From positions 1-64,000 of the forward strand of contig JAQSWM010000004.1 of NCBI GenBank assembly GCA_029266635.1: 64,000 nucleotides of DNA, written 5' to 3'. A program made the translations under genes and the position numbers. Below the pieces are notes generated by a model. It saw nothing but the letters and a program-made list of their open reading frames with translations. It was not told the origin of the DNA and searched no databases. Origin of the DNA: Sphingobacteriaceae bacterium (lineage in GTDB: Bacteria; Bacteroidota; Bacteroidia; Sphingobacteriales; Sphingobacteriaceae). Position 1 is the first letter of the stretch; each line of letters opens with the position of its first letter. Shown piece after piece: positions 1-64,000 of the stretch.

Positions 1-49
1 GCCAGAGCCAATGGTACTGCCGTAACAGGTGGGAGAGTAGGTCGGCGCC
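1..49 (+). rRNA. rrf: 5S ribosomal RNA, 3' end only
   Basis: The window opens inside a 5S rRNA gene. The bases TGGTACTGCC, GGTGGGAGAGTAGGTC and the closing GGCGCC match the conserved 3' half of bacterial 5S rRNA. The 5' half, and presumably the 16S and 23S genes, lie upstream of the window. A strong terminator follows at once, so this is the end of an rRNA operon. Confidence 0.9.
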
Positions 50-59
50 CAATTTTATA

Positions 60-91
60 AAACCCCCGCAGGTTTCCTGTGGGGGTTTTTT
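60..91 (+). terminator. Intrinsic terminator of the rRNA operon
   Basis: An A-rich flank leads into a GC-rich stem (ACCCCCGCAGG pairing with CTGTGGGGGT, four-base loop) followed by a run of Ts. It sits about ten bases after the 5S 3' end. Confidence 0.88.
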
Positions 92-98
92 GTTTTAA

Positions 99-309
99 GC
101 TCGCCATAGCCAATGGTATTGTCCGCCAGCAGGCGGATGGAGAGTAGACCGGTGTCCAATTTTATAAAACCCTCGCAGTTTCTGTGGGGGTTTTATGTTT
201 TAGCTCTCCAGAGTCAACGGCACTGTCCACCAGCTGGCGGATGGGAGAGTAGGCCGGCGCCCAATTTTATAAAACCCTCGCAGTTTTCTGTGGGGTTTTT
301 TGTTTTTAA
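99..309 (+). repeat. Two decayed tandem copies of the 5S tail plus terminator
   Basis: Copy 2 (about 99-203) and copy 3 (about 204-309) each repeat the last ~50 bases of 5S rRNA, the spacer CCAATTTTATAAAACC and the terminator hairpin of the first unit. Both differ from the true 5S end at the same place: the GCCGTAACAGGTGGG hairpin is replaced by a longer palindrome (TCCGCCAGCAGGCGGA at 122-137; TCCACCAGCTGGCGGA at 226-241). The repeated units contain only the 3' part of 5S, so they cannot give full-length 5S. They may act as back-up terminators. The start of each copy is approximate. Confidence 0.82.
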
Positions 310-476
310 GGGAGATGGCATACACAGGGGGTGCAGGAATAAGGGAGAATGAGATCCTGTTCAGAAGCGGAGTCATCCGACGCAGCATCTTATATTTAAA
401 TCTTATTTCTCAAAACCTCACCTCCTTGTAATGGTTAATGATACAAGACCATCAGTATAAATACGGGCATAATGCC
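310..476. other. Intergenic region without a recognisable gene
   Basis: Between the last 5S-tail copy and the desaturase promoter I see no convincing coding region, hairpin or RNA motif. Short reading frames here overlap the 5S repeats and show no protein-like character. Confidence 0.5.
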
Positions 477-484
477 TATATTTG
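477..484 (+). promoter_or_regulatory. Candidate -7 element (TATATTTG) of the desaturase gene
   Basis: TATATTTG fits the Bacteroidota -7 consensus TAnnTTTG and lies 18 bases before the chosen ATG. No clear -33 TTTG is found at the expected spacing, so support is limited. Confidence 0.35.
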
Positions 485-502
485 TTTTTTAAAGCGCATT
501 AT

Positions 503-1483
503 ATGAACATCAGTTTCGGATCAAGGAAAGAAGTAATGAGACATCTTGAAAGTTATATGCTTGAAAAGATGAATGATTATTTAAAACCGATCGAAACTAA
601 CTGGCAGCCTTCAGATTTTCTCCCCGATTCTACGAAGGAAGACTTCTTCACTGAGATTAAAGACCTCCAGGAAAACGCAAAGGAATTATCGTACGATTTA
701 GTTGCAGTCCTGATCGGCGACACGATAACTGAAGAAGCTTTACCAACCTATGAATCATGGTTGACTATGGTTGACGATATCTCTAAAGAAGAATCAGGTG
801 GTTGGATGAGGTGGGTACGCCACTGGACCGCTGAAGAGAATCGTCACGGAGATCTGCTGAACAAATATCTGTACCTCTCTGGCAGAGTAGATATGCGTCA
901 GATGGAAACGTCTACTCAATATCTTATTGCTGATGGCTTTGACATTGGTACTGGGCACGATCCATATCGAAATTTCATATACACCAGCTTTCAGGAACTT
1001 GCTACGAACGTTTCCCACAGGCGGGTGGCATCGCTGGCAAAGAAAGATGGCGATACCCTACTGTCAAAAATGTGCGGTGTAATTGCATCTGACGAGGCTC
1101 GTCACGCTAAAGCTTACAAAGATTTCATGTCGCAAATCTTCTTGGTAGACCCTAGTGATGCTATGATCGCTTTTGAAGATATGATGCGTAAGAAGATTGT
1201 GATGCCCGCTCATTTCCTGCGTGAAATGGGAATGAAGATGGGGCAAACTTTCGGGCATTTTACAGACGCAGCACAGCGCTTAGGCGTTTATACGGCTATT
1301 GACTACGTTGAAATCCTTCAGCAGCTTATTTCTGAATGGCAAATTGAAAGTATCAGAGATTTGAACGAGGCCGGAGAAAAGGCACGTGACTACGTGGTGA
1401 AATTGCCCGACCGCCTTACTCGCATCGCCGAAAGGATGAAAAATCCTTCTTTGGAATACAAATTTAGCTGGATAGCCGGCTAA
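503..1483 (+). CDS. Acyl-ACP desaturase (stearoyl-ACP Delta9 desaturase family)
   Basis: A soluble di-iron desaturase of the ferritin-like fold, which introduces a double bond into acyl-ACP to make unsaturated membrane fatty acids using ferredoxin and oxygen. The diagnostic iron-ligand motifs are visible: EENRH in the helix WTAEENRHGD and DEARH in IASDEARHAK, with an earlier glutamate in PTYESW. Total length of about 326 residues fits bacterial members. The frame is open from a TTG at 482, but I chose the ATG at 503 (MNISFG), just behind a -7 promoter box. It converges on icmF with no gap: its TAA ends at 1483 and the icmF stop begins at 1484. A role in membrane fluidity is family knowledge. 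Confidence 0.88.
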   Translation: MNISFGSRKEVMRHLESYMLEKMNDYLKPIETNWQPSDFLPDSTKEDFFTEIKDLQENAKELSYDLVAVLIGDTITEEALPTYESWLTMVDDISKEESGGWMRWVRHWTAEENRHGDLLNKYLYLSGRVDMRQMETSTQYLIADGFDIGTGHDPYRNFIYTSFQELATNVSHRRVASLAKKDGDTLLSKMCGVIASDEARHAKAYKDFMSQIFLVDPSDAMIAFEDMMRKKIVMPAHFLREMGMKMGQTFGHFTDAAQRLGVYTAIDYVEILQQLISEWQIESIRDLNEAGEKARDYVVKLPDRLTRIAERMKNPSLEYKFSWIAG

Positions 1484-4400
1484 TTACATATTCCTTCTAT
1501 ACTGCCCCCCAACTTCGTACAAAGCATGCGATATTTCTCCAAGCGAGCAGTATTTGCAAGCTTCCATTAGGCTGTTAAATATATTTTCTCCCGCTACAGC
1601 CGTTTTCTGAAGCTCGGCAAGCAAGGTTGCTGATTTGTTTGAATGCAATTCTTTGAATTTATTCAGCGAGTCTATCTGAAACTGCTTTTCGTCTTCTGTT
1701 GCCCTGATTACTTCCGCGGGTGTGATTGTGGGAGATCCTTTTTTATTGAGGAAGGTATTAACTCCGATGATTGGATATTCTCCGGTATGTTTTAAGGTCT
1801 CGTAGTACAATGATTCTTCCTGGATTTTTCCACGTTGGTACATTGTTTCCATCGCACCTAAAACCCCACCACGATCATTTATTCTTTTGAATTCTTCCAA
1901 AACCGCATTCTCAACTAATTCTGTAAGTTCTTCAATAATAAAAGATCCCTGCAATGGATTCTCATTTTTCGCCAATCCAAGTTCACGATTTATAATGAGC
2001 TGAATAGCCATCGCTCTTCGCACTGATTCCTCTGTCGGCGTGGTAATTGCCTCATCGTAGGCATTGGTATGCAGCGAGTTGCAGTTGTCATATATCGCGT
2101 ACAATGCTTGTAGCGTGGTGCGGAGGTCATTAAAGTCAATTTCCTGAGCATGAAGCGATCTCCCGGAGGTTTGAATATGATACTTTAATTTCTGCGAGCG
2201 ATCATTGCCTTTATACTTGTATTTGATCGCTTTAGCCCAAATCCTCCGAGCAACCCTGCCGATAACAGAATACTCCGGATCAATTCCATTCGAGAAAAAG
2301 AACGACAGGTTCGGAGCAAAGTCATCAATGCCCATGCCCCGGCTTAGATAATATTCCACGAAAGTGAAACCGTTGCTGAGTGTCAGAGCTAACTGGGTGA
2401 TGGGGTTTGCTCCGGCTTCCGCGATGTGATAGCCGGAAATCGAAACCGAATAAAAGTTGCGAACCTGCTTATCAATAAAATACTGTTGAATATCGCCCAT
2501 CATTCGCAGGGCGAATTCAGTTGAAAAGATACAAGTATTCTGTGCCTGATCTTCCTTCAGGATGTCCGCCTGCACAGTGCCCCGCACATTTGACAATGCG
2601 TAAGTTTTGATTTTTTCGTAAACATCTGCTGGCAACACCTGATCACCGGTGAGGCCCAAAAGCATGAGCCCGAGTCCATTGTTTCCTTCCGGCAGCTCTC
2701 CCTGATAAGCCGGTGCAGCTGATCCTCTCGCAGCAAATATCTCTTTGATCCTCGATTTTACCCCGGCTTCTAACCCATTTTGTTGGATGTACTTTTCACA
2801 TTGCTGATCAATGGCCGCGTTCATGAAAAACCCCAGCAACATAGGAGCGGGGCCGTTAATGGTCATCGAAACGGAAGTTGAGGGATGGCATAGGTCGAAA
2901 CCTGAATACAGTTTCTTTGCGTCATCGAGGGTAGCTACGCTGACGCCTGAGTTTCCTATTTTACCGTAAATGTCGGGACGGGTGTGCGGATCTTCGCCGT
3001 ATAACGTCACAGAATCGAATGCAGTGGAGAGCCGGTGCGCAGGCTGACCAAGCGATACATAATGGAACCGCTTATTCGTGCGCTCGGGGCCACCTTCGCC
3101 AGCAAACATCCGGGTTGGGTCTTCTCCTTCCCGCTTCAGCGGAAATACACCGGCGGCATATGGAAACTCTCCCGGCACATTCTCGGTGAGCAGCCAACGC
3201 AGAATATCGCCCCAGGCTTCGTACTTGGGAAGTGAGATTTTTGGTATGCGAAGTTTGGAAAGAGATTCATGATAAAGGGATTGTCTGATTTCCTTATCCC
3301 GAACCTTGAACACGAATTCATCAGCCTTATAGCGCTTTTGTGTATCCGGCCAAGAACACAACAAACGCCTACACTCTGAGTCAAATTCTTCTTCCAGCTT
3401 TGAATATGCTTCTTGGAGCCCGTCAGTTTGGGAAATAAACGATGTCCTTTCTTTCGCAAGATCAATAACGCCCTTTATTTGAAATAGCTGCTGAGCGGTT
3501 TTGCATTGGTCATTTACCCAAGATCCATATTGCTCGTTAGCCTCGGCGATTTCTGCGAGGTAGCGGGTGCGTTCAGGTGGGATGATGTATGTTTTTTTCG
3601 AATCCGAGTTGCTGAGCCCTTTCTTTAGCTTGAAATCAGTTCCTGTTTTTTCTTCGAGCTTGCTTATCAGAGCGTTGAAAAGCTGGTTCATGCCCGGATC
3701 ATTAAACTGGGATGCCATAGTACCGTAAACAGGCAAGCTGTCATCACCAGCGTTGAACAGGTTGTGATTCCGTTTATACTGCTTTTTTACATCCCGCAAG
3801 GCATCTAAAGCACCGCGTTTATCGAATTTATTGATTGCGATTATATCAGCGAAATCGAGCATGTCAATTTTCTCCAACTGAGTAGCTGCCCCAAACTCCG
3901 GAGTCATTACATACAAGGAAACATCGGCGTGTTCTGTGATTTCTGTATCAGATTGCCCGATTCCGGAAGTCTCAACTATGATCAAATCATAGCCAGCCGC
4001 TTTGCAGATGTCTATTGATTCTTGAACATACCTGGAAAGGGCAAGATTCGCCTGCCGGGTAGCCAGCGAGCGCATGAAAACTCTAGGATTATTGATAGAA
4101 TTCATCCGGATACGGTCGCCTAGTAGCGCACCGCCGCTCTTCCTTTTGGATGGATCCACAGAAATAATTGCAATAGACTTATCAGTTTCTGATAAAAACC
4201 TTCGCACAAGCTCATCCACGAGCGACGATTTTCCAGCGCCACCTGTTCCAGTAATCCCTAAAACAGGTACAGTTTTCTGCCCGATGAGCTTTTTAATTTC
4301 TTGTAAGAACTTTTCAGCTTCTTCCGGATGATTTTCGGTGAGAGTGATGGCTGATGCGATTGATTTTTTTTCCTTTTTACTTATGCCCTTGAGTTCTCCG

Positions 4401-4855
4401 TTGAGCCGGGTTGTTGTAGGGAAATCGCACTGCATCAGCATATCATTGATCATGCCTTGCAAGCCCATTCTTCTGCCATCATCGGGAGAATAAATCTGGG
4501 CAATTCCGTATTCTTTTAATTCTTTTATTTCTTCCTGAAGAATAACTCCGCCGCCGCCGCCAAAAATTTTGATATGGCCGGCACCTCGTTCTTTCAGGAG
4601 ATCAAACATGTATTTGAAGTACTCAATATGTCCGCCTTGGTAGGAGGTAAGGGCTATTCCCTGCACATCTTCCTGGATGGCGCAATTCACTACCTCATCC
4701 ACAGACCGGTTGTGCCCAAGATGTATAACCTCAGCTCCAGACGACTGCAAAATGCGACGCATGATGTTGATAGTGGCATCATGCCCGTCGAATAAAGAAG
4801 CCGCCGTTACAAATCTGATCTTATGTTTTGGCTTATATACCTGGACTGTTTCCAT
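1484..4855 (-). CDS. icmF: Fused isobutyryl-CoA mutase IcmF (B12 domain, G-protein chaperone, mutase)
   Basis: Adenosylcobalamin-dependent mutase that interconverts isobutyryl-CoA and n-butyryl-CoA; some members also act on pivalyl- or isovaleryl-CoA. Three parts are visible in one 1,123-residue chain. Residues about 12-140 are a B12-binding domain with the lower-ligand His in FDGHDATIN. Residues about 195-410 are a MeaB-like GTPase with the P-loop GTGGAGKS (about 203-210). The rest is the TIM-barrel mutase, with the IcmF-type stretch [16 protein letters not shown] and the [11 protein letters not shown] segment. This order separates it from ordinary methylmalonyl-CoA mutase, where these parts are separate proteins. 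The GTPase loads and protects the cofactor. It would depend on B12 uptake such as the btuB unit at 50 kb. Exact substrate cannot be fixed from sequence. Confidence 0.92.
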
Positions 4856-4871
4856 GCTTAGTGTATCTAAG

Positions 4872-4879
4872 CAAATGTA
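4872..4879 (-). promoter_or_regulatory. Candidate -7 element (TACATTTG) of icmF
   Basis: Read on the minus strand this is TACATTTG, matching TAnnTTTG, 16 bases before the icmF ATG. No good -33 box was found. Confidence 0.4.
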
Positions 4880-4904
4880 GCCAAAAATACCTGCGGAGGA
4901 ATCT

Positions 4905-5102
4905 TTACGGATTCAAATCGCTCGACTTTTTTTCAGGCTGGACCGAGTTCTCGTCCTTGTCATCTTTCACGAACTGCTTTCCGCCGCTCGCAGGTGGATC
5001 AGGTACTTCTTCGCCGCCGGGCACGCTGTTTATGTGTTTTTCGGAGATTTCTTTTATCTCTTTTGCAGTTGTTTTATGATCGTTTTTTTCTGGAGTTTCC
5101 AT
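4905..5102 (-). CDS. Small charged hypothetical protein
   Basis: A 65-residue acidic, lysine-rich and proline-rich chain with no hydrophobic segment (it contains [28 protein letters not shown]), so probably disordered and cytoplasmic. I chose the ATG giving METPEKND; an earlier in-frame start at 5126 would add eight residues. It sits alone upstream of icmF on the same strand. I do not recognise a family and suggest no function. Codon use and composition look protein-like, but a short frame without a known domain could be spurious. Confidence 0.5.
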
Positions 5103-5190
5103 AAGCTGCTTTATATTACCTATCAACTGTTGGAGGTTCCTTATTGTTCTGCCAAATTGATTTTATAAGCTCGTTGCCATAGCTATTCTG

Positions 5191-5198
5191 TATCTTTG
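5191..5198 (+). promoter_or_regulatory. Candidate -7 element (TATCTTTG) of the radical SAM gene
   Basis: TATCTTTG followed by CA is a very common form of the Bacteroidota -7 box. It ends 14 bases before the GTG start at 5213. Confidence 0.45.
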
Positions 5199-5212
5199 CA
5201 GAAAAAGGCGAA

Positions 5213-6181
5213 GTGGGAACTCCTGTTGATTTTGGGCATAAAAATTATAACTATTACGGTGCTTATCTCCGTAAGAAGTACGATGGTAAACGTGTGTTTA
5301 AGATCATTGTAGATGCCGGATTTACATGTCCTAACCGCGACGGGAGCAAGGGCTATGGCGGTTGCACCTATTGCAATGTAGATTCATTTACTCCCGAACT
5401 TTCCCGCAGACTGCCCACCATGAAGGAGCAAATTGAGCAGGGAATGGAACGGGCGATAAAAGGGTACGCGGCAGAAAAATTCATCATCTATTTCCAGCCA
5501 AACACCAATACCTACGCACCTGTACACTATCTGAAGTCGATGTACGACGAGGCGTTGAGCATTAATCCTGAAAATGTGATCGGACTATCCGTAGGCACGA
5601 GACCGGATTGTATAGATGCCGAAAAGATCGCCTTGCTTGAAAGTTACTCTGATCGGCTGGATGTGGATCTCGAAATGGGAATGGAATCGATCTACAATGA
5701 AACCTTGCAGAAGATCAACCGCGGCTGCAGCCACGAGGAGCTGGAAAAGGCACTCGCCTTAGCAAATAACACCAAACTAGATATTTGTGTACACACCATT
5801 TTCGGTTTTCCTTGGGAAACACATGAGATGATGTTGCGCTATGCCGATGAAATCAATCGTTTTCCGCAGATAAAGTTTGTAAAGCTTCATCACCTTCACA
5901 TTGTGGAAGGCTCCATCATGGGAGCAAGGTTCAAGCGTGAGCCATTTAAGGTTTTTAGCCTGGAAGAATACACAAATTTCCTGGCTGATTTTATTCCCCT
6001 TTTGAGGCCTGACATTGTTATCCAAAGAATGTTCGGCCTGGCAGATTACGACTTGCTCATAGCGCCAAACTGGAATCTGAAGAAGTCAGAAATCCAGACC
6101 TACATCGATAAAACACTTGAGAAAAAAGGAGTTTTTCAGGGCTCTAAATATCAGCCTCTGTCGCAGTTCGCGACTGTGTAA
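5213..6181 (+). CDS. TIGR01212-family radical SAM protein (YhcC-like)
   Basis: A cytoplasmic radical SAM enzyme of the YhcC/TIGR01212 family, whose substrate is not well established. The 4Fe-4S cysteines are at about residues 39, 51 and 54 in CPNRDGSKGYGGCTYCN; this wide spacing is typical of the family, in place of CxxxCxxC. Further family stretches are FQPNTNTYAP, GTRPDCI and HTIFGFPWETHEMM. Length 322 is normal. The GTG at 5213 is used because it follows the -7 box closely; no ATG lies nearby upstream. It stands alone between icmF and nfu and converges with nfu over a five-base gap. Confidence 0.85.
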   Translation: MGTPVDFGHKNYNYYGAYLRKKYDGKRVFKIIVDAGFTCPNRDGSKGYGGCTYCNVDSFTPELSRRLPTMKEQIEQGMERAIKGYAAEKFIIYFQPNTNTYAPVHYLKSMYDEALSINPENVIGLSVGTRPDCIDAEKIALLESYSDRLDVDLEMGMESIYNETLQKINRGCSHEELEKALALANNTKLDICVHTIFGFPWETHEMMLRYADEINRFPQIKFVKLHHLHIVEGSIMGARFKREPFKVFSLEEYTNFLADFIPLLRPDIVIQRMFGLADYDLLIAPNWNLKKSEIQTYIDKTLEKKGVFQGSKYQPLSQFATV

Positions 6182-6186
6182 ATTGT

Positions 6187-6753
6187 TTAAAGAGCTTCAG
6201 AAACAACCTCCGTAACTTCAGGAACCATTCTCTTCAAGAGGTTTTCGATACCTGATTTTAGAGTGATAGTTGATGAAGGGCAGCCGCTGCACGAGCCACG
6301 CAGCTCAACAGTTACAACTCCTTCGTTGAAAGATCTATAGGTGATTGCGCCGCCATCCTGCTCTACAGCCGGCCTCACGTAATCATGTAAAATCTGCTGG
6401 ATTTTCTTTTCAGTTTCGGTGCCTTCAAAGTTTGGAGAATCGTTGGTTTCCTCTTCCTGAATTTGCATCTCCGACTCAACTGCACCTTTCACAAATTCTT
6501 TCAGGATGTCTTCAATATCTCCCCACTCAATACCTTCGGCTTTGGTAATAGTTACAAAGTTGCTGGCAAAGAAAACACCGTTTACGAAGTTAAACTTAAA
6601 CAGCTCACGTGCAAAAGGCGAAGATTCCGCACTTTCTTTTGTTGCAAAATCTGCACTTCCGTTGATCAATAACTTATTGACCAAAAACTTCATTGTTGCT
6701 GGATTCGGAGTGCTCTCTGTATAAACTTTTATGCTGGATGTTGTTGTGCTCAT
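6187..6753 (-). CDS. NifU-like iron-sulfur cluster carrier (Nfu type)
   Basis: A scaffold/carrier that hands 4Fe-4S clusters to target enzymes in the cytoplasm. Residues about 8-95 are the Nfu N-terminal domain (starting SIKVYTESTPNPATMKF). Residues about 112-188 are the NifU C-terminal domain with the cluster-binding CxxC at C155 and C158 (GSCSGCPSS). A short acidic linker joins them. This N-plus-C arrangement is the common Bacteroidota and mitochondrial NFU1 type. An -7-like TAAATTTG lies 16 bases upstream of the ATG. Confidence 0.9.
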   Translation of the reverse strand: MSTTTSSIKVYTESTPNPATMKFLVNKLLINGSADFATKESAESSPFARELFKFNFVNGVFFASNFVTITKAEGIEWGDIEDILKEFVKGAVESEMQIQEEETNDSPNFEGTETEKKIQQILHDYVRPAVEQDGGAITYRSFNEGVVTVELRGSCSGCPSSTITLKSGIENLLKRMVPEVTEVVSEAL

Positions 6754-6769
6754 GACTTTATTATTTATG

Positions 6770-6777
6770 CAAATTTA
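6770..6777 (-). promoter_or_regulatory. Candidate -7 element (TAAATTTG) of nfu
   Basis: Minus-strand TAAATTTG fits TAnnTTTG and lies 16 bases before the nfu start codon. The -33 region is not convincing. Confidence 0.4.
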
Positions 6778-6858
6778 CCAAAAATATTATCCGGCGTAAG
6801 CTCATCCCATCTTTACACGCAGGTTTTACATATAGGTGACTAGCCCAACACAGATCGA

Positions 6859-8205
6859 CTAAATACCAGTGTAATTGGCAGGGGTAATTCTCTTGATCTC
6901 AGCTTTCACATCCTCCGAAACAGCCAGGTTGTTCACGAACTCTGCGATTGTTTCGGCGTTTACTGATGTGTTTGTGCGGGTGAGTTCTTTGAGGGCTTCA
7001 TACGGATTCGGATAACCTTCACGCCGTAAAATAGTCTGGATAGCCTCCGCCACCACAGCCCAGTTGTCTTCCAGATCATTGTTGATGGTAGCCTGGTTAA
7101 GCACCAGCTTGTTCAACCCTTTGATTGTAGCTTTTATCGCGATAAGCGTATGAGCAAGCGGTACCCCGACGTTTCTCAAGACAGTGGAGTCGGTTAAGTC
7201 GCGTTGTAGGCGTGAAACCGGAAGCTTAGCTGCGAAGTGTTCGAAAAGTGCGTTGGCGATGCCGAGATTTCCTTCTGAGTTTTCAAAATCTATGGGATTC
7301 ACCTTGTGCGGCATGGCCGACGAACCCACTTCTCCAGCCTTTATCTTCTGCTTGAAGTAGTTCATGGAGATATAAGTCCAGAAATCTCGATCCAGGTCGA
7401 TCAGGATGGTGTTGATCCTTTTTAGTGCATCACAATGTGCAGCAAAATTGTCGTAATGTTCAATCTGGGTGGTGTGTTGGGAGCGTTTCAGTTCCAGTGT
7501 GCCATTCACAAATTTATCAGCGAAATCTGCCCAGTTTATAGACGGATAAGCCACATGATGGGCATTGAAGTTGCCAGTGGCTCCGCCGAATTTTGCGGAA
7601 AAAGGGATTTGCCTCAGCAATTCAATTTGAGATTCAATCCGTTCTACATACACCAGGAGCTCTTTGCCGAGCCGCGTTGGTGAAGCGGGTTGCCCATGTG
7701 TATGAGCAAGCATTGGCACATTCTCCCATTCTGACGCAAGTTTTTTTAACTCGGAAAGAAGGCTGCTTATGGCTGGATGATATGATTCTTCTACTGCTTT
7801 CTTGAATGAATGAGGGATAGCGGTATTGTTGATGTCTTGTGATGTAAGCCCGAAATGGATAAACTCCTTTGTGTCGCCCAGGGAAAGCTCATCAAACTTT
7901 TCTTTAATGAAGTATTCTACGGCCTTTACATCGTGGTTTGTAATCTGCTCTATAACTTTCACTCTTGTGGCATCAGCTTCGCTAAATTCCTGATAGATGC
8001 TCCTCAATGCACTAAATTTTGATTGATTAAATTCCGCCAGCTGAAGCAATGGTAACTCGCATAAAGCAATAAAATACTCTATCTCAACATAGACCCTGAA
8101 CTTAATCAGAGCTGCTTCAGAAAAGTAGGCAGAAAGGTCTTTTGTCGTGTTTCTGTATCGGCCATCAACAGGAGAAATGGCATTGAGCGGAGTAAGGTCC
8201 ATCAT
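6859..8205 (-). CDS. purB: Adenylosuccinate lyase
   Basis: Cleaves SAICAR to AICAR and adenylosuccinate to AMP, releasing fumarate, in purine synthesis. The fumarase/aspartase superfamily signature SSAMPHKVNP lies at about 295-304, TSQDIN at 121-126 and the HTHGQPASPT catalytic-His region at about 168-177. Length 448 is as expected. Two adjacent ATG codons (8205 and 8202) could serve as start. The -7 box ends only five bases upstream of the first, so the mRNA would be almost leaderless. It is transcribed divergently from the tetR efflux operon. purE and purK of the same pathway lie at 18.6-20.3 kb. Confidence 0.95.
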   Translation of the reverse strand: MMDLTPLNAISPVDGRYRNTTKDLSAYFSEAALIKFRVYVEIEYFIALCELPLLQLAEFNQSKFSALRSIYQEFSEADATRVKVIEQITNHDVKAVEYFIKEKFDELSLGDTKEFIHFGLTSQDINNTAIPHSFKKAVEESYHPAISSLLSELKKLASEWENVPMLAHTHGQPASPTRLGKELLVYVERIESQIELLRQIPFSAKFGGATGNFNAHHVAYPSINWADFADKFVNGTLELKRSQHTTQIEHYDNFAAHCDALKRINTILIDLDRDFWTYISMNYFKQKIKAGEVGSSAMPHKVNPIDFENSEGNLGIANALFEHFAAKLPVSRLQRDLTDSTVLRNVGVPLAHTLIAIKATIKGLNKLVLNQATINNDLEDNWAVVAEAIQTILRREGYPNPYEALKELTRTNTSVNAETIAEFVNNLAVSEDVKAEIKRITPANYTGI

Positions 8206-8209
8206 GGCT

Positions 8210-8239
8210 CAAAGTTACATTTTTAAATAGTGAGGCAAA
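8210..8239 (-). promoter_or_regulatory. purB promoter, -33 TTTG and -7 TAACTTTG
   Basis: On the minus strand TTTG (8239-8236) is separated by 18 bases from TAACTTTG (8217-8210), a good match to the Bacteroidota TTTG-N19-TAnnTTTG promoter. Transcription would begin at or within a few bases of the purB ATG, with little or no leader. Confidence 0.55.
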
Positions 8240-8258
8240 CTTCAGGAAAATATTTGGA

Positions 8259-8295
8259 GGAAACTTTGGAATTAAAAAAAGTTTCCATAGTTTTG
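8259..8295 (+). promoter_or_regulatory. Efflux operon promoter overlapped by a palindromic TetR operator candidate
   Basis: The promoter is TTTG at 8265-8268, 19 bases, then TAGTTTTG at 8288-8295, an excellent match to the phylum consensus. A perfect inverted repeat, GGAAACTTT (8259-8267) and AAAGTTTCC (8278-8286), spans the -33 box and reaches the edge of the -7 box. A dimeric TetR protein bound here would block the promoter, and the tetR gene is the first gene read from it. The operator role is inferred from position and symmetry. Confidence 0.65.
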
Positions 8296-8319
8296 CGCCG
8301 GAAAATTTGAGGAGCAAAG

Positions 8320-8928
8320 TTGGATTTAAAAGAACATATTTTAACTGAAGCGGATAACCTTTTTTGCCAATACGGCATAAAGAGTGTGACAATGGATGAT
8401 ATTGCAAAGCATCTTGGTATTTCTAAAAAGACATTTTACCTGCATTTTAAAGATAAGGGTGAACTGGTTTTTACCATGATCAAAAACCGGATGGAGCTAC
8501 AGAGCTGCATGATGGATGAAAGTTCAAAAAAAGCTGACAATGCCATACACGAAAGTTTCATTGCTGTAACACAAATACAAGGCTTGTTGTCTAACCTCAA
8601 TCCTATGCTTTTTTATGATTTGAAGAAATATCATCCGGAGGCGTGGGCGCTTTTTAAAGCTTTCAAGGAGAAGGGAATGATTGAGGTAATATCTAATAAC
8701 ATCTTGCGGGGCATCCGTGAAGGTTATTACAGAGAAAACCTCAATATCGAAATTCTTGCTAAGCTCAGGGTTGAGCAGGTTGATTCTGTTTTGTTTCAGA
8801 ATTCGTTTGGAAGCAAGTTTAGCTTATTGGAAGCTATGACTGAGGCGACAGAACACTTTCTGTATGGCTTATGCACGCTTAAAGGTCATGAGTTGATTAA
8901 TAAATATAAAAATATAGTAGAAAAATGA
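8320..8928 (+). CDS. TetR/AcrR family transcriptional regulator
   Basis: First gene of the efflux operon and its probable repressor. The N-terminal helix-turn-helix is clear at about residues 22-50 (VTMDDIAKHLGISKKTFYLHF). The C-terminal ligand-binding part is helical and divergent, as usual. Length 202 is typical. The start is the TTG at 8320: a strong GAGGAG lies five bases before it at 8309-8314, and no in-frame ATG precedes the HTH. Its end overlaps the tolC start by four bases (ATGA), showing translational coupling. The inducer cannot be read from sequence. Confidence 0.9.
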   Translation: MDLKEHILTEADNLFCQYGIKSVTMDDIAKHLGISKKTFYLHFKDKGELVFTMIKNRMELQSCMMDESSKKADNAIHESFIAVTQIQGLLSNLNPMLFYDLKKYHPEAWALFKAFKEKGMIEVISNNILRGIREGYYRENLNIEILAKLRVEQVDSVLFQNSFGSKFSLLEAMTEATEHFLYGLCTLKGHELINKYKNIVEK

Positions 8929-10265
8929 GATATATCTTTTCGTTGTTATGTGTAGTTCTATCGGTTTTTGTTGCCAATGCGCAGCAAGTTGCTGTTGAAA
9001 CGCATACATTTAATTTGCAGGATTGTATCAACTATGCATACGAGCATCAGGACTCGCTCAAAAACGCACGGCTTGATGTTGAAAGTGCCAAGTACAAGGT
9101 AAAAGAAACAATTGGAATAGGCTTGCCACAAGTCAGCGGCACAGCCAATTTGCAGGATTACTTAAAAGTCCCTACGACTTTATTGCCAGGCGAATTCTTC
9201 AATCAACCTGGAACATATATCCCGGTAAAGTTCGGAGTAAAGTATCAAAGCAGCGTTGGGGTGAATATTAATCAATTAATATTCGATGGAAGCTATCTCG
9301 TCGGTTTGCAAGCGTCAAAGACTTACACTGAGCTTTCTACCAGGAACTATAATCGCACGAAAGTGCAGGCTACAGTTGCTCTAACAAAGGCTTATTACCA
9401 GGTTCTTGTGAATGATGAACAGATAAAACTTCTTGACGCAAACATCAGCCAGTTGAAACAGCAGCTCAACGAAACCTCCCAGATGAATAAACAGGGGTTT
9501 GTGGAAAAGATCGATGTTGACCGGCTTACAGTTTTGCTGAACAACCTAATGACCACCCGCTCCAACACTGTGCGTTTACTAGCCCTGGGCTACCAGATGC
9601 TGAAATTCCAGATGGGGATGCCGATTGAGGAACAGCTAATTGTAACAGACAAAATCGGAACTGTTCAATTAGATCCTGCAGCAGCAGTGGCTATGACAGA
9701 CTCTACAGCGTACAAAAATCGGGTTGAGTATAGCTTGCTTGAAACTTCACGGAAGTTGAACGAGCTAAACGTTAAGCGTTTGAAGAGCCAATACTTGCCA
9801 TCTTTAGCAGCTTTCGGAACATCGTCTTATTCTTTCCAGAATAACAATTTCGGCGACTTGTACGACAGAAAATTCCCTACGTCTATAGTTGGGCTACAGC
9901 TAAACATCCCAATTTTTAAGGGTTTCCAGCAGAAATACCGAATAAAACAGGCAGAAATCGAGGTAAAGAAATCTGACAATATTTTAGATATGCTGAAGAA
10001 CGGAATCAATCTTCAGATTGAATCTTCACGCATTATGTACACCAATGGTTTAGAATCGCTCAATAACCAGAAGCAAAATATGGATCTGGCGAGAGAGGTA
10101 CTGAGAGTAACGCGTATCAAATATGAGCAGGGCGTTGGCTCAAACATCGAGGTAACTCAGGCACAAACGCAGCTTCAGGAATCGGAAAACAATTACATTC
10201 AAGCTTTATATACTGCCTTAATCAGCAAAGTTGATTTAGACACAGCTTATGGAAACATTAAATAA
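8925..10265 (+). CDS. TolC-family outer membrane efflux protein
   Basis: Outer-membrane channel of a tripartite RND pump. A signal peptide (MRYIFSLLCVVLSVFVANAQQ) is followed by the two repeated OEP domains, each with long periplasmic helices; the domain opens with FNLQDCINYAYEHQDSLKNARLD, trimmed here to its core DCINYAYEHQDSLKNAR. Length 446 is usual. It overlaps tetR by four bases and is followed after 19 bases by the adaptor lipoprotein, so the pump is encoded in the order channel, adaptor, permease. Confidence 0.9.
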   Translation: MRYIFSLLCVVLSVFVANAQQVAVETHTFNLQDCINYAYEHQDSLKNARLDVESAKYKVKETIGIGLPQVSGTANLQDYLKVPTTLLPGEFFNQPGTYIPVKFGVKYQSSVGVNINQLIFDGSYLVGLQASKTYTELSTRNYNRTKVQATVALTKAYYQVLVNDEQIKLLDANISQLKQQLNETSQMNKQGFVEKIDVDRLTVLLNNLMTTRSNTVRLLALGYQMLKFQMGMPIEEQLIVTDKIGTVQLDPAAAVAMTDSTAYKNRVEYSLLETSRKLNELNVKRLKSQYLPSLAAFGTSSYSFQNNNFGDLYDRKFPTSIVGLQLNIPIFKGFQQKYRIKQAEIEVKKSDNILDMLKNGINLQIESSRIMYTNGLESLNNQKQNMDLAREVLRVTRIKYEQGVGSNIEVTQAQTQLQESENNYIQALYTALISKVDLDTAYGNIK

Positions 10266-10284
10266 AACCTTATCAACATATAAC

Positions 10285-11382
10285 ATGAAACCACTTATTT
10301 ATACAGCTCTGGTACTCTTTCTTGCATCGTGCGGAAGCAAGACCAAAAACAAAACGGTCCGCTTAGCTGAGCTTAAAAAACAGCAGTCGGAAATTAATCA
10401 GGAGATAACAAAGCTTGAATCTGAGCCCGGCAAAAAAGGATCATCCCGTGTTACTGAGGTCTCTGCTTTTGCTGTTCTGCCACGCACCTTTACCAGCTAT
10501 ATTCAGGTACAAGGGACGATTGATGCTGAAGAAAATGTAATGGCCAATGCTGAGGCTCCCGGGATAATCACTGCTATTTACAAAAGGGCAGGAGATCAGG
10601 TGAGCCGCGGGCAGGTGATTGCTCAGCTAGACAACAAAGCGCTGCAGCAGCAAATTTTGCAGATACAGAGCCAGGTAGAACTTGCCACCACGGTTTTCAA
10701 TCGGCAGAAGAACCTCTGGGATCAGAAAATAGGTACTGAAGTACAGTATTTGCAGGCAAAGACTAACCGCGACGTGGCTCTGAAGCAATTGGCCGCAGTT
10801 AGGGCTCAGGCTTCTATGTACCGTATTGTGGCTCCAATCAACGGAACCATTGATCAGATGGACTTAAAAATCGGGCAGGCAGTACAACCGGGGATGCAGG
10901 GCGTGCGGATTGTAAATCTTAACAAACTAAAAGTAAAAGCTGCCATACCAGAAACGTATGCAGGTAAAGTGAAACAAGGCGACAGGGTGATTGTGTCGGT
11001 TCCTGATGCAAAGGATTCTGTTAACGCAACAGTAAGCTATGCTGCCAAAGTTATTGACCCGTCTTCCAGGAGCTTTGGTATTGAAGTGCGCTTGCCTTCA
11101 AACCGTACATTGAAGCCCAACATGACTGCTGTATTGCGGATTGTTGACTATCAAAAAAGCGACGCTATCGTGTTGCCTGTAAAAGCTATCATGAAATCAG
11201 AAAGCGGCGAATATGTGTACGTGGCGGAAAATAATGTAGCCAAGCGGGTTGAAATCTCTACAGGCAGCACTTATGGCGGACAAACTGAGGTAACATCGGG
11301 ACTGACGGCTGGTGATAAAATCATCACCGAAGGAACTCAAAACATCGAAGATGGCGATGCTATCCGTGTGGTAAACCTGTAA
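10285..11382 (+). CDS. RND efflux periplasmic adaptor (HlyD/AcrA family lipoprotein)
   Basis: Membrane fusion protein linking the RND permease to TolC. I start it at the ATG at 10285, which gives a lipoprotein signal (MKPLIYTALVLFLASC) with the lipobox cysteine; an upstream in-frame ATG at 10249 lies inside tolC and would bury the signal. Then come a coiled coil (about 25-45), a lipoyl half-domain, an alpha-hairpin rich in Gln (about 115-175), the second lipoyl half (RIVAPINGTIDQMDLKIGQAVQPG) and the beta-barrel/membrane-proximal domain. About 365 residues. Confidence 0.9.
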   Translation: MKPLIYTALVLFLASCGSKTKNKTVRLAELKKQQSEINQEITKLESEPGKKGSSRVTEVSAFAVLPRTFTSYIQVQGTIDAEENVMANAEAPGIITAIYKRAGDQVSRGQVIAQLDNKALQQQILQIQSQVELATTVFNRQKNLWDQKIGTEVQYLQAKTNRDVALKQLAAVRAQASMYRIVAPINGTIDQMDLKIGQAVQPGMQGVRIVNLNKLKVKAAIPETYAGKVKQGDRVIVSVPDAKDSVNATVSYAAKVIDPSSRSFGIEVRLPSNRTLKPNMTAVLRIVDYQKSDAIVLPVKAIMKSESGEYVYVAENNVAKRVEISTGSTYGGQTEVTSGLTAGDKIITEGTQNIEDGDAIRVVNL

Positions 11383-11408
11383 TCCGACCAAAAACAAACA
11401 TTAGATAA

Positions 11409-14400
11409 ATGAAAGATATAGAAAAGGAATTTAAGCCTTCCAGTTGGGCCATAGATAACAGGACTGCTATTTATGTGCTGACTGTTATTTTGACCCTGAT
11501 GGGGATTGTTGGCTACAACACCATCCCCAAAGAAAACTTCCCGGAAGTACAGATACCGAAGATATTTATATCAACGGTTTACCCTGGCACATCTCCTGAA
11601 AATATGGAGAAGTTGATTACCAAACAGATTGAAAAACAGCTAAAATCCACACAGGGACTTAAGAAGCTAACGTCTAACTCATACCAGGATTTCTCCATGA
11701 TCACTGCCGAGTTTGATATTAACGTAGACATCAAACAGGCCAAACAGCGGGTTAAAGATGCAGTAGATAAGGCTAAGCCAGACCTGCCGCAAAACGATCA
11801 GCGCTTGAAAGAAACACAGGTAAACGACATCAACCTGTCCGATCTTCCAATTTTGTTCGTAAACATCTCAGGCGATTATGATTTGAAAAAACTGAAGGAT
11901 TATGCAGACATCCTCCAGGAACGTATAGAAAGTTTCCCGGAAATATCAAAAGTTGACATTGTTGGTGCTCTTGACCGTGAGATCCAGGTAAATGTGGACC
12001 TCAACAAGATGGCCGCAGCTATGATCAGCTTTCAGGATATCATGATGGCTGTGGGGAACGAAAATATTACCTCGTCTGGTGGTACCATACCGGTTGACGG
12101 CGTACGGCGCACCATCAACGTGAAGATGGATTTCAAATCGCCAGAGCAGTTGGCAAACCTCATCATCATGAATCCTCAGGGCCGCCCAATAGCCTTGCGG
12201 GATATTGCCGAGGTAAAGGATAGTTTTAAAACGCAGGAAAGTTACGCAAGGCTGAACGGTAAAAATGTAATCACCTTAAACGTATCTAAGCGGAGCGGGC
12301 AAAACCTGATCAAGGCTTCTGATAAAATCCGGGACCTCATTGCTGAGATGAAGCAGTCCGAACTTCCTAAAGGCTTGGACATTACTATTACCGGCGACCA
12401 GTCGAACAAAACCCGAGTTACCCTCCATGATTTGATCAATACTATCATCATCGGATTTATCTTGGTTACAGTAGTTCTGATGTTCTTCATGGGCGTAACC
12501 AATGCAGTCTTTGTTGCCCTTTCAGTGCCTCTGTCTTGTTTCCTTGCCTTCATCGCGATGCCTGCTTTGGGTGGAATCTTCGGCTTCACCTTCTCCATGA
12601 ACATGATCGTGCTGTTCTCCTTCCTGCTTGCGCTGGGAATTGTGGTGGACGATGCAATCGTGGTAATAGAAAACACTCACCGGATTTTTGATAACGGAAG
12701 AGTGCCTATTGTAAAAGCAGCGAAACTGGCGGCAGGAGAGGTGTTTATGCCTGTACTTTCCGGTACGCTGACAACGCTCGCCCCCTTTATTCCATTATTA
12801 TTTTGGAATAGTATAATCGGGAAGTTCATGTTCTTCTTGCCGGCTACATTAATTGTTACGCTGGTTGCGTCGTTGATTGTTGCTTATTTGATCAATCCTG
12901 TTTTTGCGGCAGACTTTATGAAACCGCACGACGGGCATGAGCATGCAAAGCCACGGTTCGACAGGGCTGTAAAGCGAATGCTGATCGGATTTGCCGTTTT
13001 TGCTTTGATCGGTTATTTGATCAACCGCGGGATCGGGAACTTTGTAGTGCTATTGGCATTGCTGTACTTATTCCATCATTTTGTCTTGGAAGGAGTAATT
13101 CGGAACTTTCAGGAGCGCTCATGGCCTAAATTCCAAAATTGGTATGCTAAAAAGCTAGAGTGGTTCCTACATCGCCCCTGGTCAACACTCGGAGGAACAA
13201 TTGTGCTGTTCATCGTCACGATAATCTTTATGATTATCCGCAGTCCGAAAGTTGAATTTTTCCCTTCTGCCGATCCGAATTTTATTTACGTGTATGTGGC
13301 TCTTCCTGTGGGAACCGACCAGGCTTACACCAATCAGATCACTAAAAAAGTTGAAGACAGGGTTGCCGAAGCTGTGAAGATAGACGGGCATGCCAATCCG
13401 GCTGTTTCCTCAATTATTTCCAATGTAACCATCGGCGTAACTGATCCACAGGATGAAGATCAGGGAAATTACCCCAACAAAGGAAAGGTTACGGTGGCTT
13501 TCGTGGAGTATGGCGAGCGACATGGCGATGACACTAAACGATACCTGAACAAAATTCGCGAGTCCGTGAAGGGAATTCCGGGCGCACGTATAACGGTTGC
13601 ACAGGAACAAGGCGGTCCGCCAACGGCCAAACCAATCAGTATTGAAATAACCAGCGATAACCTGGATACGCTTGTGAAAACCTCGATGAGGCTTCAAAGC
13701 TATCTGGAGAAAAAGAACATCGCCGGCGTTGAGGAGTTGAGTTCAGATTTTCAAAATAACAAGCCCGAGATTGTTTTTGATGTCGATAGAGAGCGTGCAA
13801 ACCGTCAGGGCATAACTTCAAATGCCATTTCTCAAAATATCGGGGCGGCAGTTTACGGAGCTCAGGCATCTAAATTTCATGATCAGAAAGATGATTATGA
13901 GATCAATATCAGAGCAAGGGAGGAGCAGCGGAATAACATTGATGCGTTGCGAAATATGAAGATTACCTACCGGGATATGGGCATGGGCGGCATCATCAGA
14001 CAGGTTCCAATTTCTGCATTCGCCGATATTGATTATGTGAACACATATGGCGGGATCAAGCGTAAACAGCAGAAGCGTATTATTATCCTTTCGTCGAACG
14101 TGGTAAACGGGTACAATGCTAACGAAGTTGTTGCCAATGTTCAGCGTGAGATTACTTCGTTCAGAACTCCCGATGGCGTGAACATCAGGATGGGTGGAGA
14201 GCAGGAAGAACAACAAGCTGCGGCAAGTTTCCTCGTAGGAGCATTGCTTACAGCTGTTGGTATGATTGTACTGATCCTTATACTCTTGTTCAACTCAATA
14301 GGTAAAACGTTGATTATCCTGAGTGAGATTCTCTTTAGTATCATTGGTGTATTGCTCGGGCTCACACTTTTCAACATGAGTTTCGTGATTGTAATGACCA

Positions 14401-14831
14401 TGGTGGGAATTATTGCTCTTGCAGGGGTGGTTGTGCGGAACGGGATACTGCTCGTGGAGTTTACAGACTTGATGATCGCTCAGGGGATGGAGCCGTTTGA
14501 GGCAGCGCTTGAAGGCGGGCGTACGCGGATGACTCCAGTAATTCTAACGGCAGTGGCTGCTATACTTGGGTTAATCCCGCTGGCTGTCGGATTCAATATA
14601 GATTTTACAACCTTGTTCACCGACTTTAAACCGAACATTTATTTCGGCGGAGATAGTGTAGCTTTCTGGGGACCGCTTTCATGGACCATGATTTTCGGTT
14701 TGGCGTTCGGCACATTCCTGACACTGATACTTGTGCCTTGTATGTATCTGATACGGATAGACCTGAAAGCGAAGATCTTTAAAAAGAAGAAAAAGGTCGT
14801 AGTGGAGGAAACTCTGGTGGTAGAGAATTAA
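11409..14831 (+). CDS. RND efflux permease (AcrB/hydrophobe-amphiphile family)
   Basis: Inner-membrane proton-driven drug exporter of the AcrB superfamily, 1,140 residues. Features in order: a first transmembrane helix (about 18-38), a periplasmic porter domain (VYPGTSPENMEK, QRVKDAVDKAKPDLP), and the TM4 motif GIVVDDAIVVIENTHR with the paired proton-relay aspartates near 415. A second half follows with its own porter domain and TM block (GIIALAGVVVRNGILLVEF). Additional hydrophobic segments around 520-555 make the middle longer than in AcrB. The C-terminus is basic (FKKKKKVVVEE). It is the last gene of the operon and is followed by a terminator. Substrates are unknown. Confidence 0.92.
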   Translation: MKDIEKEFKPSSWAIDNRTAIYVLTVILTLMGIVGYNTIPKENFPEVQIPKIFISTVYPGTSPENMEKLITKQIEKQLKSTQGLKKLTSNSYQDFSMITAEFDINVDIKQAKQRVKDAVDKAKPDLPQNDQRLKETQVNDINLSDLPILFVNISGDYDLKKLKDYADILQERIESFPEISKVDIVGALDREIQVNVDLNKMAAAMISFQDIMMAVGNENITSSGGTIPVDGVRRTINVKMDFKSPEQLANLIIMNPQGRPIALRDIAEVKDSFKTQESYARLNGKNVITLNVSKRSGQNLIKASDKIRDLIAEMKQSELPKGLDITITGDQSNKTRVTLHDLINTIIIGFILVTVVLMFFMGVTNAVFVALSVPLSCFLAFIAMPALGGIFGFTFSMNMIVLFSFLLALGIVVDDAIVVIENTHRIFDNGRVPIVKAAKLAAGEVFMPVLSGTLTTLAPFIPLLFWNSIIGKFMFFLPATLIVTLVASLIVAYLINPVFAADFMKPHDGHEHAKPRFDRAVKRMLIGFAVFALIGYLINRGIGNFVVLLALLYLFHHFVLEGVIRNFQERSWPKFQNWYAKKLEWFLHRPWSTLGGTIVLFIVTIIFMIIRSPKVEFFPSADPNFIYVYVALPVGTDQAYTNQITKKVEDRVAEAVKIDGHANPAVSSIISNVTIGVTDPQDEDQGNYPNKGKVTVAFVEYGERHGDDTKRYLNKIRESVKGIPGARITVAQEQGGPPTAKPISIEITSDNLDTLVKTSMRLQSYLEKKNIAGVEELSSDFQNNKPEIVFDVDRERANRQGITSNAISQNIGAAVYGAQASKFHDQKDDYEINIRAREEQRNNIDALRNMKITYRDMGMGGIIRQVPISAFADIDYVNTYGGIKRKQQKRIIILSSNVVNGYNANEVVANVQREITSFRTPDGVNIRMGGEQEEQQAAASFLVGALLTAVGMIVLILILLFNSIGKTLIILSEILFSIIGVLLGLTLFNMSFVIVMTMVGIIALAGVVVRNGILLVEFTDLMIAQGMEPFEAALEGGRTRMTPVILTAVAAILGLIPLAVGFNIDFTTLFTDFKPNIYFGGDSVAFWGPLSWTMIFGLAFGTFLTLILVPCMYLIRIDLKAKIFKKKKKVVVEETLVVEN

Positions 14832-14846
14832 TGCTACTCCCTTAAC

Positions 14847-14881
14847 AAAAAAGCCCGATGCGTTTGCATCGGGCTTTTTTT
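14847..14881. terminator. Bidirectional intrinsic terminator
   Basis: AAGCCCGATG pairs with CATCGGGCTT around a short loop, with an A-run on the left and a T-run on the right. It can end the efflux operon on the plus strand and the small lipoprotein gene at 14898-15110 on the minus strand. Confidence 0.85.
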
Positions 14882-14897
14882 GTTGAGGCTAAGATAA

Positions 14898-15110
14898 TTA
14901 CATTTTCTTAGCAGTGTCAGTAGCAGCGCTATCAACCAAAGTGCTATCAGTCAAAGTGGTGTCAGCAGAAATCATTGTAGCAGAAGTATCAGTCATAGTG
15001 CTCAAAGAATCTGAATCAGAAGATGAAGACTCAGTTTTGCTAGAGCTACAAGCAGCAACTGATAAAGAAATAGCAACAGCTAAGAAACCGAATTTGAAGA
15101 AATTTTTCAT
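14898..15110 (-). CDS. Small serine/threonine-rich lipoprotein
   Basis: A 70-residue protein with a lipoprotein signal (MKNFFKFGFLAVAISLSVAAC, lipobox VAAC). The mature part is a disordered Ser/Thr/Asp tail (SSSKTESSSSDSDSLS, then TADT-type stretches). It is a clear paralogue of the next gene upstream (15227-15433): the signal peptides differ at only two or three positions. Both have their own terminator, so each is a single-gene unit. I do not recognise a function; abundant small envelope lipoproteins of this form are common in the phylum. Confidence 0.72.
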   Translation of the reverse strand: MKNFFKFGFLAVAISLSVAACSSSKTESSSSDSDSLSTMTDTSATMISADTTLTDSTLVDSAATDTAKKM

Positions 15111-15180
15111 GTTTTTGAGTTTTGGTTAGGGTAAATAATATTTGTGACGCGAAATAAGCAAAATTTTTAAAAATATCATA

Positions 15181-15210
15181 AAAAAAGCCGCCAAGTGTTG
15201 GCGGCTTTTC
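15181..15210 (-). terminator. Terminator of the second small lipoprotein gene
   Basis: On the minus strand a stem AAAGCCGCC/GGCGGCTTT with a short loop is followed by a T-run. It lies 16 bases past the stop of the 15227-15433 gene. Confidence 0.8.
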
Positions 15211-15226
15211 CTAAGTACTTTAATTA

Positions 15227-15433
15227 CTAATTAACTGAATCTTGTTGTGCGTTAGCAGCTGAATCGATAGTGTCAGTTTTAGCATCTGCAGTAGAATCAA
15301 TTGAATCGGTTTGAACGTCAGCAGTTGAATCGATAGAATCAGAAGTGTTGCTTTCAGTTTTGTTAGAGTTACAAGCAGCAACTGATAAAGAAATTGCTAA
15401 AGCTAAAAAGCCGAATTTGAATAGATTTTTCAT
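15227..15433 (-). CDS. Small repeat-containing lipoprotein, paralogue of the neighbour
   Basis: The signal MKNLFKFGFLALAISLSVAAC ends in the lipobox cysteine. The mature 48 residues consist of a three-times repeated acidic unit (DSIDSTADVQT, DSIDSTADAKT, DTIDSAANAQQ). I chose the ATG at 15433 because it gives a proper signal; a longer frame upstream has no such feature. Only the lipobox region and signal are shared with the 14898 gene, so the tails have diverged while the export signal has stayed. No function can be assigned. Confidence 0.7.
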   Translation of the reverse strand: MKNLFKFGFLALAISLSVAACNSNKTESNTSDSIDSTADVQTDSIDSTADAKTDTIDSAANAQQDSVN

Positions 15434-15573
15434 GTCTTGGTTTTTTCTGGTGTAAATAAGTTTACTGGTTAATACCAGAGTGGATGAAAGGTAACCCGCA
15501 TATTTAAATAAATTTGCAAAAACTTTAAAAAACTGGCCAGGCACAGCAACGGGCTTAAATAAATTCCTGTGCG

Positions 15574-16179
15574 GTGGGTTACATTTTGGCTGTATATGGT
15601 ATTAACATTCAGAACGTGGTAAAAACGTCAGTTCCAGCAGACAATGAAATTATAATTGGAATTTTAAACGGGTCGCAGCAAACCCTGAACCAATTGTATA
15701 AGGCATATTTTCCGATGATCCTGCAATTCGTACTGACAAACAGCGGCGACGCCGATGATGCCAAGGACGTGTTTCAGGAGGCAGTTATCGTTCTTTATAA
15801 TAAGGTTAAGAGCGGCAATTTTGAGCTTAGCAGTAAGCTGAAAACTTTTATTTACTCAGTGTCGCGGCGGCTTTGGCTCAAACGCCTGAGCCAGAAGAGC
15901 AAGAATACCGGGAATATAAAAGACTTTGAAGAGATATTGCCGGTAGAGCATGATCTTGAGCAACATGAAATTAAAGACAGGCAATACCAGTTAATGGAAC
16001 AGTCTTTAGAGATGTTGGGTGAGCCATGCAAAACCATTATAGAAGATTTTTATTTAAAAAACAGTTCCATGCAGGATATCTGTGAAAAGTTTGGCTACAC
16101 CAATTCAGACAATGCCAAGACACAGAAATACAAATGCCTGCAACGCCTGAAAAAATTGTTTTTCCAGGGAAAAATGTAA
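15574..16179 (+). CDS. ECF-type RNA polymerase sigma factor
   Basis: Alternative sigma-70 family factor that would direct RNA polymerase to a dedicated set of promoters. Region 2 is seen at about residues 35-105 (YKAYFPMILQFV, DADDAKDVFQEAVIVLY, SKLKTFIYSVSRRLWLKRL). Region 4 is at about 135-195 (LGEPCKTIIEDFYLKNSSMQDICEKFGY). The first codon is uncertain: a GTG at 15574 opens the frame and another GTG lies at 15616; homology begins only around residue 25. The next gene starts seven bases after its stop and carries an anti-sigma-like N-terminus, so the two are almost certainly one functional unit. Confidence 0.85.
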   Translation: MGYILAVYGINIQNVVKTSVPADNEIIIGILNGSQQTLNQLYKAYFPMILQFVLTNSGDADDAKDVFQEAVIVLYNKVKSGNFELSSKLKTFIYSVSRRLWLKRLSQKSKNTGNIKDFEEILPVEHDLEQHEIKDRQYQLMEQSLEMLGEPCKTIIEDFYLKNSSMQDICEKFGYTNSDNAKTQKYKCLQRLKKLFFQGKM

Positions 16180-16186
16180 CGAGCAG

Positions 16187-17281
16187 ATGAAAGGTGATAT
16201 AGAATTATTTAATAAAATTGAAGCATACCTGAAGGGAGAGATGTCTCCCACAGAACATGCTGAATTTGACGAGTTGCGCAAAAACAACCCTGAGCTTGAC
16301 CATCAGGTTGTAGCACACCATAACTTTGTGTCTCAACTTACTGAGTATGGAAGCCGTCATCAGTTAAAGGCTGACATGGAAGATATTCACAGCCAGCTTG
16401 ATATTGCTGCCATTGAAAGTGAAGTGGTGCCCAATACTGTTCAGGTCAAAAAAATGTGGGGCAAGTATCGCTTTGATCTGGCTATCGCGGCTTCGGTAGC
16501 TATTTTGGCAGTGCTCTCAACCTTGTTATCAACCGGTTTTTTCGCTTCGGATAAAAATACCTCTAACTACAGTGCTCTCCGCCGTGAGATAAATAGCCTG
16601 AAACGTTCTCAAAACGCTCTTATCCAAAATATAAACGATAAGCCGGCTCACGGCCCTACAAACCCTGGGCAATTTGGTGGAACTGGTTTTGCCCTCACCG
16701 CCAACGGCTACGTGGTTACTAATTACCATGTGATTGAAGGTGCTGACTCTGTTTACATTCAGAACAGTGCAGGAGAATCATACAAGGTTAAGACAGTGTA
16801 TGCAGATCCGGTTTATGACCTTGCACTTCTTCAAATTACTGATAGTGCCTTCAAGCCGTTTAACTCGGTGCCATATTCAATCAAGAAAAATACGTCAGAT
16901 TTAGGCGAAGAGATTTACACAGTTGGATTTCCTAAAGACGATATCGTATTCAGCAAAGGGAGCTTAAGTTCAAAAACCGGCTATGACGGAGATACTACGG
17001 CCTACCAGATAGACATGAACGTAAATCCTGGTAACAGTGGCGGCCCGCTTTTTGACAACCGTGGCAACGTGGTTGGTGTTATTAAAGGAAAGCAGCTTAA
17101 GTATGACGGTGCTGCTTTTGCCATAAAATCTGGCTTTTTATTAAAAGCATTGGAGGCTATTCCTCAAGACTCTTTAACCGAAAAGCTGACACTTAGCAAG
17201 AAAAACTCCCTAACCGGCTTAAGCCGTGTTGAACAGGTGAAAAAGATGCGTGATTACATCTTTATCGTGAAAGTATATTAG
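16187..17281 (+). CDS. Membrane protein joining an anti-sigma-like domain to a trypsin-like protease
   Basis: Residues 1-90 are a cytoplasmic helical region resembling Bacteroidota anti-sigma domains (IEAYLKGEMSPTEHAEFDEL). A single transmembrane helix follows (about 97-119), then a short coiled coil (130-150). Residues about 163-325 are an S1C/HtrA-like protease with a complete triad: His181 in TNYHVIEG, Asp211 in VYDLALL and Ser284 in NPGNSGGP. No PDZ domain is present, unlike DegP/HtrA. The topology would put the protease in the periplasm. Coupling of sensor/protease and anti-sigma in one chain suggests regulated release of the sigma factor by envelope stress; this is inference. A terminator follows the gene. 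Confidence 0.82.
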   Translation: MKGDIELFNKIEAYLKGEMSPTEHAEFDELRKNNPELDHQVVAHHNFVSQLTEYGSRHQLKADMEDIHSQLDIAAIESEVVPNTVQVKKMWGKYRFDLAIAASVAILAVLSTLLSTGFFASDKNTSNYSALRREINSLKRSQNALIQNINDKPAHGPTNPGQFGGTGFALTANGYVVTNYHVIEGADSVYIQNSAGESYKVKTVYADPVYDLALLQITDSAFKPFNSVPYSIKKNTSDLGEEIYTVGFPKDDIVFSKGSLSSKTGYDGDTTAYQIDMNVNPGNSGGPLFDNRGNVVGVIKGKQLKYDGAAFAIKSGFLLKALEAIPQDSLTEKLTLSKKNSLTGLSRVEQVKKMRDYIFIVKVY

Positions 17282-17311
17282 ACTTTGCTTAACCTTAATA
17301 TGATTGAAATC

Positions 17312-17340
17312 GCCTCTCCACTCCAGGAGAGGCTTTTTTT
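17312..17340. terminator. Intrinsic terminator after the sigma/protease operon
   Basis: GCCTCTCC and GGAGAGGC form a perfect eight-base stem with a six-base loop, followed by seven or more Ts. It lies 30 bases after the protease stop and directly before the convergent pdxH stop. Confidence 0.85.
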
Positions 17341-17344
17341 ATTG

Positions 17345-17998
17345 CTAAGGTGCTAACCGCACAATCTTCCACTTCTTCTTGTCTATTTTCCGATATTCAA
17401 TACGGTCGTGAAGCCGATTTGTGCGTCCCTGCCAGAATTCAACCGTTTGCGGCTTTACAATATAACCCCCCCAATATGCAGGCTTGGGCACTTCGCTTTC
17501 ACTATATTTTTCTTCAAGCTGCTGGAGGCTTTTCTCGATGATTTCGCGGTTTGCTATAGGCTGGCTCTGCGGCGATGCCATTGCGCCAATCTGGCTTCCC
17601 TTAGGGCGGGAATGAAAATAGCGTTCAGACTCTTCTTTGCTGAGTTTTTCTATAGTTCCCTCTATGCGCACCTGGCGTTCGAGTTCGCCCCAGTAAAATA
17701 CCAGTGCCACCACCGGGTTTTTAGCCATCTCCTTTCCCTTTCGGCTCAGATAATTGGTATAAAACGTAAAGCCCTCATGGTTAAACCCTTTCATCAATAA
17801 GATTCTTGCTGAAGGCTTTCCATCATGAGTGGCTGTGGCTAAGGTCATTGCATTTGGCTCGTACAAGCCTGCGTCTAATGCCTGCGAAAACCAGTTCGCA
17901 AATTGGCTGATCGGGTCTGGAGCCGCATCTTTTTCTGTTAAAGTAGCCGAACGATAGTCCTGCCTCAGATTTTCAATTGTTGTTTTATCTATTGCCAT
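17345..17998 (-). CDS. pdxH: Pyridoxine/pyridoxamine 5'-phosphate oxidase
   Basis: FMN enzyme that oxidises PNP and PMP to pyridoxal 5'-phosphate, the cofactor of the aminotransferases in this window. Recognised by the PNPOx fold with FMN-contact segments (PSARILLMKGFNHEGFTFYT, YLSRKGKEMAKNP) and the C-terminal dimerisation signature (EFWQGRTNRLHDRIEY, ending WKIVRLAP). Length 217 is standard. Single gene, convergent with the sigma/protease operon. Confidence 0.95.
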   Translation of the reverse strand: MAIDKTTIENLRQDYRSATLTEKDAAPDPISQFANWFSQALDAGLYEPNAMTLATATHDGKPSARILLMKGFNHEGFTFYTNYLSRKGKEMAKNPVVALVFYWGELERQVRIEGTIEKLSKEESERYFHSRPKGSQIGAMASPQSQPIANREIIEKSLQQLEEKYSESEVPKPAYWGGYIVKPQTVEFWQGRTNRLHDRIEYRKIDKKKWKIVRLAP

Positions 17999-18085
17999 AA
18001 TTGGAGATGCTGCAAACTTAATTATTTGTATCTCTATAATAAACCTTAAGGCAAAGTATTACGTTATCTAAGAAAATATAGAAAT

Positions 18086-18649
18086 ATGCTGAATGCTACC
18101 GATCCTAAAACTGCGAGCTTATTGGTTTCTGAACCATTCATGCTTGACCCGAACTTCAAACGTTCTGTGGTGTTGTTGGCCGAGCATTCGGATGAGGGCA
18201 CTGTGGGCTATGTGTTAAACCAACGCAGTAACCTGATGCTGAAAGATGTTATCCAGGATTGTTACGATGCTAACTTTCCGGTTTTTATAGGAGGCCCGGT
18301 AGGAAACGACACACTGCACTTCATCCATAACTGTTACGATCGGATGAATAGCGGCGTGCAAATCGCCGATGGCGTTTACTGGGGAGGGAATTTCGAGACC
18401 TTGAAATTGCTGGTTAACAGTAATCAAATTGATGAAAGCGAGGTTAAGTTTTTTGTTGGATACTCCGGTTGGGGCGAGGGTCAGCTGCACAACGAAATCG
18501 ATCAGAACTCATGGCTGGTTACCAATAACTACACGCCTTCAGTGCTGTTCGTTGATGATGAAGAAAACCTCTGGAAAGAGATTGTGACAGGGCTGGGCCC
18601 GAAGTATGCCCACATTGCCAACTTCCCGGAAAATCCCATGTGGAATTAA
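18086..18649 (+). CDS. YqgE/AlgH family protein
   Basis: Member of the UPF0301 (DUF179) family. Conserved stretches are SEPFMLDPNFKRSVVLLAEH, GYVLNQRSNL, FIGGPVGNDTLHFIH, FFVGYSGWGEGQLHNEI and NSWLV. Length 187 is normal. The biochemical role of the family is not settled; a regulatory link to alginate was proposed in Pseudomonas. It is transcribed alone, divergently from pdxH, and converges with purE over a four-base gap. Confidence 0.88.
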   Translation: MLNATDPKTASLLVSEPFMLDPNFKRSVVLLAEHSDEGTVGYVLNQRSNLMLKDVIQDCYDANFPVFIGGPVGNDTLHFIHNCYDRMNSGVQIADGVYWGGNFETLKLLVNSNQIDESEVKFFVGYSGWGEGQLHNEIDQNSWLVTNNYTPSVLFVDDEENLWKEIVTGLGPKYAHIANFPENPMWN

Positions 18650-18653
18650 GAAC

Positions 18654-19139
18654 CTACATTTCTGAGGCGCTTTGCTCAACCTTTTTTCTCAGGTCTTCCT
18701 TGTAGTCCAGAAGCCGATTGCTGAGCTCATCATCACTGGTGGCCAGGATCTGTGCGGCCAGGATGCCGGCGTTTTTTGCCGCGTTCAAAGCCACAGTGGC
18801 CACTGGTATCCCGTTAGGCATTTGAAGAATAGATAGGATAGAATCCCAGCCGTCAATAGAATTCGAAGATTTTACGGGAACTCCAATAACCGGCAGGTGC
18901 GTGATGGATGCAACCATTCCCGGAAGGTGAGCAGCGCCGCCAGCTCCGGCAATTACTATCTTTAATCCACGTTCAGCCGCTGTTTTTGCATAATTGAACA
19001 TCCTTTCTGGAGTGCGGTGCGCCGAAACAACCGTTATCTCGTAAGCAACTCCTAATTCTTTTAAGATATCGGCAGCATCCTGCATAACAGGAAGATCTGA
19101 TTTGCTGCCCATGATGATGCCAACTTTAGGATTGCTCAT
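18654..19139 (-). CDS. purE: N5-carboxyaminoimidazole ribonucleotide mutase (PurE class I)
   Basis: Converts N5-CAIR to CAIR in de novo purine synthesis. The signature MGSKSDLPVMQDAADIL with its SD pair, VSAHRTPERM and the glycine-rich AGAGGAAHLPGMVAS are all present. Length 161 fits class I. Twelve bases separate it from the upstream purK gene on the same strand, and the two act in sequence, so purK-purE is an operon. Confidence 0.95.
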   Translation of the reverse strand: MSNPKVGIIMGSKSDLPVMQDAADILKELGVAYEITVVSAHRTPERMFNYAKTAAERGLKIVIAGAGGAAHLPGMVASITHLPVIGVPVKSSNSIDGWDSILSILQMPNGIPVATVALNAAKNAGILAAQILATSDDELSNRLLDYKEDLRKKVEQSASEM

Positions 19140-19151
19140 TATATTTCTTGG

Positions 19152-20291
19152 TTAAACTATTACTTTCAGCGTTTGCTGAATGAACCTGGCTTTCTCAATT
19201 GCCCGCTCACGATTATCGTCAATTACGGTAACATGCCCCATTTTGCGAAACGGTTTGGTAATTATTTTTCCGTAAAGATGTACATAGACGCCGTCAAGCT
19301 TCAAAATGTTGTTGATACCCTCATACTCGGCAATCCCTTCATATCCCTTTTCTCCCAGTAGGTTCACCATAACGGCGTTGCTCACCGTGCGTGTGTCGCC
19401 TAAAGGCAGATTGAAAATGGCCCTTAAATGTTGTTCAAACTGGGACGTGTAATTTCCTTCGATGCTCTGGTGCCCACTGTTGTGAGGGCGGGGAGCAAGC
19501 TCGTTTACTAAAATCTCGCCATCCTTGGTAAGGAACATTTCTACAGCCAGCAGTCCCACAATTTTCAGGTGAGAAGCTATTTTTATTGCCAGTTCTTCCG
19601 CTCGCTGTTGTACTTCCATTGGCAAAGCCGATGGCGAAATAAGAAACTCAACCAAATTTGCATCCGGATTGAAATCCATATCTACACATGGAAACGCCTT
19701 AATTTCGTCAGCTTCATTTCTGGCTACGATAACCGAGATTTCTTTTTCAAAATCTATCCATTGCTCCACCAGGCTCGGAGCATCAAATGCGTTTTCTAAA
19801 TCTTCTTGTGTGCGCACCTTGTACACGCCCCGTCCGTCGTAGCCATCTTTCCTGAGTTTTTGAATATAGGGGAACGGGATTTCCGACTCCTGTAAAGCTG
19901 CCCGCGATGAAATGAGCTGGAAAGAAGCAGTGGGGATATTGTTCTGCTTGAAGAATTCTTTCTGCAGGCCTTTATCCTGAATTAGCCTGATTACCCTTGG
20001 CTGTGGAAAAACCAGTGTGCCTTCATCTTCCAGCCTTTGGAGTGCGTCCACATTAATTTTTTCTATTTCAATTGTGATGAGATCGTTTTTCTTCCCAAAC
20101 TCATAAACTGTTTTGTAATCGGTTAATGAGCCAACTGAAAACTCGTTGCAAAGTTTCTTGCAAGGAGCATCGGCGTCGGGATCGAGCACATTGATAGTCG
20201 TATTGTAGTTAATCGCTTCCTGTATCAACATGCGGCCTAATTGTCCGCCGCCCAAAATCCCCAAACGTAAGCTTCCGTAAAATGCTTTCAT
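19152..20291 (-). CDS. purK: N5-carboxyaminoimidazole ribonucleotide synthase
   Basis: ATP-grasp enzyme that carboxylates AIR with bicarbonate to N5-CAIR, the substrate of PurE. It starts with the nucleotide-fold motif GILGGGQLGRMLIQEA. The ATP-grasp core contains YIQKLRKDGYDGRGVYKV, VEQWIDFEKEISVIVARN and the metal-binding ELAPRPHNSGHQSIEG. Length 379 is standard. First gene of the purK-purE operon; 113 bases upstream without another gene would hold the promoter, though I see no strong box. Confidence 0.95.
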   Translation of the reverse strand: MKAFYGSLRLGILGGGQLGRMLIQEAINYNTTINVLDPDADAPCKKLCNEFSVGSLTDYKTVYEFGKKNDLITIEIEKINVDALQRLEDEGTLVFPQPRVIRLIQDKGLQKEFFKQNNIPTASFQLISSRAALQESEIPFPYIQKLRKDGYDGRGVYKVRTQEDLENAFDAPSLVEQWIDFEKEISVIVARNEADEIKAFPCVDMDFNPDANLVEFLISPSALPMEVQQRAEELAIKIASHLKIVGLLAVEMFLTKDGEILVNELAPRPHNSGHQSIEGNYTSQFEQHLRAIFNLPLGDTRTVSNAVMVNLLGEKGYEGIAEYEGINNILKLDGVYVHLYGKIITKPFRKMGHVTVIDDNRERAIEKARFIQQTLKVIV

Positions 20292-20404
20292 TGGTGCAAG
20301 TTTAGCGAAATATGCGCTTACTTGGAACTATGGGTGTTAAATAGCGGTGCGAGGGAGAAGGGCTAAAGCTGAGGGCGGTGACATTATTGACAGGAGATAA
20401 GCCT

Positions 20405-20794
20405 TCATTTCTCGTAAAACTCGATGGGCAAATCATCGGGGTCTGCGATAAAGGTAAAGAGCTTGCCTGTCAGTTCGTCTGTGCGGATGGGCTCGGCGGA
20501 TATTCCCTTTGATTTAAGGTATTCTACAGTTGTGCTGATATCATCCACTTCAAAGGCCAGGTGCCTGAGCCCGGTGCTTTCAGGCCGCGATGGGCGAGCG
20601 GGGGGATTGGGAAAAGAAAAAAGTTCAATCACATACCTGTCGTTCAGCGCAAGGTCTAATTTGTACGATCGCCTTGCTTTTCGATATGTCTCGGCAATAA
20701 TCTCCAGTCCAAGTACTTCTGTGTAGAAAGCCTTCGATTTCTGGTAATCGGAAACGATGATGGCGATATGATGGACTTGATTTAATTTTAGCAT
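20405..20794 (-). CDS. VOC-family protein (glyoxalase-like, GloA2/YaeR type)
   Basis: A single vicinal-oxygen-chelate domain of about 129 residues. Metal-ligand positions are recognisable: His in QVHHIAIIVSDY, Glu in RYVIELFSF, His in GLRHLAFEVDDI and Glu near the end (DDLPIEFYEK). It resembles the YaeR/SMU1112c group, whose substrate is not known. I use the ATG at 20794, since the upstream extension lacks family similarity. It is followed upstream by the DUF1801, GNAT and carboxypeptidase genes, all on this strand with small gaps, so the four may be co-transcribed. Confidence 0.85.
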   Translation of the reverse strand: MLKLNQVHHIAIIVSDYQKSKAFYTEVLGLEIIAETYRKARRSYKLDLALNDRYVIELFSFPNPPARPSRPESTGLRHLAFEVDDISTTVEYLKSKGISAEPIRTDELTGKLFTFIADPDDLPIEFYEK

Positions 20795-20839
20795 GGGTTC
20801 AATAAATTTTACGACTAAGGAATCAATCAGCGGGCGCAA

Positions 20840-21298
20840 CTACGCACGCTTAAATGCTGATTCATACTTGTTGATCCAGTCATTCACAGTCATTTTACCA
20901 GCTAAAGCTCCGATCAGTTCGAAGGGGATGAGTTCCGGCTTTTTGAAGCGCACGCAGCTCTTGCCCATATCAAGTTTCGCTTTGGTGTGCCTGGGATATT
21001 CTTCTGTAAACCAGTTAAGCAACTTCTCATCTGCATACATCCCCATGTGGTAAACAGCAATGAAATTCTTCTGAGAAGCAATGTTCAGGAAGGGCAGCGG
21101 AAGCTTGGGATTGCAATGATAGCCCGGCGGATAAAGCGAATGAGGCACGCCGTAACCGATCATTCCATAGCTAATGGTTTCTGAAAAGCCTTCGGGGATG
21201 TTGTGGAGAATGACTTCGCGGAGCTCAAGCATTGCTTCCTTTCTGTCTTCAGGTAATTGCTCCAAATAGTCGTTTACCGAATCTGCGTTGATCTGCAT
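20840..21298 (-). CDS. DUF1801 domain protein (YdhG-like)
   Basis: A 152-residue cytoplasmic protein of the DUF1801 family. The typical opening (VNDYLEQLPEDRKEAMLELREVI) and middle part (ISYGMIGYGV, FIAVYHMGMY, KSCVRFKKPE) are present. Function is unknown for the family, though it shares a fold with frataxin-like proteins. It lies three bases from the GNAT gene, which suggests co-transcription. Confidence 0.82.
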   Translation of the reverse strand: MQINADSVNDYLEQLPEDRKEAMLELREVILHNIPEGFSETISYGMIGYGVPHSLYPPGYHCNPKLPLPFLNIASQKNFIAVYHMGMYADEKLLNWFTEEYPRHTKAKLDMGKSCVRFKKPELIPFELIGALAGKMTVNDWINKYESAFKRA

Positions 21299-21301
21299 GT
21301 G

Positions 21302-21841
21302 TTATTGATTTTGTGTTTGCCAGTCAGCTCTTCTGATCCTGTAGATGAAATTTAATTTCGGCTTCTCGCCATAATACGCAATATCTTCTTCCCCTTCCTT
21401 CACTGCGCCCAAGCGTTCAATGGCTTTCTGTGATCGCACGTTTTCTGCACCAATATGAAAGTATACATTATCCACAAACCTGAACGCATGATTGATCATG
21501 AGGCTTTTCAGGAATGGATTGTAAATGCCGCCCCAATGGCTGCGGGCGATAAACGTGTAGCCGATTGCCACAGAGTTTGGATGTTCGTTCAATTTGTAGA
21601 AACGTGAGCTGCCGATGGTTTGGACCGTTTTGGCATCTGAGACGAAGAATGCGCCGCCCGACTCAATGGCTCCCTTGAAGAAGTTTTGGAATACCTCACG
21701 TTTATACCGGTTTGGGTTGGGATGTTGCTCCCAGATACGCGGGTCGGAAGCGGCTTTGTAAAGCTCTTCAAAATCATCAGCTTTTAAGGGGCGAGCTTTT
21801 ATATATTCATTTTCGAGTACCGGTTGAAGATCAAATTCCAT
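21302..21841 (-). CDS. GNAT-family N-acetyltransferase (RimJ/RimL-like)
   Basis: Acetyl-CoA dependent transferase of the RimJ/RimL type. The N-terminus gives the family stretch (YIKARPLKADDFEELYKAAS). The acetyl-CoA region is AIGYTFIARSHWGGIYNPFLKSLMI, and the C-terminal NVRSQKAIERLGAVKEG is the usual final helix and strand. Length 179 is normal. The natural acceptor is unknown. Confidence 0.85.
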   Translation of the reverse strand: MEFDLQPVLENEYIKARPLKADDFEELYKAASDPRIWEQHPNPNRYKREVFQNFFKGAIESGGAFFVSDAKTVQTIGSSRFYKLNEHPNSVAIGYTFIARSHWGGIYNPFLKSLMINHAFRFVDNVYFHIGAENVRSQKAIERLGAVKEGEEDIAYYGEKPKLNFIYRIRRADWQTQNQ

Positions 21842-21855
21842 GTTCGTATTGCTTC

Positions 21856-23031
21856 TTAAATGGTTCTGCTCGTTAACTTTCCCGCCTCAAACGTCAATAA
21901 CGAGTTTGCACCATCGGTAAGAATGAAGTCGGCCGGCTCCTTGAGTTCCGGCTTGCGGGTGAGGATGAGCTTGAAGCCTGCAGCATCAATTTCCTCATAA
22001 CCGTAAAAGCCGGTGAGGTCGCCCATATCTTCTACGATGTAAGAATAGCTGACAGGTAAGCCACCCTTGTTCAAGGATTCTTCCGCAATTAACCCCATAT
22101 CTGCCTGATATATTTTGCTGTCTAAACTGATGTTGCAGTTTCGCAATATCATGCTGAAATGCCGCTTCTCATTATCCGGTATTGCGAAATAGGATTCTGT
22201 ACTTTCATCGGCGTAAGCCTGAGTTGCGACAGCTTCTAATCCTGCAAGGATAGCAGCAAATGTCAATTCACGGATATATTGCTTCTCAGGATCGTTCTTG
22301 TAACTGCCGGATTCAATAAGGATAGTGCTTGAACCCGCTGCTTGAAAATTGTCGCCGAAAGCACGGGGCTCGTAATCGTCTGTCCAGCGGCCGATGTGCT
22401 CGGGGATAATCGGCTGAAGTTTTTTATTGATGTAGGAAACAACCTGCATAGCTTTCCTGCGAATCTCGTTTATCGATCCCTGCATATCGTACTGTGGAGC
22501 CAGCAGAGAAATGGCTGCGGGATTGCCCGTGTTCCCCACCGACCACATCATGCCCATATCATGTAAGTTAAAGGCGAACTCGGGAGAAATTTCATCCCGC
22601 ATCCGCCGCAGCAAAATCCCTTCAGGCGACTGCTGTTTATTAAAATCGCGATTGATATCTATGTTTTGAGCATTGCGGCGGGTAAAAGCCTCGGCTCCAT
22701 CTGGATTGACCATTGGCATGATGTAAAGCGTACAATTTTCCAGAATATGCTGCCTTAGCAGATTCTGATCTGTTGCAGAAAGAAAGTTGAAGAGGTCGAA
22801 TAAAGCCATCGTGGCGCTTGCCTCGTCGCCGTGCATCTGGCTCCAGAGGAAAACTTTTGTGGCTCCTTTGCCGGTTCTTACCAGATTAATGGAGCGGTTC
22901 TGGAAAGACTGCCCAACTTCCTCAATCCTGAAAAGATTTTTGTCGAGCTTTTGCAGCAATGTTAGCACGTGCGAGTGCTTAAAGAATCGGTGTGTGATAG
23001 ATTTTTCTGAATATATCTCGAATTCTGTCAT
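21856..23031 (-). CDS. M14-family zinc carboxypeptidase
   Basis: Metallopeptidase of the carboxypeptidase A superfamily. Zinc ligands are visible as His and Glu in SQMHGDEASAT, and His in FNLHDMG; the substrate-binding INRDFN is also present. Glu in TILIESGSYKNDP is the likely catalytic base. I begin at the ATG at 23031 (MTEFEIYSEKS); an upstream frame to 23112 is not protein-like. There is no signal peptide, so it is probably cytoplasmic, which differs from secreted M14 enzymes and suggests a role in peptide or conjugate turnover. The C-terminal ~110 residues form an extra beta-rich part. Confidence 0.82.
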   Translation of the reverse strand: MTEFEIYSEKSITHRFFKHSHVLTLLQKLDKNLFRIEEVGQSFQNRSINLVRTGKGATKVFLWSQMHGDEASATMALFDLFNFLSATDQNLLRQHILENCTLYIMPMVNPDGAEAFTRRNAQNIDINRDFNKQQSPEGILLRRMRDEISPEFAFNLHDMGMMWSVGNTGNPAAISLLAPQYDMQGSINEIRRKAMQVVSYINKKLQPIIPEHIGRWTDDYEPRAFGDNFQAAGSSTILIESGSYKNDPEKQYIRELTFAAILAGLEAVATQAYADESTESYFAIPDNEKRHFSMILRNCNISLDSKIYQADMGLIAEESLNKGGLPVSYSYIVEDMGDLTGFYGYEEIDAAGFKLILTRKPELKEPADFILTDGANSLLTFEAGKLTSRTI

Positions 23032-23200
23032 TGTTAGATGCCTTTGCTCAAGGTTAAAAGTAAAAAGAAAATATCGAGCAATGGTGTTCCCTGTCCTCCA
23101 CAAACATATCATCCGGCAAACAATAGCAGGCGGATTTCAGTAATACTTATAGGCTTTAATCTCAATGTGGTTGGTTCCAGCTACATATAAACATGTTTTT

Positions 23201-24235
23201 ATGCAACAAAATTCAACTGATAACAGGCTCAGCTATCCTAAAAAGGTTTGGATAAAAGGCGGTATATATGCTCTTATTGTTGTAGTTCTTTTGCTGATAA
23301 AGGCAACGTTTAGTGTATTTCTGCTCATTTTGGCTGGTGCGCTGATTGCCGTTTTTTTTAGGGGCTTGAGCGCACTGATCTGTCGTAAAACAAAATGGAA
23401 AAGTGGGGTGTGCCTCGCGATCTCCATCATCGGTACTCTGATCCTTGTTATCGGTCTTTTTTGGCTGATTGGCTCTAAAGTGCAAAGTCAGGCGGTTGAG
23501 CTGAGCGATACGTTGCCCAAAACTATTGAAAATGCAAAAGCCCAACTCAGCCAAAGCGCTCTCGGCAAAAAGATCGTAGAAAAAGCATCTTCGCCGCAAT
23601 CTGTTAAAAAAGCACAGACATTGGCAAGCACGTTTTTTAAAAGCACCTTCGGGGTGTTTGGCGACATATATGTTGTTTTATTTCTTGGAATATTTTTTAC
23701 CGTCTCGCCCGCAACGTATAAGAACGGCATCGTACAACTAATCCCCAAAAAGGGTCAGAAGAAAGGCAGCGATGTCATAGATACTATCGGTACTAATCTA
23801 GAAAAGTGGCTGAAAGGAAAGATGTTTTCAATGGCTGTGGTTATGATTTTAACAGCTATCGGGCTTGTGGCGCTCGGGATGCCGATGTGGCTTACGCTAG
23901 CTATTATTGCAGGTTTACTGAACTTTATTCCCAACTTCGGGCCACTGATAGCGATGATCCCGGCAGTGTTGTTTGCATTAATGCAGGGGCCCACCACCGC
24001 CGCCATAGTCGCAGGAATGTACATCCTGATCCAGGTAATAGAAAGCAATTTTATCACACCTACGATCCAGAAGAAGTTAGTGAGCATACCGCCTGCGCTC
24101 ATCATTTCTGCCCAATTGTTCATCGGCCCATTAACAGGTGGATGGGGATTGGTATTAGCGACTCCGCTAATGCTGATCATCATGACCCTGGTTCAGGAGC
24201 TTTATATCAAAGAACGGGACAAGAAACTGGCTTAA
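23201..24235 (+). CDS. AI-2E family transporter (TqsA/PerM-like)
   Basis: Integral membrane protein of about 344 residues with seven to eight predicted helices. The family region near the C-terminus, FIPNFGPLIAMIPAVLFALM and IQVIESNFITPTIQ, is diagnostic. Substrates vary in this family (autoinducer-2 export in TqsA, sodium/proton exchange in others), so none is assigned. The ATG at 23201 (MQQNSTDN) is preferred over an in-frame ATG at 23165. Its end overlaps the convergent ion channel gene by four bases. Confidence 0.85.
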   Translation: MQQNSTDNRLSYPKKVWIKGGIYALIVVVLLLIKATFSVFLLILAGALIAVFFRGLSALICRKTKWKSGVCLAISIIGTLILVIGLFWLIGSKVQSQAVELSDTLPKTIENAKAQLSQSALGKKIVEKASSPQSVKKAQTLASTFFKSTFGVFGDIYVVLFLGIFFTVSPATYKNGIVQLIPKKGQKKGSDVIDTIGTNLEKWLKGKMFSMAVVMILTAIGLVALGMPMWLTLAIIAGLLNFIPNFGPLIAMIPAVLFALMQGPTTAAIVAGMYILIQVIESNFITPTIQKKLVSIPPALIISAQLFIGPLTGGWGLVLATPLMLIIMTLVQELYIKERDKKLA

Positions 24236-25002
24236 TTGGGTTTGCCGGTTGAATCTTCGATCAATTTTCTAAGAGAAATTAGCTCTTGCTTAATCTCCAT
24301 CAGATCTTTCGTTCCGGCTACAGGTGCATCTTTCTCTTCAGCATCTCGTCCGATAAAGAATGTGGCAAACGTGGCGGTGACATAGCCAAAGATCGTGTAA
24401 CCAAATATCGCGATGAGAAAGGCGAGCCCGCGGCCTTCAGGAGTAGCAGGATTAAACTCATTGCCCGCTGTTATTACCCGCATTGCTGTCCACCACAAAG
24501 CCATGCCGTAGCTATCAAATCCCGGATTTGGATTCTCTAACGCATACATGCCCGCAGCACCTGCAAATGTCACAATGATGATCACAATGAAAACATAGCC
24601 AAATGCCCGCCGTTGCATAGTCGCCCGCAGGCTCTTCATGCTCCTGTTTAATGACGAGACAATGCGCACCAGCCTGATGCCTCGTAGCCCCCGCAGCAAG
24701 CGCACCACTCTGAATATCCGGAAGACCCGTAGCGCTGGAATAAGAAGAGAAATCGCGGTTAGCCAGTTAGTTTTTAGAAAACCAATTTTACCGGGTGCCA
24801 AAATAAACTTAATCACGAAGTCAACTATAAAAATCCCCCAAATGGTTAAACTGGCATATTCAAGTGGCTTGCTCAAACCCCAAAGCAGTTCAACCACTAA
24901 CAATACTAGCCAGACAAACCCGAGGAAGATCATCGGCTTTTCCAAGAGCTTTTCTATTGATGTAAGGAGTTTTTTTCTTTCGCGAATGAGCTGCTGTTCC
25001 AT
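24232..25002 (-). CDS. Voltage-gated ion channel family protein with unusual selectivity filter
   Basis: A six-helix channel subunit (Ion_trans family). The S4 voltage sensor is clear: an Arg every third residue in RVFRIFRVVRLLRGLRGIRL. The pore segment between S5 and S6 is WWTAMRVITAGNEFNPATPEG. Where potassium channels carry TVGYGD this protein has TAGNEF, so ion selectivity cannot be inferred by analogy. A C-terminal helical tail (about 225-256) may form a tetramerisation coil. Related filters occur in uncharacterised bacterial members. Single gene. Confidence 0.82.
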   Translation of the reverse strand: MEQQLIRERKKLLTSIEKLLEKPMIFLGFVWLVLLVVELLWGLSKPLEYASLTIWGIFIVDFVIKFILAPGKIGFLKTNWLTAISLLIPALRVFRIFRVVRLLRGLRGIRLVRIVSSLNRSMKSLRATMQRRAFGYVFIVIIIVTFAGAAGMYALENPNPGFDSYGMALWWTAMRVITAGNEFNPATPEGRGLAFLIAIFGYTIFGYVTATFATFFIGRDAEEKDAPVAGTKDLMEIKQELISLRKLIEDSTGKPN

Positions 25003-25120
25003 GGCACTGGCTTTGGTTATTATTTCGGAACAGCCTGGTAAGGTGAAAGTTTGTTGGCTAACAGGTGCTTGCTACAACTAAATGCAGCTTGATTGGTTAT
25101 TAAAATAGTTAATTAATACT

Positions 25121-25462
25121 ATGAAGGAAGTTGCAGAAACATTAACCAAGTATCTAAGCAGTACTGTGGAAATAATTGCAGCGGTAGTTATTGCAATTGC
25201 TTTGCTCAAGTTTTTGTACAAGTATTTACGGCATTTGTTAAATCCCAATGACGGAATATCAAACCAAACGATACGTATTACTTTTGGGAGTGCGCTCACA
25301 GTTGCTTTGGAGCTTCTGTTAGCTGCCGATATCCTGGCAACGGCCATTGCACCTACCTGGGATGATATTGGCAAACTAGCATCGATAGCCGTATTGCGCA
25401 CAGCCCTCAATTACTTCCTGGAAAGAGAACTGAAAAACAACGAGGCGGTAGCAAAAGCGTAG
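25121..25462 (+). CDS. DUF1622 family membrane protein
   Basis: A 113-residue protein with three hydrophobic segments (about 16-35, 50-72 and 85-100), matching DUF1622: VEIIAAVVIAIALLKFL, RITFGSALTVALELLLAADI and the final ALNYFLERELK. No function is known for the family. It is divergent from the ion channel gene and stands alone. Confidence 0.85.
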   Translation: MKEVAETLTKYLSSTVEIIAAVVIAIALLKFLYKYLRHLLNPNDGISNQTIRITFGSALTVALELLLAADILATAIAPTWDDIGKLASIAVLRTALNYFLERELKNNEAVAKA

Positions 25463-25507
25463 CCTTTGCAAGAGGCGAACTTATGCCAGCAACTTCATCT
25501 CATCCCG

Positions 25508-26233
25508 CTACTTACCGGGCACAGTGTCATCCGGAGCCTCCCGGTATTTTTCCATTGCTTTATCCAGCGGCTCGCCGTTCTTGTGGATACAGTCGCAGAA
25601 CATATAACCTGCCATTGTTCGATTGGTGCCTTTAAACTGTGAACGGCAGTCGGATGTGGTGTTCCGTGGCATGATCTGGTAAACAAATGTGTTCAGTATC
25701 ACAACCGCTGCAACACAGGCCAGCACCATGGCAAAGAAGCCTGTCGGGAATTTGTTATTAAGCCTTTCTTTAGCAGCAACAGGCGCAGGGGAATGGTTAA
25801 AGGGCAGGATGTATTTCCATTTCTCATAATTCCAGCAGAGAACGTACAGGTTTGCCATTACCATGAGAGGAGAGGTAAGGAGAGAGCCTTCGAAGCGTAC
25901 GGCGTGCGAGAGGATGGCAATGTTCAGGATAACCGGCAAGTAAAGGAAGGCGCCCAACACAGTAGTTCTCGGAATGAGCAAAAGGATTGCGGCGGTTACC
26001 TGCACATACCCGATGAAAGGATAGTAGTACCCGGTATGAAACAGAGCCTCCAGGTAATGGCCCATCGGGTGATTGTTGGATAGCGTAGTAAAACGCTCCC
26101 CCATAATCTTCATCATGCCCGAGGGGATGAAGCCTGCTGCCAGTCCGATGCGGCAGAAAATAGAGAAATACCAGAGCCACCGATTATGCCGGGCTTGTGA
26201 ATGCAGATGGTTCAGTTTGGAAGAAAAACTCAT
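25508..26233 (-). CDS. DoxX-family membrane protein
   Basis: An inner-membrane protein of about 241 residues with four to five helices. The DoxX core is FCRIGLAAGFIPSGMMKIMGERF, with the second and third helices at YPFIGYVQVTAAILLLIP and LGAFLYLPVILNIAILSHAV. An extra C-terminal helix (about 165-185) and a soluble tail containing several cysteines (CRSQ, MFCDCIHKNG) extend it beyond the usual 130 residues; the tail would lie outside or inside depending on topology. I chose the ATG at 26233. Function unknown. Confidence 0.78.
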   Translation of the reverse strand: MSFSSKLNHLHSQARHNRWLWYFSIFCRIGLAAGFIPSGMMKIMGERFTTLSNNHPMGHYLEALFHTGYYYPFIGYVQVTAAILLLIPRTTVLGAFLYLPVILNIAILSHAVRFEGSLLTSPLMVMANLYVLCWNYEKWKYILPFNHSPAPVAAKERLNNKFPTGFFAMVLACVAAVVILNTFVYQIMPRNTTSDCRSQFKGTNRTMAGYMFCDCIHKNGEPLDKAMEKYREAPDDTVPGK

Positions 26234-26401
26234 GTGAAATGTTATCTTCACAAAGATATCAAAGAACTTTGAAATGCAAAGTTAAAATGAAACTTACTGC
26301 AGTGACCAATTTATGTGGATGCAAAGGGGAAATATGTTGATGCAGTTAAGATATCGGCTGGTGCGAGCACCGACAGGTAAAAGGGTAAAAGTAGTCAGCG
26401 T

Positions 26402-26581
26402 TTAAAGAAATTCAATGATTAAATAAATTCCAAGTATGAATCCTGCAATTCCGGCAATGATTGATTTGACGTTTGAGTACTGTGAATACTGGCTGTTTTG
26501 ATTCTTCGCTCGTGGATATAATAAGTAAACACTCATGCCTATTGATAAAACCCCTAGCAGTACGCCGTTAGAATCTTTCAC
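26402..26581 (-). CDS. Putative small membrane protein (59 residues)
   Basis: A short frame on the minus strand from GTG at 26581 to TAA at 26404-26402. It encodes two hydrophobic segments, GVLLGVLSIGMSVYLLY and SIIAGIAGFILGIYLII, with a polar Asn/Gln/Ser linker between. A stop codon lies two codons upstream, so the start must be this GTG or the internal ATG at residue 16. It fills most of a 400-base gap between doxX and the sulfatase gene. The two-helix pattern is protein-like, but there is no family match I know of and no clear ribosome site. Confidence 0.45.
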   Translation of the reverse strand: MKDSNGVLLGVLSIGMSVYLLYPRAKNQNSQYSQYSNVKSIIAGIAGFILGIYLIIEFL

Positions 26582-26653
26582 TTTTTAGACTTTTGTAGAT
26601 GGTTGGTCGAACGGGTGAATATCTACTGCAGACTCCCCGCCTGATAACAGCAC

Positions 26654-28276
26654 TTAGTACTGTCTCGGAAACTCTTTAGAGCGTTTTTGAATTGCCCGGC
26701 CATCAAGCGGAAGCACTTGTCTGGTCTTAGCCCAGTTATCCCACAATGCTTGTAGTTCCTTTACTTTCTCCGGATATTTTGCTGCAAGATTAACGGTCTC
26801 GGTTGGATCAGTTTTCAGATCATACAATTCCCATGGCTCAACGTAAGGAGCGGTCTCATTCGCATCAGCAACTAATTTCCAGTCTTTCACCCGAACTGCC
26901 CGCTTGGCTTCGTGTTCCCAGAATAAAGGGCGGTCGTCTGAAAGGGTTTTTCCTAAAAATAACGGTATCATGCTTCTTCCTTCGTAAGGAGGGATTTTCT
27001 GTCCTTTGTATGTTGTGGGATACGTTGCGCCGGAAACCTCCAGAAAAGTAGGCATTAAATCGATTAGGTGCGATGGGTTATTTACAAAAGCTCCGGGTTG
27101 ATTGGTTTTTCCGGGCCAGTTCACGATGAAGGGCGTATGGATACCACCTTCATGCGACCACGCTTTATACATGCGGAACGGCGTATTGCTGGCGTTTGCC
27201 CAGTTCTTTCCAACAGCCTCGAAACTGTTAGGCCCACCAAACGCCTGATAACTGTTGCTCCATCTGCTTACTTCCTCCGGACAACCGCCGTTATCAGACA
27301 TAAATACGATCAGTGTATTATCATAAACCTTGTCTTTTTTAAGCGTTTCGATCAGCCGGCCCACCCCCTGGTCAATACAATCTATTGCACCGGCATAAGT
27401 TGCCATTTTCTTTACCCATAAAGCTTTATCTTTTTCCGGAACATCATCCCAGGCGGGAATGCCTTCGCCCCGTTGCGTGAGAGTTACCGAATTATCAAAA
27501 AGCCCAAGCTTCTTTTGTTTTTCAAAGCGCTGTTCCCTCAATTTATCCCAGCCAATTGTATAGGTGGACATGTATTTATCCATATCCTTCTTTTTAGCCG
27601 CGATTGGCCAGTGCGGTGCATTGAACGCTAAATAGAGAAAGAATGGATCATTTTTCTTTTTTGCAACATGATCGTTGATGTACATGGATGCCGTATCGGC
27701 AAGTGCATCGGTAATATAATAATTTGCAGTAGGGTCAATATTGCGATTTCCTGATTTTAAATTACTAGGTTCCAGGTAGTGTGCGTGGCTCATCAGGATG
27801 CCATAAAACCTATCGAAGCCACGTTGCAAGGGCCAGTTATATTTGTCCATATAACTCTTCGTATTTGTTGCTACGTGCCATTTCCCGCTCATGTAAGTGC
27901 TGTAGCCTGCAGGTTTCAGAACCTCGCCCAGCGTTACCACTTTATTGCTGATTTCTCCCTTATATCCGGGGACTTTCTGGTCGGCACCTACCATCCAGCC
28001 GAGGCCGGTCTGATGAGGATATAAGCCGGTTAGCAAGGAAGCACGGCTCGGGCAGCAGCGGCCGGTATTGTAAAAATTCGTGAAGCGCAGCCCTTGAGCG
28101 GCCAGTTTATCGATGTTGGGTGTAGCGATTTCGGAGCCGTAACAGCCAAGATCGGAGTAGCCCATGTCATCTACAAGGATAACGATGATGTTGGGCCTGG
28201 AAGGTTTTTGTGCATTAGCAGTTCCGAGATAAACAATGGTCATCAAGAGCAGAATGATCCGGGTGGCTTTTTTCAT
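26654..28276 (-). CDS. Secreted sulfatase (arylsulfatase family)
   Basis: Hydrolyses a sulfate ester; the substrate could be a sulfated polysaccharide, steroid or lipid. Signal peptide MKKATRIILLLMTIVYLGTA precedes NAQ. The alkaline-phosphatase fold begins with metal-binding NIIVILVDDMGYSDLGCYG. The formylglycine signature is CCPSRASLLTG, a Cys-type site needing a maturase. FMSDNGG supplies further metal ligands. The C-terminus (DWKLVADANETAPYVEPWELYDL) is typical of family S1. Length 541 from the chosen ATG at 28276. No maturase or glycan-uptake genes lie nearby, so it is an isolated sulfatase. Confidence 0.92.
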   Translation of the reverse strand: MKKATRIILLLMTIVYLGTANAQKPSRPNIIVILVDDMGYSDLGCYGSEIATPNIDKLAAQGLRFTNFYNTGRCCPSRASLLTGLYPHQTGLGWMVGADQKVPGYKGEISNKVVTLGEVLKPAGYSTYMSGKWHVATNTKSYMDKYNWPLQRGFDRFYGILMSHAHYLEPSNLKSGNRNIDPTANYYITDALADTASMYINDHVAKKKNDPFFLYLAFNAPHWPIAAKKKDMDKYMSTYTIGWDKLREQRFEKQKKLGLFDNSVTLTQRGEGIPAWDDVPEKDKALWVKKMATYAGAIDCIDQGVGRLIETLKKDKVYDNTLIVFMSDNGGCPEEVSRWSNSYQAFGGPNSFEAVGKNWANASNTPFRMYKAWSHEGGIHTPFIVNWPGKTNQPGAFVNNPSHLIDLMPTFLEVSGATYPTTYKGQKIPPYEGRSMIPLFLGKTLSDDRPLFWEHEAKRAVRVKDWKLVADANETAPYVEPWELYDLKTDPTETVNLAAKYPEKVKELQALWDNWAKTRQVLPLDGRAIQKRSKEFPRQY

Positions 28277-28400
28277 TGGGCGTAAAAAGTTTTGTATAGC
28301 AATAATACGACAAATTGAAATACAACAAATCATCGGTATAAGGCTAATGGTGGAAGAAAATGAAATTATTACAATGGCGAGGACGAAGTGCTGTACCTGC

Positions 28401-28605
28401 TTACCCAATCATCACCCCAGGCTTATTCACCACCGGCACCCTGATCAGGTTAGATTCTACAATGCTTTCAGGAAGGAAAATGAACTTCTTGTCGTAAATG
28501 TTGCTGCCAATGTAGTAGCCAGAATTTGGTTTCCGGCGATTCGTTTTCAAGCACAACCGCAATAGAAATGTCTTCTACGATATTTTCCGGCAGATCTTTT
28601 TTCAT
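28401..28605 (-). pseudogene. Broken small gene downstream of topA, two halves in different frames
   Basis: From ATG at 28605 the frame reads MKKDLPENIVEDISIAVVLE and then runs to a stop. The next frame continues as YYIGSNIYDKKFIFLPES and ends NKPGVMIG before a TAA at 28403-28401. Each half is clearly protein-like. I recall a Bacteroidota family of about 130-140 residues that starts and ends in this way, which would mean an internal deletion of some 65-70 codons plus a frame change here. That family recall is from memory. The gene lies 20 bases downstream of topA on the same strand. An assembly error is possible. Confidence 0.55.
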
Positions 28606-28625
28606 GTAGAGCGATTCTGAGGCGC

Positions 28626-31178
28626 TTATTTCTTCTTCTTAACGGCGGGCTTTTTAGTTTTGTTTTTTCCCTTGGGCTCGAAAGCATCAGGCATTTGTTC
28701 GGTGATCAGCTTTTTTACATCGTCTAAAGAAAGCACGGCCAGTTCTTCGGGGGTGAACTTCTGGTTAGTAGCAGGGTTCTTCCCAAGTTTCAGCATGTTT
28801 TTGCCAAAGCGGATGAATGGCCCCCAACGCCCGTTTTCCAGTGCAATTTTTTCGTCCTCCCAGTTCTGGATGTACCTGCCAGCTTCTTTCTCCAGCTTCT
28901 TTTCTATCAGCTCGTTAATTTCCGCTTCGTTAAGCGTGTCAAAGTTGTATCGTACGGGAACATTGATAAACAAATCCTTCCATTTAATGAACGGCCCAAA
29001 CCTGCCCTTGCCCTTTGTAACCGGATGTCCCTGGAACTCCGCCACAGGCGCATCTACTTCTATCTTTTGATTAATAATCTCAATGGCTCGTTCCTGAGTA
29101 ACGGAAAGCGGATCCTCGTTCTTTGGCAGCGATATGAATGCTTCGCCCCACTTCACATAAGGGCCGAATCGCCCCACACCAATCACCACTTCCTTGTCCT
29201 GGTAATCCGCAAGTTTCATCGGCAGCTTAAACAGCTCCAAAGCCTCTTCTAAAGTTATTGAAGAGACCGACTGTGATTTCATCAAACTCGCATAACGCGG
29301 TTTTTCCTGATCGTCTGCCGCTTCGCCAATCTGCACCAGGGGGCCAAATTTGCCAACCTTTGTATAGACGTTCTTTCCGGTGGCGGGATCTGTGCCCAAC
29401 AGCCGTTCTCCGCTTGCCCTGTCGGCATTTTGAATGGTGTTCTGTACTTCTTCGTGAAACGGGTTGTAAAAGGAGCGGATCATTTTAGTCCAGTCCTGCA
29501 GGCCTTGCGCAATCTCGTCAAACTGCTTCTCCACAGTTGCGGTGAAGTTGAAATCTACAATCCCTTTAAAATGTTCAACCAAAAAGTCGTTTACTACACC
29601 GCCAATATCCGTTGGGAAAAGTTTTGCTTTTTCAGCGCCCGTGTTTTCAGTTTTGGTTTCTGCTATAACGTTGCTGTTCTTTAATGAAAGCACTCTGAAG
29701 TCACGTGGCTTTCCATCGCGATCTTCCTTTACCACATAACCGCGGTTCTGGATGGTGGAAATGGTTGGTGCGTAAGTAGAAGGGCGGCCAATGCCGAGTT
29801 CTTCTAGCTTTTTCACGAGGCTGGCTTCTGTATGACGTGCCGGCGGACGGGTATAGCGCTCTGTGGCTTTCAGCTCTTTTAAGCTGAGCTGCTGGCCTTT
29901 TGTGAGCGGCGGCAGAATGGAATTATCGCTTTCGTCATCCATATTCACTTCCTGGTCATCGTCAACCGATTCCATGTAAACCTTCAGGAAGCCATCAAAC
30001 TTCATTACCTCGCCGTTGGCAACGAATTCTTCGCTGCGTGAGGAGATGGAGATGCGGGCGGTGGTTTTTTCAAACTGTGCCTCGCTCATTTGCGAAGCGA
30101 TGGCCCGTTTCCAGATCAGATCGTACAAACGCTGCTCAGAGCTGTCGCCTGAAATGCTGTGCTGGTTGAAGTAGGTTGGGCGGATGGCCTCGTGAGCCTC
30201 CTGTGCGTTGCCCTTGCTTTTGAATTTTCTTAGCTGGTGATATTTATCGCCGTAAGCAGAGTGAATCTCTGCGGAAGCGGCGTTCAAAGCTGTATCTGAT
30301 AAGTTTACCGAGTCAGTACGCATGTAAGTTATCTTCCCTGATTCGTAAAGCTTTTGTGCTACGGTCATGGTTCGCGAAACAGAAAAACCTAATTTTCTGC
30401 TGGCTTCCTGTTGTAGGGTAGAAGTGGTGAAAGGTGCTGCCGGACTGCGCTTTGTGGGCCGGGTATCAAGGCTTTTAATATTAAAGTTCGCGTTAATGCA
30501 AGCCTGTAAAAATGCTTGTGCGTCAGCTTCTTTATCGAAGCGTTCTGGCAGTTCTGCACGAAACAATTCCTTTGCGTTTCCAGTAGAGAAAATGGCTGCA
30601 ACCTTGAAGGCTGCCGTGGGCTTGTGTTTGGTTATTTCGCGTTCGCGATCCACAATCAGCCGGACAGCAACAGATTGCACCCTTCCTGCCGATAAAGATG
30701 GTTTCACCTTTTTCCAAAGTACGGGCGAGAGCTCAAAGCCCACCAATCGGTCCAGAACCCGGCGTGCCTGTTGCGCATTTACTAAGTTGTAATCTATCTT
30801 CCGCGGATTCTCAATTGCTTTTAGAATTGCCGGCTTGGTTATTTCATGAAAGACGATCCGCTTGGTTTTATCATCCTTCAAGCCTAAAGTCTCAAACAAA
30901 TGCCAGGAAATGGCTTCTCCTTCCCGGTCTTCATCGGATGCGAGCCATACGGTCTCTGCATCCTTAGCTAATTTCTTTAATTCATTAACAACAGCCCTCT
31001 TATCTGCCGGAACCTCATATTTCTGCACAAAGTCGTGGGCGGTATCTATCGCATCATCTGTTTTAACCAGATCACGTATATGCCCGTAACTCGATTTCAC
31101 AAGGAAATCTTTCCCAAGGTATCCTTCTATGGTTTTGGCTTTCGCCGGAGACTCTACGATAAGTAAATTTTTAGCCAT
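28626..31178 (-). CDS. topA: DNA topoisomerase I (type IA)
   Basis: Relaxes negative supercoils by single-strand passage. The Toprim domain begins LLIVESPAKAKTI, with the acidic WLASDEDREGEAISWH motif. The active-site Tyr lies in ITYMRTDSVNLSD. Further family stretches are HEAIRPT and GIGRPSTYAPTISTI. The C-terminal 230 residues hold several copies of the Toprim C-terminal repeat (KVGKFGPLVQIG, VGRFGPYVKWG, KGRFGPFIKW, NGRWGPFIRFG) in place of zinc fingers, a form common in this phylum, and a basic Lys tail. Length 850. Confidence 0.96.
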   Translation of the reverse strand: MAKNLLIVESPAKAKTIEGYLGKDFLVKSSYGHIRDLVKTDDAIDTAHDFVQKYEVPADKRAVVNELKKLAKDAETVWLASDEDREGEAISWHLFETLGLKDDKTKRIVFHEITKPAILKAIENPRKIDYNLVNAQQARRVLDRLVGFELSPVLWKKVKPSLSAGRVQSVAVRLIVDREREITKHKPTAAFKVAAIFSTGNAKELFRAELPERFDKEADAQAFLQACINANFNIKSLDTRPTKRSPAAPFTTSTLQQEASRKLGFSVSRTMTVAQKLYESGKITYMRTDSVNLSDTALNAASAEIHSAYGDKYHQLRKFKSKGNAQEAHEAIRPTYFNQHSISGDSSEQRLYDLIWKRAIASQMSEAQFEKTTARISISSRSEEFVANGEVMKFDGFLKVYMESVDDDQEVNMDDESDNSILPPLTKGQQLSLKELKATERYTRPPARHTEASLVKKLEELGIGRPSTYAPTISTIQNRGYVVKEDRDGKPRDFRVLSLKNSNVIAETKTENTGAEKAKLFPTDIGGVVNDFLVEHFKGIVDFNFTATVEKQFDEIAQGLQDWTKMIRSFYNPFHEEVQNTIQNADRASGERLLGTDPATGKNVYTKVGKFGPLVQIGEAADDQEKPRYASLMKSQSVSSITLEEALELFKLPMKLADYQDKEVVIGVGRFGPYVKWGEAFISLPKNEDPLSVTQERAIEIINQKIEVDAPVAEFQGHPVTKGKGRFGPFIKWKDLFINVPVRYNFDTLNEAEINELIEKKLEKEAGRYIQNWEDEKIALENGRWGPFIRFGKNMLKLGKNPATNQKFTPEELAVLSLDDVKKLITEQMPDAFEPKGKNKTKKPAVKKKK

Positions 31179-31283
31179 TCAGAACCCGCTTTGGTGCAAA
31201 TAAAGCCATTAATAAACGGGAAAACAAAATCTTGTTGGATAAACAGCCCTTGGAAGAGCCATTTTCGGATGGCAAAAAGAGTG

Positions 31284-31964
31284 CTATAAACTAGATTTTA
31301 TCTGCATCAGATACTTAAATCCACGCTTTATTTTGCCTGAGCTTATGTCTTTGTCGAGAGCCCTGACTTCTCTCTTAACCAAACCGATGTTCTTCGCATA
31401 GGTCGCAAGAGAATAGTCTTCACGGATCAGGTTTGTTTCGTTAATCTCCTGAACAGATGCGGTAGAATCAAGAGCGATACCGTTGATTGTTTGGCTTACA
31501 TCTACATCAACAAACTTGTAAGGCTGTTCACCGAGATTGTTGTAGGTGTTGCCATTCCAGGTTTTTCCGGGGGCGGGAGGGAAGGTGAACCGGACATATC
31601 GGACATTGTCTATAAATTCCTCCGCACGTTGATCTGTGAGGGCACGCGAAAAGCTTTTTTGATAAGCCCAGGCTTGCCCGGATGCACGTTTGTAACGGTT
31701 GATCAAAATGCCTTCACGCCCAAATTCGTTGATGGCAGAAACCGCGGTGTCTTTTAACTCAAAGCTATAAAGAGTGGAAATATTGCTGAAATCGTTGTAA
31801 ACCGTAGAGTCAACCTGGTAAGTAATCCGGCTGTTAAGTTTTAATGGAAAATAGCTTTGATGTAAACCAATAGGTTCTGCTACCTCATGCTTGCCTTTAC
31901 ACGATATAAGTGCCGTTAATGTTAAAAAGGTGTAGCAGAGAGGTTTTATAGACATGGTGCTCAT
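31284..31964 (-). CDS. Hypothetical lipoprotein
   Basis: About 223-226 residues with a lipoprotein signal ending in the lipobox LISC (about residue 22). Two nearby ATGs (31964, 31955) could serve as start. The mature part is beta-rich, beginning YFPLKLNSRITYQVDSTVYN, with a conserved-looking core (FTFPPAPGKTWNGNTYNNLGE). Proteins of this form are found in related genomes but I know of no function. It ends up 21 bases downstream of mnmA on the same strand and may be co-transcribed with it. Confidence 0.72.
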   Translation of the reverse strand: MSTMSIKPLCYTFLTLTALISCKGKHEVAEPIGLHQSYFPLKLNSRITYQVDSTVYNDFSNISTLYSFELKDTAVSAINEFGREGILINRYKRASGQAWAYQKSFSRALTDQRAEEFIDNVRYVRFTFPPAPGKTWNGNTYNNLGEQPYKFVDVDVSQTINGIALDSTASVQEINETNLIREDYSLATYAKNIGLVKREVRALDKDISSGKIKRGFKYLMQIKSSL

Positions 31965-31985
31965 ACGAAGATAAGCATTGCAGGT

Positions 31986-33074
31986 TTAGATCAGAAAGCC
32001 GCCGCCCAGCAAATCGTTGCCTTCGTAAAATACCGCCGACTGTCCGGGGGCTATTCCTGAAACTACGTGGTCAAAATCGATCTTAACTAAGTCGTTCTCT
32101 TGCACAATGGTGCTCTGGGCGCCCGCATCTTTGTAGCGAATCTTGGTAATCGCTTCAATTGGCTCTGTTATGCTGCCGTATTTTACCAGGTTTACGTTGC
32201 GCACGTAGGCAGATGAACGGTGCAGTTCTTCTTGGGTGCCGAGCACAACCGTATTGCTCTCGGGCATAATCTTTGTTACGAACATCGGCTGGCCCAAGGC
32301 AATGCCAAGCCCTTTGCGCTGACCGATGGTATAAAAAGGATAGCCCTGATGCTGCCCAACCACAGTGCCGTCTGTCAGGATGTAATTGCCACCAGCCACT
32401 TTTTCGTCCAGCCCTTCAACCTTGTGCCGAAGGAAAGAACGATAATCGTTCTCCGGCACAAAGCAGATCTCGTAGCTCTCGCTCTTGTTAGCAAGCTCCA
32501 ACTGGCCCATTTCTTTAGCCATTTCCCTGATCTCTGTCTTCGCAAAACTCCCTAAGGGGAACTTGGTGCGGGCGAGGTTTTCCTGCGAAACTCCCCATAA
32601 CACGTACGATTGGTCTTTGTTCTCGTCTTTTCCTTTCGAGATCACATATCTGCCATTATCCTGTAAACGGATGTTGGCGTAATGGCCAGTGGCGATAAAT
32701 TCACAGTCCAGTTTATCGGCACGTTTCAGGAGCGCTTCCCACTTGATGTGCGTATTGCATAAGACGCATGGATTGGGCGTGCGTCCGGCAAGGTATTCAT
32801 CCACGAAATTGTCGATTACAAAATCTCCAAACTCAGAACGGATATCGAGAATGTAGTGGGGGAAGCCGTATCCAACAGCAAGAGCCCGGGCGTCGTTAAT
32901 GCTATCTAAGCTGCAGCAGCCGGTTTCTTTGGATGATGTTCCTGAGGATGCATAGTCCCAGGTTTTCATAGTAAGGCCAATCACTTCATAACCCTGCTCA
33001 TGCAACATCACCGCGGCAACGGAGCTGTCCACTCCGCCGCTCATAGCCACCAATATTCTACCGAGTTTGCTCAT
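31986..33074 (-). CDS. mnmA: tRNA-specific 2-thiouridylase MnmA
   Basis: Adds the 2-thio group to U34 of Lys, Glu and Gln tRNAs, using ATP and a sulfur relay. The PP-loop SGGVDSSVAAVML lies at about 10-22. The two catalytic cysteines are in NPCVLCN (about C102) and SYEICFVPEND (about C199). The RNA-contact stretch GQRKGLGIALGQP is present. Length 362 is standard. A -7 box (TATCTTTG) lies 15 bases upstream. Confidence 0.95.
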   Translation of the reverse strand: MSKLGRILVAMSGGVDSSVAAVMLHEQGYEVIGLTMKTWDYASSGTSSKETGCCSLDSINDARALAVGYGFPHYILDIRSEFGDFVIDNFVDEYLAGRTPNPCVLCNTHIKWEALLKRADKLDCEFIATGHYANIRLQDNGRYVISKGKDENKDQSYVLWGVSQENLARTKFPLGSFAKTEIREMAKEMGQLELANKSESYEICFVPENDYRSFLRHKVEGLDEKVAGGNYILTDGTVVGQHQGYPFYTIGQRKGLGIALGQPMFVTKIMPESNTVVLGTQEELHRSSAYVRNVNLVKYGSITEPIEAITKIRYKDAGAQSTIVQENDLVKIDFDHVVSGIAPGQSAVFYEGNDLLGGGFLI

Positions 33075-33088
33075 CTTTTTTAGAGATG

Positions 33089-33096
33089 CAAAGATA
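33089..33096 (-). promoter_or_regulatory. Candidate -7 element (TATCTTTG) of mnmA
   Basis: Minus-strand TATCTTTG followed by CATC, ending 14 bases before the mnmA ATG. The -33 region lacks a clear TTTG. Confidence 0.42.
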
Positions 33097-33419
33097 AGAT
33101 TTTAAAGAAGGCAGGCGAGAGGTATTGGTCAGGAGACAGTAAACAAAGCGGAAGTAATAATGAACATATTAACCAATGAACGAAGCCTAAGTTGTGAGGA
33201 ATACTTACGTAATATTCATTAACCTATGGTTAATAACTACTGTAAATGAATTTGTTGTATATTTAAACCTTAACTGATACTTTTAATGAATTCATAAACT
33301 GGTTTGCGGATAGCACCGTCAAGATCTTATAAATAATGAAGCGAAAAAGCAGCACAGTTTCGGCTTTCCTGAATTAATTCAGAAAGCTATATTGCCGCTT
33401 CTCTCGGCCCATTTTATTA
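33097..33419. other. Intergenic region between mnmA and the ATP-grasp gene
   Basis: An AT-rich stretch of about 320 bases without a convincing reading frame. It holds a small inverted repeat (ATTAACC at 33220 against GGTTAAT at 33228) and a hairpin near 33364-33387 (TTTCCTGAATT/AATTCAGAAA). It probably contains the promoter of the downstream cluster, but I cannot point to a clear -33/-7 pair. Confidence 0.4.
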
Positions 33420-34490
33420 ATGAAAAAACAATCCATCCTGCTCATCGGCTACGACTCAAATCTTTGCCTTGGGGTTATCTATTGTTTACGGAAGTTCAAA
33501 TATTCTTTATATCTCCTCACCAGCGATCCGAAAAACGCAGCCCGCTTTTCGCGGCATCTGGACGGCGTGTTCTACTTTCCTCCGGGAGGAGATTGCATTC
33601 AACCTGCTATCAGGATTGTGCAGGAGAAAGGGATCGATCTGATCATGCCGATTGATGAGAATGAGATACGGAACGTTTGCCTTCATCGGGATGAGCTTAT
33701 TGCGTATGCCAAATGTGCCTGGGCAACCGACACATCCACATTCGATATCGGGGTTAACAAAGGACTACTGGCTGATTTCCTCACGCAGAATGATGTTCCC
33801 TGTCCGCCGTCGCTCACAGCCAACTCCGTAGAAGAACTTGAACGGGCAGCAAATAAACTGGGTTTTCCGGTACTGGTAAAGCCAAACAGAAGCGCCTTTG
33901 GAAGGGGAATCCACAAGTTTGAGAACTGGGATGGATTGAAAGCCTTTTACATCGAAAGCAATCCCAAGAGCGGCGATTTTATCCTGCAACCATTCATCAT
34001 CGGCAGCGATATTACCTGCAACGTGATCTGCAAAGAAGGCGAGGTTCTCTGCTATACCATACAGGAATCTCCGGTCAAAACCGGCTCTGACTTCAGCTCA
34101 AATGATGTTCTGACCTTTCATGATGATCCTGAAGTGCTGCGTGCCGTGAGCAAAATGATGAAGCTTCTAAACTGGAATGGCGTGGCGTGTGTGGATATGC
34201 GCCGCGATCAGAAAACAAATGCAGTTTATATCCTGGAGATCAACGGCAGGTTCTGGGCATCGGTAGTTTCATCTTACCTGAAGGCTGGCGTGAATTTTCC
34301 GCTCATCATGGCCAAGCTTTCACTGGGCCAGGATGTGCATATACCCAAACCACAAGCAGCCCGACAAGTGTCGTTGAAACAATACGTGAAACAGCGGCTT
34401 TCCGGAAAACAGATTTCAATCAAAGACACCAAATACAACAGCTATTTCGCCGATCCTGTAGCACGGCTCGCACAAAAACTTAATTTCTGA
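33420..34490 (+). CDS. ATP-grasp domain protein of unknown specificity
   Basis: A 356-residue ATP-dependent carboxylate-amine (or thiol) ligase of the carbamoyl-phosphate-synthase/biotin-carboxylase-like branch. Residues about 5-110 form a Rossmann-like preATP-grasp domain (ILLIGYDSNLCLGVIYCL). The ATP-grasp core follows: FPVLVKPNRSAFGRGIHKF (glycine-rich loop), FILQPFIIGSDITCNV and the metal-binding VYILEINGRFWASV. The C-terminus is a short basic tail. Such proteins join an amino acid to another small molecule; which one is unknown. The next gene begins four bases after its stop, so the two are co-transcribed. Confidence 0.78.
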   Translation: MKKQSILLIGYDSNLCLGVIYCLRKFKYSLYLLTSDPKNAARFSRHLDGVFYFPPGGDCIQPAIRIVQEKGIDLIMPIDENEIRNVCLHRDELIAYAKCAWATDTSTFDIGVNKGLLADFLTQNDVPCPPSLTANSVEELERAANKLGFPVLVKPNRSAFGRGIHKFENWDGLKAFYIESNPKSGDFILQPFIIGSDITCNVICKEGEVLCYTIQESPVKTGSDFSSNDVLTFHDDPEVLRAVSKMMKLLNWNGVACVDMRRDQKTNAVYILEINGRFWASVVSSYLKAGVNFPLIMAKLSLGQDVHIPKPQAARQVSLKQYVKQRLSGKQISIKDTKYNSYFADPVARLAQKLNF

Positions 34491-34493
34491 CCT

Positions 34494-35516
34494 GTGAAAT
34501 ATCTTTTGCTATTATTCCTTTTGCCCATCAGCCTGAAGGCGCAGGATTTTTCTGCCAAAGCGGATACTTACCTGAACGACTTGTATGCGCAGCATAAAAT
34601 CACGGGAACGGTGCTTGTGGCAAAGGGAGGGAAGATCATCTACCAAAAAGCCCTGGGCTGGGCTGACCAGAATGCGAACAAGCCCAACACGGTGGAAACC
34701 CAGTATCGCATTGCATCCTTAACCAAACAGTTTACGGCAGCACTCATCCTGCAGTTAGCGGAGGAAGGAAAACTAAGCATCACTGATGCTCTGAGCAAAT
34801 ACGTTCCCGGCTTCCCTTCCGGCGATTCTATCACCCTGCACAACCTTCTTTCTCACACTTCCGGTATCCGCGACGGCGTAACTGGTCCAAAAGCTCCCAT
34901 TGCTACTGCGAGCCTCGGACAGAAAATAAACATTATCAAATCCGTCCCGCTCAGTTCGAGTCCGGGCTCTAAGTTTGAATACGCCAACGCCAACTTCACC
35001 CTGCTGAGCTTTATCGCGGAGAAAATTACTGGCATTCCATACGACAAATTGCTGAAAACACGGGTCTTGGATAAAGCCGGTATGTCACATTCGGGAATCG
35101 ACTATGACAGCGCACCGGCGGATATGGCGTTGGGATATGCAAACCTAAACACCAATCCCTGGTCTCCTGCTCCTTTCCGCGACATGAAAGAAGTTTCCGG
35201 AGCGGGCGGGATGTACAGCACAGTAGGCGATTTGTATAAGTGGGATAGGGCTCTCTACACCACAACTGTGTTATCCGAAGCTTCTAAAAAGCAAATGTTC
35301 ACACCTAAGAAAGGCAATTATGGCTACGGATACGTGATTACAAACCGGTCGGGCAGAAAGGAATACATGCATACAGGCGCTATAACGGGCTTTTTGTCTG
35401 TTATTTCCCGCTTCCCCGACGATGATGCCTGTATCATTATCCTGTGCAACAGCAGGCAGGTTCAGCCTCCGGTGAGCATAAAAACTGCCCTGGCTAAACT
35501 ACTGTTCGGGAACTAA
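34494..35516 (+). CDS. Serine hydrolase of the beta-lactamase class C/esterase family
   Basis: Secreted penicillin-binding-protein-like hydrolase. Signal peptide MKYLLLLFLLPISLKAQ starts from a GTG. The catalytic SxxK is Ser75-Leu-Thr-Lys78 in RIASLTKQF, and YAN (in KFEYANANF) is the second motif. The HTG of the third motif is seen in YMHTGAITGF. Members act as esterases, D-aminopeptidases or beta-lactamases, so the substrate is open. Length 340. Position directly between the ATP-grasp ligase and a TSUP permease hints at a shared small-molecule or peptide pathway, which is inference. Confidence 0.85.
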   Translation: MKYLLLLFLLPISLKAQDFSAKADTYLNDLYAQHKITGTVLVAKGGKIIYQKALGWADQNANKPNTVETQYRIASLTKQFTAALILQLAEEGKLSITDALSKYVPGFPSGDSITLHNLLSHTSGIRDGVTGPKAPIATASLGQKINIIKSVPLSSSPGSKFEYANANFTLLSFIAEKITGIPYDKLLKTRVLDKAGMSHSGIDYDSAPADMALGYANLNTNPWSPAPFRDMKEVSGAGGMYSTVGDLYKWDRALYTTTVLSEASKKQMFTPKKGNYGYGYVITNRSGRKEYMHTGAITGFLSVISRFPDDDACIIILCNSRQVQPPVSIKTALAKLLFGN

Positions 35517-35520
35517 ACGC

Positions 35521-36294
35521 ATGGAAACAAGCACACTCATCCTTCTTTGTATTGTGTCGTTCTCGGCAGGCTTTGTGGATGCGATTGTGGGCGGCGGCGG
35601 GCTCATTCAGGTTCCGGCTGCACTTATTCTGATGCCGCACTATCCGGTTGTAAACGTCATCGGCACCCTCAAAATCCCCGCATTTTCCGGAACCAGCTTC
35701 GCGGCTTTTCAGTATTCCAAAAAGGTGAAGATGAATGGCAAGTTGCTGTTCCTAATGATGGCGATAGCTTTTGTCTGCGCCTTCGTTGGCTCATGGCTGC
35801 TCACGCTGGCGAGCAACGCGTTCATGAAGCCCGTGCTGCTGGTCATCCTGACGCTGGTTGCTATTTACACCTACACAAACAAGGGCTTTGGGCAGCATAC
35901 CGAGAAGAACCATTCTTATAAAAAGCTCATCAAATATTCCGTGCTGATTAGCTTAGTTATTTCCCTGTACGATGGTTTTATTGGTCCGGGCAGTGGCAGT
36001 TTCCTGATACTTGGCTTTATTGCGCTGATGGGCTACGACTTTCTCCACGCTTCGGCGAATGCCAAATTGGTAAACGTGGCGACCAACCTAGGATCAATTT
36101 GCCTGTTTTTGCTGAAGGGCAAAATCCTGTGGGCGGTGGCTTTGCCGATGGCTGCCAGCAACTCGGCAGGTGGCTGGATCGGTGCGAAGCTTGCCATTGA
36201 TAGGGGGAATAAGTTTATCCGGATATTCTTTTTGCTGGTGGTGATCGGCACGCTGATCAGGTTTGCGTACGATGTGGTAATGGGGTGGAGGTAA
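35521..36294 (+). CDS. TauE/SafE (TSUP) family permease
   Basis: Integral membrane protein of 257 residues with about eight helices. The duplicated family motif is visible at the N-terminus (FSAGFVDAIVGGGGLIQVPA) and in the second half (YDGFIGPGSGSFLILGFIAL). The family exports sulfite, sulfoacetate and other organosulfur anions. It follows the serine hydrolase gene after four bases. It is the last gene before the accessory region. Confidence 0.88.
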   Translation: METSTLILLCIVSFSAGFVDAIVGGGGLIQVPAALILMPHYPVVNVIGTLKIPAFSGTSFAAFQYSKKVKMNGKLLFLMMAIAFVCAFVGSWLLTLASNAFMKPVLLVILTLVAIYTYTNKGFGQHTEKNHSYKKLIKYSVLISLVISLYDGFIGPGSGSFLILGFIALMGYDFLHASANAKLVNVATNLGSICLFLLKGKILWAVALPMAASNSAGGWIGAKLAIDRGNKFIRIFFLLVVIGTLIRFAYDVVMGWR

Positions 36295-36307
36295 GGGACG
36301 AATTCAG

Positions 36308-36336
36308 ATTTGCGAAGTTTCAAAAACTTCGCAAAT
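36308..36336. repeat. Perfect palindromic hairpin after the TSUP gene
   Basis: ATTTGCGAAGTTT and AAACTTCGCAAAT are perfect 13-base arms with a three-base loop, 14 bases past the permease stop. There is no T-run, so it is not a classical terminator; it may be a repetitive palindrome or protect the 3' end of the transcript. Confidence 0.7.
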
Positions 36337-36363
36337 ATCCGGCAACAAGGGCTTCCTATTCTG

Positions 36364-36591
36364 CTATTCTGGTTTAAGAGTTCAGCGAAGCGCTCTTAAA
36401 TCAGCTATGAAAATCAGGACTCCGTCCGGCTTGTGTAACTAAAAGCTGTAACTTGAATCCACATGGCAACGAAGTACCTATTCTGGTTTTAAGAGTTCAG
36501 CGAAGCGCTCTTAAATCAGCCATAAAATCAGGACTCCGTCCGGCTTGTGTACCCAAAATCGTAACTTGTACCCACATGGCAACCAGGTACC
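36364..36591 (+). repeat. Tandem duplication of the left end including the transposase start
   Basis: Copy A (36364-36477) and copy B (36478-36591) are about 114 bases each and close to 85-90% identical. Each has the TTTAAGAG/CTCTTAAA hairpin (36373-36400; 36488-36515), the AGGACTCCGTCCGGCTTG block (36416-36433; 36530-36547) and a start codon with the first codons of the transposase: ATGGCAACGAAGTACC in copy A, ATGGCAACCAGGTACC in copy B. Only copy B runs into the full gene. Confidence 0.82.
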
Positions 36592-37127
36592 GCTTCAGCG
36601 ACAATAACAGCCCCCACTTTATAACCTTCGCCGTTGTAAACTGGATCGATGTGTTTAGCAGAGAATGCTACAAGGAAATTCTGCTGCAAAGCCTTAGGTT
36701 TTGTATCGACCAAAAAGGATTGGAGCTGCATGCCTGGGTGATAATGAGCAACCATGTCCATCTGATCGCTTCAGCAAAAGACGGCTTTAAGCTGCCGGAT
36801 ATAATCCGCGACTTGAAAAAATTCACCAGCAGGATGATTATTGATGCTATAGAATCAAACGTTCAGGAAAGCCGTAAAGAATGGATGATCTGGATGTTTA
36901 AACGTGCCGGATCAAGGAACGTGAATAATAAAACATATCAATTCTGGCAGCAGGATAACCATCCTATCGAATTGAGCACGAACGAAATGCTGGAGCAGCG
37001 CCTGGACTACCTTCACCAAAATCCGGTTAAAGCTGGAGTGGTTTGGGAAGCATGCCACTATAAATACAGCAGTGCGGTGGACTATTGCGAGGAGAGAGCC
37101 GGCTTGCTGCCGATTGTGTTAGTGTGA
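36576..37127 (+). CDS. REP-associated tyrosine transposase (RAYT, Y1_Tnp family)
   Basis: A 183-residue single-domain HUH nuclease related to IS200/IS605 transposases. The HUH motif is in WVIMSNHVHLIAS. The catalytic Tyr is most likely in the helix LDYLHQNPVKAGVV, a stretch characteristic of RAYTs. Such proteins nick and move REP hairpins on single-stranded DNA. The start is the ATG at 36576 in the second left-end copy; the longer upstream frame translates the repeat. No defects are visible, so it may be active. Confidence 0.88.
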   Translation: MATRYRFSDNNSPHFITFAVVNWIDVFSRECYKEILLQSLRFCIDQKGLELHAWVIMSNHVHLIASAKDGFKLPDIIRDLKKFTSRMIIDAIESNVQESRKEWMIWMFKRAGSRNVNNKTYQFWQQDNHPIELSTNEMLEQRLDYLHQNPVKAGVVWEACHYKYSSAVDYCEERAGLLPIVLV

Positions 37128-37129
37128 AC

Positions 37130-37190
37130 CAAGCCGGACAGAGTCCTCTGTTTTCAGAGAAGATTTAAGTCGCCCTTCGGAAGACTTAAA
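37130..37190 (-). repeat. Right inverted end of the RAYT element
   Basis: CAAGCCGGACAGAGTCCT followed by the hairpin TTTAAGTC/GACTTAAA, the inverted counterpart of the left-end copies. It begins three bases after the transposase stop codon. Confidence 0.78.
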
Positions 37191-37264
37191 CCAGAGGGGG
37201 GGCAAATCCCAGAGAGCGAAACAAAGATCGCCACTCGAAGAGCGAGAATTTAATGCTGCAGGTG

Positions 37265-37738
37265 CTAATTTACAATGCCACCGCCTTTTCTGTTATCGAA
37301 GAATATAATTAATGGTGACAATACTTCTGCTTTTGGAAAACTTTCGTTATCAAATGTCCAGATGTTGTTTTGATTATATCCTGACTGCATATTGTCAGGT
37401 GGAACAGTTCGAACATATATTATTGGCAGGAGAAGTGTTTTGTTTTCCAGTCCAAAGCCGGTTAAAGATTGTTTATCAAGGTTTTTAAACACATAAAGGA
37501 GATTGTTTTTTATTTGTTCGTTTCCAGCGCTTTGTCTTAACAGCACAATCTCTCCCTGATCGTTAGTTTTGATTAATACTGAATGTATGTACGTAGCCCG
37601 ATTATTTAGCGAATCTGTGTTTCTTGCAGCCAAATAGCGGTTGAAACTCTTATAAAACTTTTCGGGAACTTTGGTCTGGGCGTTCAGCGACAGCCAGAAA
37701 CAAGTTATCCAGATCAAGCAAGCAACTTTTTTAATCAT
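37265..37738 (-). CDS. Hypothetical secreted protein, related to its neighbour
   Basis: A 157-residue protein with a signal peptide (MIKKVACLIWITCFWLSLNAQ). The core VLIKTNDQGEIVLLRQSAGN has the strand-turn-strand form of a TonB C-terminal-like domain, and aligns in layout with the next gene upstream (VCFKVTADGNIDSIDFT). Both also share a following helix and a LLLP...I-I strand. I know of no function. It lies in the accessory region between the RAYT element and the methylase gene. Confidence 0.62.
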   Translation of the reverse strand: MIKKVACLIWITCFWLSLNAQTKVPEKFYKSFNRYLAARNTDSLNNRATYIHSVLIKTNDQGEIVLLRQSAGNEQIKNNLLYVFKNLDKQSLTGFGLENKTLLLPIIYVRTVPPDNMQSGYNQNNIWTFDNESFPKAEVLSPLIIFFDNRKGGGIVN

Positions 37739-37780
37739 TTTTTTTGCTGACCATTGGTATTAAATTAGTTGCAACGTTCA

Positions 37781-38347
37781 CTAGTACATAACAATTCTTT
37801 CCTCTATGATGGGGGGCAAAATAATACAGTCTAAAGCTGCATACGTTTTCTTTTCGAAGTTCAAGAGGTTACCAAACATGTCGAAGGAATCATCCATCTT
37901 TTTACTAAAAGGGTGTTGTGGAGCCGACCTTGCCTTTTCGCGTTTTTTATCGTTTGAAAATTCTGTTGAGGGTACTTGACAGCCTCCTGTAAAATGTATC
38001 GCGTAAGGGATTATAAAAACCTTATGAGGTAAAAGCATTTTTTCACTTGCATTAAAACTCCACTCTCCATTTGTTTTCAAAAGTGCTTTGCGCATTGCAT
38101 CTTTTATATAGTCAGGGGTATTGATCGTAAAATCAATGCTGTCTATATTCCCATCCGCTGTGACTTTAAAGCAAACCATAGTTGCGGTTTTTACGCACAA
38201 CTTATTGAACATTGAAGTGTCAGTTATGATTTTCGGGCCGAAATACTTGTATATCTCTTCAGGGTGTTTTAAAGTAAGCTGTTGGTTTCGTGTTTGGGCG
38301 TAAGTGATGTTAGCCAAAAGAAGAAATAAAAAAAATAACTTTTTCAT
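37781..38347 (-). CDS. Hypothetical secreted protein with a TonB-C-like core
   Basis: About 188 residues. The ATG at 38347 gives the signal peptide MKKLFFLFLLLANITYAQ; a longer frame to 38431 does not. The middle (MVCFKVTADGNIDSIDFTIN, then a helix DYIKDAMRKALLKT) resembles the small C-terminal domain of TonB-type proteins, followed by KVFIIPYAIHF. A Cys in TGGCQVPS and another near the end (LDCIILP) could pair in the periplasm. It looks like a divergent paralogue of the gene at 37265, 42 bases downstream on the same strand. Confidence 0.62.
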   Translation of the reverse strand: MKKLFFLFLLLANITYAQTRNQQLTLKHPEEIYKYFGPKIITDTSMFNKLCVKTATMVCFKVTADGNIDSIDFTINTPDYIKDAMRKALLKTNGEWSFNASEKMLLPHKVFIIPYAIHFTGGCQVPSTEFSNDKKREKARSAPQHPFSKKMDDSFDMFGNLLNFEKKTYAALDCIILPPIIEERIVMY

Positions 38348-38469
38348 ATCGTTACGGGGTGCAATATGTCCCTTTGTCTTTATCTGTCGAATACTGTTCT
38401 TTTTGAGCAATAATATCTGCAGTCGTGACATTATAGTGTGTGCTTAAATCATTCCAATATCTTCCGCCC

Positions 38470-38530
38470 TGTTTCGTGTCCTCACGAAACAGTTTAACGG
38501 CTTAATGTGGTTCGTGGTGACACGAACCAC
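38470..38530. repeat. Two adjacent palindromes in the 270-base gap before the methylase end
   Basis: TGTTTCGTG-TCCT-CACGAAACA (38470-38491) and GTGGTTCGTG-GTGA-CACGAACCAC (38507-38530) are two near-perfect hairpins 15 bases apart that share the core TTCGTG/CACGAA. No T-run follows. They look like a repetitive palindrome pair. The rest of the gap (38348-38617) shows no gene. Confidence 0.72.
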
Positions 38531-38617
38531 GGCGTTGGGAATGTTGCAGGAGTATTATGGATTAACATTATCGAATGAGTTTGATATCAAACGGTAATTC
38601 TTTCCAGCATTCTCCTG

Positions 38618-40870
38618 CTAATAAAAGAGAGTTGTTTGCCCCTCTCTCTTAAGCCGCCAACTATCTTGGTCAACTCGCTCGGCAATATCTTCGAGTACAT
38701 TTAAGATGGTTTGGTTTTCAGGCGTTGTTCCATTTTTTAGAAGTGGCAGAATGGCAAGTACAATTTCGTCAAAATGCGGGCTCTTACCTTCTCTATCCAT
38801 TCTCCTTAAATAGCTTATTAAATAGTATTTTATACGCAGTCTGACATCTATATGTGTGACGAACTTTGTGTCTTTTCTGATTGAAAATTGCTCAGTAGTT
38901 TCATCATAATCAAATTTGTCAAGTAGGATGGGCGTCAAGTCAGAATATTCCTTTTTTAGTAGGTCTAGGAAGCCCAGCTCTAATCCTTTGATGATTAACT
39001 CGTCGTTGATCTGCTCTAAGGTTGCTCCATTGTACTTTGCGATTATACCCTCAATTGTTTGCATAACGATTTCTGCAACGTCCATACCCAAATTAGCCTT
39101 CATAATTGCTCTTGGATTTCGAACCTTACGGAAATTTATGATCAACTGTCCGGACAGGACCGTAAAAGGATTTTGCCTTTTCTTGAAACTTGTTTGCCCG
39201 TTTTTTTGGGCAACTGCTCCTGCGTATTCGAAACCACAGCTTTCTGCTGTGTCGATTATCAGGTGCCAAAATTCAGGGTCTTTATGTGCAAAAACAAATG
39301 AGAGCCATCGGTCAAACTTCAATACGCGATACATTTCTTTGATGCTCTTTGCCATCAATTCATTGTATTCATCTTTGGACTTGTGATGCTCTCCACCTTC
39401 AATTGCTTCATCCTTAAAGTCTTGCTCGCTGACCTCTAAATCAAGCCATGCGTTCCACATTGAGGATAGATCTAAATAGGGAATTTTCTTGCCATATGGT
39501 GGGTCAGTGTAAATATAGTCAACTGTTTCTTTGGGAATAAACCCAAGGTTTGTAGCGGTTCCTTTTACTATTTGAGCATTCGAGATAGTTTGTTCGTTGA
39601 CGAAATATTCCATCTCTTTTTTTGCCTGGCTTACTTTTCTATATCGCGAATCGAAATATTTCCATGTCTCAAGCTCTATTGGTTCCTTCGCTAAACGATA
39701 CCGATAGTATTGGAACACGCTTGCATTGCCGCGTCCTTCGCTGCGGTCGGAAGATTGGTGATAGGTGAGGTTGAGCTTTGTTATGAGCCCTGAAAACATC
39801 AGTAACAAAGTGTTACGGACGTTTTCATTTTGCTGCTTTAATATTATTGATTTCAGCAAAGCAAGGTGAGCTGCCTGCTTATCACTGAACAACTGATCAA
39901 CCGTATCCACGTCTGAACCTTTAGGCAGTGTAAGTTTTTTCGGGCCAGGGTATTTTTCTAATGCTTTTTGAATTTCATCTTCTGTCTTCGGCTCTTTCGC
40001 TAGATACTCTTTTTTAACTTCATTAAACGCCTTTGTAAGATCAGATTGTCTAATCGGAGCGATTAAGGATTGAACCAAAAAAACTGCCATGGGGTTTAGG
40101 TCAATGTTTATGGCTCTTCTGTTATTCATTAGAGCTTCGACTGCGGTTACTCCACTTCCGCCAAATGGGTCAAGGACTAAGTCTCCGGGCTTGCTAAAGT
40201 TCTTGATATAATCGGCAACAACATTCCAGGTCTGCTTGGTAAAATAGCCGTGAACACCAAAGTGGCGCTTCGCAGATTGCTTTTTAACTGCTATCTCTTC
40301 CAAGAGCGGCCGGTTATTGTAATCAAATCCAGTTTTATAGGCTGCTTTAGACTCGTAAACAAAGTTTTTCCCAACCTGGAAACTTGTTGGTGCGAGTAGC
40401 AACCTTAGATCTTTCCAGTGAGCGTCGATATTTTCCAATTCGAAAAATAGAATTGGCTTATCTGTATCTCCTGTTCTGTATACGGAAAACTCTAATCCGT
40501 TGCACAGAGTGAAGTAGTTACTCCTTATTTCAGGGTGGCTTGCGTAACTGTAAACTTGTTCAACATTATCGTCGTTAACAATCTTTTGATTAGGTGCTTT
40601 CGCATCGAGAACCCAAGCGAAATTATTTTCAACTTTTAAGGAGTAATCTGGAACGAGATTTACAGGTCTTTTTTTACTGCCAATTTTTAGAAAGGGATGC
40701 TGTAATGTCTTACTGCGGACGATATTTTCTTGTCTGTAGCCAAGCTCTTTAATGATTGGTAAAATTATTACTTCTCTTACACTATCCTCTTTGAAATCAG
40801 CGTCATTCGCAATTGCTTTGAAGTCTAGTTGTCCAAATAGCTTTTGTCTGGTGGTTTTTTCAGTCATCAA
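38618..40870 (-). CDS. Nuclease-methylase fusion: PD-(D/E)xK-like N-terminus and DNA methyltransferase
   Basis: A 750-residue protein. Residues about 25-165 resemble the N-terminal nuclease domain of type I restriction R subunits, with the PD-(D/E)xK core at Pro74-Asp75 ... Asp89-Ala-Lys91 (VPDYSLK, LDAKAP). Residues about 205-600 are an amino-methyltransferase: SAM motif I DPFGGSG (234-240) and catalytic motif IV DPPYG (456-460). The roughly 215 residues between them could hold target recognition. The C-terminal 150 residues are helical and unassigned. One chain with both activities would be a type IIG-like restriction-modification enzyme; alternatively the N-terminus only binds DNA. No separate R, S or M gene is nearby. 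It lies in the accessory region. Confidence 0.78.
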   Translation of the reverse strand: MMTEKTTRQKLFGQLDFKAIANDADFKEDSVREVIILPIIKELGYRQENIVRSKTLQHPFLKIGSKKRPVNLVPDYSLKVENNFAWVLDAKAPNQKIVNDDNVEQVYSYASHPEIRSNYFTLCNGLEFSVYRTGDTDKPILFFELENIDAHWKDLRLLLAPTSFQVGKNFVYESKAAYKTGFDYNNRPLLEEIAVKKQSAKRHFGVHGYFTKQTWNVVADYIKNFSKPGDLVLDPFGGSGVTAVEALMNNRRAINIDLNPMAVFLVQSLIAPIRQSDLTKAFNEVKKEYLAKEPKTEDEIQKALEKYPGPKKLTLPKGSDVDTVDQLFSDKQAAHLALLKSIILKQQNENVRNTLLLMFSGLITKLNLTYHQSSDRSEGRGNASVFQYYRYRLAKEPIELETWKYFDSRYRKVSQAKKEMEYFVNEQTISNAQIVKGTATNLGFIPKETVDYIYTDPPYGKKIPYLDLSSMWNAWLDLEVSEQDFKDEAIEGGEHHKSKDEYNELMAKSIKEMYRVLKFDRWLSFVFAHKDPEFWHLIIDTAESCGFEYAGAVAQKNGQTSFKKRQNPFTVLSGQLIINFRKVRNPRAIMKANLGMDVAEIVMQTIEGIIAKYNGATLEQINDELIIKGLELGFLDLLKKEYSDLTPILLDKFDYDETTEQFSIRKDTKFVTHIDVRLRIKYYLISYLRRMDREGKSPHFDEIVLAILPLLKNGTTPENQTILNVLEDIAERVDQDSWRLKREGQTTLFY

Positions 40871-41007
40871 TATTAGGATGTCGGTCTATCTCTGTTTGGA
40901 GGGCGTTGCCGGTTGCTAAATATCTATATTTTTCTTTGATTCAGGCAGATGTTTTTGCCCATCAAAACACCTTCCTGCCTTCATCTGTCTATATCTAAAA
41001 CACTCCT

Positions 41008-41289
41008 ATGAACGGCTTCAAAACTCACTTTCTACAGAACGGGCATCGCACCGATGTTTCCATCACACCGCTTGACAACGACTGCTTTGGCGTAGAGCTT
41101 GAGCGCACCGGCATGGACGAGGAACGCGACCCCACCAATGAAACCCATGCAGCCATGCGCAGCCCCGACATGGTTGTGCAGCATACCAAAAACGGGCACT
41201 GGCTGATCCTGGACCAGGGAACGTTTGAGCTAAATGACGGAGATTTACAGAATCTCGGCAGAGCGATTGAAGAGAATACGCTCACGTAG
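41008..41289 (+). CDS. Small hypothetical protein
   Basis: A 93-residue soluble protein without signal or transmembrane segment (FLQNGHRTDVSITPLDNDCF, GHWLILDQGTFELNDGDLQNL). The mix of strands and a last helix suggests a compact fold. Codon use is like the neighbouring genes. I do not recognise the family. Its stop lies about 40 bases before the start of the M28 peptidase gene on the same strand, so they may share a transcript. Confidence 0.58.
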   Translation: MNGFKTHFLQNGHRTDVSITPLDNDCFGVELERTGMDEERDPTNETHAAMRSPDMVVQHTKNGHWLILDQGTFELNDGDLQNLGRAIEENTLT

Positions 41290-41331
41290 CTTTTGATTTT
41301 TTACTATTTTGCCGGTTCTCAAAAACCAGGT

Positions 41332-42903
41332 ATGAAACTAAAACTCCATTATCGGCTTTCCTTTTCGTTAGCTGTTCTTTGTGCGGTCGGCGTATCGCAA
41401 AATTCTGTTGCTCAGTCTGCAGATCCGGTTATTCAAAATATTGTTCAGGAAGGTAATGCTCACTCGCAGCTTGAGCCGCTTGCACACGAGCTTCTGGATG
41501 TGATCGGTCCGCGGCTGGTTGGCACGCCTCAAATGCAGCTTGCAAATGAATGGGCGGTTTCTAAGTACCAAAGCTGGGGAATACCGGTACGGAACGAGAA
41601 ATGGGGAGAATGGCGTGGATGGGAGCGTGGCATTTCGCACATTGACATGCTTTCGCCCCGGATACGCTCGATGGAGGGAACGCAGCTCGCCTGGAGCCCG
41701 GCAACAGGAGCCAAAGGCGTAACAGCAGGTTTGGTAATCCTGCCTGATCTTGCCGACTCAATAGCTTACCAGAACTGGCTTCCAAACATCAAAGGGAAGT
41801 TTGTGATGATTTCCATGAACCAGCCTACCGGCAGGCCAGATTACAACTGGGAAGAGTTCGGCACAAAGGAATCAATTGAAAGGATGAAAAAGGATCGTGC
41901 TGCACAAAGCGATAACTGGGCGAAGCGGATTAAAAAGACGGGTTATTCAACACGCACCCTGCCACCGGTGCTCGAAAAAGCCGGAGCGGCAGGCGTAATC
42001 ACCTGCAACTGGTCGGCGGGCTTCGGCGTGGATAAGATTTTTGGCGCTTACACGAAGAAAATTCCTACAGTCGACATCGCTCTGGAAGATTATGGTCTGC
42101 TTTATCGCTTAACAGAATCGGGGCACAACCCCATCATCAAAATCCAGACAGAATCAAAAGACCGCGGCATGGTCCCGGTTTTCAATACGCTGGCAGAAAT
42201 AAAAGGCACTGAGAAGCCAAACGAATACGTAATGCTTTCGGCGCATTTCGATTCGTGGGACGGGGCTACCGGCGCAACCGACAATGGCACCGGCACAATC
42301 ACCATGATGGAAGCCATGCGGCTGTTGAAGAAGTTCTATCCGAACCCAAAGCGCACCATCCTGGTTGGACATTGGGGAAGCGAGGAGCAGGGGTTGAACG
42401 GCTCGCGTGCTTTCGTGGAAGACCATCCGGAAATTGTGAATAACATTCAGGCTCTTTTTAATCAGGATAATGGTACCGGAAGGGTTACAAGCCTCTCGGG
42501 ACAGGGATTTTTAAACTCGTACGATTACCTGGGAAGATGGCTGCAGAAAGTTCCGGCAGAGATAAAAGATCAAATCGTTACTACTTTCCCCGGCACGCCA
42601 AGCACCGGCGGTTCTGACTATGCGTCTTTTGTGGCAGCGGGCGTGCCTGCATTTTCACTAAGCTCATTAAGCTGGAGCTATGGCACCTACACCTGGCATA
42701 CTAACCGCGACACGTACGACAAGATCGTTTTTGATGATGTGCGCAACAACGCAATCTTAGCTGCTATCATGGTGTATATGGCCTGCGAGGATCCGGTAAG
42801 GACTTCAAGAGAAAAGAGCGTTCTTCCATTCAGTCGCTGGACCGGCAAGCCCGGCGAGTGGCCAGTGCCGGTGAAGGCTACAAGGAAGGGTGGAGTTAAT
42901 TAA
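41332..42903 (+). CDS. Secreted M28-family zinc peptidase
   Basis: Exported aminopeptidase or dipeptidase with two zinc ions. Signal peptide near residues 1-28 (LSFSLAVLCAVGVSQNSVAQ). Zinc ligands follow the M28 pattern: His and Asp in LSAHFDSWDGATGATDNGTG, Glu-Glu in HWGSEEQGLNGSRAF, Asp in LFNQDNGTG and the late His in YTWHTNRDTYDK. A protease-associated (PA) insert lies at about 130-260. I chose the ATG at 41332. Length 523. Likely breaks down peptides in the periplasm or outside. Confidence 0.9.
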   Translation: MKLKLHYRLSFSLAVLCAVGVSQNSVAQSADPVIQNIVQEGNAHSQLEPLAHELLDVIGPRLVGTPQMQLANEWAVSKYQSWGIPVRNEKWGEWRGWERGISHIDMLSPRIRSMEGTQLAWSPATGAKGVTAGLVILPDLADSIAYQNWLPNIKGKFVMISMNQPTGRPDYNWEEFGTKESIERMKKDRAAQSDNWAKRIKKTGYSTRTLPPVLEKAGAAGVITCNWSAGFGVDKIFGAYTKKIPTVDIALEDYGLLYRLTESGHNPIIKIQTESKDRGMVPVFNTLAEIKGTEKPNEYVMLSAHFDSWDGATGATDNGTGTITMMEAMRLLKKFYPNPKRTILVGHWGSEEQGLNGSRAFVEDHPEIVNNIQALFNQDNGTGRVTSLSGQGFLNSYDYLGRWLQKVPAEIKDQIVTTFPGTPSTGGSDYASFVAAGVPAFSLSSLSWSYGTYTWHTNRDTYDKIVFDDVRNNAILAAIMVYMACEDPVRTSREKSVLPFSRWTGKPGEWPVPVKATRKGGVN

Positions 42904-42914
42904 TAAGATATTTA

Positions 42915-42946
42915 AGTCATCCGATGAATCAAGTCATCGGATGACT
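42915..42946. repeat. Palindromic repeat after the M28 gene
   Basis: AGTCATCCGATGA and TCATCGGATGACT are perfect 13-base arms with a six-base loop, 12 bases after the peptidase stop. A related sequence occurs at 49806-49838. No T-run; may act as a weak terminator or repetitive palindrome. Confidence 0.65.
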
Positions 42947-43038
42947 ATTAAAAACGCAGCACCTTTGCGTCTCCGCGTGAAAGATCATGGTCACTAGCAA
43001 GGCTGAAACTTTAGCGTTTCTCTGCGCCTTGCGGGAAG

Positions 43039-44184
43039 TCACACCTTCATCAACTTCTCAGCCGCCCTTTCCAGTGTCTCCTGCTTCTTAGCAAAACAGA
43101 GCCGAAGAATCCCAAAATCATTACCTCGTGTATAAAAAGCAGATGTGGGAATTGCCGCAACGCCAAACTCGGTGATCAGCCGCCTGGCGAAATCTTCATC
43201 CTTTTCATCAGAGATCCGGTTATAAGAAACCAGTTGAAAGTAGGAGCCATGGCATGGCAGCAGCCCGAATCGTGTTTCCTTCATCAGCCCGGCAAAGAAG
43301 TCCCGTTTTTGCTGGAAGAAAGCTGGCAAACTCTCGTATGTGCTTTTGTCTGCGAGATACTCCGCAGCGGCGTACTGCATCGGTGTGTTCACGCTGAAAA
43401 CTAAAAACTGATGCACCTTCTGAAACTCGGCCATTAATTTTGCTGGAGCAAGACAGTACCCTAACTTCCAACCTGTTGTGTGGAATAGTTTTCCAAATGA
43501 CGCCACAATAAAACTGCGCTCCCGAAGCTCGGGCACGGCAGCCACACCCAGATGTTTTTTACCATCGTAGATCAAATGCTCATACACTTCATCGCTTAAA
43601 ATAAGAATATCAGTGCCTGCCGTAATGCTGATCAACTGCTTCATATCTTCCTCGCCTAAGACCGTTGCGGAAGGGTTTTGCGGCGAATTGATGATGATCA
43701 TTTTTGTACGGGCGGTAACCAGCTTCTTTACCATTGCCCAATCTATTTTATAGTCGGGCGGGCTCAACACGAAGGGCTTCACCAATCCGCCGAGCAGCTT
43801 GATGGTAGGAGAGTAGCAGTCGTAAGCCGGCTCGAAAATAATCACCTCATCGCTGGGTTGTATGATCGCGGTTAGCGCAGTAAAAATCGCCTGCGTTCCT
43901 CCCGCAGTTACAGTTACCTCTGTTTCAGGATGGTACTCAGATCCGTGTATTTCATTGACTTTCTCCGCAATCCTTTCCCGTAAAAGCATCAGCCCCTGCA
44001 TGGGCGCATACTGGTTATGCCCGCGTTTCATCGCATCGGTAACCAAATCAATCAATTCAGGCGGACAATCATAGTCAGGAAATCCCTGCGAAAGGTTTAT
44101 CGCCCCGGCTTCATTAGCCAGTTTAGACATCACGCTGAAAATAGAAGAGCCAACCTTCGGGAGCTTGGACTGGATGGATAGCAT
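43039..44184 (-). CDS. PLP-dependent aminotransferase (methionine/kynurenine type)
   Basis: Class I/II aminotransferase close to YbdL methionine aminotransferase and kynurenine-oxoglutarate transaminases. The opening INLSQGFPDYDCPPELIDLV, NSPQNPSATVL, and the PLP lysine in VASFGKLFHTTGWKLGY are typical. Length 381 from the ATG at 44184; an upstream frame to 44244 lacks similarity. It is divergent from the TrpXYZ-type ABC transporter at 44.3 kb, which fits handling of aromatic or sulfur amino acids, though this is inference. Confidence 0.88.
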   Translation of the reverse strand: MLSIQSKLPKVGSSIFSVMSKLANEAGAINLSQGFPDYDCPPELIDLVTDAMKRGHNQYAPMQGLMLLRERIAEKVNEIHGSEYHPETEVTVTAGGTQAIFTALTAIIQPSDEVIIFEPAYDCYSPTIKLLGGLVKPFVLSPPDYKIDWAMVKKLVTARTKMIIINSPQNPSATVLGEEDMKQLISITAGTDILILSDEVYEHLIYDGKKHLGVAAVPELRERSFIVASFGKLFHTTGWKLGYCLAPAKLMAEFQKVHQFLVFSVNTPMQYAAAEYLADKSTYESLPAFFQQKRDFFAGLMKETRFGLLPCHGSYFQLVSYNRISDEKDEDFARRLITEFGVAAIPTSAFYTRGNDFGILRLCFAKKQETLERAAEKLMKV

Positions 44185-44315
44185 TGGACGAAAGTAATTT
44201 ATGGCGAATGAACTAACAAGCGCATTCTTGTAACAGTTCAACAATATTTAGCGTCACGCTGTCGCGTCAGTGCCTTTCAAAAAAATACTTAATTTCAGGC
44301 CGTAATCATCAGCTA

Positions 44316-45287
44316 ATGAGTTTTAGAAGATCGCTACTGCTTTTTATGGTCATCGCCGCTTTCGCGGGATGCCGGCAGAAAGCCAAAACAGATGTTCCAG
44401 TTGTAGGCTTTGTGGATGCATTTGAGGATGCAACTATCTCGCAGGCACGCACCGGTTTCACTGATGCATTGAAGAAAAACGGCTTCAGCAAAGAGCAGAA
44501 AACGGTGCAGATTATTTACCGTAATGCTCAGGGCGATATCCCAACCTTAACTCAGATCGTTAACTACTTCGTTTCAGAAAAAGTTGATCTCATCGCAACA
44601 AGCACCACTTTAGCAACTGTTACGGCTATTCAGCGCAACAAAAATATCCCAATTTTCATGATGGTGTCGCCAACTCCGCAGCAGATGAAAGTGGTGGATG
44701 CCAGTGGGAAAGCTCCGGCAAATCTGTTTGGTGTAGAGGAAGAACTTGCTTATATCGATACATCCTTTTCACTGATCCCGAAACTCATAAAACCCAAAGG
44801 CGCAAAAGTGGTAGTAGGAATGATTTATAACCAATCTGAACCTCAATCAGTTGATGCGCTTAACAGGATTAAAGCCCTTGCCGATCAGCTCAATGTTGAT
44901 GTGGAGGCACTTCCGGTAAATACATCAGCCGACGCACAGTTGATCACACAATCATTGCTTTCGAAGAATATTGATGCCTTTTTCGCTAATCCGGATAACA
45001 CGATCTTTTCCTCGTTTGAAACTATCCTGAAAAACTGCAACCAAAAGAACGTGCCCATTTTCACCAGTGAAGCGGGTTTGGTGGAGCGTGGAGCTGTCGC
45101 TGCCTTTGGCGCTGACATTTACCAGTGGGGATATCAGGCTGGCGAGCAGGCTGCAAAATTTCTTAAGACCGGAAAGACAGATGGCTTAAAGCCTGAGATG
45201 GTGAAGGTCAGGAAGCGGGTTTACAATCCCGAAGCAGCCAAAAAGTTCAACATCATAATTCCTGAAGGCTTTGAAGCTGTGAAATAA
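44316..45287 (+). CDS. ABC transporter substrate-binding lipoprotein (TrpX/COG2984 type)
   Basis: Solute-binding protein of the ABC_sub_bind family. Lipoprotein signal MSFRRSLLLFMVIAAFAGC ends in the lipobox cysteine. Two alpha/beta lobes follow; family stretches are VPVVGFVDAFEDATISQAR, DLIATSTTLATVTAI and NVPIFTSEAGLVERGAVAAFG. Homologues are linked to tryptophan or to other amino acid uptake, but the ligand is not proven. Its TAA overlaps the ATG of the permease by one base; all three genes form an operon. Confidence 0.88.
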   Translation: MSFRRSLLLFMVIAAFAGCRQKAKTDVPVVGFVDAFEDATISQARTGFTDALKKNGFSKEQKTVQIIYRNAQGDIPTLTQIVNYFVSEKVDLIATSTTLATVTAIQRNKNIPIFMMVSPTPQQMKVVDASGKAPANLFGVEEELAYIDTSFSLIPKLIKPKGAKVVVGMIYNQSEPQSVDALNRIKALADQLNVDVEALPVNTSADAQLITQSLLSKNIDAFFANPDNTIFSSFETILKNCNQKNVPIFTSEAGLVERGAVAAFGADIYQWGYQAGEQAAKFLKTGKTDGLKPEMVKVRKRVYNPEAAKKFNIIIPEGFEAVK

Positions 45288-46156
45288 TGGATTTCTACCT
45301 CACCGCTCTTCTGCAGGCTTTGTGTTTCTCGGGCATTGCGCTCGGGATCTACATTTCCATGAAGATATTTAACATCCCCGACATTACTACCGACGGGAGT
45401 TATACATTGGGCGGTGTGGTTACCGGGATTCTCCTGTCGCACAGCCTACCTGTTTCTGCAATATTGCCAATTGTCACGCTTAGCGGTGCCTTGGCTGGCG
45501 CCGTCACCGGGCTCATTCACACCAAGCTCAAAATAAATGCTCTGCTCGCAGGCATCCTGGTGATGACTGCTTTGTATTCCATCAACCTAACCCTTCTCGG
45601 TCGCTCAAACTTGCCGCTTCTGAACTACAAAACAACCTTCGACACGCTAACGCTTACCGCAGACCTGAACCAGAACACTTTTCTGATCCTGTGCATCTTT
45701 GTACCGATTTTGATAGGGATTATCGGTTACATCCTGAAAACAGACTTCGGAATTGCCATGCGTGCCACGGGCAACAGCGAGACAATGGTGCGGGCTCTGG
45801 GCGTGAACACTGATAGAATGAAGATCATCGGCTTAGCCATTGCCAACTCACTTACCGCTACAAGCGGTTTTCTGATGGTGCAATTCCAGGGCTATGCGGA
45901 CATCAACATGGGAATTGGCATTGTGATCATGGGGCTTGGCTCTGTAATCATTGGCGAAACTATTATCAATTGGCTGCGGATTACATCCGTTTGGCTGAGC
46001 CTTGCGGCTGTTTTGGGCGGCGCAATTGTGTTTCAACTGGTGCTTGCGTTCACACTTAGCATCGGCGTTGATGCGAATCTTCTTAAACTCGTAACAGCTT
46101 TGTTTGTGTTGCTGATTGTAAGCCTGCCACGTTTTTCATTTACTAAAGCATCATGA
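45287..46156 (+). CDS. ABC transporter permease (TrpY/COG4120 type)
   Basis: Inner-membrane subunit of 289 residues with about eight hydrophobic segments, related to branched-chain amino acid permeases (LivH/M superfamily). Typical stretches: KIFNIPDITTDGSYTLGGVV and ALGVNTDRMKIIGLAIANSL. It overlaps the preceding gene by one base and the ATPase gene by four bases (ATGA). Confidence 0.9.
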   Translation: MDFYLTALLQALCFSGIALGIYISMKIFNIPDITTDGSYTLGGVVTGILLSHSLPVSAILPIVTLSGALAGAVTGLIHTKLKINALLAGILVMTALYSINLTLLGRSNLPLLNYKTTFDTLTLTADLNQNTFLILCIFVPILIGIIGYILKTDFGIAMRATGNSETMVRALGVNTDRMKIIGLAIANSLTATSGFLMVQFQGYADINMGIGIVIMGLGSVIIGETIINWLRITSVWLSLAAVLGGAIVFQLVLAFTLSIGVDANLLKLVTALFVLLIVSLPRFSFTKAS

Positions 46157-46902
46157 TCAGCCTCAAAGGAGTACAGAAAACTTTCAACAGGGGCAAAGCC
46201 AACGAGGTGATGGCGCTGCGGGGAATTGACCTGGAAATACCTGAACGTGATTTCGTGGTGATTGTAGGTTCCAACGGATCGGGAAAAACAACGCTGTTGA
46301 ACACCATTTCAGCAAGTGTGCTGCCTTCTGCGGGGGAGATATTCTTCAGCGGCGAGAACGTGACAACGCTTCCCGAGCATCAGCGGAGCAGGTGGGTAGC
46401 ACGGGTTTTTCAAAATCCGTTGAGCGGCACAGCTCCCGACCTGAGCATACTCGACAACTTCCGGCTCGCTGCCCTGCGCACATCCGCGAAAAGCCTGAAA
46501 ATTGGTGTAGACGAAAAGTTCAGGAACGCTGTCCGGGATAAGGTGGCAACGCTCGGGCTTGGGCTTGAGAACAAGATCAATCAGCCTATCGGCACTTTGT
46601 CGGGAGGCCAGAGGCAGGCTTTAACCTTGCTGATGAGTGTGATGGATGAATGTAAAATACTGCTGTTGGACGAGCCCACGGCAGCTCTCGATCCACGCTC
46701 GGCAGAAGTGGTCATGAAAACCGCGGATGATCTCATAAAGCAGTATTCGCTCACAGCCATCCTCATCACGCACAACTTAAAAGATGCATTCCGGTACGGC
46801 AACCGCCTTATCCAAATGGCTGAAGGGCAGATTGTGAAAGACATTCCTTCTTCGGCTAAACAATCGCTCAGCGAAATTGAGCTGTATTCCTGGTTTATGT
46901 AG
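46153..46902 (+). CDS. ABC transporter ATP-binding protein (TrpZ/COG1101 type)
   Basis: The 249-residue ATPase of the importer. Walker A is GSNGSGKTT, the signature is LSGGQRQ, Walker B is ILLLDEPTAALD and the switch His is in ILITHNLKDA. The stretch FQNPLSGTAPDLSILDNFRLA is a hallmark of the COG1101 branch. Last gene of the operon; a decayed copy of another gene's 3' end begins almost directly after its stop. Confidence 0.92.
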   Translation: MISLKGVQKTFNRGKANEVMALRGIDLEIPERDFVVIVGSNGSGKTTLLNTISASVLPSAGEIFFSGENVTTLPEHQRSRWVARVFQNPLSGTAPDLSILDNFRLAALRTSAKSLKIGVDEKFRNAVRDKVATLGLGLENKINQPIGTLSGGQRQALTLLMSVMDECKILLLDEPTAALDPRSAEVVMKTADDLIKQYSLTAILITHNLKDAFRYGNRLIQMAEGQIVKDIPSSAKQSLSEIELYSWFM

Positions 46903-46910
46903 CTTAACGG

Positions 46911-47099
46911 AGCTTGAACTTGCTCAAATCCGCCTCATGCTTCTTTTTACGTTTCAGTTCTAAATCATAAATCACCTATCCGAGGTTCTTCATAAACGGA
47001 TAGCACACCGTTTCATATTCATACTTGTTGTCGTTGTAAATGCCGTCGTCGTTCGACTGTACAACTGCTGAAGCATAAATTCGACGTTATTTTTCAGGT
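46911..47099 (-). pseudogene. Decayed copy of the 3' end of the serine hydrolase gene
   Basis: This stretch of about 190 bases matches the last ~63 codons of the gene at 48506-49747 (its 48513-48702) at roughly 90% identity, same orientation. It has a one-base deletion (CTGCTGAAGC against CTGCTGTAAGC) and substitutions, so it is no longer coding. Similarity stops abruptly at TTTTTCAGGT in both copies. The outer-membrane protein gene at 47222-48424 lies between the two copies. Confidence 0.85.
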
Positions 47100-47221
47100 A
47101 TCAAAAGGCAAATGGGTGAATAACCATTTGTTCGCAAGTTAAATTATTCAGGTAGTTAAAAATGCTGTTGTACAACAGCCACGATCGGTGGGGATTTCTG
47201 CTAAATCTCAAAATTCCATGC
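47100..47221. other. Short spacer with a perfect palindrome
   Basis: Holds the 16-base perfect palindrome GCTGTTGTACAACAGC (47164-47179) and a weaker inverted repeat AAATGG/CCATTT (47110-47129). No coding signal is seen. It separates the decayed fragment from the end of the outer-membrane protein gene. Confidence 0.5.
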
Positions 47222-48424
47222 TTAAAAGTAGAACCCAACGGATCCGCCGAAGAACAGCGGCTGCATACCGTTGCCTGTATAAAAAGGGTCCCAGTTGACT
47301 CTAAATCCAAACCCTTTCGCTACTGGCTTAAATCTGATCCCGAGGGTTGTGGTACCTATTGATTTAAGCTTTTGGTCTCCATTAGTGGGGTCTAGATTGA
47401 CCATTTGGATGTATCCGACTCCAGCCTCTAAAGCTCTCCTACCAGTCCCAACATAATTGATTCCAATGGGCAAGTTAAGGTAGGAGGCGACAAAACCTGC
47501 TCCCACCCTAAAACCTAAACCACTACTCTGATCTTTCTTAAACCGTTGATCTAGATTTGCAGTAAACCCAAGGCCTGCTCCCAGAAACTCGGCATAAACC
47601 ATTGTAGAAGAGCTTTTGGTTTTTTGAACGGCATTTTCTCGAACCGGAGGAGTGGTCAGCGATGATTTCTTTGTTGCGAAAGAATACGAGAAGTTTAGGC
47701 CAAGATAACTGCCCTTGTCCGAATATGTCGAGCTTTCAACTCCATTTTTTAAGTAAAGATATAAATCACCCTCTGTGATGGTTGCACTTGATAAGTTTGC
47801 TGTCAGTCCAACGGAAAGAAGGTTTCCTTTCTTAAGTACCCTTGATAAATTTATGCTGGCGTTGTACGTCAGTCCTAGTTTGGGCTCGTGTTGAGCCGAA
47901 TGAAGATAGCTTGAAAACAAAGGGTGGGGAGTATTCTGGTCATCAATAGTTGTGACAGAATACTCCAGTTCATAGGACGTTATAAACATCGCGTTTACTC
48001 CTGCAAAAACATTAGGGTTCCATTTTCTTCCCTTTAAGAAATAGCCGAGACGAATAGGGACAAATACCTGCCCGACAGAATAATCATCGATCCTCTCGTG
48101 GTACATGCCTGTGTAACTTGCAGGTAAATCGAAATCCTGTTTTTCAATGTCATATTTGAAACCAACCGGTGTTATCTGATAATTTAAGCCAGTTGTAAAG
48201 GCAAGACTATTTGCATAAAGCTTCAGATAATTCAGCCCGAAGGAAGCTCCTGGCAAATGGGAAGTTTGAATGTAAGAGCGGCCCGGCGGATTAACTACCT
48301 TGTTGCTCACGCCACTAAACGGCTGTAAGTTGATACTCAAATACTGTCCCGGACGAACTTCCTGGCCGAACCCACTAAATGAAATAGAAAACATTATCAA
48401 ACAAACAACAGCCCGTGCTTTCAT
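47222..48424 (-). CDS. Outer-membrane beta-barrel protein, hypothetical
   Basis: About 400 residues with a signal peptide (MKARAVVCLIMFSISFSGFG) and many alternating strands ending in aromatic residues, closing with SVGFYF as outer-membrane proteins do. Two parts can be told apart: a barrel-like region of about 25-245, a Ser/Thr/Lys-rich linker, and a second one from about 275 (VYAEFLGAGLGFTANLDQRF). The start is the ATG at 48424. I know of no function. It lies between two copies of the neighbouring hydrolase's 3' end, which suggests that it arrived by insertion or by rearrangement of a duplicated locus. Confidence 0.68.
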   Translation of the reverse strand: MKARAVVCLIMFSISFSGFGQEVRPGQYLSINLQPFSGVSNKVVNPPGRSYIQTSHLPGASFGLNYLKLYANSLAFTTGLNYQITPVGFKYDIEKQDFDLPASYTGMYHERIDDYSVGQVFVPIRLGYFLKGRKWNPNVFAGVNAMFITSYELEYSVTTIDDQNTPHPLFSSYLHSAQHEPKLGLTYNASINLSRVLKKGNLLSVGLTANLSSATITEGDLYLYLKNGVESSTYSDKGSYLGLNFSYSFATKKSSLTTPPVRENAVQKTKSSSTMVYAEFLGAGLGFTANLDQRFKKDQSSGLGFRVGAGFVASYLNLPIGINYVGTGRRALEAGVGYIQMVNLDPTNGDQKLKSIGTTTLGIRFKPVAKGFGFRVNWDPFYTGNGMQPLFFGGSVGFYF

Positions 48425-48505
48425 TAGAATGTTAGGTTCCGTCATAGAATCTTGTGTATCGCAAAAATCAGCGTGGTGTATTTCTGTACTCTTGATTTAT
48501 GTAAA

Positions 48506-49747
48506 TCAATGAACCTTAAACTTGCTTAAATCCGGCTCATGCTGCTTCTTACGTTTCAGTTCTAAATCATAAATCACCTGCCCAAGGTTCTTCATAAACG
48601 GGTAACACACCGTTTCATATTCATATTTGTTGTCGTTGTAAATACCGTCGTCGTTCGACTGTACAACTGCTGTAAGCATAAATTCGACGTTATTTTTCAG
48701 GTCTGTGAAGTAGGCATTGTCAATGATGTAACCGTAAGAATCGCCGTACTTGTTAAAGATCCGTATGTCGGGAGAGATCGCTTCATTCTTATCTCGGCCG
48801 TAGTAAATCATCTTGGCGTATGTTGGCCAGAATTCTTTCGGGTCATATTTCGGATAATCGCTTTCAGTAGGCAACATCGACATGTAAGTATAGATCAGTT
48901 TGTAGTCATCGGGCGTGAGGTTAAAGCGCTCAGCTTCAGGGAAGGCCTCCGGGAAAAGCAGCTTCTTCAAAATCAACTGCTGATCTGCTATGGTGTACAC
49001 GTTTTTATCGACGAAGCTGTAAGGCTCGTTCACCAGTTTGTCGTTCGCGTCCATGTAGCCGACGCCGCGGATGAGGTTTTTCAATTCCAGTGGGTAGTCG
49101 TTGGCGTCGTATTGCGCCTCTTGCCTGTACACGAGTTTGTCGCCATTGTAAAAACTTATAGGATTGGTGTGGCGGGCTTGTTCACCCGCATCGCCTATGG
49201 CCAAGCGGTTTAGGAATCGGCTCTTTGTTATCCCGTTGGCAAGAAGCTTCTGGTTGAGCTCTGCCCGCCCGACAAACTCATAAAGCCGGTTGTATGCGTC
49301 GTTATCGCTTGTTAACAACACCTTTTTGATGTAATGTTCAATGCTCGGCAGCCCGTTCTTTGCAGATTCATCTTTGCTTACCTTGGTTTGTCCTTTAAAA
49401 GCACTGTCCGTGATCATGGTGCTTTCCTTTGTGAAGCCGGGAATGTTCAGCCTGTTTATCTTTTCTAGTGCGAAGATCACTCCGGGCAGTTTTACTGTGC
49501 TTGCCGGATAGAAGTACCAGGTAGGGTCCATTCGGTAGCTGTAAGATTTGAAGTGCGGAATGTTGTTCTCGTCGCGGTCAATCTGAGTATATAAAACCTG
49601 GACTTCTTTATGATTGGGATCGGAGAGTATCGTGCCAAACAAATCCTTGTGTTTTCTTAGCAGCTTTTCCAGGAATCTGGTATTGATTTTTTGTTGTGCG
49701 ATAACTGAAACAGGCATAAGCAGAATGAGAATTAGGTACTTCTTCAT
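48506..49747 (-). CDS. Serine hydrolase, class A beta-lactamase-like
   Basis: Secreted 413-residue protein (signal MKKYLILILLMPVSVIAQ). The active-site SxxK is Ser83-Thr-Val-Lys86 (PASTVKLPG), and the second motif is SDN (LLTSDNDAYN). A third-motif candidate is KYG in IFNKYGDSYG. It is longer than TEM-type enzymes (about 290), with insertions, so hydrolysis of beta-lactams is not assured; it may be a peptidoglycan-related or other amidohydrolase. The ATG at 49747 is used. Its 3' end is duplicated at 46911-47099. Confidence 0.8.
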   Translation of the reverse strand: MKKYLILILLMPVSVIAQQKINTRFLEKLLRKHKDLFGTILSDPNHKEVQVLYTQIDRDENNIPHFKSYSYRMDPTWYFYPASTVKLPGVIFALEKINRLNIPGFTKESTMITDSAFKGQTKVSKDESAKNGLPSIEHYIKKVLLTSDNDAYNRLYEFVGRAELNQKLLANGITKSRFLNRLAIGDAGEQARHTNPISFYNGDKLVYRQEAQYDANDYPLELKNLIRGVGYMDANDKLVNEPYSFVDKNVYTIADQQLILKKLLFPEAFPEAERFNLTPDDYKLIYTYMSMLPTESDYPKYDPKEFWPTYAKMIYYGRDKNEAISPDIRIFNKYGDSYGYIIDNAYFTDLKNNVEFMLTAVVQSNDDGIYNDNKYEYETVCYPFMKNLGQVIYDLELKRKKQHEPDLSKFKVH

Positions 49748-49805
49748 AGCGAATAAATTTATGAAATAGTTGGCCAAGAGTTGAAGGCATTGCAAATATT
49801 CTCTG

Positions 49806-49838
49806 ACTCGTCTGATGACTTGAAGTCACCGGATGAGT
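49806..49838. repeat. Imperfect palindrome upstream of the B12 riboswitch
   Basis: ACTCGTCTGATGACTT and AAGTCACCGGATGAGT can pair over 16 bases; the three mismatches are G-U pairs in RNA. It shares the AAGTCA-CGGATGA core with the palindrome at 42915-42946. Confidence 0.55.
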
Positions 49839-49870
49839 ATATCATCGCTCCGATTAAAAACAAATTCCTT

Positions 49871-49901
49871 CTTGCTTATGAAGTTTGTTGTTCTACATTT
49901 G
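49871..49901 (+). promoter_or_regulatory. Promoter of the cobalamin riboswitch-btuB unit
   Basis: CTTG (49871-49874), 19 bases, then TACATTTG (49894-49901). The -7 box matches TAnnTTTG and the spacing is right; the -33 box is partial. Transcription would start at about 49906, next to the 5' end of the riboswitch. Confidence 0.5.
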
Positions 49902-49902
49902 T

Positions 49903-50085
49903 CGTGCTTTTGGTTCCGCCGTTTGGCGGATTAAAAGGGAACCGGGTGAGAATCCCGGACAGTCCCGCTGCTGTGTTCTCCACAACGGCTATCCAATCTA
50001 AAGCCACTGTTTGGTCCCGTTTCTATCGGGACGGATGGGAAGGCAGGGTAGCCGGGAGTAAGTCAGAAGACCTGCCAGAACATTT
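49903..50085 (+). ncRNA. Cobalamin riboswitch (B12 element)
   Basis: Conserved blocks appear in the right order: GGTTCC...AAAAGGGAACC, CGGGTGAGAATCCCGG, ACAGTCCCGCTGCTGT, the core GCCACTG (50002-50008), GGGAAGGC and the B12 box GTCAGAAGACCTGCC (50062-50076). It lies about 100 bases before btuB, so adenosyl- or other cobalamin would lower BtuB production. The P2-P3 arm closes with the hairpin TCCGCCGTTTGGCGGA (49915-49930), a form that recurs in other structured RNAs here. Exact 5' and 3' ends are approximate. Confidence 0.92.
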
Positions 50086-50184
50086 AATTCATAGCTTTCG
50101 GGGATTGAAGCTTAGGATGCGAATACTTTCCATTGTATTTCCATTTCCTTTATCCTTCTGTTTGCTGTGGCAAAACCACAACAA

Positions 50185-52065
50185 GTGAAAAAAAATTACA
50201 CATTAGTTGCTGCAGGCCTGGGGTTTGCACAACTGGCGCTGTTCTCAACAGCCGCCCGGTCGCAGGAGAAACCTGCTACTCAATTGCAGGAAGTGGTTGT
50301 AACGGCAAGCCGTTCGCCAAAAAAACAATCAGAAATTGGCAAAGTGGTTCGGGTAATCAACTCAGAACAGCTTTCGCGGAGCCAGGGGCGTACCTTGCCC
50401 GAAGTGCTGAACAACGTTGCCGGGTTAAACATCGGCGGCAACAACAACACACCCGGCGACATCAAGTCGGTCTACCTTCGCGGTGCAAGTGCAGGCAATA
50501 CGCTGATATTGATTGACGGTATTCCGGTAAACGATGCCTCTAATATTTCGGGGGAGTTCGATATTTCAGCTATCGTGATAGACCAGATCGAACGAATAGA
50601 AATTCTGAAGGGAGGGAACTCCACACTTTACGGCTCGGATGCGGTGGCGGGTGTGATCAACATCATCACAAAAAGGGGCGGAGGCAAGTTGAAGGGCAAT
50701 GTGCTCGGCACAGTGGGAAGCTACGACACGTACAAAGGCGCACTTGGCTTGAACGGCAGCGTGGGGAATACCTCCATTGGACTCAACGTTTCAAATAGCA
50801 ATTCAAAGGGTTTTTCTACCGCGATTGCTCCGAACGGCGACAAAGACGGACTGGATCAAAAATCGCTGAGCCTCAATCTTCGCCAGCAGGTAAATAGCAA
50901 CGTTGCGTTAAAAGGAAACCTTCAATTGAACAACAACCAGGCTGGCCTGGACAACGGGCCGTTCTCCGATAAGGCAAATTATGTGTACGATAAAACTGCC
51001 CTGCTTGCGGGGCTGGGAGCGGAGGCTAACATCGGCAACAGCACGCTGAACCTGACTTTCAGCCAGAACAACATCAAGAATATCTACGATAATGCTGGCT
51101 CTATCACGAATAACCGCGGAGAGATCAGCAATGTGGACGCTGTGCTTACAGCTCCTTTGGCTTCGTTTTTGGATCTGACCAGCGGCGGCAACTTCAAGTA
51201 TTCAGCAACCGATCAGAGAAGCCCCTTCGGTAGCCTCAATCGCGGAAACCACATCAGCAGCGTGTTCACCAGCTTGTTCTTCAAAACCGAAGGGGGCTTT
51301 CGTGCAGAGATCGGCGGCAGGTACAATAACCATAGTGCTTATGGCGATAATGTGACTTATACGGTTAACCCGTCGTATGTTTTTGCAGAGAAATACAAGG
51401 TTTTTGTGAATGTGTCGTCCGCGTATAAAGTGCCTTCTATTTACCAGCTTTACTCGCAATACGGCAACCTGAATCTCAAGCCAGAGACTTCAAGAACTTA
51501 CGAAGCAGGCTTTGATTTTGATGTCCTCGACAATCTCAATTTGAACTTCTCATATTTTCAACGGGATGTGGAAGATGCGATAGACTTTGGCGCAGTCAGC
51601 CCGACCCGATTTGGCTACATCAATCAAAATCAACAGAATGATCATGGCTTTGAGGCCGAGCTGAGTGTTAAGCCATCGAAGATATTATCAGCCAATTTTT
51701 ACTATGCGTATGTGACAGGAAAAATCGCTACGCCAACAACAGCCTTTAACAACCTGTTCCGCAGGCCGAAGAACTCTGCCGGAGCAAACATTGGCTTGCA
51801 ATTGGGCAACAAAGCAAATATCAATCTGAACTATAAGCTTACTGGTAAGCGAATTGATCGATATTTCGACTCAAATTTCAACCAGGTAGATGCAGAACTG
51901 AAGTCGTACAACCTGGTGGATACTTATCTGCAATATAAACCTGCTTCAAAATTGGCGTTATTTGCCGACATCAAAAATATATTCAATGAAGATTACATTG
52001 AATTTTCCGGCTACAACACAAGGGGCAGAAATTTCAATGCCGGCTTCAAGCTTGATCTGAATTAA
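50185..52065 (+). CDS. btuB: TonB-dependent cobalamin receptor (BtuB type)
   Basis: Outer-membrane receptor for vitamin B12 (or cobinamide). A signal peptide (VKKNYTLVAAGLGFAQLALF, read with GTG as Met) ends near AARSQ. The TonB box region is LQEVVVTASRSP. The plug domain contains LPEVLNNVAGLNIGG, VYLRGASAGNTLILIDGIPV and IEILKGGNSTLYGSDAVAGVINIIT. The barrel ends FNAGFKLDLN. I prefer the GTG at 50185 since two lysines follow directly; another GTG at 50167 is in frame. The riboswitch upstream supports a B12 role strongly. Length about 627. Confidence 0.93.
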   Translation: MKKNYTLVAAGLGFAQLALFSTAARSQEKPATQLQEVVVTASRSPKKQSEIGKVVRVINSEQLSRSQGRTLPEVLNNVAGLNIGGNNNTPGDIKSVYLRGASAGNTLILIDGIPVNDASNISGEFDISAIVIDQIERIEILKGGNSTLYGSDAVAGVINIITKRGGGKLKGNVLGTVGSYDTYKGALGLNGSVGNTSIGLNVSNSNSKGFSTAIAPNGDKDGLDQKSLSLNLRQQVNSNVALKGNLQLNNNQAGLDNGPFSDKANYVYDKTALLAGLGAEANIGNSTLNLTFSQNNIKNIYDNAGSITNNRGEISNVDAVLTAPLASFLDLTSGGNFKYSATDQRSPFGSLNRGNHISSVFTSLFFKTEGGFRAEIGGRYNNHSAYGDNVTYTVNPSYVFAEKYKVFVNVSSAYKVPSIYQLYSQYGNLNLKPETSRTYEAGFDFDVLDNLNLNFSYFQRDVEDAIDFGAVSPTRFGYINQNQQNDHGFEAELSVKPSKILSANFYYAYVTGKIATPTTAFNNLFRRPKNSAGANIGLQLGNKANINLNYKLTGKRIDRYFDSNFNQVDAELKSYNLVDTYLQYKPASKLALFADIKNIFNEDYIEFSGYNTRGRNFNAGFKLDLN

Positions 52066-52076
52066 TACTCGTTTTT

Positions 52077-52817
52077 ATGAAAACGCCGGTTGTGCTTTTC
52101 TGGAGCGGTGGCAAAGACTCAGCGCTCGCACTCTATACTATTCAAACGGAATATCCGGATTTGGAAGTTGTGCGTCTGATTACTACCATTAATTCAAAGT
52201 TCCGGCGGATTTCCATGCATGGAGTGAGAGAAGAATTACTGGAGAAGCAGGCTCAGTTGCTGGGCCTGCCTCTCCAGAAAATGATTGTGCCTGATGTGCC
52301 CAGCAATCAGGTTTATGAAACTGAGCTGCACAAAATATTGGCTGGCATAAAAGCCGTGGGAATTGATCACGTTGTATTCGGAGATATTTTCATCGAGGAC
52401 TTGCGCCTGTACAGAGATAGTGCGCTGGCTCAGCACGGGCTTATCGGCATTTACCCGCTGTGGCAGCAGCCAACCGGCATGCTGATCAACAAGTTTATCA
52501 ACGCGGGCTTCAAAACCGTCGCCTGTTGCATCAGCACCAAATATCTGGATGAAAGTTGGGCAGGGAAGGTGATAGACCACGAATTTGTGGCAGCTCTTCC
52601 GCCTGAGGTTGACCCCTGCGGCGAGAATGGCGAATTCCACACCTTCTGCTTCGATGGCCCGATCTTTAGTCAGCCGATATCCATCCGCACTGGCGAGAAG
52701 AAATACCAGCCGCTCCTTGTCAAACAAACTGCCGGCATTGAACAGGAAGTAGGTTTCTGGTATGTGGATATTCTGGAAGAAGGTGTAGGGACAGATGGCG
52801 TAAGGCGTAAGGTTTAA
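52077..52817 (+). CDS. PP-loop ATPase of the diphthine-ammonia ligase (Dph6) family
   Basis: A 246-residue ATP-pyrophosphatase of the MJ0570/Dph6 family (COG2102). The PP-loop is SGGKDSALAL (about 10-19), with VFGDIFIEDLRLYRD and CGENGEFHTF as family stretches. Diphthamide is not made in bacteria, so this member has another task. It starts 11 bases after btuB and shares its B12-controlled transcript, which points to corrinoid uptake or remodelling; that is inference from linkage only. Confidence 0.85.
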   Translation: MKTPVVLFWSGGKDSALALYTIQTEYPDLEVVRLITTINSKFRRISMHGVREELLEKQAQLLGLPLQKMIVPDVPSNQVYETELHKILAGIKAVGIDHVVFGDIFIEDLRLYRDSALAQHGLIGIYPLWQQPTGMLINKFINAGFKTVACCISTKYLDESWAGKVIDHEFVAALPPEVDPCGENGEFHTFCFDGPIFSQPISIRTGEKKYQPLLVKQTAGIEQEVGFWYVDILEEGVGTDGVRRKV

Positions 52818-52830
52818 GCGTTATCCAGCC

Positions 52831-52916
52831 CATTACTCAATACCCAATACTCAATACCCAATACTCAATACCCAATACCCAATACTCAATACCCAATACT
52901 CAATACCCATACTCAC
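52831..52916. repeat. Degenerate heptamer tandem repeat
   Basis: About a dozen copies of a seven-base unit, AATACYC, often alternating as ACTCAAT and ACCCAAT. It fills the space between the PP-loop gene and the stop codon of the histidine kinase gene that faces it. Such arrays are prone to slippage. Confidence 0.85.
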
Positions 52917-52922
52917 CACCCA

Positions 52923-54302
52923 CTACACGCAAATCGTAAAAGTCGTTCCCACATTCGGCGTGCTATCTACGTCAATCGTGCCGCCTAAAGCAAGTACCTG
53001 AGCCTTGGTAATGTACAAGCCAATGCCCTTGCTGTCGTGGTCTTTGTGGAAGGTCTTGTACATCCCAAAAACATTGTCGCTGTTCTTTTCCATATCTATG
53101 CCCAACCCGTTGTCAGATATTTTGAAGCAGGTGTACTTGCCCGATTTGTATGTTTTTAGCTTTATTTCGGGCTCGCGGTCGGGATGGCGATACTTAATAG
53201 CATTGGATAGGAGGTTTTGCACGATGCTTTCCAGGTAGCTTTTCGGAAAATAGATTTGAGGTGCCTCGTTGAAATCGCATTCGATATGCGCCTTGCTTTC
53301 AAGTATATCAGCGCTAAGCGTGGCGGAAACTGTATGATAAACTTCCTCAAAGCTCAAGATTTCGTATAAATCTTTGGAATTAAGATTAGAACGCAGAGCT
53401 TCAATCAAATCGTCCAGCTTTATCGTCAGGCTGTTGGCAAGTTCTTTCATGTGGAAGATCAGTTCCGCCCGCTCTTCATCGCTTCTGGCAACATCGTATA
53501 AGCCCAGCAGTGCAGTCTGGTTCACGGCCGGTGAGCGCAGATCATGCGAGGCGACATATGCGAAGCGCTCCAGTTCAGCATTTTGCTTGATCAGGTTTTG
53601 GCTTACTGCTTCCAGCTCACCTTTCTGCGTTTCAAGCAGATCGTTTTTCTTACCGATTTGGCTGAAGAGTGTTTCTATCTGTTGCCTGTTGCGAATTATG
53701 GTTATCAATGCAGACACCACAACCACTAACAAAATCCAGTTGCTGATAATGGAAAAGAGCTGTAATCGCAAACTCCAGCGATCTATCGCGGCGTTGCGTG
53801 CCTCAAGGAAGTTATTCTCCTCCGCTTTGATCTCGTTCGCTATATCACGGATGTCTTCGTTCACCGCATTGCCTTCCACGGATTTCAGGATGGTATCTGC
53901 TTTTTCCCGTTGACCGGATTTTTGAAGCTCAACCGCCCTGGTAACAATTTGAAGCCTGGTGTTAATTAGTTGGTACAACTTTTTCAAACGTGGCACTTGC
54001 ACAGCATGGCTGTTTTCCAGGCTTAATAAAGTCTTGTAGGTTGATTGGACGCGTGGCCCTGCTAATTCATAAGCCCTGAGATAACGGCTGTCATTGCTGA
54101 TAAAGAAATTGCTCTGCGCAAGCTCTGCCTTCAATAGAGTGCTTTGAAGTTGGTTGGTGTATTCAATAGTACGGTAGGCTTTCTTTGCGGATGAATAGTT
54201 CTTGTCGTTATGGTAGAACTGATTGAAAAAGAACACACTATTAGCCAGGATAAGCACAATAGTGGCTCCAATCAATGTATATATGAGTTTAATGCTTTTC
54301 AT
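52923..54302 (-). CDS. Membrane sensor histidine kinase with a CHASE3-like sensor
   Basis: 459 residues. Transmembrane helix 1 is at about 8-28. The extracytoplasmic part (30-180) is all helical and resembles CHASE3 (AELAQSNFFISNDSRYLRAYE). Transmembrane helix 2 is at about 185-204. A coiled coil leads into the HisKA H-box ERFAYVASHDLRSP, with phospho-acceptor near His253. The HATPase domain has the N-box QNLLSNAIKY, G1 DNGLGI and G2 KGIGLYI. There is no response regulator beside it. The start at 54302 follows from the signal-anchor. Confidence 0.88.
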   Translation of the reverse strand: MKSIKLIYTLIGATIVLILANSVFFFNQFYHNDKNYSSAKKAYRTIEYTNQLQSTLLKAELAQSNFFISNDSRYLRAYELAGPRVQSTYKTLLSLENSHAVQVPRLKKLYQLINTRLQIVTRAVELQKSGQREKADTILKSVEGNAVNEDIRDIANEIKAEENNFLEARNAAIDRWSLRLQLFSIISNWILLVVVVSALITIIRNRQQIETLFSQIGKKNDLLETQKGELEAVSQNLIKQNAELERFAYVASHDLRSPAVNQTALLGLYDVARSDEERAELIFHMKELANSLTIKLDDLIEALRSNLNSKDLYEILSFEEVYHTVSATLSADILESKAHIECDFNEAPQIYFPKSYLESIVQNLLSNAIKYRHPDREPEIKLKTYKSGKYTCFKISDNGLGIDMEKNSDNVFGMYKTFHKDHDSKGIGLYITKAQVLALGGTIDVDSTPNVGTTFTICV

Positions 54303-54356
54303 GGTCCAAAGCATTAATACGAGAAGGAGCTATTAAAGTTGTAGGGAATCAAAAGA

Positions 54357-54383
54357 AAACGCCACCGGATGAGGTGGCGTTTT
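54357..54383 (-). terminator. Terminator of the tmRNA gene
   Basis: On the minus strand AACGCCACC pairs with GGTGGCGTT around a short loop, then TTTT. It begins directly after the tmRNA 3' end. Confidence 0.82.
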
Positions 54384-54384
54384 G

Positions 54385-54750
54385 TGGACCCGGAGAGATT
54401 CGAACTCTCGTCCAAACATGGTATAACGTATGCTTTCTACATGTTTATCTTCTGTTTAATTGTCGGGAAGGGAAAGGCCAGAAGCGTGCCTGTATCGTCT
54501 TCCGTAGGTGCTTGTTCTCGCCAGATCATTGCACCACTAATCCAGCCAGTCCTGTTGTTCGATGCCCCGGTTGTCAAGCTAACAGAACAGAAACCTGACG
54601 GGACAAAAGCTTGCTAAATTCTAAATTAAGCAGCTAAGGCGTAGTTATTTTCGCCGTTTGAAAGTTGAAGGTTCAGATTAAAGCGCTAATACCAACAATG
54701 CGCCACATGCTTACATAATTATCTCCATCCTGTCAATTCCGGTCGGGCCC
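54385..54750 (-). ncRNA. ssrA: Transfer-messenger RNA (tmRNA)
   Basis: Rescues stalled ribosomes and tags the unfinished protein. On the minus strand the 5' end GGGCCCG (54750-54744) pairs with the 3' end CGGGTCC (54392-54386) as acceptor stem. The T-arm is CGAGAGTTCGAATCTCTCC. The tag frame runs from 54655 to 54626 and reads Gly-Glu-Asn-Asn-Tyr-Ala-Leu-Ala-Ala-stop, the usual Bacteroidota tag. CCA is not encoded: the end reads ACA after the acceptor stem. The length of about 366 is typical. Reading frames on the other strand over this region are shadows. Confidence 0.95.
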
Positions 54751-54754
54751 GGTT

Positions 54755-54837
54755 ATGTTTTAAGTCATGAGTTTTAAGTTTTAAGTTCCCGCTGAAGGCA
54801 CTCTTAATTCTTAACTCTCAATTCTTAATTCAAAAAG
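54755..54837. repeat. Low-complexity AT repeats between tmRNA and the aminotransferase pseudogene
   Basis: Imperfect repeats of GTTTTAAGTTTTAAG on the left and CTTAATTCTTAACTC-AATTCTTAATTC on the right, with CCCGCTGAAGGCACT between them. No gene or terminator is clear. The left and right parts are partly complementary (TTAAG against CTTAA) and could fold. Confidence 0.6.
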
Positions 54838-55906
54838 CTAATGCCGTGTTCCGATTCGCTCGGTAACGTTTATGGTCCTGCCGGGATAGACTTGTAAGCC
54901 TTTCGCCAGGCAGTGCATTGCATCAGCCAGATCTTGTTTGTTCAAAACGTATGCCAAGCGCACTTCGTTCTTCCCAGCGCCAAATGTACTATAAAAACCT
55001 GTCGCAGGTGCCATCATCACTGTCTTATTGTCGTATTCAAATTCCTCAAGCATCCACTGGCAGAATTTATCTGAATCGTCAATAGGGAAGCGGGCGACTA
55101 CATAAAACGCTCCGCCGGGCTTTTTGCAAAGCACGCCTTCGATATTATTCAGCGCATCCACCAGGATGTCCCTGCGCTCCGTGTATTCTTCAATTACAGC
55201 ACCGAAGTAGCTTTTCGGAGTGTCCACAGCGGCTGTCCCTGCTATCTGAGCAACCATGCCGGGACTGAGCCGAGCCTGTGCAAACTTCAGAGCCGTGGCA
55301 ACTACCTCTTTGTTTTTGGTGATGATGCATCCGAGGCGTGCGCCGCAGGCACTGTAGCGTTTAGAAACTGTATCCAGCACGATTACGTGTTCTTCTAAAC
55401 CTTCCAGGTGCATTGGCGACTCAAACTTCTGCCCGTCATAACAAAACTCGCGATAAGCCTCATCAGCAAACAAAAACAGGTTGTGCTTCAGACAAAGCTG
55501 TTTCAGGTCTTCAAGTTCCTGCCGGGAGTAAAGGTACCCGGTGGGATTGTTTGGGCTGCAGATCATGATCGCCTTCGTACGTGGACCAATCACTTTTTCA
55601 AAATCTGCAATAGGAGGGAGCGCAAAACCGGTTTCTATGTACGAAAGAATTGGCCTGACAACAATATCGCCCATGCAGGCAAATCCATTGTAATTGGCGT
55701 AGAACGGCTCAGGAATAATTACTTCGTCTCCGGGATCCAGGCAGGATTGCATCGCGATAGTAATCGCTTCAGAACCGCCGTTCGTAACGATAATGTCGTT
55801 TGGGGCAATACCATATCCTATGTTGTTATACCTGGTCTGCGTACGGCGTTAGCTTGCGTATAGGCGATGCGGGCATTTGATTGCCCTTGTTTGAAATGTT
55901 TGGCAT
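54838..55906 (-). pseudogene. PLP aminotransferase gene broken by an internal deletion
   Basis: From ATG at 55906 the frame gives MPNISNKGNQMPASPIRKLT and PYADQ, then a stop. One frame over, coding resumes as YNNIGYGIAPNDIIVTNGG and runs without a break to 54838 (PLP lysine in DTVSKRYSACGARLG). Intact class I/II aminotransferases with this N-terminus have about 60 more residues between these points, including the GxPD substrate segment; that length is from memory. The reading frame therefore lost about 60 codons plus a frame change. The last 304 residues are intact from an internal Met and would lack the N-terminal part of the fold. Assembly error remains possible. Confidence 0.8.
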
Positions 55907-55921
55907 AGAGTGCAAAAATAA

Positions 55922-55952
55922 AAAAACCTCTCCGTTTAGGGGAGAGGTTTTC
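55922..55952 (-). terminator. Terminator between the DUF1573 gene and the pseudogene
   Basis: AACCTCTCC and GGAGAGGTT with a short loop; on the minus strand a T-run follows. It lies about 20 bases past the stop of the DUF1573 gene. Confidence 0.82.
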
Positions 55953-55970
55953 GTTATGATTGATGTCTTT

Positions 55971-56381
55971 TTATTTGCTTGAGCTGGCTGGTGCTGTAGA
56001 TGGCACTACTTCGCCTTTGATGTATAAAACCTTAACGGGAGTCTTAGCGTTCGACTTTACAGTGATGCCCTTAGTGAAAGCTCCTGGAGCCGCTGCGCTG
56101 TAAGTTAATTTGATGCTTCCGCTTTTGCCTTTCAGCACAGGGGTTTTGGTGTAATCTGCAATAGTGCAACCACAAGTTGGCTCAACAGCGCTGATAATTA
56201 ATGGCTGTTCGCCGATGTTTGTAAATGCCAGTTCAACAGTTACCGGCTTGCCTTGCGGGATCTTTCCAAAATCGTGAGTTTCTTTCTCAAACTTAAATTC
56301 TGGTGTGTTGTCAGTCTGCATGGCAGTCATTGCGGTAAAACCTAAAACTACCGCACATAAGATCATTATCCTTTTCATCAT
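55971..56381 (-). CDS. DUF1573 domain protein, exported
   Basis: About 136 residues with a signal peptide (MKRIMILCAVVLGFTAMTAM). The DUF1573 core has an Ig-like fold: FKFEKETHDFGKIPQGKPV, EPTCGCTIADYTKTPVLKGKSGSI with the conserved CGC, and KVLYIKGEV. The domain is common in periplasmic proteins of this phylum; its role is unknown. Two adjacent ATGs (56381, 56378) could be the start. Confidence 0.85.
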   Translation of the reverse strand: MMKRIMILCAVVLGFTAMTAMQTDNTPEFKFEKETHDFGKIPQGKPVTVELAFTNIGEQPLIISAVEPTCGCTIADYTKTPVLKGKSGSIKLTYSAAAPGAFTKGITVKSNAKTPVKVLYIKGEVVPSTAPASSSK

Positions 56382-56511
56382 TGATTTGTGTTTATACAAA
56401 TATACTCATTTTCAGTGTCACCTAAAAATATTCTCCTTTAACGTACAGCAGGTGAAAAATGATACACCAGTTTAATATTTTATTAATTTTGGAAAAACTA
56501 ACAGAGGGACC

Positions 56512-58926
56512 TTGGAAAACGGAGCGAATACAAACAGCCAGACAAATGTTTCTGAAATAAGCTTTGACGACTTCAAACAAATTGTAATCAATGATTACAA
56601 AATTGGTTATGAAAGCCGTCAGGCAAGCTTATTAGGAAGGCGTGAGGTGCTTACCGGAAAGGCAAAATTTGGCATTTTCGGTGATGGGAAAGAGGTGGCT
56701 CAGCTTGCAATGGCCAAAGCTTTCAAAGCCGGCGACTGGCGCTCCGGTTACTACCGCGACCAAACATTCATGTTCGCGGCCGGGATGTCAAACCTTACTG
56801 AATTCTTCGCACAACTATACGCAAACCCTGATCCTGATTTCGATCCAGCCTCCGCCGGAAGGCAAATGAACTGCCACTACGCAACCCGCAGCCTCAACGA
56901 TGATGGTTCATGGAAGGAATTAACTTCGATGAAGAACAGTTCATCCGATATTTCCACTACGGGGGGGCAAATGGCACGGCTTGTTGGGCTCGCCCAGGCA
57001 TCTAAATTGTTCCGAAACAATCCCGAGCTCAGCCATCTGACGCAGTTTTCTATCAATGGAAATGAAGTTGCGTTTGGCACGATAGGAAATGCTTCTACAT
57101 CTGAAGGCGTATTCTTTGAAGCCATAAATGCTGCCGGAGTTTTACAGGTGCCTATGGCCATTTCAATCTGGGATGATGGTTATGGGATTTCCGTTCCATC
57201 CGAGTTTCAGACCACCAAAGAGGATATTTCTGAAATATTGAAAGGCTTTCAACGAGACGAAAAAGGCGAGGGCTACGAAATTTTTAAGGTTCGAGGATGG
57301 GATTACCCGGGTTTATGCGAAACATATGAGCGGGCTATTCATATCTGCCGCACAGAGCACAAGCCTATAATGATCCACGTTACCGAGATGACCCAACCGC
57401 AGGGGCATTCCACATCAGGATCGCACGAGCGTTACAAAGACAAAAACCGCCTGGAGTGGGAAAAGGAATATGATTGCCTGGTCCAGATGCGCAAATGGAT
57501 GATCGAGTCGGCGATAGCGAATGACGAAGAACTCGATGAGCTGGAAAATACAGCCCGCATCTACGTCCGCGACTGCCAGAAGCAGGCCTGGAATGATTTT
57601 AATGCGAGCATCAAAACTGAAGCAAAAGAGTTAGATGCGCTTTTGCTGAATATCAATAAACCCGAAGTATCAACGCTGGCCCAAAATCTTCGGGCAATGG
57701 TTGATATGTCGCGGAAAGACGTGATCAGTACTGCCAGAACAGCTATCAGGCTGCTTCGACAGGAATCTTCGGACGCGAAACAGGCGCTGGTGAACTGGTA
57801 CAAAGATCAAATCGGCATCAATCACGATCGTTATAATTCGAAGCTTCATACCGGCAGCGCCGATTCTCCTTTAAATGTGCCGGCGGTTCCGGCATCCTAT
57901 GCTGATGACTCGAAAGTGGTTGACGGCAGGGAAGTATTGAACGCATGTTTTGACGCAAATTTCAGCCGCGATCCAAGGCTCGTCGCTTTCGGCGAAGATG
58001 TGGGCGCCATCGGCGATGTGAACCAGGGCTTTTCTGGCCTTCAACTTAAATATGGTGTTAACCGGATTTTTGATACTGGAATACGTGAGATGACTATTGC
58101 GGGGCAAGGAGTAGGGATGGCGATGCGTGGGCTGCGGCCGATAGCCGAGATCCAGTATCTCGATTATCTGTTATATGCTATCAACATCCTGAGCGATGAC
58201 CTTGCTTCTTTAAGCTATCGCACAAAAGCCGGGCAAAAAGCTCCTGCTATAATCCGTACACGCGGCCATCGCCTTGAGGGGATCTGGCATTCTGGTTCGC
58301 CGCTCGGCATGATCCTTAATACCTTACGTGGGCTTCATATTTGCGTTCCCCGGAACATGACACAGGCTGCAGGAATGTACAACACGCTCTTGCGTGGCGA
58401 TGAACCTGCTCTCGTTATTGAATGCCTTAACGGCTACAGGTTGAAAGAGAAAATGCCTGTGAATGTAGGCGAGTTCACAGTAGCCCTCGGCAAAGCAGAA
58501 GTCCTGCTTCAGGGAAGCGACCTTACTGTTGTTTCTTATGGCTCAACCTTGCGCATCGTTCAGGAAGCGGCAGAAGCACTGGTGAAATTCGGTATTGAGA
58601 TCGAAATTATCGACTTGCAAACTTTGCTTCCGTTTGATACGGATCAGTTGTGTGTTGAATCGCTTAAAAAAACAAATAAGCTGTTGGTTGTAGATGAGGA
58701 TGCGCCCGGTGCTGCCTCGGCATATATCCTGCAGCAGATATTGGAACATCAGAATGGTTATTATTACCTGGATGCCAAGCCGCGTACTCTGACAGCAACC
58801 GCTCACAGGCCACCGTACGGTACAGATGGCGACTATTTCAGCAAGCCTTCTGTTGATGATGTGATAGACGCAGTTTACTCGATCTTGCAGGAGTCAAACC
58901 CTGTTAAATTCCCGCCCTTGTATTAA
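56512..58926 (+). CDS. Fused alpha/beta E1 subunit of a 2-oxo acid dehydrogenase complex
   Basis: Thiamine-diphosphate dependent decarboxylase of a branched-chain 2-oxo acid or related complex. Residues about 15-380 are the E1-alpha part (HYATRSLND near the N-terminal active site, GQMARLVGLAQASK). Residues about 470-800 are E1-beta (REVLNACFDANFSRDPRLVAFGEDVG, TRGHRLEGIWHSGSPLG, VVDEDAPGAASAY). The usual TPP motif GDG-N is altered: GNASTSEGVFFEAINAAG with WDDGYG. The start is the TTG at 56512, behind AGAGGG at 56503; a -7-like TAATTTTG is at 56484-56491. Substrate cannot be fixed by sequence; acyl groups from branched amino acids would link to IcmF chemistry. Confidence 0.88.
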   Translation: MENGANTNSQTNVSEISFDDFKQIVINDYKIGYESRQASLLGRREVLTGKAKFGIFGDGKEVAQLAMAKAFKAGDWRSGYYRDQTFMFAAGMSNLTEFFAQLYANPDPDFDPASAGRQMNCHYATRSLNDDGSWKELTSMKNSSSDISTTGGQMARLVGLAQASKLFRNNPELSHLTQFSINGNEVAFGTIGNASTSEGVFFEAINAAGVLQVPMAISIWDDGYGISVPSEFQTTKEDISEILKGFQRDEKGEGYEIFKVRGWDYPGLCETYERAIHICRTEHKPIMIHVTEMTQPQGHSTSGSHERYKDKNRLEWEKEYDCLVQMRKWMIESAIANDEELDELENTARIYVRDCQKQAWNDFNASIKTEAKELDALLLNINKPEVSTLAQNLRAMVDMSRKDVISTARTAIRLLRQESSDAKQALVNWYKDQIGINHDRYNSKLHTGSADSPLNVPAVPASYADDSKVVDGREVLNACFDANFSRDPRLVAFGEDVGAIGDVNQGFSGLQLKYGVNRIFDTGIREMTIAGQGVGMAMRGLRPIAEIQYLDYLLYAINILSDDLASLSYRTKAGQKAPAIIRTRGHRLEGIWHSGSPLGMILNTLRGLHICVPRNMTQAAGMYNTLLRGDEPALVIECLNGYRLKEKMPVNVGEFTVALGKAEVLLQGSDLTVVSYGSTLRIVQEAAEALVKFGIEIEIIDLQTLLPFDTDQLCVESLKKTNKLLVVDEDAPGAASAYILQQILEHQNGYYYLDAKPRTLTATAHRPPYGTDGDYFSKPSVDDVIDAVYSILQESNPVKFPPLY

Positions 58927-58932
58927 GCGCAC

Positions 58933-59457
58933 GTGGTAGATTTCAATACCATCATTCTGCAATTTGCCTCTCAAGGAGAGAAGACCGGATGGACGTATAT
59001 TGAAATTCCCGCCGACATGGCTTCAGAATTGAAACCTGGCAATAAACAGTCGTTTCGGGTAAAAGGTATGCTGGATAATCATCCGGTAAACGGTATCGCT
59101 TTGATGCCTATGGGTGAAGGTAATTTCATTATGCCCTTGAATGCGGATATGCGGAGAGGAATACGCAAGAGCAAAGGCGCTATGCTTCACCTTTGCCTGG
59201 AAGTGGATCTTGATTTTAAAATTGAACCACCTGCGGATTTGTTGGAGTGCCTGGAGGATGAACCGGGAGCAATTGATTTTTTCAATTCGCTTGCCAAATC
59301 GCACCGCGACTATTTCGTAAAATGGATTGAGAGCGCAAAAACGTTCGAAACCCGCAGCAAACGCATTGCTCAAACTGTAACTGCAATGAGCAGGGGATGG
59401 GATTACGGGCAGATGATGCGGGAGTTCAGGAAAATTAAAAATAATCTTGCTCTGTAA
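58933..59457 (+). CDS. YdeI/OmpD-associated family protein (DUF1905)
   Basis: A 174-residue cytoplasmic protein. Residues about 5-95 match DUF1905 (GWTYIEIPADMASELKPGNKQSFRVKGMLDN). The end matches the YdeI/OmdA C-terminal region (FFNSLAKSHRDYFVKWIESAKTFETRSKRI), annotated as bacteriocin-protection in some species. The GTG at 58933 lies six bases after the E1 stop, so it is likely co-transcribed with the E1 gene. Confidence 0.85.
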   Translation: MVDFNTIILQFASQGEKTGWTYIEIPADMASELKPGNKQSFRVKGMLDNHPVNGIALMPMGEGNFIMPLNADMRRGIRKSKGAMLHLCLEVDLDFKIEPPADLLECLEDEPGAIDFFNSLAKSHRDYFVKWIESAKTFETRSKRIAQTVTAMSRGWDYGQMMREFRKIKNNLAL

Positions 59458-59568
59458 GGTCTAAGGTCTTTGATAGAGAAAATGATTCAACAGAAAGCCC
59501 ACTTTGATGTGTTGAACACAACGGACAGAGTTTTGCTTTGCTTTCGAGGCAAGCTCTATATGTCTAGC

Positions 59569-60963
59569 TTATTCCGTACGCTTTAAGCCGTATTTCTCTA
59601 TTTTGCTGTACAAATGGCTGCGCTGAATGTCTATATCATCAGCAGTTTTAGATACATTCCAGCTGTTCTTCTCAAGTTTATACTTGATAAACTCGCGTTC
59701 TGCAAAGTCTTTGTACTCCTGAAAGTTCGCAAATTGGTCATAGTTGGGTTGTCCGCTACCGCCTGCAGAGCCATTTGAGCTAACATTGTCCTGAGATCCG
59801 GCTCCTGTTGGATTTGCAAAGTTCCTGACATCGTTTTCAGTGATTGTTTTATCGCTGAGGATGATCAAACGTTCAACCATATTTCGCAGTTCCCGGATAT
59901 TTCCGGTCCATGGCAAAGCTTTCATCGCTTCAATGGCTCCATCAGAAAATTTCTTGACAGGAATCCCGTAATCGTTGCAAATCTCACTGCAAAAGCTTTC
60001 AGCAATAATAGGAATATCAGTTTTTCTTTCGGTGAGGGTAGGTACCTGGATGATTATTACACCCAAACGGTGATATAAGTCCATCCGGAAATTTCCCTCG
60101 TCAATCTCTTTTAAAAGGTCTTTGTTGGTCGCGGCAATTACCCGCACATCAACAAATATTTCCTTCTCGCCACCTACGCGAGTTATCTTGTTTTCCTGTA
60201 AAGCCCGAAGCACTTTGGCCTGAGCAGAAAGGCTCATATCGCCAATCTCATCTAAGAAAAGTGTTCCGCCATTTGCCTGTTCGAATTTGCCAATCCGTTG
60301 CTTTATAGCTGAAGTAAAAGATCCCTTCTCATGCCCGAACAATTCGCTCTCAATAAGTTCAGACGGAATTGCAGCGCAGTTAACTTCTATTAAAGGAGAA
60401 TTCGAGCGATTGGATTTTTCATGCAGCCACCTGGCCACAAGCTCTTTTCCGCTACCGTTAGCACCTGTGATAAGCACACGAGCTTCCGTTGGCGCAACCC
60501 GCTCAATTGTTTCATGGATCTTAGCTATTGCCGGCGATTGTCCCAGGATCTCGCGGGTCTTGCTTACTTTACGTTTTAAGACCTTGGTCTCGGTAACCAG
60601 GTTGCCTCTTTCCAGCGCATTCCGAACCGTAATCAGTAAGCGGTTTAGATCAGGTGGTTTGGAAATAAAGTCGTAGGCACCTTTCTTGCTGGCCTCAACT
60701 GCAGTCTCAACTGTGCCATGGCCAGAAATCATGATAAACGGCAGATCGGGCTTGATAGCAAGTGCTTCCGTAAGCACCTCCAACCCATCCATCCGGTTCA
60801 TTTTAATATCGCAAAGAACCAGGTTGTAGTCGTTTTGAGAAATCATGCTCAAGCCGTCCACACCATTGTCAACATCTTCAACAACGTAATCTTCGTATTC
60901 AAGAATTTCTCTTAAAGTGCTACGTATAGCCCGTTCGTCGTCAATAATTAAAATTTTCGTCAT
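59569..60963 (-). CDS. Sigma-54 dependent response regulator (NtrC/ZraR type)
   Basis: 464 residues in three domains. The receiver has acidic residues (DDE near 8-10) and the phospho-acceptor Asp52 (LVLCDIKMN). The AAA+ part has Walker A TGANGSGKE (about 167-175) and Walker B GGTLFLDEIGD (232-242). The sigma-54 contact loop reads GSFTSA (214-219) in place of the classical GAFTGA. A Fis-type helix-turn-helix ends the protein (WNVSKTADDIDIQRSHLYSKI). It activates RpoN promoters after phosphorylation; the partner kinase is not adjacent. Confidence 0.92.
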   Translation of the reverse strand: MTKILIIDDERAIRSTLREILEYEDYVVEDVDNGVDGLSMISQNDYNLVLCDIKMNRMDGLEVLTEALAIKPDLPFIMISGHGTVETAVEASKKGAYDFISKPPDLNRLLITVRNALERGNLVTETKVLKRKVSKTREILGQSPAIAKIHETIERVAPTEARVLITGANGSGKELVARWLHEKSNRSNSPLIEVNCAAIPSELIESELFGHEKGSFTSAIKQRIGKFEQANGGTLFLDEIGDMSLSAQAKVLRALQENKITRVGGEKEIFVDVRVIAATNKDLLKEIDEGNFRMDLYHRLGVIIIQVPTLTERKTDIPIIAESFCSEICNDYGIPVKKFSDGAIEAMKALPWTGNIRELRNMVERLIILSDKTITENDVRNFANPTGAGSQDNVSSNGSAGGSGQPNYDQFANFQEYKDFAEREFIKYKLEKNSWNVSKTADDIDIQRSHLYSKIEKYGLKRTE

Positions 60964-61076
60964 AGAGGGTGCTGGTTGTTGATGGTGTGATTAAGGCTGA
61001 AAACTTTTTGCCAATAACAACATCTGACATATAATTGTTTTAGGTACTCCTCCCGCCAATCGATCAAGAAAAAAAA

Positions 61077-61483
61077 GCAAGCCTGTAAGCCGGGTTCTGT
61101 TCTCCCGGGCAAACCCGGAAGCTTCTATCATTTATCTGGCCATGCCATTGCTGGCACAATCTAACGGCCTACCCATTCCGTTCGTCCCAACAGATGTCGG
61201 GAGCAGAGAGCGAGCAACTCTCCCCATGGCTTTCGCTACCGGCAACGGAACCTATTTGGCCTTTCAACTCCTGGGGTTTACCGCAATATATGTCGCCATA
61301 TAAAGCCGTGAGCTCTTACCTCGCGTTTTCACCCTTATCCGTCCGCCAGTTGGCGGACAGACGGTATATTTTCTGTGGCACTTTCCGTCCCGCCAGTGGG
61401 CGGGCCTTCCCGTTAGGAAGCAGGATGCTCTGTGTTGCCCGGACTTTCCTCTCCGCTGTTAGCGGAGCGATAGAACGGCTTGC
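61077..61483 (-). ncRNA. rnpB: RNase P RNA, bacterial type A
   Basis: Catalytic RNA that matures tRNA 5' ends. On the minus strand the conserved 5' block GAGGAAAGTCCGGGC, the inner AGTGCCACAGAAAATA, AAGGGTGAAA, GGTAAGAGCTCACGG and the 3' ACAGAACCCGGCTTA are all present. The ends GCAAGCC (61483-61477) and GGCTTGC (61083-61077) pair as P1, and a T-run follows. Two side hairpins, by position P9 (CCCGCCCACTGGCGGG, 61404-61389) and P12 (GTCCGCCAACTGGCGGAC, 61358-61341), carry near-identical palindromes. Confidence 0.95.
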
Positions 61484-61502
61484 TGTTGCAAAGATAGGTA
61501 GT

Positions 61503-61934
61503 TTATCGTGAATTGCACTTTTGCAGATCGGCAGATACCTGTGCAGTGCTGAACAGCCCCTGTTTATTCCCGAAACTGTTTGTGATATAGGTAATGATCT
61601 CGGCAATTTCAATGTCTGCAAGATGATCGTCCGCAGGCATTTGTTCATTGAAAACTCTGCCGGATACTGTTATAGAACCGTTAAGGCCATTTTTAATGAT
61701 GCAAGGCAGCTTGCTGCGGTTCTTTTTTAAAAATAAGGTGTCGGTGAGGGGAGGGATGAGCATGCTCAATCCAGCGCCTGTGCTGCTATGGCAATTCTGA
61801 CAATGCTCTTCGTAAAGCAATTTGCCGTTTGTGTAGTATTTAATGTACTCCAGCTCTTTGTCGCTTTGGCATGAATTCAGGAAAACAACCGCACACGCGA
61901 TGCTAAAAGCCAGCAGCAGGAGCTTATTTTTCAT
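61503..61934 (-). CDS. Cytochrome c lipoprotein
   Basis: A 143-residue exported electron carrier. Lipoprotein signal with lipobox LNSC (about residue 22). One haem c site, CQNCH (in YEEHCQNCHSSTGAG), and the axial Met in NEQMPADD. Its start overlaps the SCO gene end by 11 bases, so the two are co-transcribed. The pairing suggests support of a terminal oxidase, which is not in this window. Confidence 0.9.
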   Translation of the reverse strand: MKNKLLLLAFSIACAVVFLNSCQSDKELEYIKYYTNGKLLYEEHCQNCHSSTGAGLSMLIPPLTDTLFLKKNRSKLPCIIKNGLNGSITVSGRVFNEQMPADDHLADIEIAEIITYITNSFGNKQGLFSTAQVSADLQKCNSR

Positions 61935-62565
61935 CCCCTTCGTCTAGCAGGACATCCATATCTTTCATCATCTGTTCCACCTGATCCGGCTTTGTGCCGT
62001 CATAAGCTCCGCGGAGATGCTTGCTCTTATCAACCAGGATAAACCATCCCTGATGCATGTATCCGCCGGGAGCGTTTTCATCTTTTCCCACAGCTACCAG
62101 GTAACTTTTTTCACCGATAGTATAAACCGAATCGTGCTTGCCGTACACAAACTCCCACTGATCGCCTTCAACGCCCAGCTTTTTTGCATAGGCTTTTAGC
62201 CGATAAGGAGTGTCATATGTATCGTCAATGGTGTGCGAAAGGATTTTCACCTCGGGATTGCCCTTATATTTTTCATACACTTTCAGCATGTTGCGATGCA
62301 TGACGGGACAAATGCTCGGGCAGCGAGTAAAGAAGAAGTCGGCGACATAGATCTTATTATCGAAATCCTTGTTGCTTATCAACACGCTATCCTGATTCAG
62401 AAAGCTGAAAGGCGGAATAGTTTGGTAAATAGTGTCCGTAATGGTTTTGCCTTCTACGGTTTTTTCCACTGCTTCTCTGGCACCGAGGATAGGGAGCTGC
62501 TTTTTTGATTCAGAGCATGATGCCAAAAACAACAAAAAAGATGCAGCGATTGATAATTTGTTCAT
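61924..62565 (-). CDS. SCO1/SenC family copper chaperone
   Basis: Membrane-anchored thioredoxin-fold protein that helps assemble the CuA site of cytochrome oxidase. Lipoprotein signal (SIAASFLLFLASC). The copper-binding cysteines are in TRCPSICPVMH (CxxxC), with a later His in GGYMHQGWF as third ligand candidate. Length 213 from the ATG at 62565; the upstream frame lacks a signal. A minus-strand TATCTTTG (62588-62581) with TTTG 16 bases further up is a likely promoter. Confidence 0.9.
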   Translation of the reverse strand: MNKLSIAASFLLFLASCSESKKQLPILGAREAVEKTVEGKTITDTIYQTIPPFSFLNQDSVLISNKDFDNKIYVADFFFTRCPSICPVMHRNMLKVYEKYKGNPEVKILSHTIDDTYDTPYRLKAYAKKLGVEGDQWEFVYGKHDSVYTIGEKSYLVAVGKDENAPGGYMHQGWFILVDKSKHLRGAYDGTKPDQVEQMMKDMDVLLDEGDEK

Positions 62566-62616
62566 TTTAGTAAATCTGCTCAAAGATAGCTGTTTTAAAC
62601 ACTCCAAATCTGTTGA

Positions 62617-63246
62617 ATGAACATCGATTATGATCCTGTTGCACCGTTCTATGATCGCCTGGCAGCTCTTGTTTTCGGTAAGTCACAGGTAAATGCACAG
62701 AAGTGGTTGCTTCAATTTATAAAGCCAGAAAGCCGCGTTTTGATTGTGGGAGGAGGCAGCGGCTGGATACTCGAGGAAATTGCGGTGGAGCATCAGCAAG
62801 GGCTTCATATTGTTTACGTAGAGAAATCAGCTAAGATGCTTGCTTTATCGCAACAGCGCAGTTGCGGCAGAAACCTGGTTGAGTTTGTGCATTCTGACAT
62901 TTCAAACTTCAAAAGCGAACAATCCTTTGATGCTGTTTTTACAGGTTTTCTGTTCGATAACTTTCCTCAACAACTTGCAGGCGAAGTCTTTAACAGCCTT
63001 TCCGCTCAACTCTTACCCGGAGGTTTGTGGCTGTATGCCGATTTTGAGCAAAACTCTAACACCAAAACTGTTCATAAGCTGATGTTAAAAGCGATGTACT
63101 GGCTCTTTCGAGTGCTATGCAAAGTGGAAACTTCCCAACTTCCACACATGAACTCATCTTTTGAAAAAGGCTATGAAACGCTTAAGCAAAGGCGCTTTTA
63201 CAGCGGCTTCATCACATCGCGGGCGTACAGGAAAGTGCTTAACTAG
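62617..63246 (+). CDS. Class I SAM-dependent methyltransferase
   Basis: A 209-residue cytoplasmic enzyme. SAM motif I is RVLIVGGGSGWILEEIA (about 40-56), the acidic residue of motif II is at IVYVEKSAKML, and DAVFTGFLFDNFP is motif IV/post-I. The C-terminal half includes a hydrophobic helix (KAMYWLFRVLCKVE). The substrate is unknown. It is divergent from the SCO gene and overlaps the convergent receiver gene by eight bases. Confidence 0.85.
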   Translation: MNIDYDPVAPFYDRLAALVFGKSQVNAQKWLLQFIKPESRVLIVGGGSGWILEEIAVEHQQGLHIVYVEKSAKMLALSQQRSCGRNLVEFVHSDISNFKSEQSFDAVFTGFLFDNFPQQLAGEVFNSLSAQLLPGGLWLYADFEQNSNTKTVHKLMLKAMYWLFRVLCKVETSQLPHMNSSFEKGYETLKQRRFYSGFITSRAYRKVLN

Positions 63247-63640
63247 CCAGGGGCTTCTCCTGAAAATGAGAGTTTAACAAGTCGGGGGAGATAGGCTTTG
63301 ACATAAAGCCCTTCACAAAGGGATATTGCCGGCTGTGAAGTTTATCGTTCTCATCAACAGACGAAGATACGATGTACACATCCGATACTTTTTGCAAATC
63401 CTTCTGCAGTTGTACATAAGTATGCAGGAAGTCCCAGCCACTTATTACCGGCATGTTAAGATCCAGAAGGATCACATCAGGCAATGCTTCCGGATTGTCT
63501 TTATTGCTGAAAAGGAAGTCTAAAGCGTCACCGGCAAAGGTATAGCAGGAAACTTTTTCAAAAAGATTGTTCTTCTCGATTATTATCTGAGCAATGCGCT
63601 GGTGAATAAGATCGTCTTCAATAATAAAAACAGACTGCAT
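63239..63640 (-). CDS. Stand-alone response regulator receiver protein
   Basis: A single REC domain of 133 residues with no output domain. Acidic residues are in FIIEDDLIHQRI, the phospho-acceptor Asp in VILLDLNMPVISGWDF, Ser/Thr in IVSSSV, and Lys in GFMSKPI. The ATG at 63640 follows a -7 box (TACCTTTG, 63652-63645) by only four bases, so the mRNA may be leaderless. Such proteins act by protein contact; no kinase is adjacent. Confidence 0.88.
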   Translation of the reverse strand: MQSVFIIEDDLIHQRIAQIIIEKNNLFEKVSCYTFAGDALDFLFSNKDNPEALPDVILLDLNMPVISGWDFLHTYVQLQKDLQKVSDVYIVSSSVDENDKLHSRQYPFVKGFMSKPISPDLLNSHFQEKPLAS

Positions 63641-63780
63641 GATGCAAAGGTAAAAATTAAATGTTGCAACAACATTCAATATTCTACACCCTTCAACGCG
63701 AAATCCCTGCATTTGTTACGACGTGGGAATTAAGGCTGATATTAAGGTTTTTTATAGATTTGTTGCTTTATAGCGGAGCT

Positions 63781-64000
63781 TTGAATAAACCTATTCTTGT
63801 ACTAAAATTCGGAACAGCATCCATCACCAACGGCTCGGGCGAACTTGATGAAGAAGTGATGGCCAGCATCGCCCGGCAGGTTGCAGAAATCCACGACAAA
63901 TATCACCTGGTGCTTGTTTCCTCGGGAGCCGTTGCTGCAGGAAAAAAATTCCTGAAAAGCTATTCGGCAAGCATCAGCGAACGTAAGGCCGCAGCCTCTA
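63781..64000 (+). CDS. proB: Glutamate 5-kinase, N-terminal part (runs off the window)
   Basis: First enzyme of proline synthesis, forming gamma-glutamyl phosphate. The translated start (TTG as Met) NKPILVLKFGTASITNGSGE and the stretch LVLVSSGAVAAGKKFL are typical of the amino acid kinase family member ProB. The start is TTG at 63781, with GGAG at 63774-63777. A -7-like TAGATTTG is at 63755-63762. About 73 codons are inside the window; the frame stays open to the end. Confidence 0.85.
   Translation, partial: MNKPILVLKFGTASITNGSGELDEEVMASIARQVAEIHDKYHLVLVSSGAVAAGKKFLKSYSASISERKAAAS

Follow-up and report, generated by a model that had tools for sequence, protein, structure and literature searches.

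In the window, the whole 64,000-nucleotide stretch of Sphingobacteriaceae DNA that was analysed, an ECF sigma factor gene is followed directly by a gene that joins, in a single membrane protein, a helical anti-sigma-like N-domain to an HtrA-type serine protease by way of one TM helix. The gene pair is conserved in Bacteroidota, the protease triad is intact in all homologues collected, and a sigma-E-like promoter motif precedes both the pair and genes for small lipoproteins. On balance, we think that the locus is a self-contained Bacteroidota envelope-signalling module, a one-chain RseA/DegS-type switch that would control itself and small lipoproteins. That an anti-sigma domain and a protease share one chain is well supported, while self- or trans-cleavage as the signal, proposed in an earlier sequence-only reading of this DNA, is a plausible hypothesis. 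The features of the locus are:

15227 to 15433, minus strand: small lipoprotein of 68 aa, with a lipobox Cys and, after it, a tail rich in D/S/T/A in which O-glycosylation sequons recur
15470 to 15497, minus strand: predicted promoter of the divergent lipoprotein gene, GGGTTAC-N15-GTATTA (a motif match that precedes the lipoprotein family in relatives too)
15576 to 15604, plus strand: predicted ECF promoter through which the sigma/fusion operon would regulate itself, GGGTTAC-N16-GTATTA
15616 to 16179, plus strand: gene of the ECF sigma factor (the ORF as called begins at 15574; probable GTG start at 15616)
16187 to 17281, plus strand: membrane-spanning anti-sigma/protease fusion, 364 aa
16187 to 16471, plus strand: residues 1-95, helical N-domain, predicted cytoplasmic and anti-sigma-like
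16484 to 16492, plus strand: residues 100-102, Ile-Ala-Ala, where the TM helix meets the cytoplasm; candidate for site-2 cleavage and ClpXP tagging by analogy with RsgI
16541 to 16666, plus strand: residues 119-160, periplasmic linker next to the membrane; candidate for site-1 cleavage
16679 to 17080, plus strand: residues 165-298, HtrA/S1C serine protease domain
16727 to 16729, 16817 to 16819 and 17036 to 17038, plus strand: triad codons of H181, D211 and S284
17174 to 17278, plus strand: residues 330-364, conserved C-terminal helix-strand tail replacing a PDZ domain

Architecture of the fusion protein

The fusion ORF starts with ATG. Pfam Trypsin_2 (PF13365) spanned residues 165-298 and scored 96.3 bits (cut-off 27.6), overlapped by a Trypsin match, and the Pfam search gave no PDZ domain. 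An AlphaFold2 model built from 103 aligned sequences (mean pLDDT 88.4, pTM 0.60) placed N-domain helices at residues 2-15, 21-33, 35-70 and 73-80, a long helix including the TM stretch at 85-115, a low-confidence helix at 125-148, barrel strands from 162 and a further helix at 315-323. The C-terminus was modelled with high confidence as a helix (347-357) and a strand (358-363), and Q350, V361 and K362 are conserved in this tail. The top solved folds in a Foldseek search were MucD, and DegS without its PDZ domain. The single membrane chain with an N-domain, one TM helix and an HtrA-like protease, as described in the sequence-only reading, was thus borne out by the ORF, Pfam and the model.

The triad residues H181, D211 and S284 were invariant in the fusion alignments, and His-Asp-Ser was complete in 200 of 200 distinct fusion homologues from four Bacteroidota families. 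A degenerate protease was ruled out, since it was found in none of these homologues even though the lowest-scoring rows of family f2 had been included on purpose. The trypsin-like fold with this triad is that of HtrA/S1C proteases, whereas the C-terminal PDZ domain of that group is absent and the helix-strand tail stands in its place; the complete triad and the lack of a PDZ domain had both been read correctly from the sequence.

Where the TM helix begins on its inner side, a hydrophobic residue followed by Ala-Ala was present in 200/200 fusion homologues, and the same XAA motif lies in the TM helix of substrates of regulated intramembrane proteolysis such as RseA and RsgI. The motif is common to the 13 protease-free relatives displayed as well, and for this reason it is no argument for self-cleavage. 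One M50 protease match was found in the genome from which the window comes, a candidate for an RseP-type site-2 protease.

The sigma factor gene and the N-domain

The sigma ORF, called as 15574-16179, ends 7 nt upstream of the fusion ORF and matched TIGR02937 (sigma70-ECF) with 75.9 bits against a cut-off of 42.9, which agrees with the sigma gene seven bases upstream noted earlier. The Pfam match covered region 2 only, and a model of a relative (L154) matched ECF sigma-2 and sigma-4 structures. Because the start at 15574 precedes the predicted promoter (15576-15604), the start was moved to the GTG at 15616, which is probably the true one and gives a protein of 187 aa. With this start, the sigma mRNA is predicted to be nearly leaderless.

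A sigma gene was found directly upstream in 199 of the 200 fusion homologues, the remaining one lying at a contig end, and this rules out chance neighbourhood as the cause of the pairing. Conservation of the gene pair and of the triad is far beyond chance, so the reading held at the point where poor conservation of the pairing in relatives could have refuted it.

Relatives consisting of the N-domain without the protease adjoin ECF sigma genes in 20 of the 21 cases examined. When 47 aligned N-domain rows (36 fusions and 11 protease-free proteins) were searched against Pfam, 17 matched zf-HC2 and 4 matched RseA_N, all weakly, at E values up to 1, with best E values of 8.6e-4 and 2.4e-5, respectively; N-domain relatives also matched NCBI's anti-sigma model, below its cut-off. 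The N-domain of the window protein gave no confident anti-sigma match (best NCBIfam E values 0.15 and 0.17), and it is called anti-sigma-like because of its homologues rather than its own database matches. The earlier description of an anti-sigma-like N-terminus is supported by these relatives, through their neighbours and their weak matches, and the window protein itself stays below all cut-offs. A Class I anti-sigma domain (ASDI) has three cytoplasmic helices and an additional fourth, and its gene adjoins that of the sigma factor; the modelled N-domain and the gene pair show this layout. Taken with the neighbours and weak matches of its relatives, the N-domain probably is a member of an anti-sigma superfamily. 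It is not an RsgI N-domain with a SigI partner, as the partner fits the ECF model, and no RsgI family was among the Pfam and NCBIfam matches of the fusion. In the fourth family (f10), 13 of 18 fusions matched the profile only from position 32-49, the first N-domain helices being missing or broken, and the sigma gene was still present.

Comparison of the N-domain profile with PDB sequences gave no significant anti-sigma match; RslA (E 0.19) stood among chance matches and was not counted, the other 59 of the 60 best rows being nuclear receptors. A natural read-through of sigma factor and N-domain was modelled with a pTM of 0.77 and a pLDDT of 85.4, values that do not score the interface. The best rows of a fold search with the sigma/N-domain model were ECF sigma chains, several of them from complexes (AlgU-MucA, sigma-E-RseA). 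Where a row covered both sigma domains, its rmsd ranged from roughly 8 to 26 A, so that just the single sigma domains matched; the search bore little on the N-domain part, and we put forward no known sigma/anti-sigma complex as having this arrangement.

Coevolution was measured as mutual information with average-product correction over 199 pairs of sigma factor and fusion, which amount to an effective number of 148. The top sigma/N-domain scores were not above those of within-clade shuffles at two tighter clusterings (z of 0.6 and 1.5); at the same clusterings z was -1.2 and 0.8 for the protease and 1.6 and 2.2 for the tail. At the loosest clustering z rose in every region (N-domain 8.8, TM 8.1, protease 6.6, linker 4.1, tail 3.9), and because this rise may be due to relatedness no coevolution is claimed from it; sigma binding gained no support from the test. 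An enrichment of the N-domain among the top 50-100 coevolving pairs had been obtained without a shuffled control and is superseded. In a mirror-tree comparison the distance correlation with the sigma factor was 0.718 for the N-domain, not above the 0.781 of the protease.

The promoter motif and the small lipoproteins

A sigma-E-like motif, GGGTTAC-N15/16-GTATTA, preceded this type of sigma gene at 179 of 199 loci and was found at none of 20 other ECF loci, which speaks against a general element of ECF loci. By family, it was present at only 45/59 loci of f2 and at 17/18 loci of f10. Four-base pairs of the motif reached up to 82/87, and pairs with GGGT at most 80/87. In the window's genome (3.6 Mb scanned, 95.76 percent complete), GGGTTAC-N14..17-GTATTA had exactly two matches and the reversed-pattern control had none; one match is the predicted promoter of the sigma/fusion operon, and the second faces the divergent small lipoprotein gene. 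Among family genomes, the motif occurred in 94 of 94 with the fusion (reversed pattern, 57/94) and in 0 of 7 without it (reversed pattern, 3/7). This genome-wide comparison alone is weaker, since the reversed pattern arises by chance and the fusion-free genomes come from only three genera, and the argument rests on where the motif lies relative to the sigma gene. The motif is sharp enough for targets to be proposed from sequence. Neither the promoter nor the lipoprotein targets had been mentioned in the sequence-only reading.

In relatives, the same motif was found again ahead of small sequon-rich lipoproteins. The Bacteroidota O-glycosylation sequon is given as D-S/T-A/L/V/I/M/T in PMC12871550. 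In 172 distinct motif-linked lipoproteins there were 753 such sequons, compared with 161 after shuffling and 185 when the sequon was reversed. Most sequons of the fusions fall in the part predicted to be periplasmic, with 532 in 49,582 residues compared with 31 in 20,118, a distribution that supports the predicted topology. As in the general protein O-glycosylation of Bacteroidota, a common sequon is thus found in exported proteins, here the lipoproteins and the protease ectodomain, and both may be glycosylated. An ECF circuit devoted to sequon-rich small lipoproteins was not found in literature titles and abstract starts. The analysis found no function for these lipoproteins, and the motif gives them a candidate regulator and an experimental handle.

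Comparison with known systems

No description of the fusion, the promoter or the lipoproteins was found in the titles and abstract starts of open-licence PMC, nor was the motif string found in the open-licence PMC literature searched; a large ECF reclassification may hold prior notice. The sigma-E system of Escherichia coli (RpoE-RseA-DegS-RseP) likewise combines an ECF sigma factor with a one-TM anti-sigma factor and an HtrA-type protease of the DegS fold. RseA has Ala-Ala at the start of its TM helix, and the sigma-E consensus consists of a 7-base -35 and a 6-base -10 element about 15 bases apart, in an autoregulated promoter whose layout resembles the one predicted here. According to PMC8103513, the sigma-E element is GGAACTT, and DegS and RseA are separate chains, DegS having a PDZ sensor. 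The fusion differs in being one chain without a PDZ domain, with a conserved helix-strand tail and with small lipoproteins as its visible targets. Thus the best-studied system of this type (RpoE-RseA-DegS) spreads sensing, cutting and sigma-holding over several proteins, whereas here there is one conserved chain, which would let the gating of a site-1 protease be tested simply.

In Pseudomonas, the ECF sigma factor AlgU is served by the membrane anti-sigma factor MucA and by HtrA proteases (MucA-AlgW / MucD). MucD is the top protease match of the fusion by both sequence and fold, but in Pseudomonas the protease and the anti-sigma factor are separate proteins.

The nearest precedent for a protease-like domain on an anti-sigma factor is RsgI9 of Clostridium thermocellum, represented by PDB 7sjy, which was matched in the search with the fusion. 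Autoproteolysis of RsgI9 was reportedly described by Takayesu in 2024. RsgI9 is likewise an anti-sigma factor with an extracellular S1C (HtrA-like) domain, an XAA motif in its TM helix and RseP/ClpXP steps, in which RseP lays the RsgI motif bare and ClpXP recognises it (PMC12203970). According to the same paper, the S1C domain of RsgI9 is protease-like and binds cellulose, and autocleavage of the periplasmic part is cited there. RsgI9 differs from the fusion in belonging to a SigI-type rather than ECF system, in its N-domain, in having no sigma partner of its own and in an extra NTF2 domain. Other self-processing anti-sigma factors, whose partners are TonB-dependent receptors, are not known to use a serine-protease domain for their cleavage. 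Self-processing of anti-sigma factors has been reported in work cited by PMC10202637.

Proposed mechanism and alternatives

In the switch that we consider probable, the N-domain would keep the ECF sigma factor bound at the inner membrane, and the fused periplasmic HtrA-type domain would be the site-1 protease of its own chain or of an oligomer neighbour. At an inferred signal the protease would turn active towards its own linker (residues 119-160), after which the trimmed chain would be cut within the membrane at hydrophobic-Ala-Ala by an RseP-type site-2 protease, and ClpXP would remove the N-domain and so free the sigma factor. The freed sigma factor would transcribe GGGTTAC-N15/16-GTATTA promoters, namely that of its own operon and those of one or more sequon-rich small lipoproteins, and the autoregulation would also remake the inhibitor.

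The linker contains a nearly invariant L131, and no conserved scissile motif was seen between residues 119 and 160 in the homologue alignments. This would suit a protease domain that is instead the effector, a membrane-tethered housekeeping protease (acting, for example, on mislocalised or unglycosylated lipoproteins) whose occupancy by substrate alters the grip of the N-domain on the sigma factor while the chain stays uncut. A triad intact in 200/200 homologues suits any substrate, and the best-scoring non-fusion protease relatives in the phylum sample (L182-L186 and L188) are lipoprotein-type or secreted, have a similar C-terminal tail and lie at loci without an ORF bearing the sigma motif. 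We regard such an effector as unlikely, however: the invariant hydrophobic-Ala-Ala at the TM start fits intramembrane proteolysis, and in RseA, on which the picture of membrane anti-sigma factors is modelled, control is by cleavage (PMC8103513). Site-1 cleavage could also be the work of another protease, with the fused domain as a sensor or inhibitor of the cut. The one other S1C match of the genome, an HtrA at G000:C10, carries PDZ domains, so that a DegS/DegP-like enzyme is available; yet a complete triad in all 200 homologues is not what one would expect if the domain were purely a sensor, and this arrangement seems quite improbable.

It could further be supposed that the N-domain is an activator or a membrane docking site for the sigma factor, like FecR-type regulators, and that proteolysis frees an active sigma/N-domain complex. 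Classical class I anti-sigma domains beside ECF genes are few in Bacteroidetes (6 percent; PMC7406223), and the negative sigma/N-domain coevolution test also leaves room for such a role. The matches of N-domain relatives to zf-HC2, RseA_N and NCBI's anti-sigma model, though below cut-offs, and the modelled four-helix N-domain, as in class I, point the other way, and we consider an activating N-domain very unlikely.

A bolder form of the one-chain switch, which we put forward as a speculation with a rather small chance of being right, is a one-protein homeostat for the mucin-like (sequon-rich) lipoproteins. The protease would monitor their supply, glycosylation or export at the inner membrane, naked lipoprotein tails, for example, occupying or activating it, and its own cleavage would set how strongly the sigma factor drives their further production. 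If true, protein O-glycosylation or lipoprotein sorting in Bacteroidota would have a stress response dedicated to it, in which the anti-sigma factor is its own site-1 protease. Two sequons of the protease domain, residues 187-189 and 269-271, are conserved in 159/200 and 176/200 fusion homologues, respectively, and through these sites the sensor would be glycosylated in its turn.

The fusion protein and its sigma factor partner

The fusion, an anti-sigma-like N-terminal domain (residues 1-95, the N-domain) joined by one TM helix to an HtrA-type (S1C) protease, is preceded immediately 5' by an ORF for an ECF sigma factor (TIGR02937, 75.9 bits). The gap between the two ORFs is 7 nt, as the sequence-only reading had stated in placing the sigma gene seven bases upstream. 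The sigma start probably belongs near 15616 and not at the 15574 of the ORF call, since the predicted promoter takes up 15576-15604.

Features of the locus
15227-15433, minus strand: divergent small lipoprotein of 68 residues, with a signal peptide, a lipobox Cys and a D/S/T/A-rich tail with many O-glycosylation motifs (sequons)
15470-15497, minus strand: predicted promoter toward the divergent gene (motif match)
15576-15604, plus strand: predicted promoter toward the sigma gene (motif match)
16187-17281, plus strand: fusion ORF, 364 residues

The trypsin-like S1C domain spans residues 165-298 (Pfam PF13365, 96.3 bits; a Trypsin match overlaps it), and a Pfam scan of the fusion found no PDZ domain, in agreement with the earlier description of a protease without one. 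The nearest NCBIfam models were the Do/DegP, MarP and HhoA proteases, followed by DegS, every one under its cut-off. By sequence the closest solved relative was MucD; by fold the closest were MucD and a PDZ-less DegS. An AlphaFold2 model built from 103 aligned sequences (mean pLDDT 88.4, pTM 0.60) gave a helical N-domain, a single long membrane helix, a weakly predicted linker helix, a beta-barrel and, with high confidence, a C-terminal tail of a helix and a strand. The observation of one membrane protein with a helical N-domain and a protease, encoded next to an ECF sigma gene, is confirmed. The conserved tail (residues 330-364; 17174-17278, plus strand) is a helix and then a strand ending VKVY, and occupies the PDZ position of HtrA proteases.

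Distribution and conservation of the gene pair

In the Sphingobacteriaceae (f1; Mucilaginibacter, Pedobacter and Sphingobacterium are among the named relatives), a full-length orthologue was found in 20 of 25 genera searched (151 genomes); two of the five genera without one rest on one incomplete genome each. A phylum sample of 392 genomes gave full-length or near-full-length matches in four families only, the remaining families listed in it showing matches to the protease part alone. Full-length-scoring matches were present in 142/147 genomes of f2 (to judge by named relatives, Chitinophagaceae), 60/60 of f9 (to judge by one named relative, Hymenobacteraceae) and 18/61 of f10. The loci comprised the top-scoring hits of every search, a range of additional family hits and, included deliberately to seek degenerate copies, the f2 hits with the lowest scores; they yielded 200 distinct full-length fusion proteins.

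When conservation of the pairing in relatives was checked, a homologous same-strand sigma ORF ending no more than 300 nt from the fusion start, overlaps included, was found for 199 of the 200 distinct homologues; in the exception, locus L011, the fusion begins 114 nt from the end of its contig. The His-Asp-Ser triad, described as complete from the sequence, was intact in 200/200. The residues invariant in the 103-row alignment were Ala101, Ala102, Phe168, Thr178, His181, Asp211, Pro229, Gly247, Pro249, Gly258, Gly265, Gly282, Ser284, Gly285 and Pro287, so that the two alanines at the cytoplasmic end of the membrane helix equal the catalytic residues in invariance. The triplet at this position was hydrophobic-Ala-Ala in all 200 homologues, its first residue being Val in 129, Ile in 58, Ala in 8, Met in 3 and Leu in 2.

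According to PMC12203970, RsgI anti-sigma factors are cut in their TM helix by RseP, and XAA is read by ClpXP. One M50 (RseP-type) match was found in the window's genome (95.76 percent complete), and one S1C protease besides the fusion, with PDZ domains. By eye, the 13 displayed relatives having the N-domain but not the protease also show Ala-Ala where the TM helix starts, and the pair therefore supports intramembrane proteolysis generally, not self-cleavage.

Topology was addressed using the Bacteroidota O-glycosylation sequon D-S/T-A/L/V/I/M/T, described in PMC12871550 as used in non-cytoplasmic proteins. Among the 200 homologues, 532 sequons were counted in 49,582 residues C-terminal to the TM helix, against 146 reversed motifs, and 31 in 20,118 residues N-terminal to it, against 51 reversed motifs, which independently supports a cytoplasmic N-domain and a periplasmic protease. 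The protease sequons at 187-189 and 269-271 were kept in 159/200 (only 21/59 in f2) and 176/200, respectively.

The N-domain as an anti-sigma domain

The N-terminal part of the profile matched other proteins, in relatives and once in the window's genome. An ECF sigma ORF lay directly 5' of 20 of the 21 such proteins examined (211 to 301 residues; exception, L279), comprising six from the f9 search, 14 of about 31 listed in the f10 search and the one from the window's genome, which matched RskA_C (69.5 bits). Among 47 aligned N-domains, the Pfam families with the most matching members were zf-HC2 (17) and RseA_N (4), with weak E-values, and five of six protease-free relatives scanned matched an NCBI anti-sigma model at E <1e-3, yet under its cut-off. 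A natural read-through at locus L154, joining the sigma factor, the intergenic codons and the N-domain, was predicted to fold with pTM 0.77 and pLDDT 85.4, compared with pTM 0.60 for the fusion alone; the high pTM across three domains may reflect a defined arrangement of them. Four results count against an anti-sigma N-domain: no sigma/N-domain coevolution was detectable over within-clade shuffles, the mirror-tree correlation with sigma did not favour the N-domain, a PDB sequence search with the N-domain gave no significant match, and the match started at profile position 32-49 in 13 of 18 f10 fusions.

These late-starting f10 fusions (L163, L166, L250, L251 and L255 are listed for them) keep the sigma gene, the TM Ala-Ala and the triad. 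Two (genomes G744 and G735) have an in-frame TGA inside the matched stretch.

A predicted promoter motif

Ahead of the sigma gene, the four-base pairs composing GGGTTAC-N15-GTAT turned up at as many as 82 of 87 loci, almost all of them from Sphingobacteriaceae; the GGGT/GTAT pair occurred in 80/87, and the commonest pair in three shuffles in 18. Over all families, the motif GGGTTAC-N15/16-GTATTA lay 5' of the sigma gene at 179/199 loci (177 counted over another stretch): 79/81 in f1, 45/59 in f2, 29/31 in f9, 17/18 in f10 and 9/10 named loci. The spacer was 15 in 158 loci and 16 in 21, and the motif was absent from 20 other ECF loci (0/20).

Within the window's 3.6 Mb genome, GGGTTAC-N14..17-GTATTA occurred exactly twice, both times 5' of this sigma gene, and its control not at all. 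When two mismatches were tolerated at a constant spacer of 15, 45 sites were found versus 57 for the reversed pattern, so two-mismatch matches are background. GGGTTAC-N15,16-GTATWA was present in 94 of 101 family genomes, the seven without it (G007, G010, G022, G031, G032, G048 and G059, of three genera) being exactly the fusion-less ones. Sites totalled 301 versus 114 for the reversed pattern in the 94 genomes, and 0 versus 3 in the seven. At least two sites occurred in 91/94 genomes for the motif and 35/94 for the control. Since at least one reversed-pattern site was found in 57/94 genomes with the motif and 3/7 without, the comparison of genomes serves as support, and the case rests mainly on the motif lying at the sigma gene.

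The layout is similar to that of the E. coli sigma-E promoter, whose element GGAACTT is given in PMC8103513. In 62 of 79 Sphingobacteriaceae loci (such as those within L003-L072) the next in-frame GTG of the sigma gene lies 3-4 nt past the predicted -10 element, suggesting that the sigma mRNA may be leaderless or nearly so.

Small lipoproteins and other motif-linked genes

Sigma genes aside, the genes behind the motif sites of all loci comprised 172 distinct short lipoproteins, together with 30 ORF calls of other kinds. Lipoproteins were selected by ATG, lipobox and length <140, with sequons not a criterion and a wrong start possible in a few; sites without an ORF of at least 40 codons within 300 nt were skipped. 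The start codon was 30-54 nt past GTAT in 161/172. Some genomes carry tandem copies, each behind its own motif (L407, L408, L409 and L410), and dispersed copies also occur in relatives. Across the 8,184 residues of the mature proteins, 753 sequons were counted, versus 161 expected from per-protein shuffles and 185 reversed motifs, counts that are non-independent because of internal repeats. The excess over the reversed motif was large in f1 (455 vs 98) and f2 (141 vs 24), and smaller in f10 (67 vs 35) and f9 (51 vs 26). The two small lipoproteins scanned gave no significant Pfam family.

Fifteen distant sites were hand-picked among the family-genome motif matches listed. Six precede small lipoproteins (L394, L395, L396, L398, L399 and L400) and one, L406, a gene that we take from its sequence to encode serine hydroxymethyltransferase. 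Four (L401-L404, each from a different genome of a single genus in the window's family) precede a secreted DUF4294-type protein (Pfam on L401 and L403), with GGGTTAC-N15-GTATTA 41-42 nt 5' of the gene; the sigma factor may have this protein as a second target. No gene was found near the remaining four (L397, L405, L411 and L412); about 300 nt 3' of L405 and L412, in different genera, begin related lipoproteins of 287 and 292 residues, possibly a third target type.

Proposed mechanism and novelty

Architecture, conservation, the promoter motif and the genes linked to it are computed results, and the best reading of them is that the module is a one-chain RseA/DegS. The N-domain would hold the sigma factor until the fused protease cleaved the periplasmic linker of the same or an adjacent chain; RseP would then cleave at the hydrophobic-Ala-Ala site, ClpXP would degrade the N-domain, and the sigma factor would turn on the operon that encodes it, along with the lipoprotein genes. 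The most attractive candidate signal is the lipoprotein itself, perhaps via its export or glycosylation, and it is favoured because motif-linked small lipoproteins occur in all four families.

ECF sigma factors, class I-like anti-sigma domains, S1C proteases and intramembrane proteolysis are already known kinds. RsgI9 shows that an anti-sigma factor can bear an S1C domain, but it is clostridial, of SigI type and without a sigma partner of its own, and PMC12203970 terms its S1C domain protease-like and cellulose-binding. Within the open-licence literature searched, both a conserved ECF sigma factor paired with an anti-sigma domain fused to a full-triad HtrA-type domain and the link of this module to sequon-rich lipoproteins appear to be new.

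Related proteases

Some f2 and f9 relatives encode additional proteins of 355-378 residues sharing the protease domain (L313, L314, L315 and L316), for which no N-domain match was found, nor a sigma hit in the scanned locus. In other Bacteroidota, proteases that are secreted or of lipoprotein type (L182, L183, L184, L185, L186 and L188) share the S1C domain with the fusion and resemble it in the C-terminal tail, and their N-terminal region differs; none of these loci showed an ORF with the sigma motif. The fused protease was possibly derived from proteases like these.
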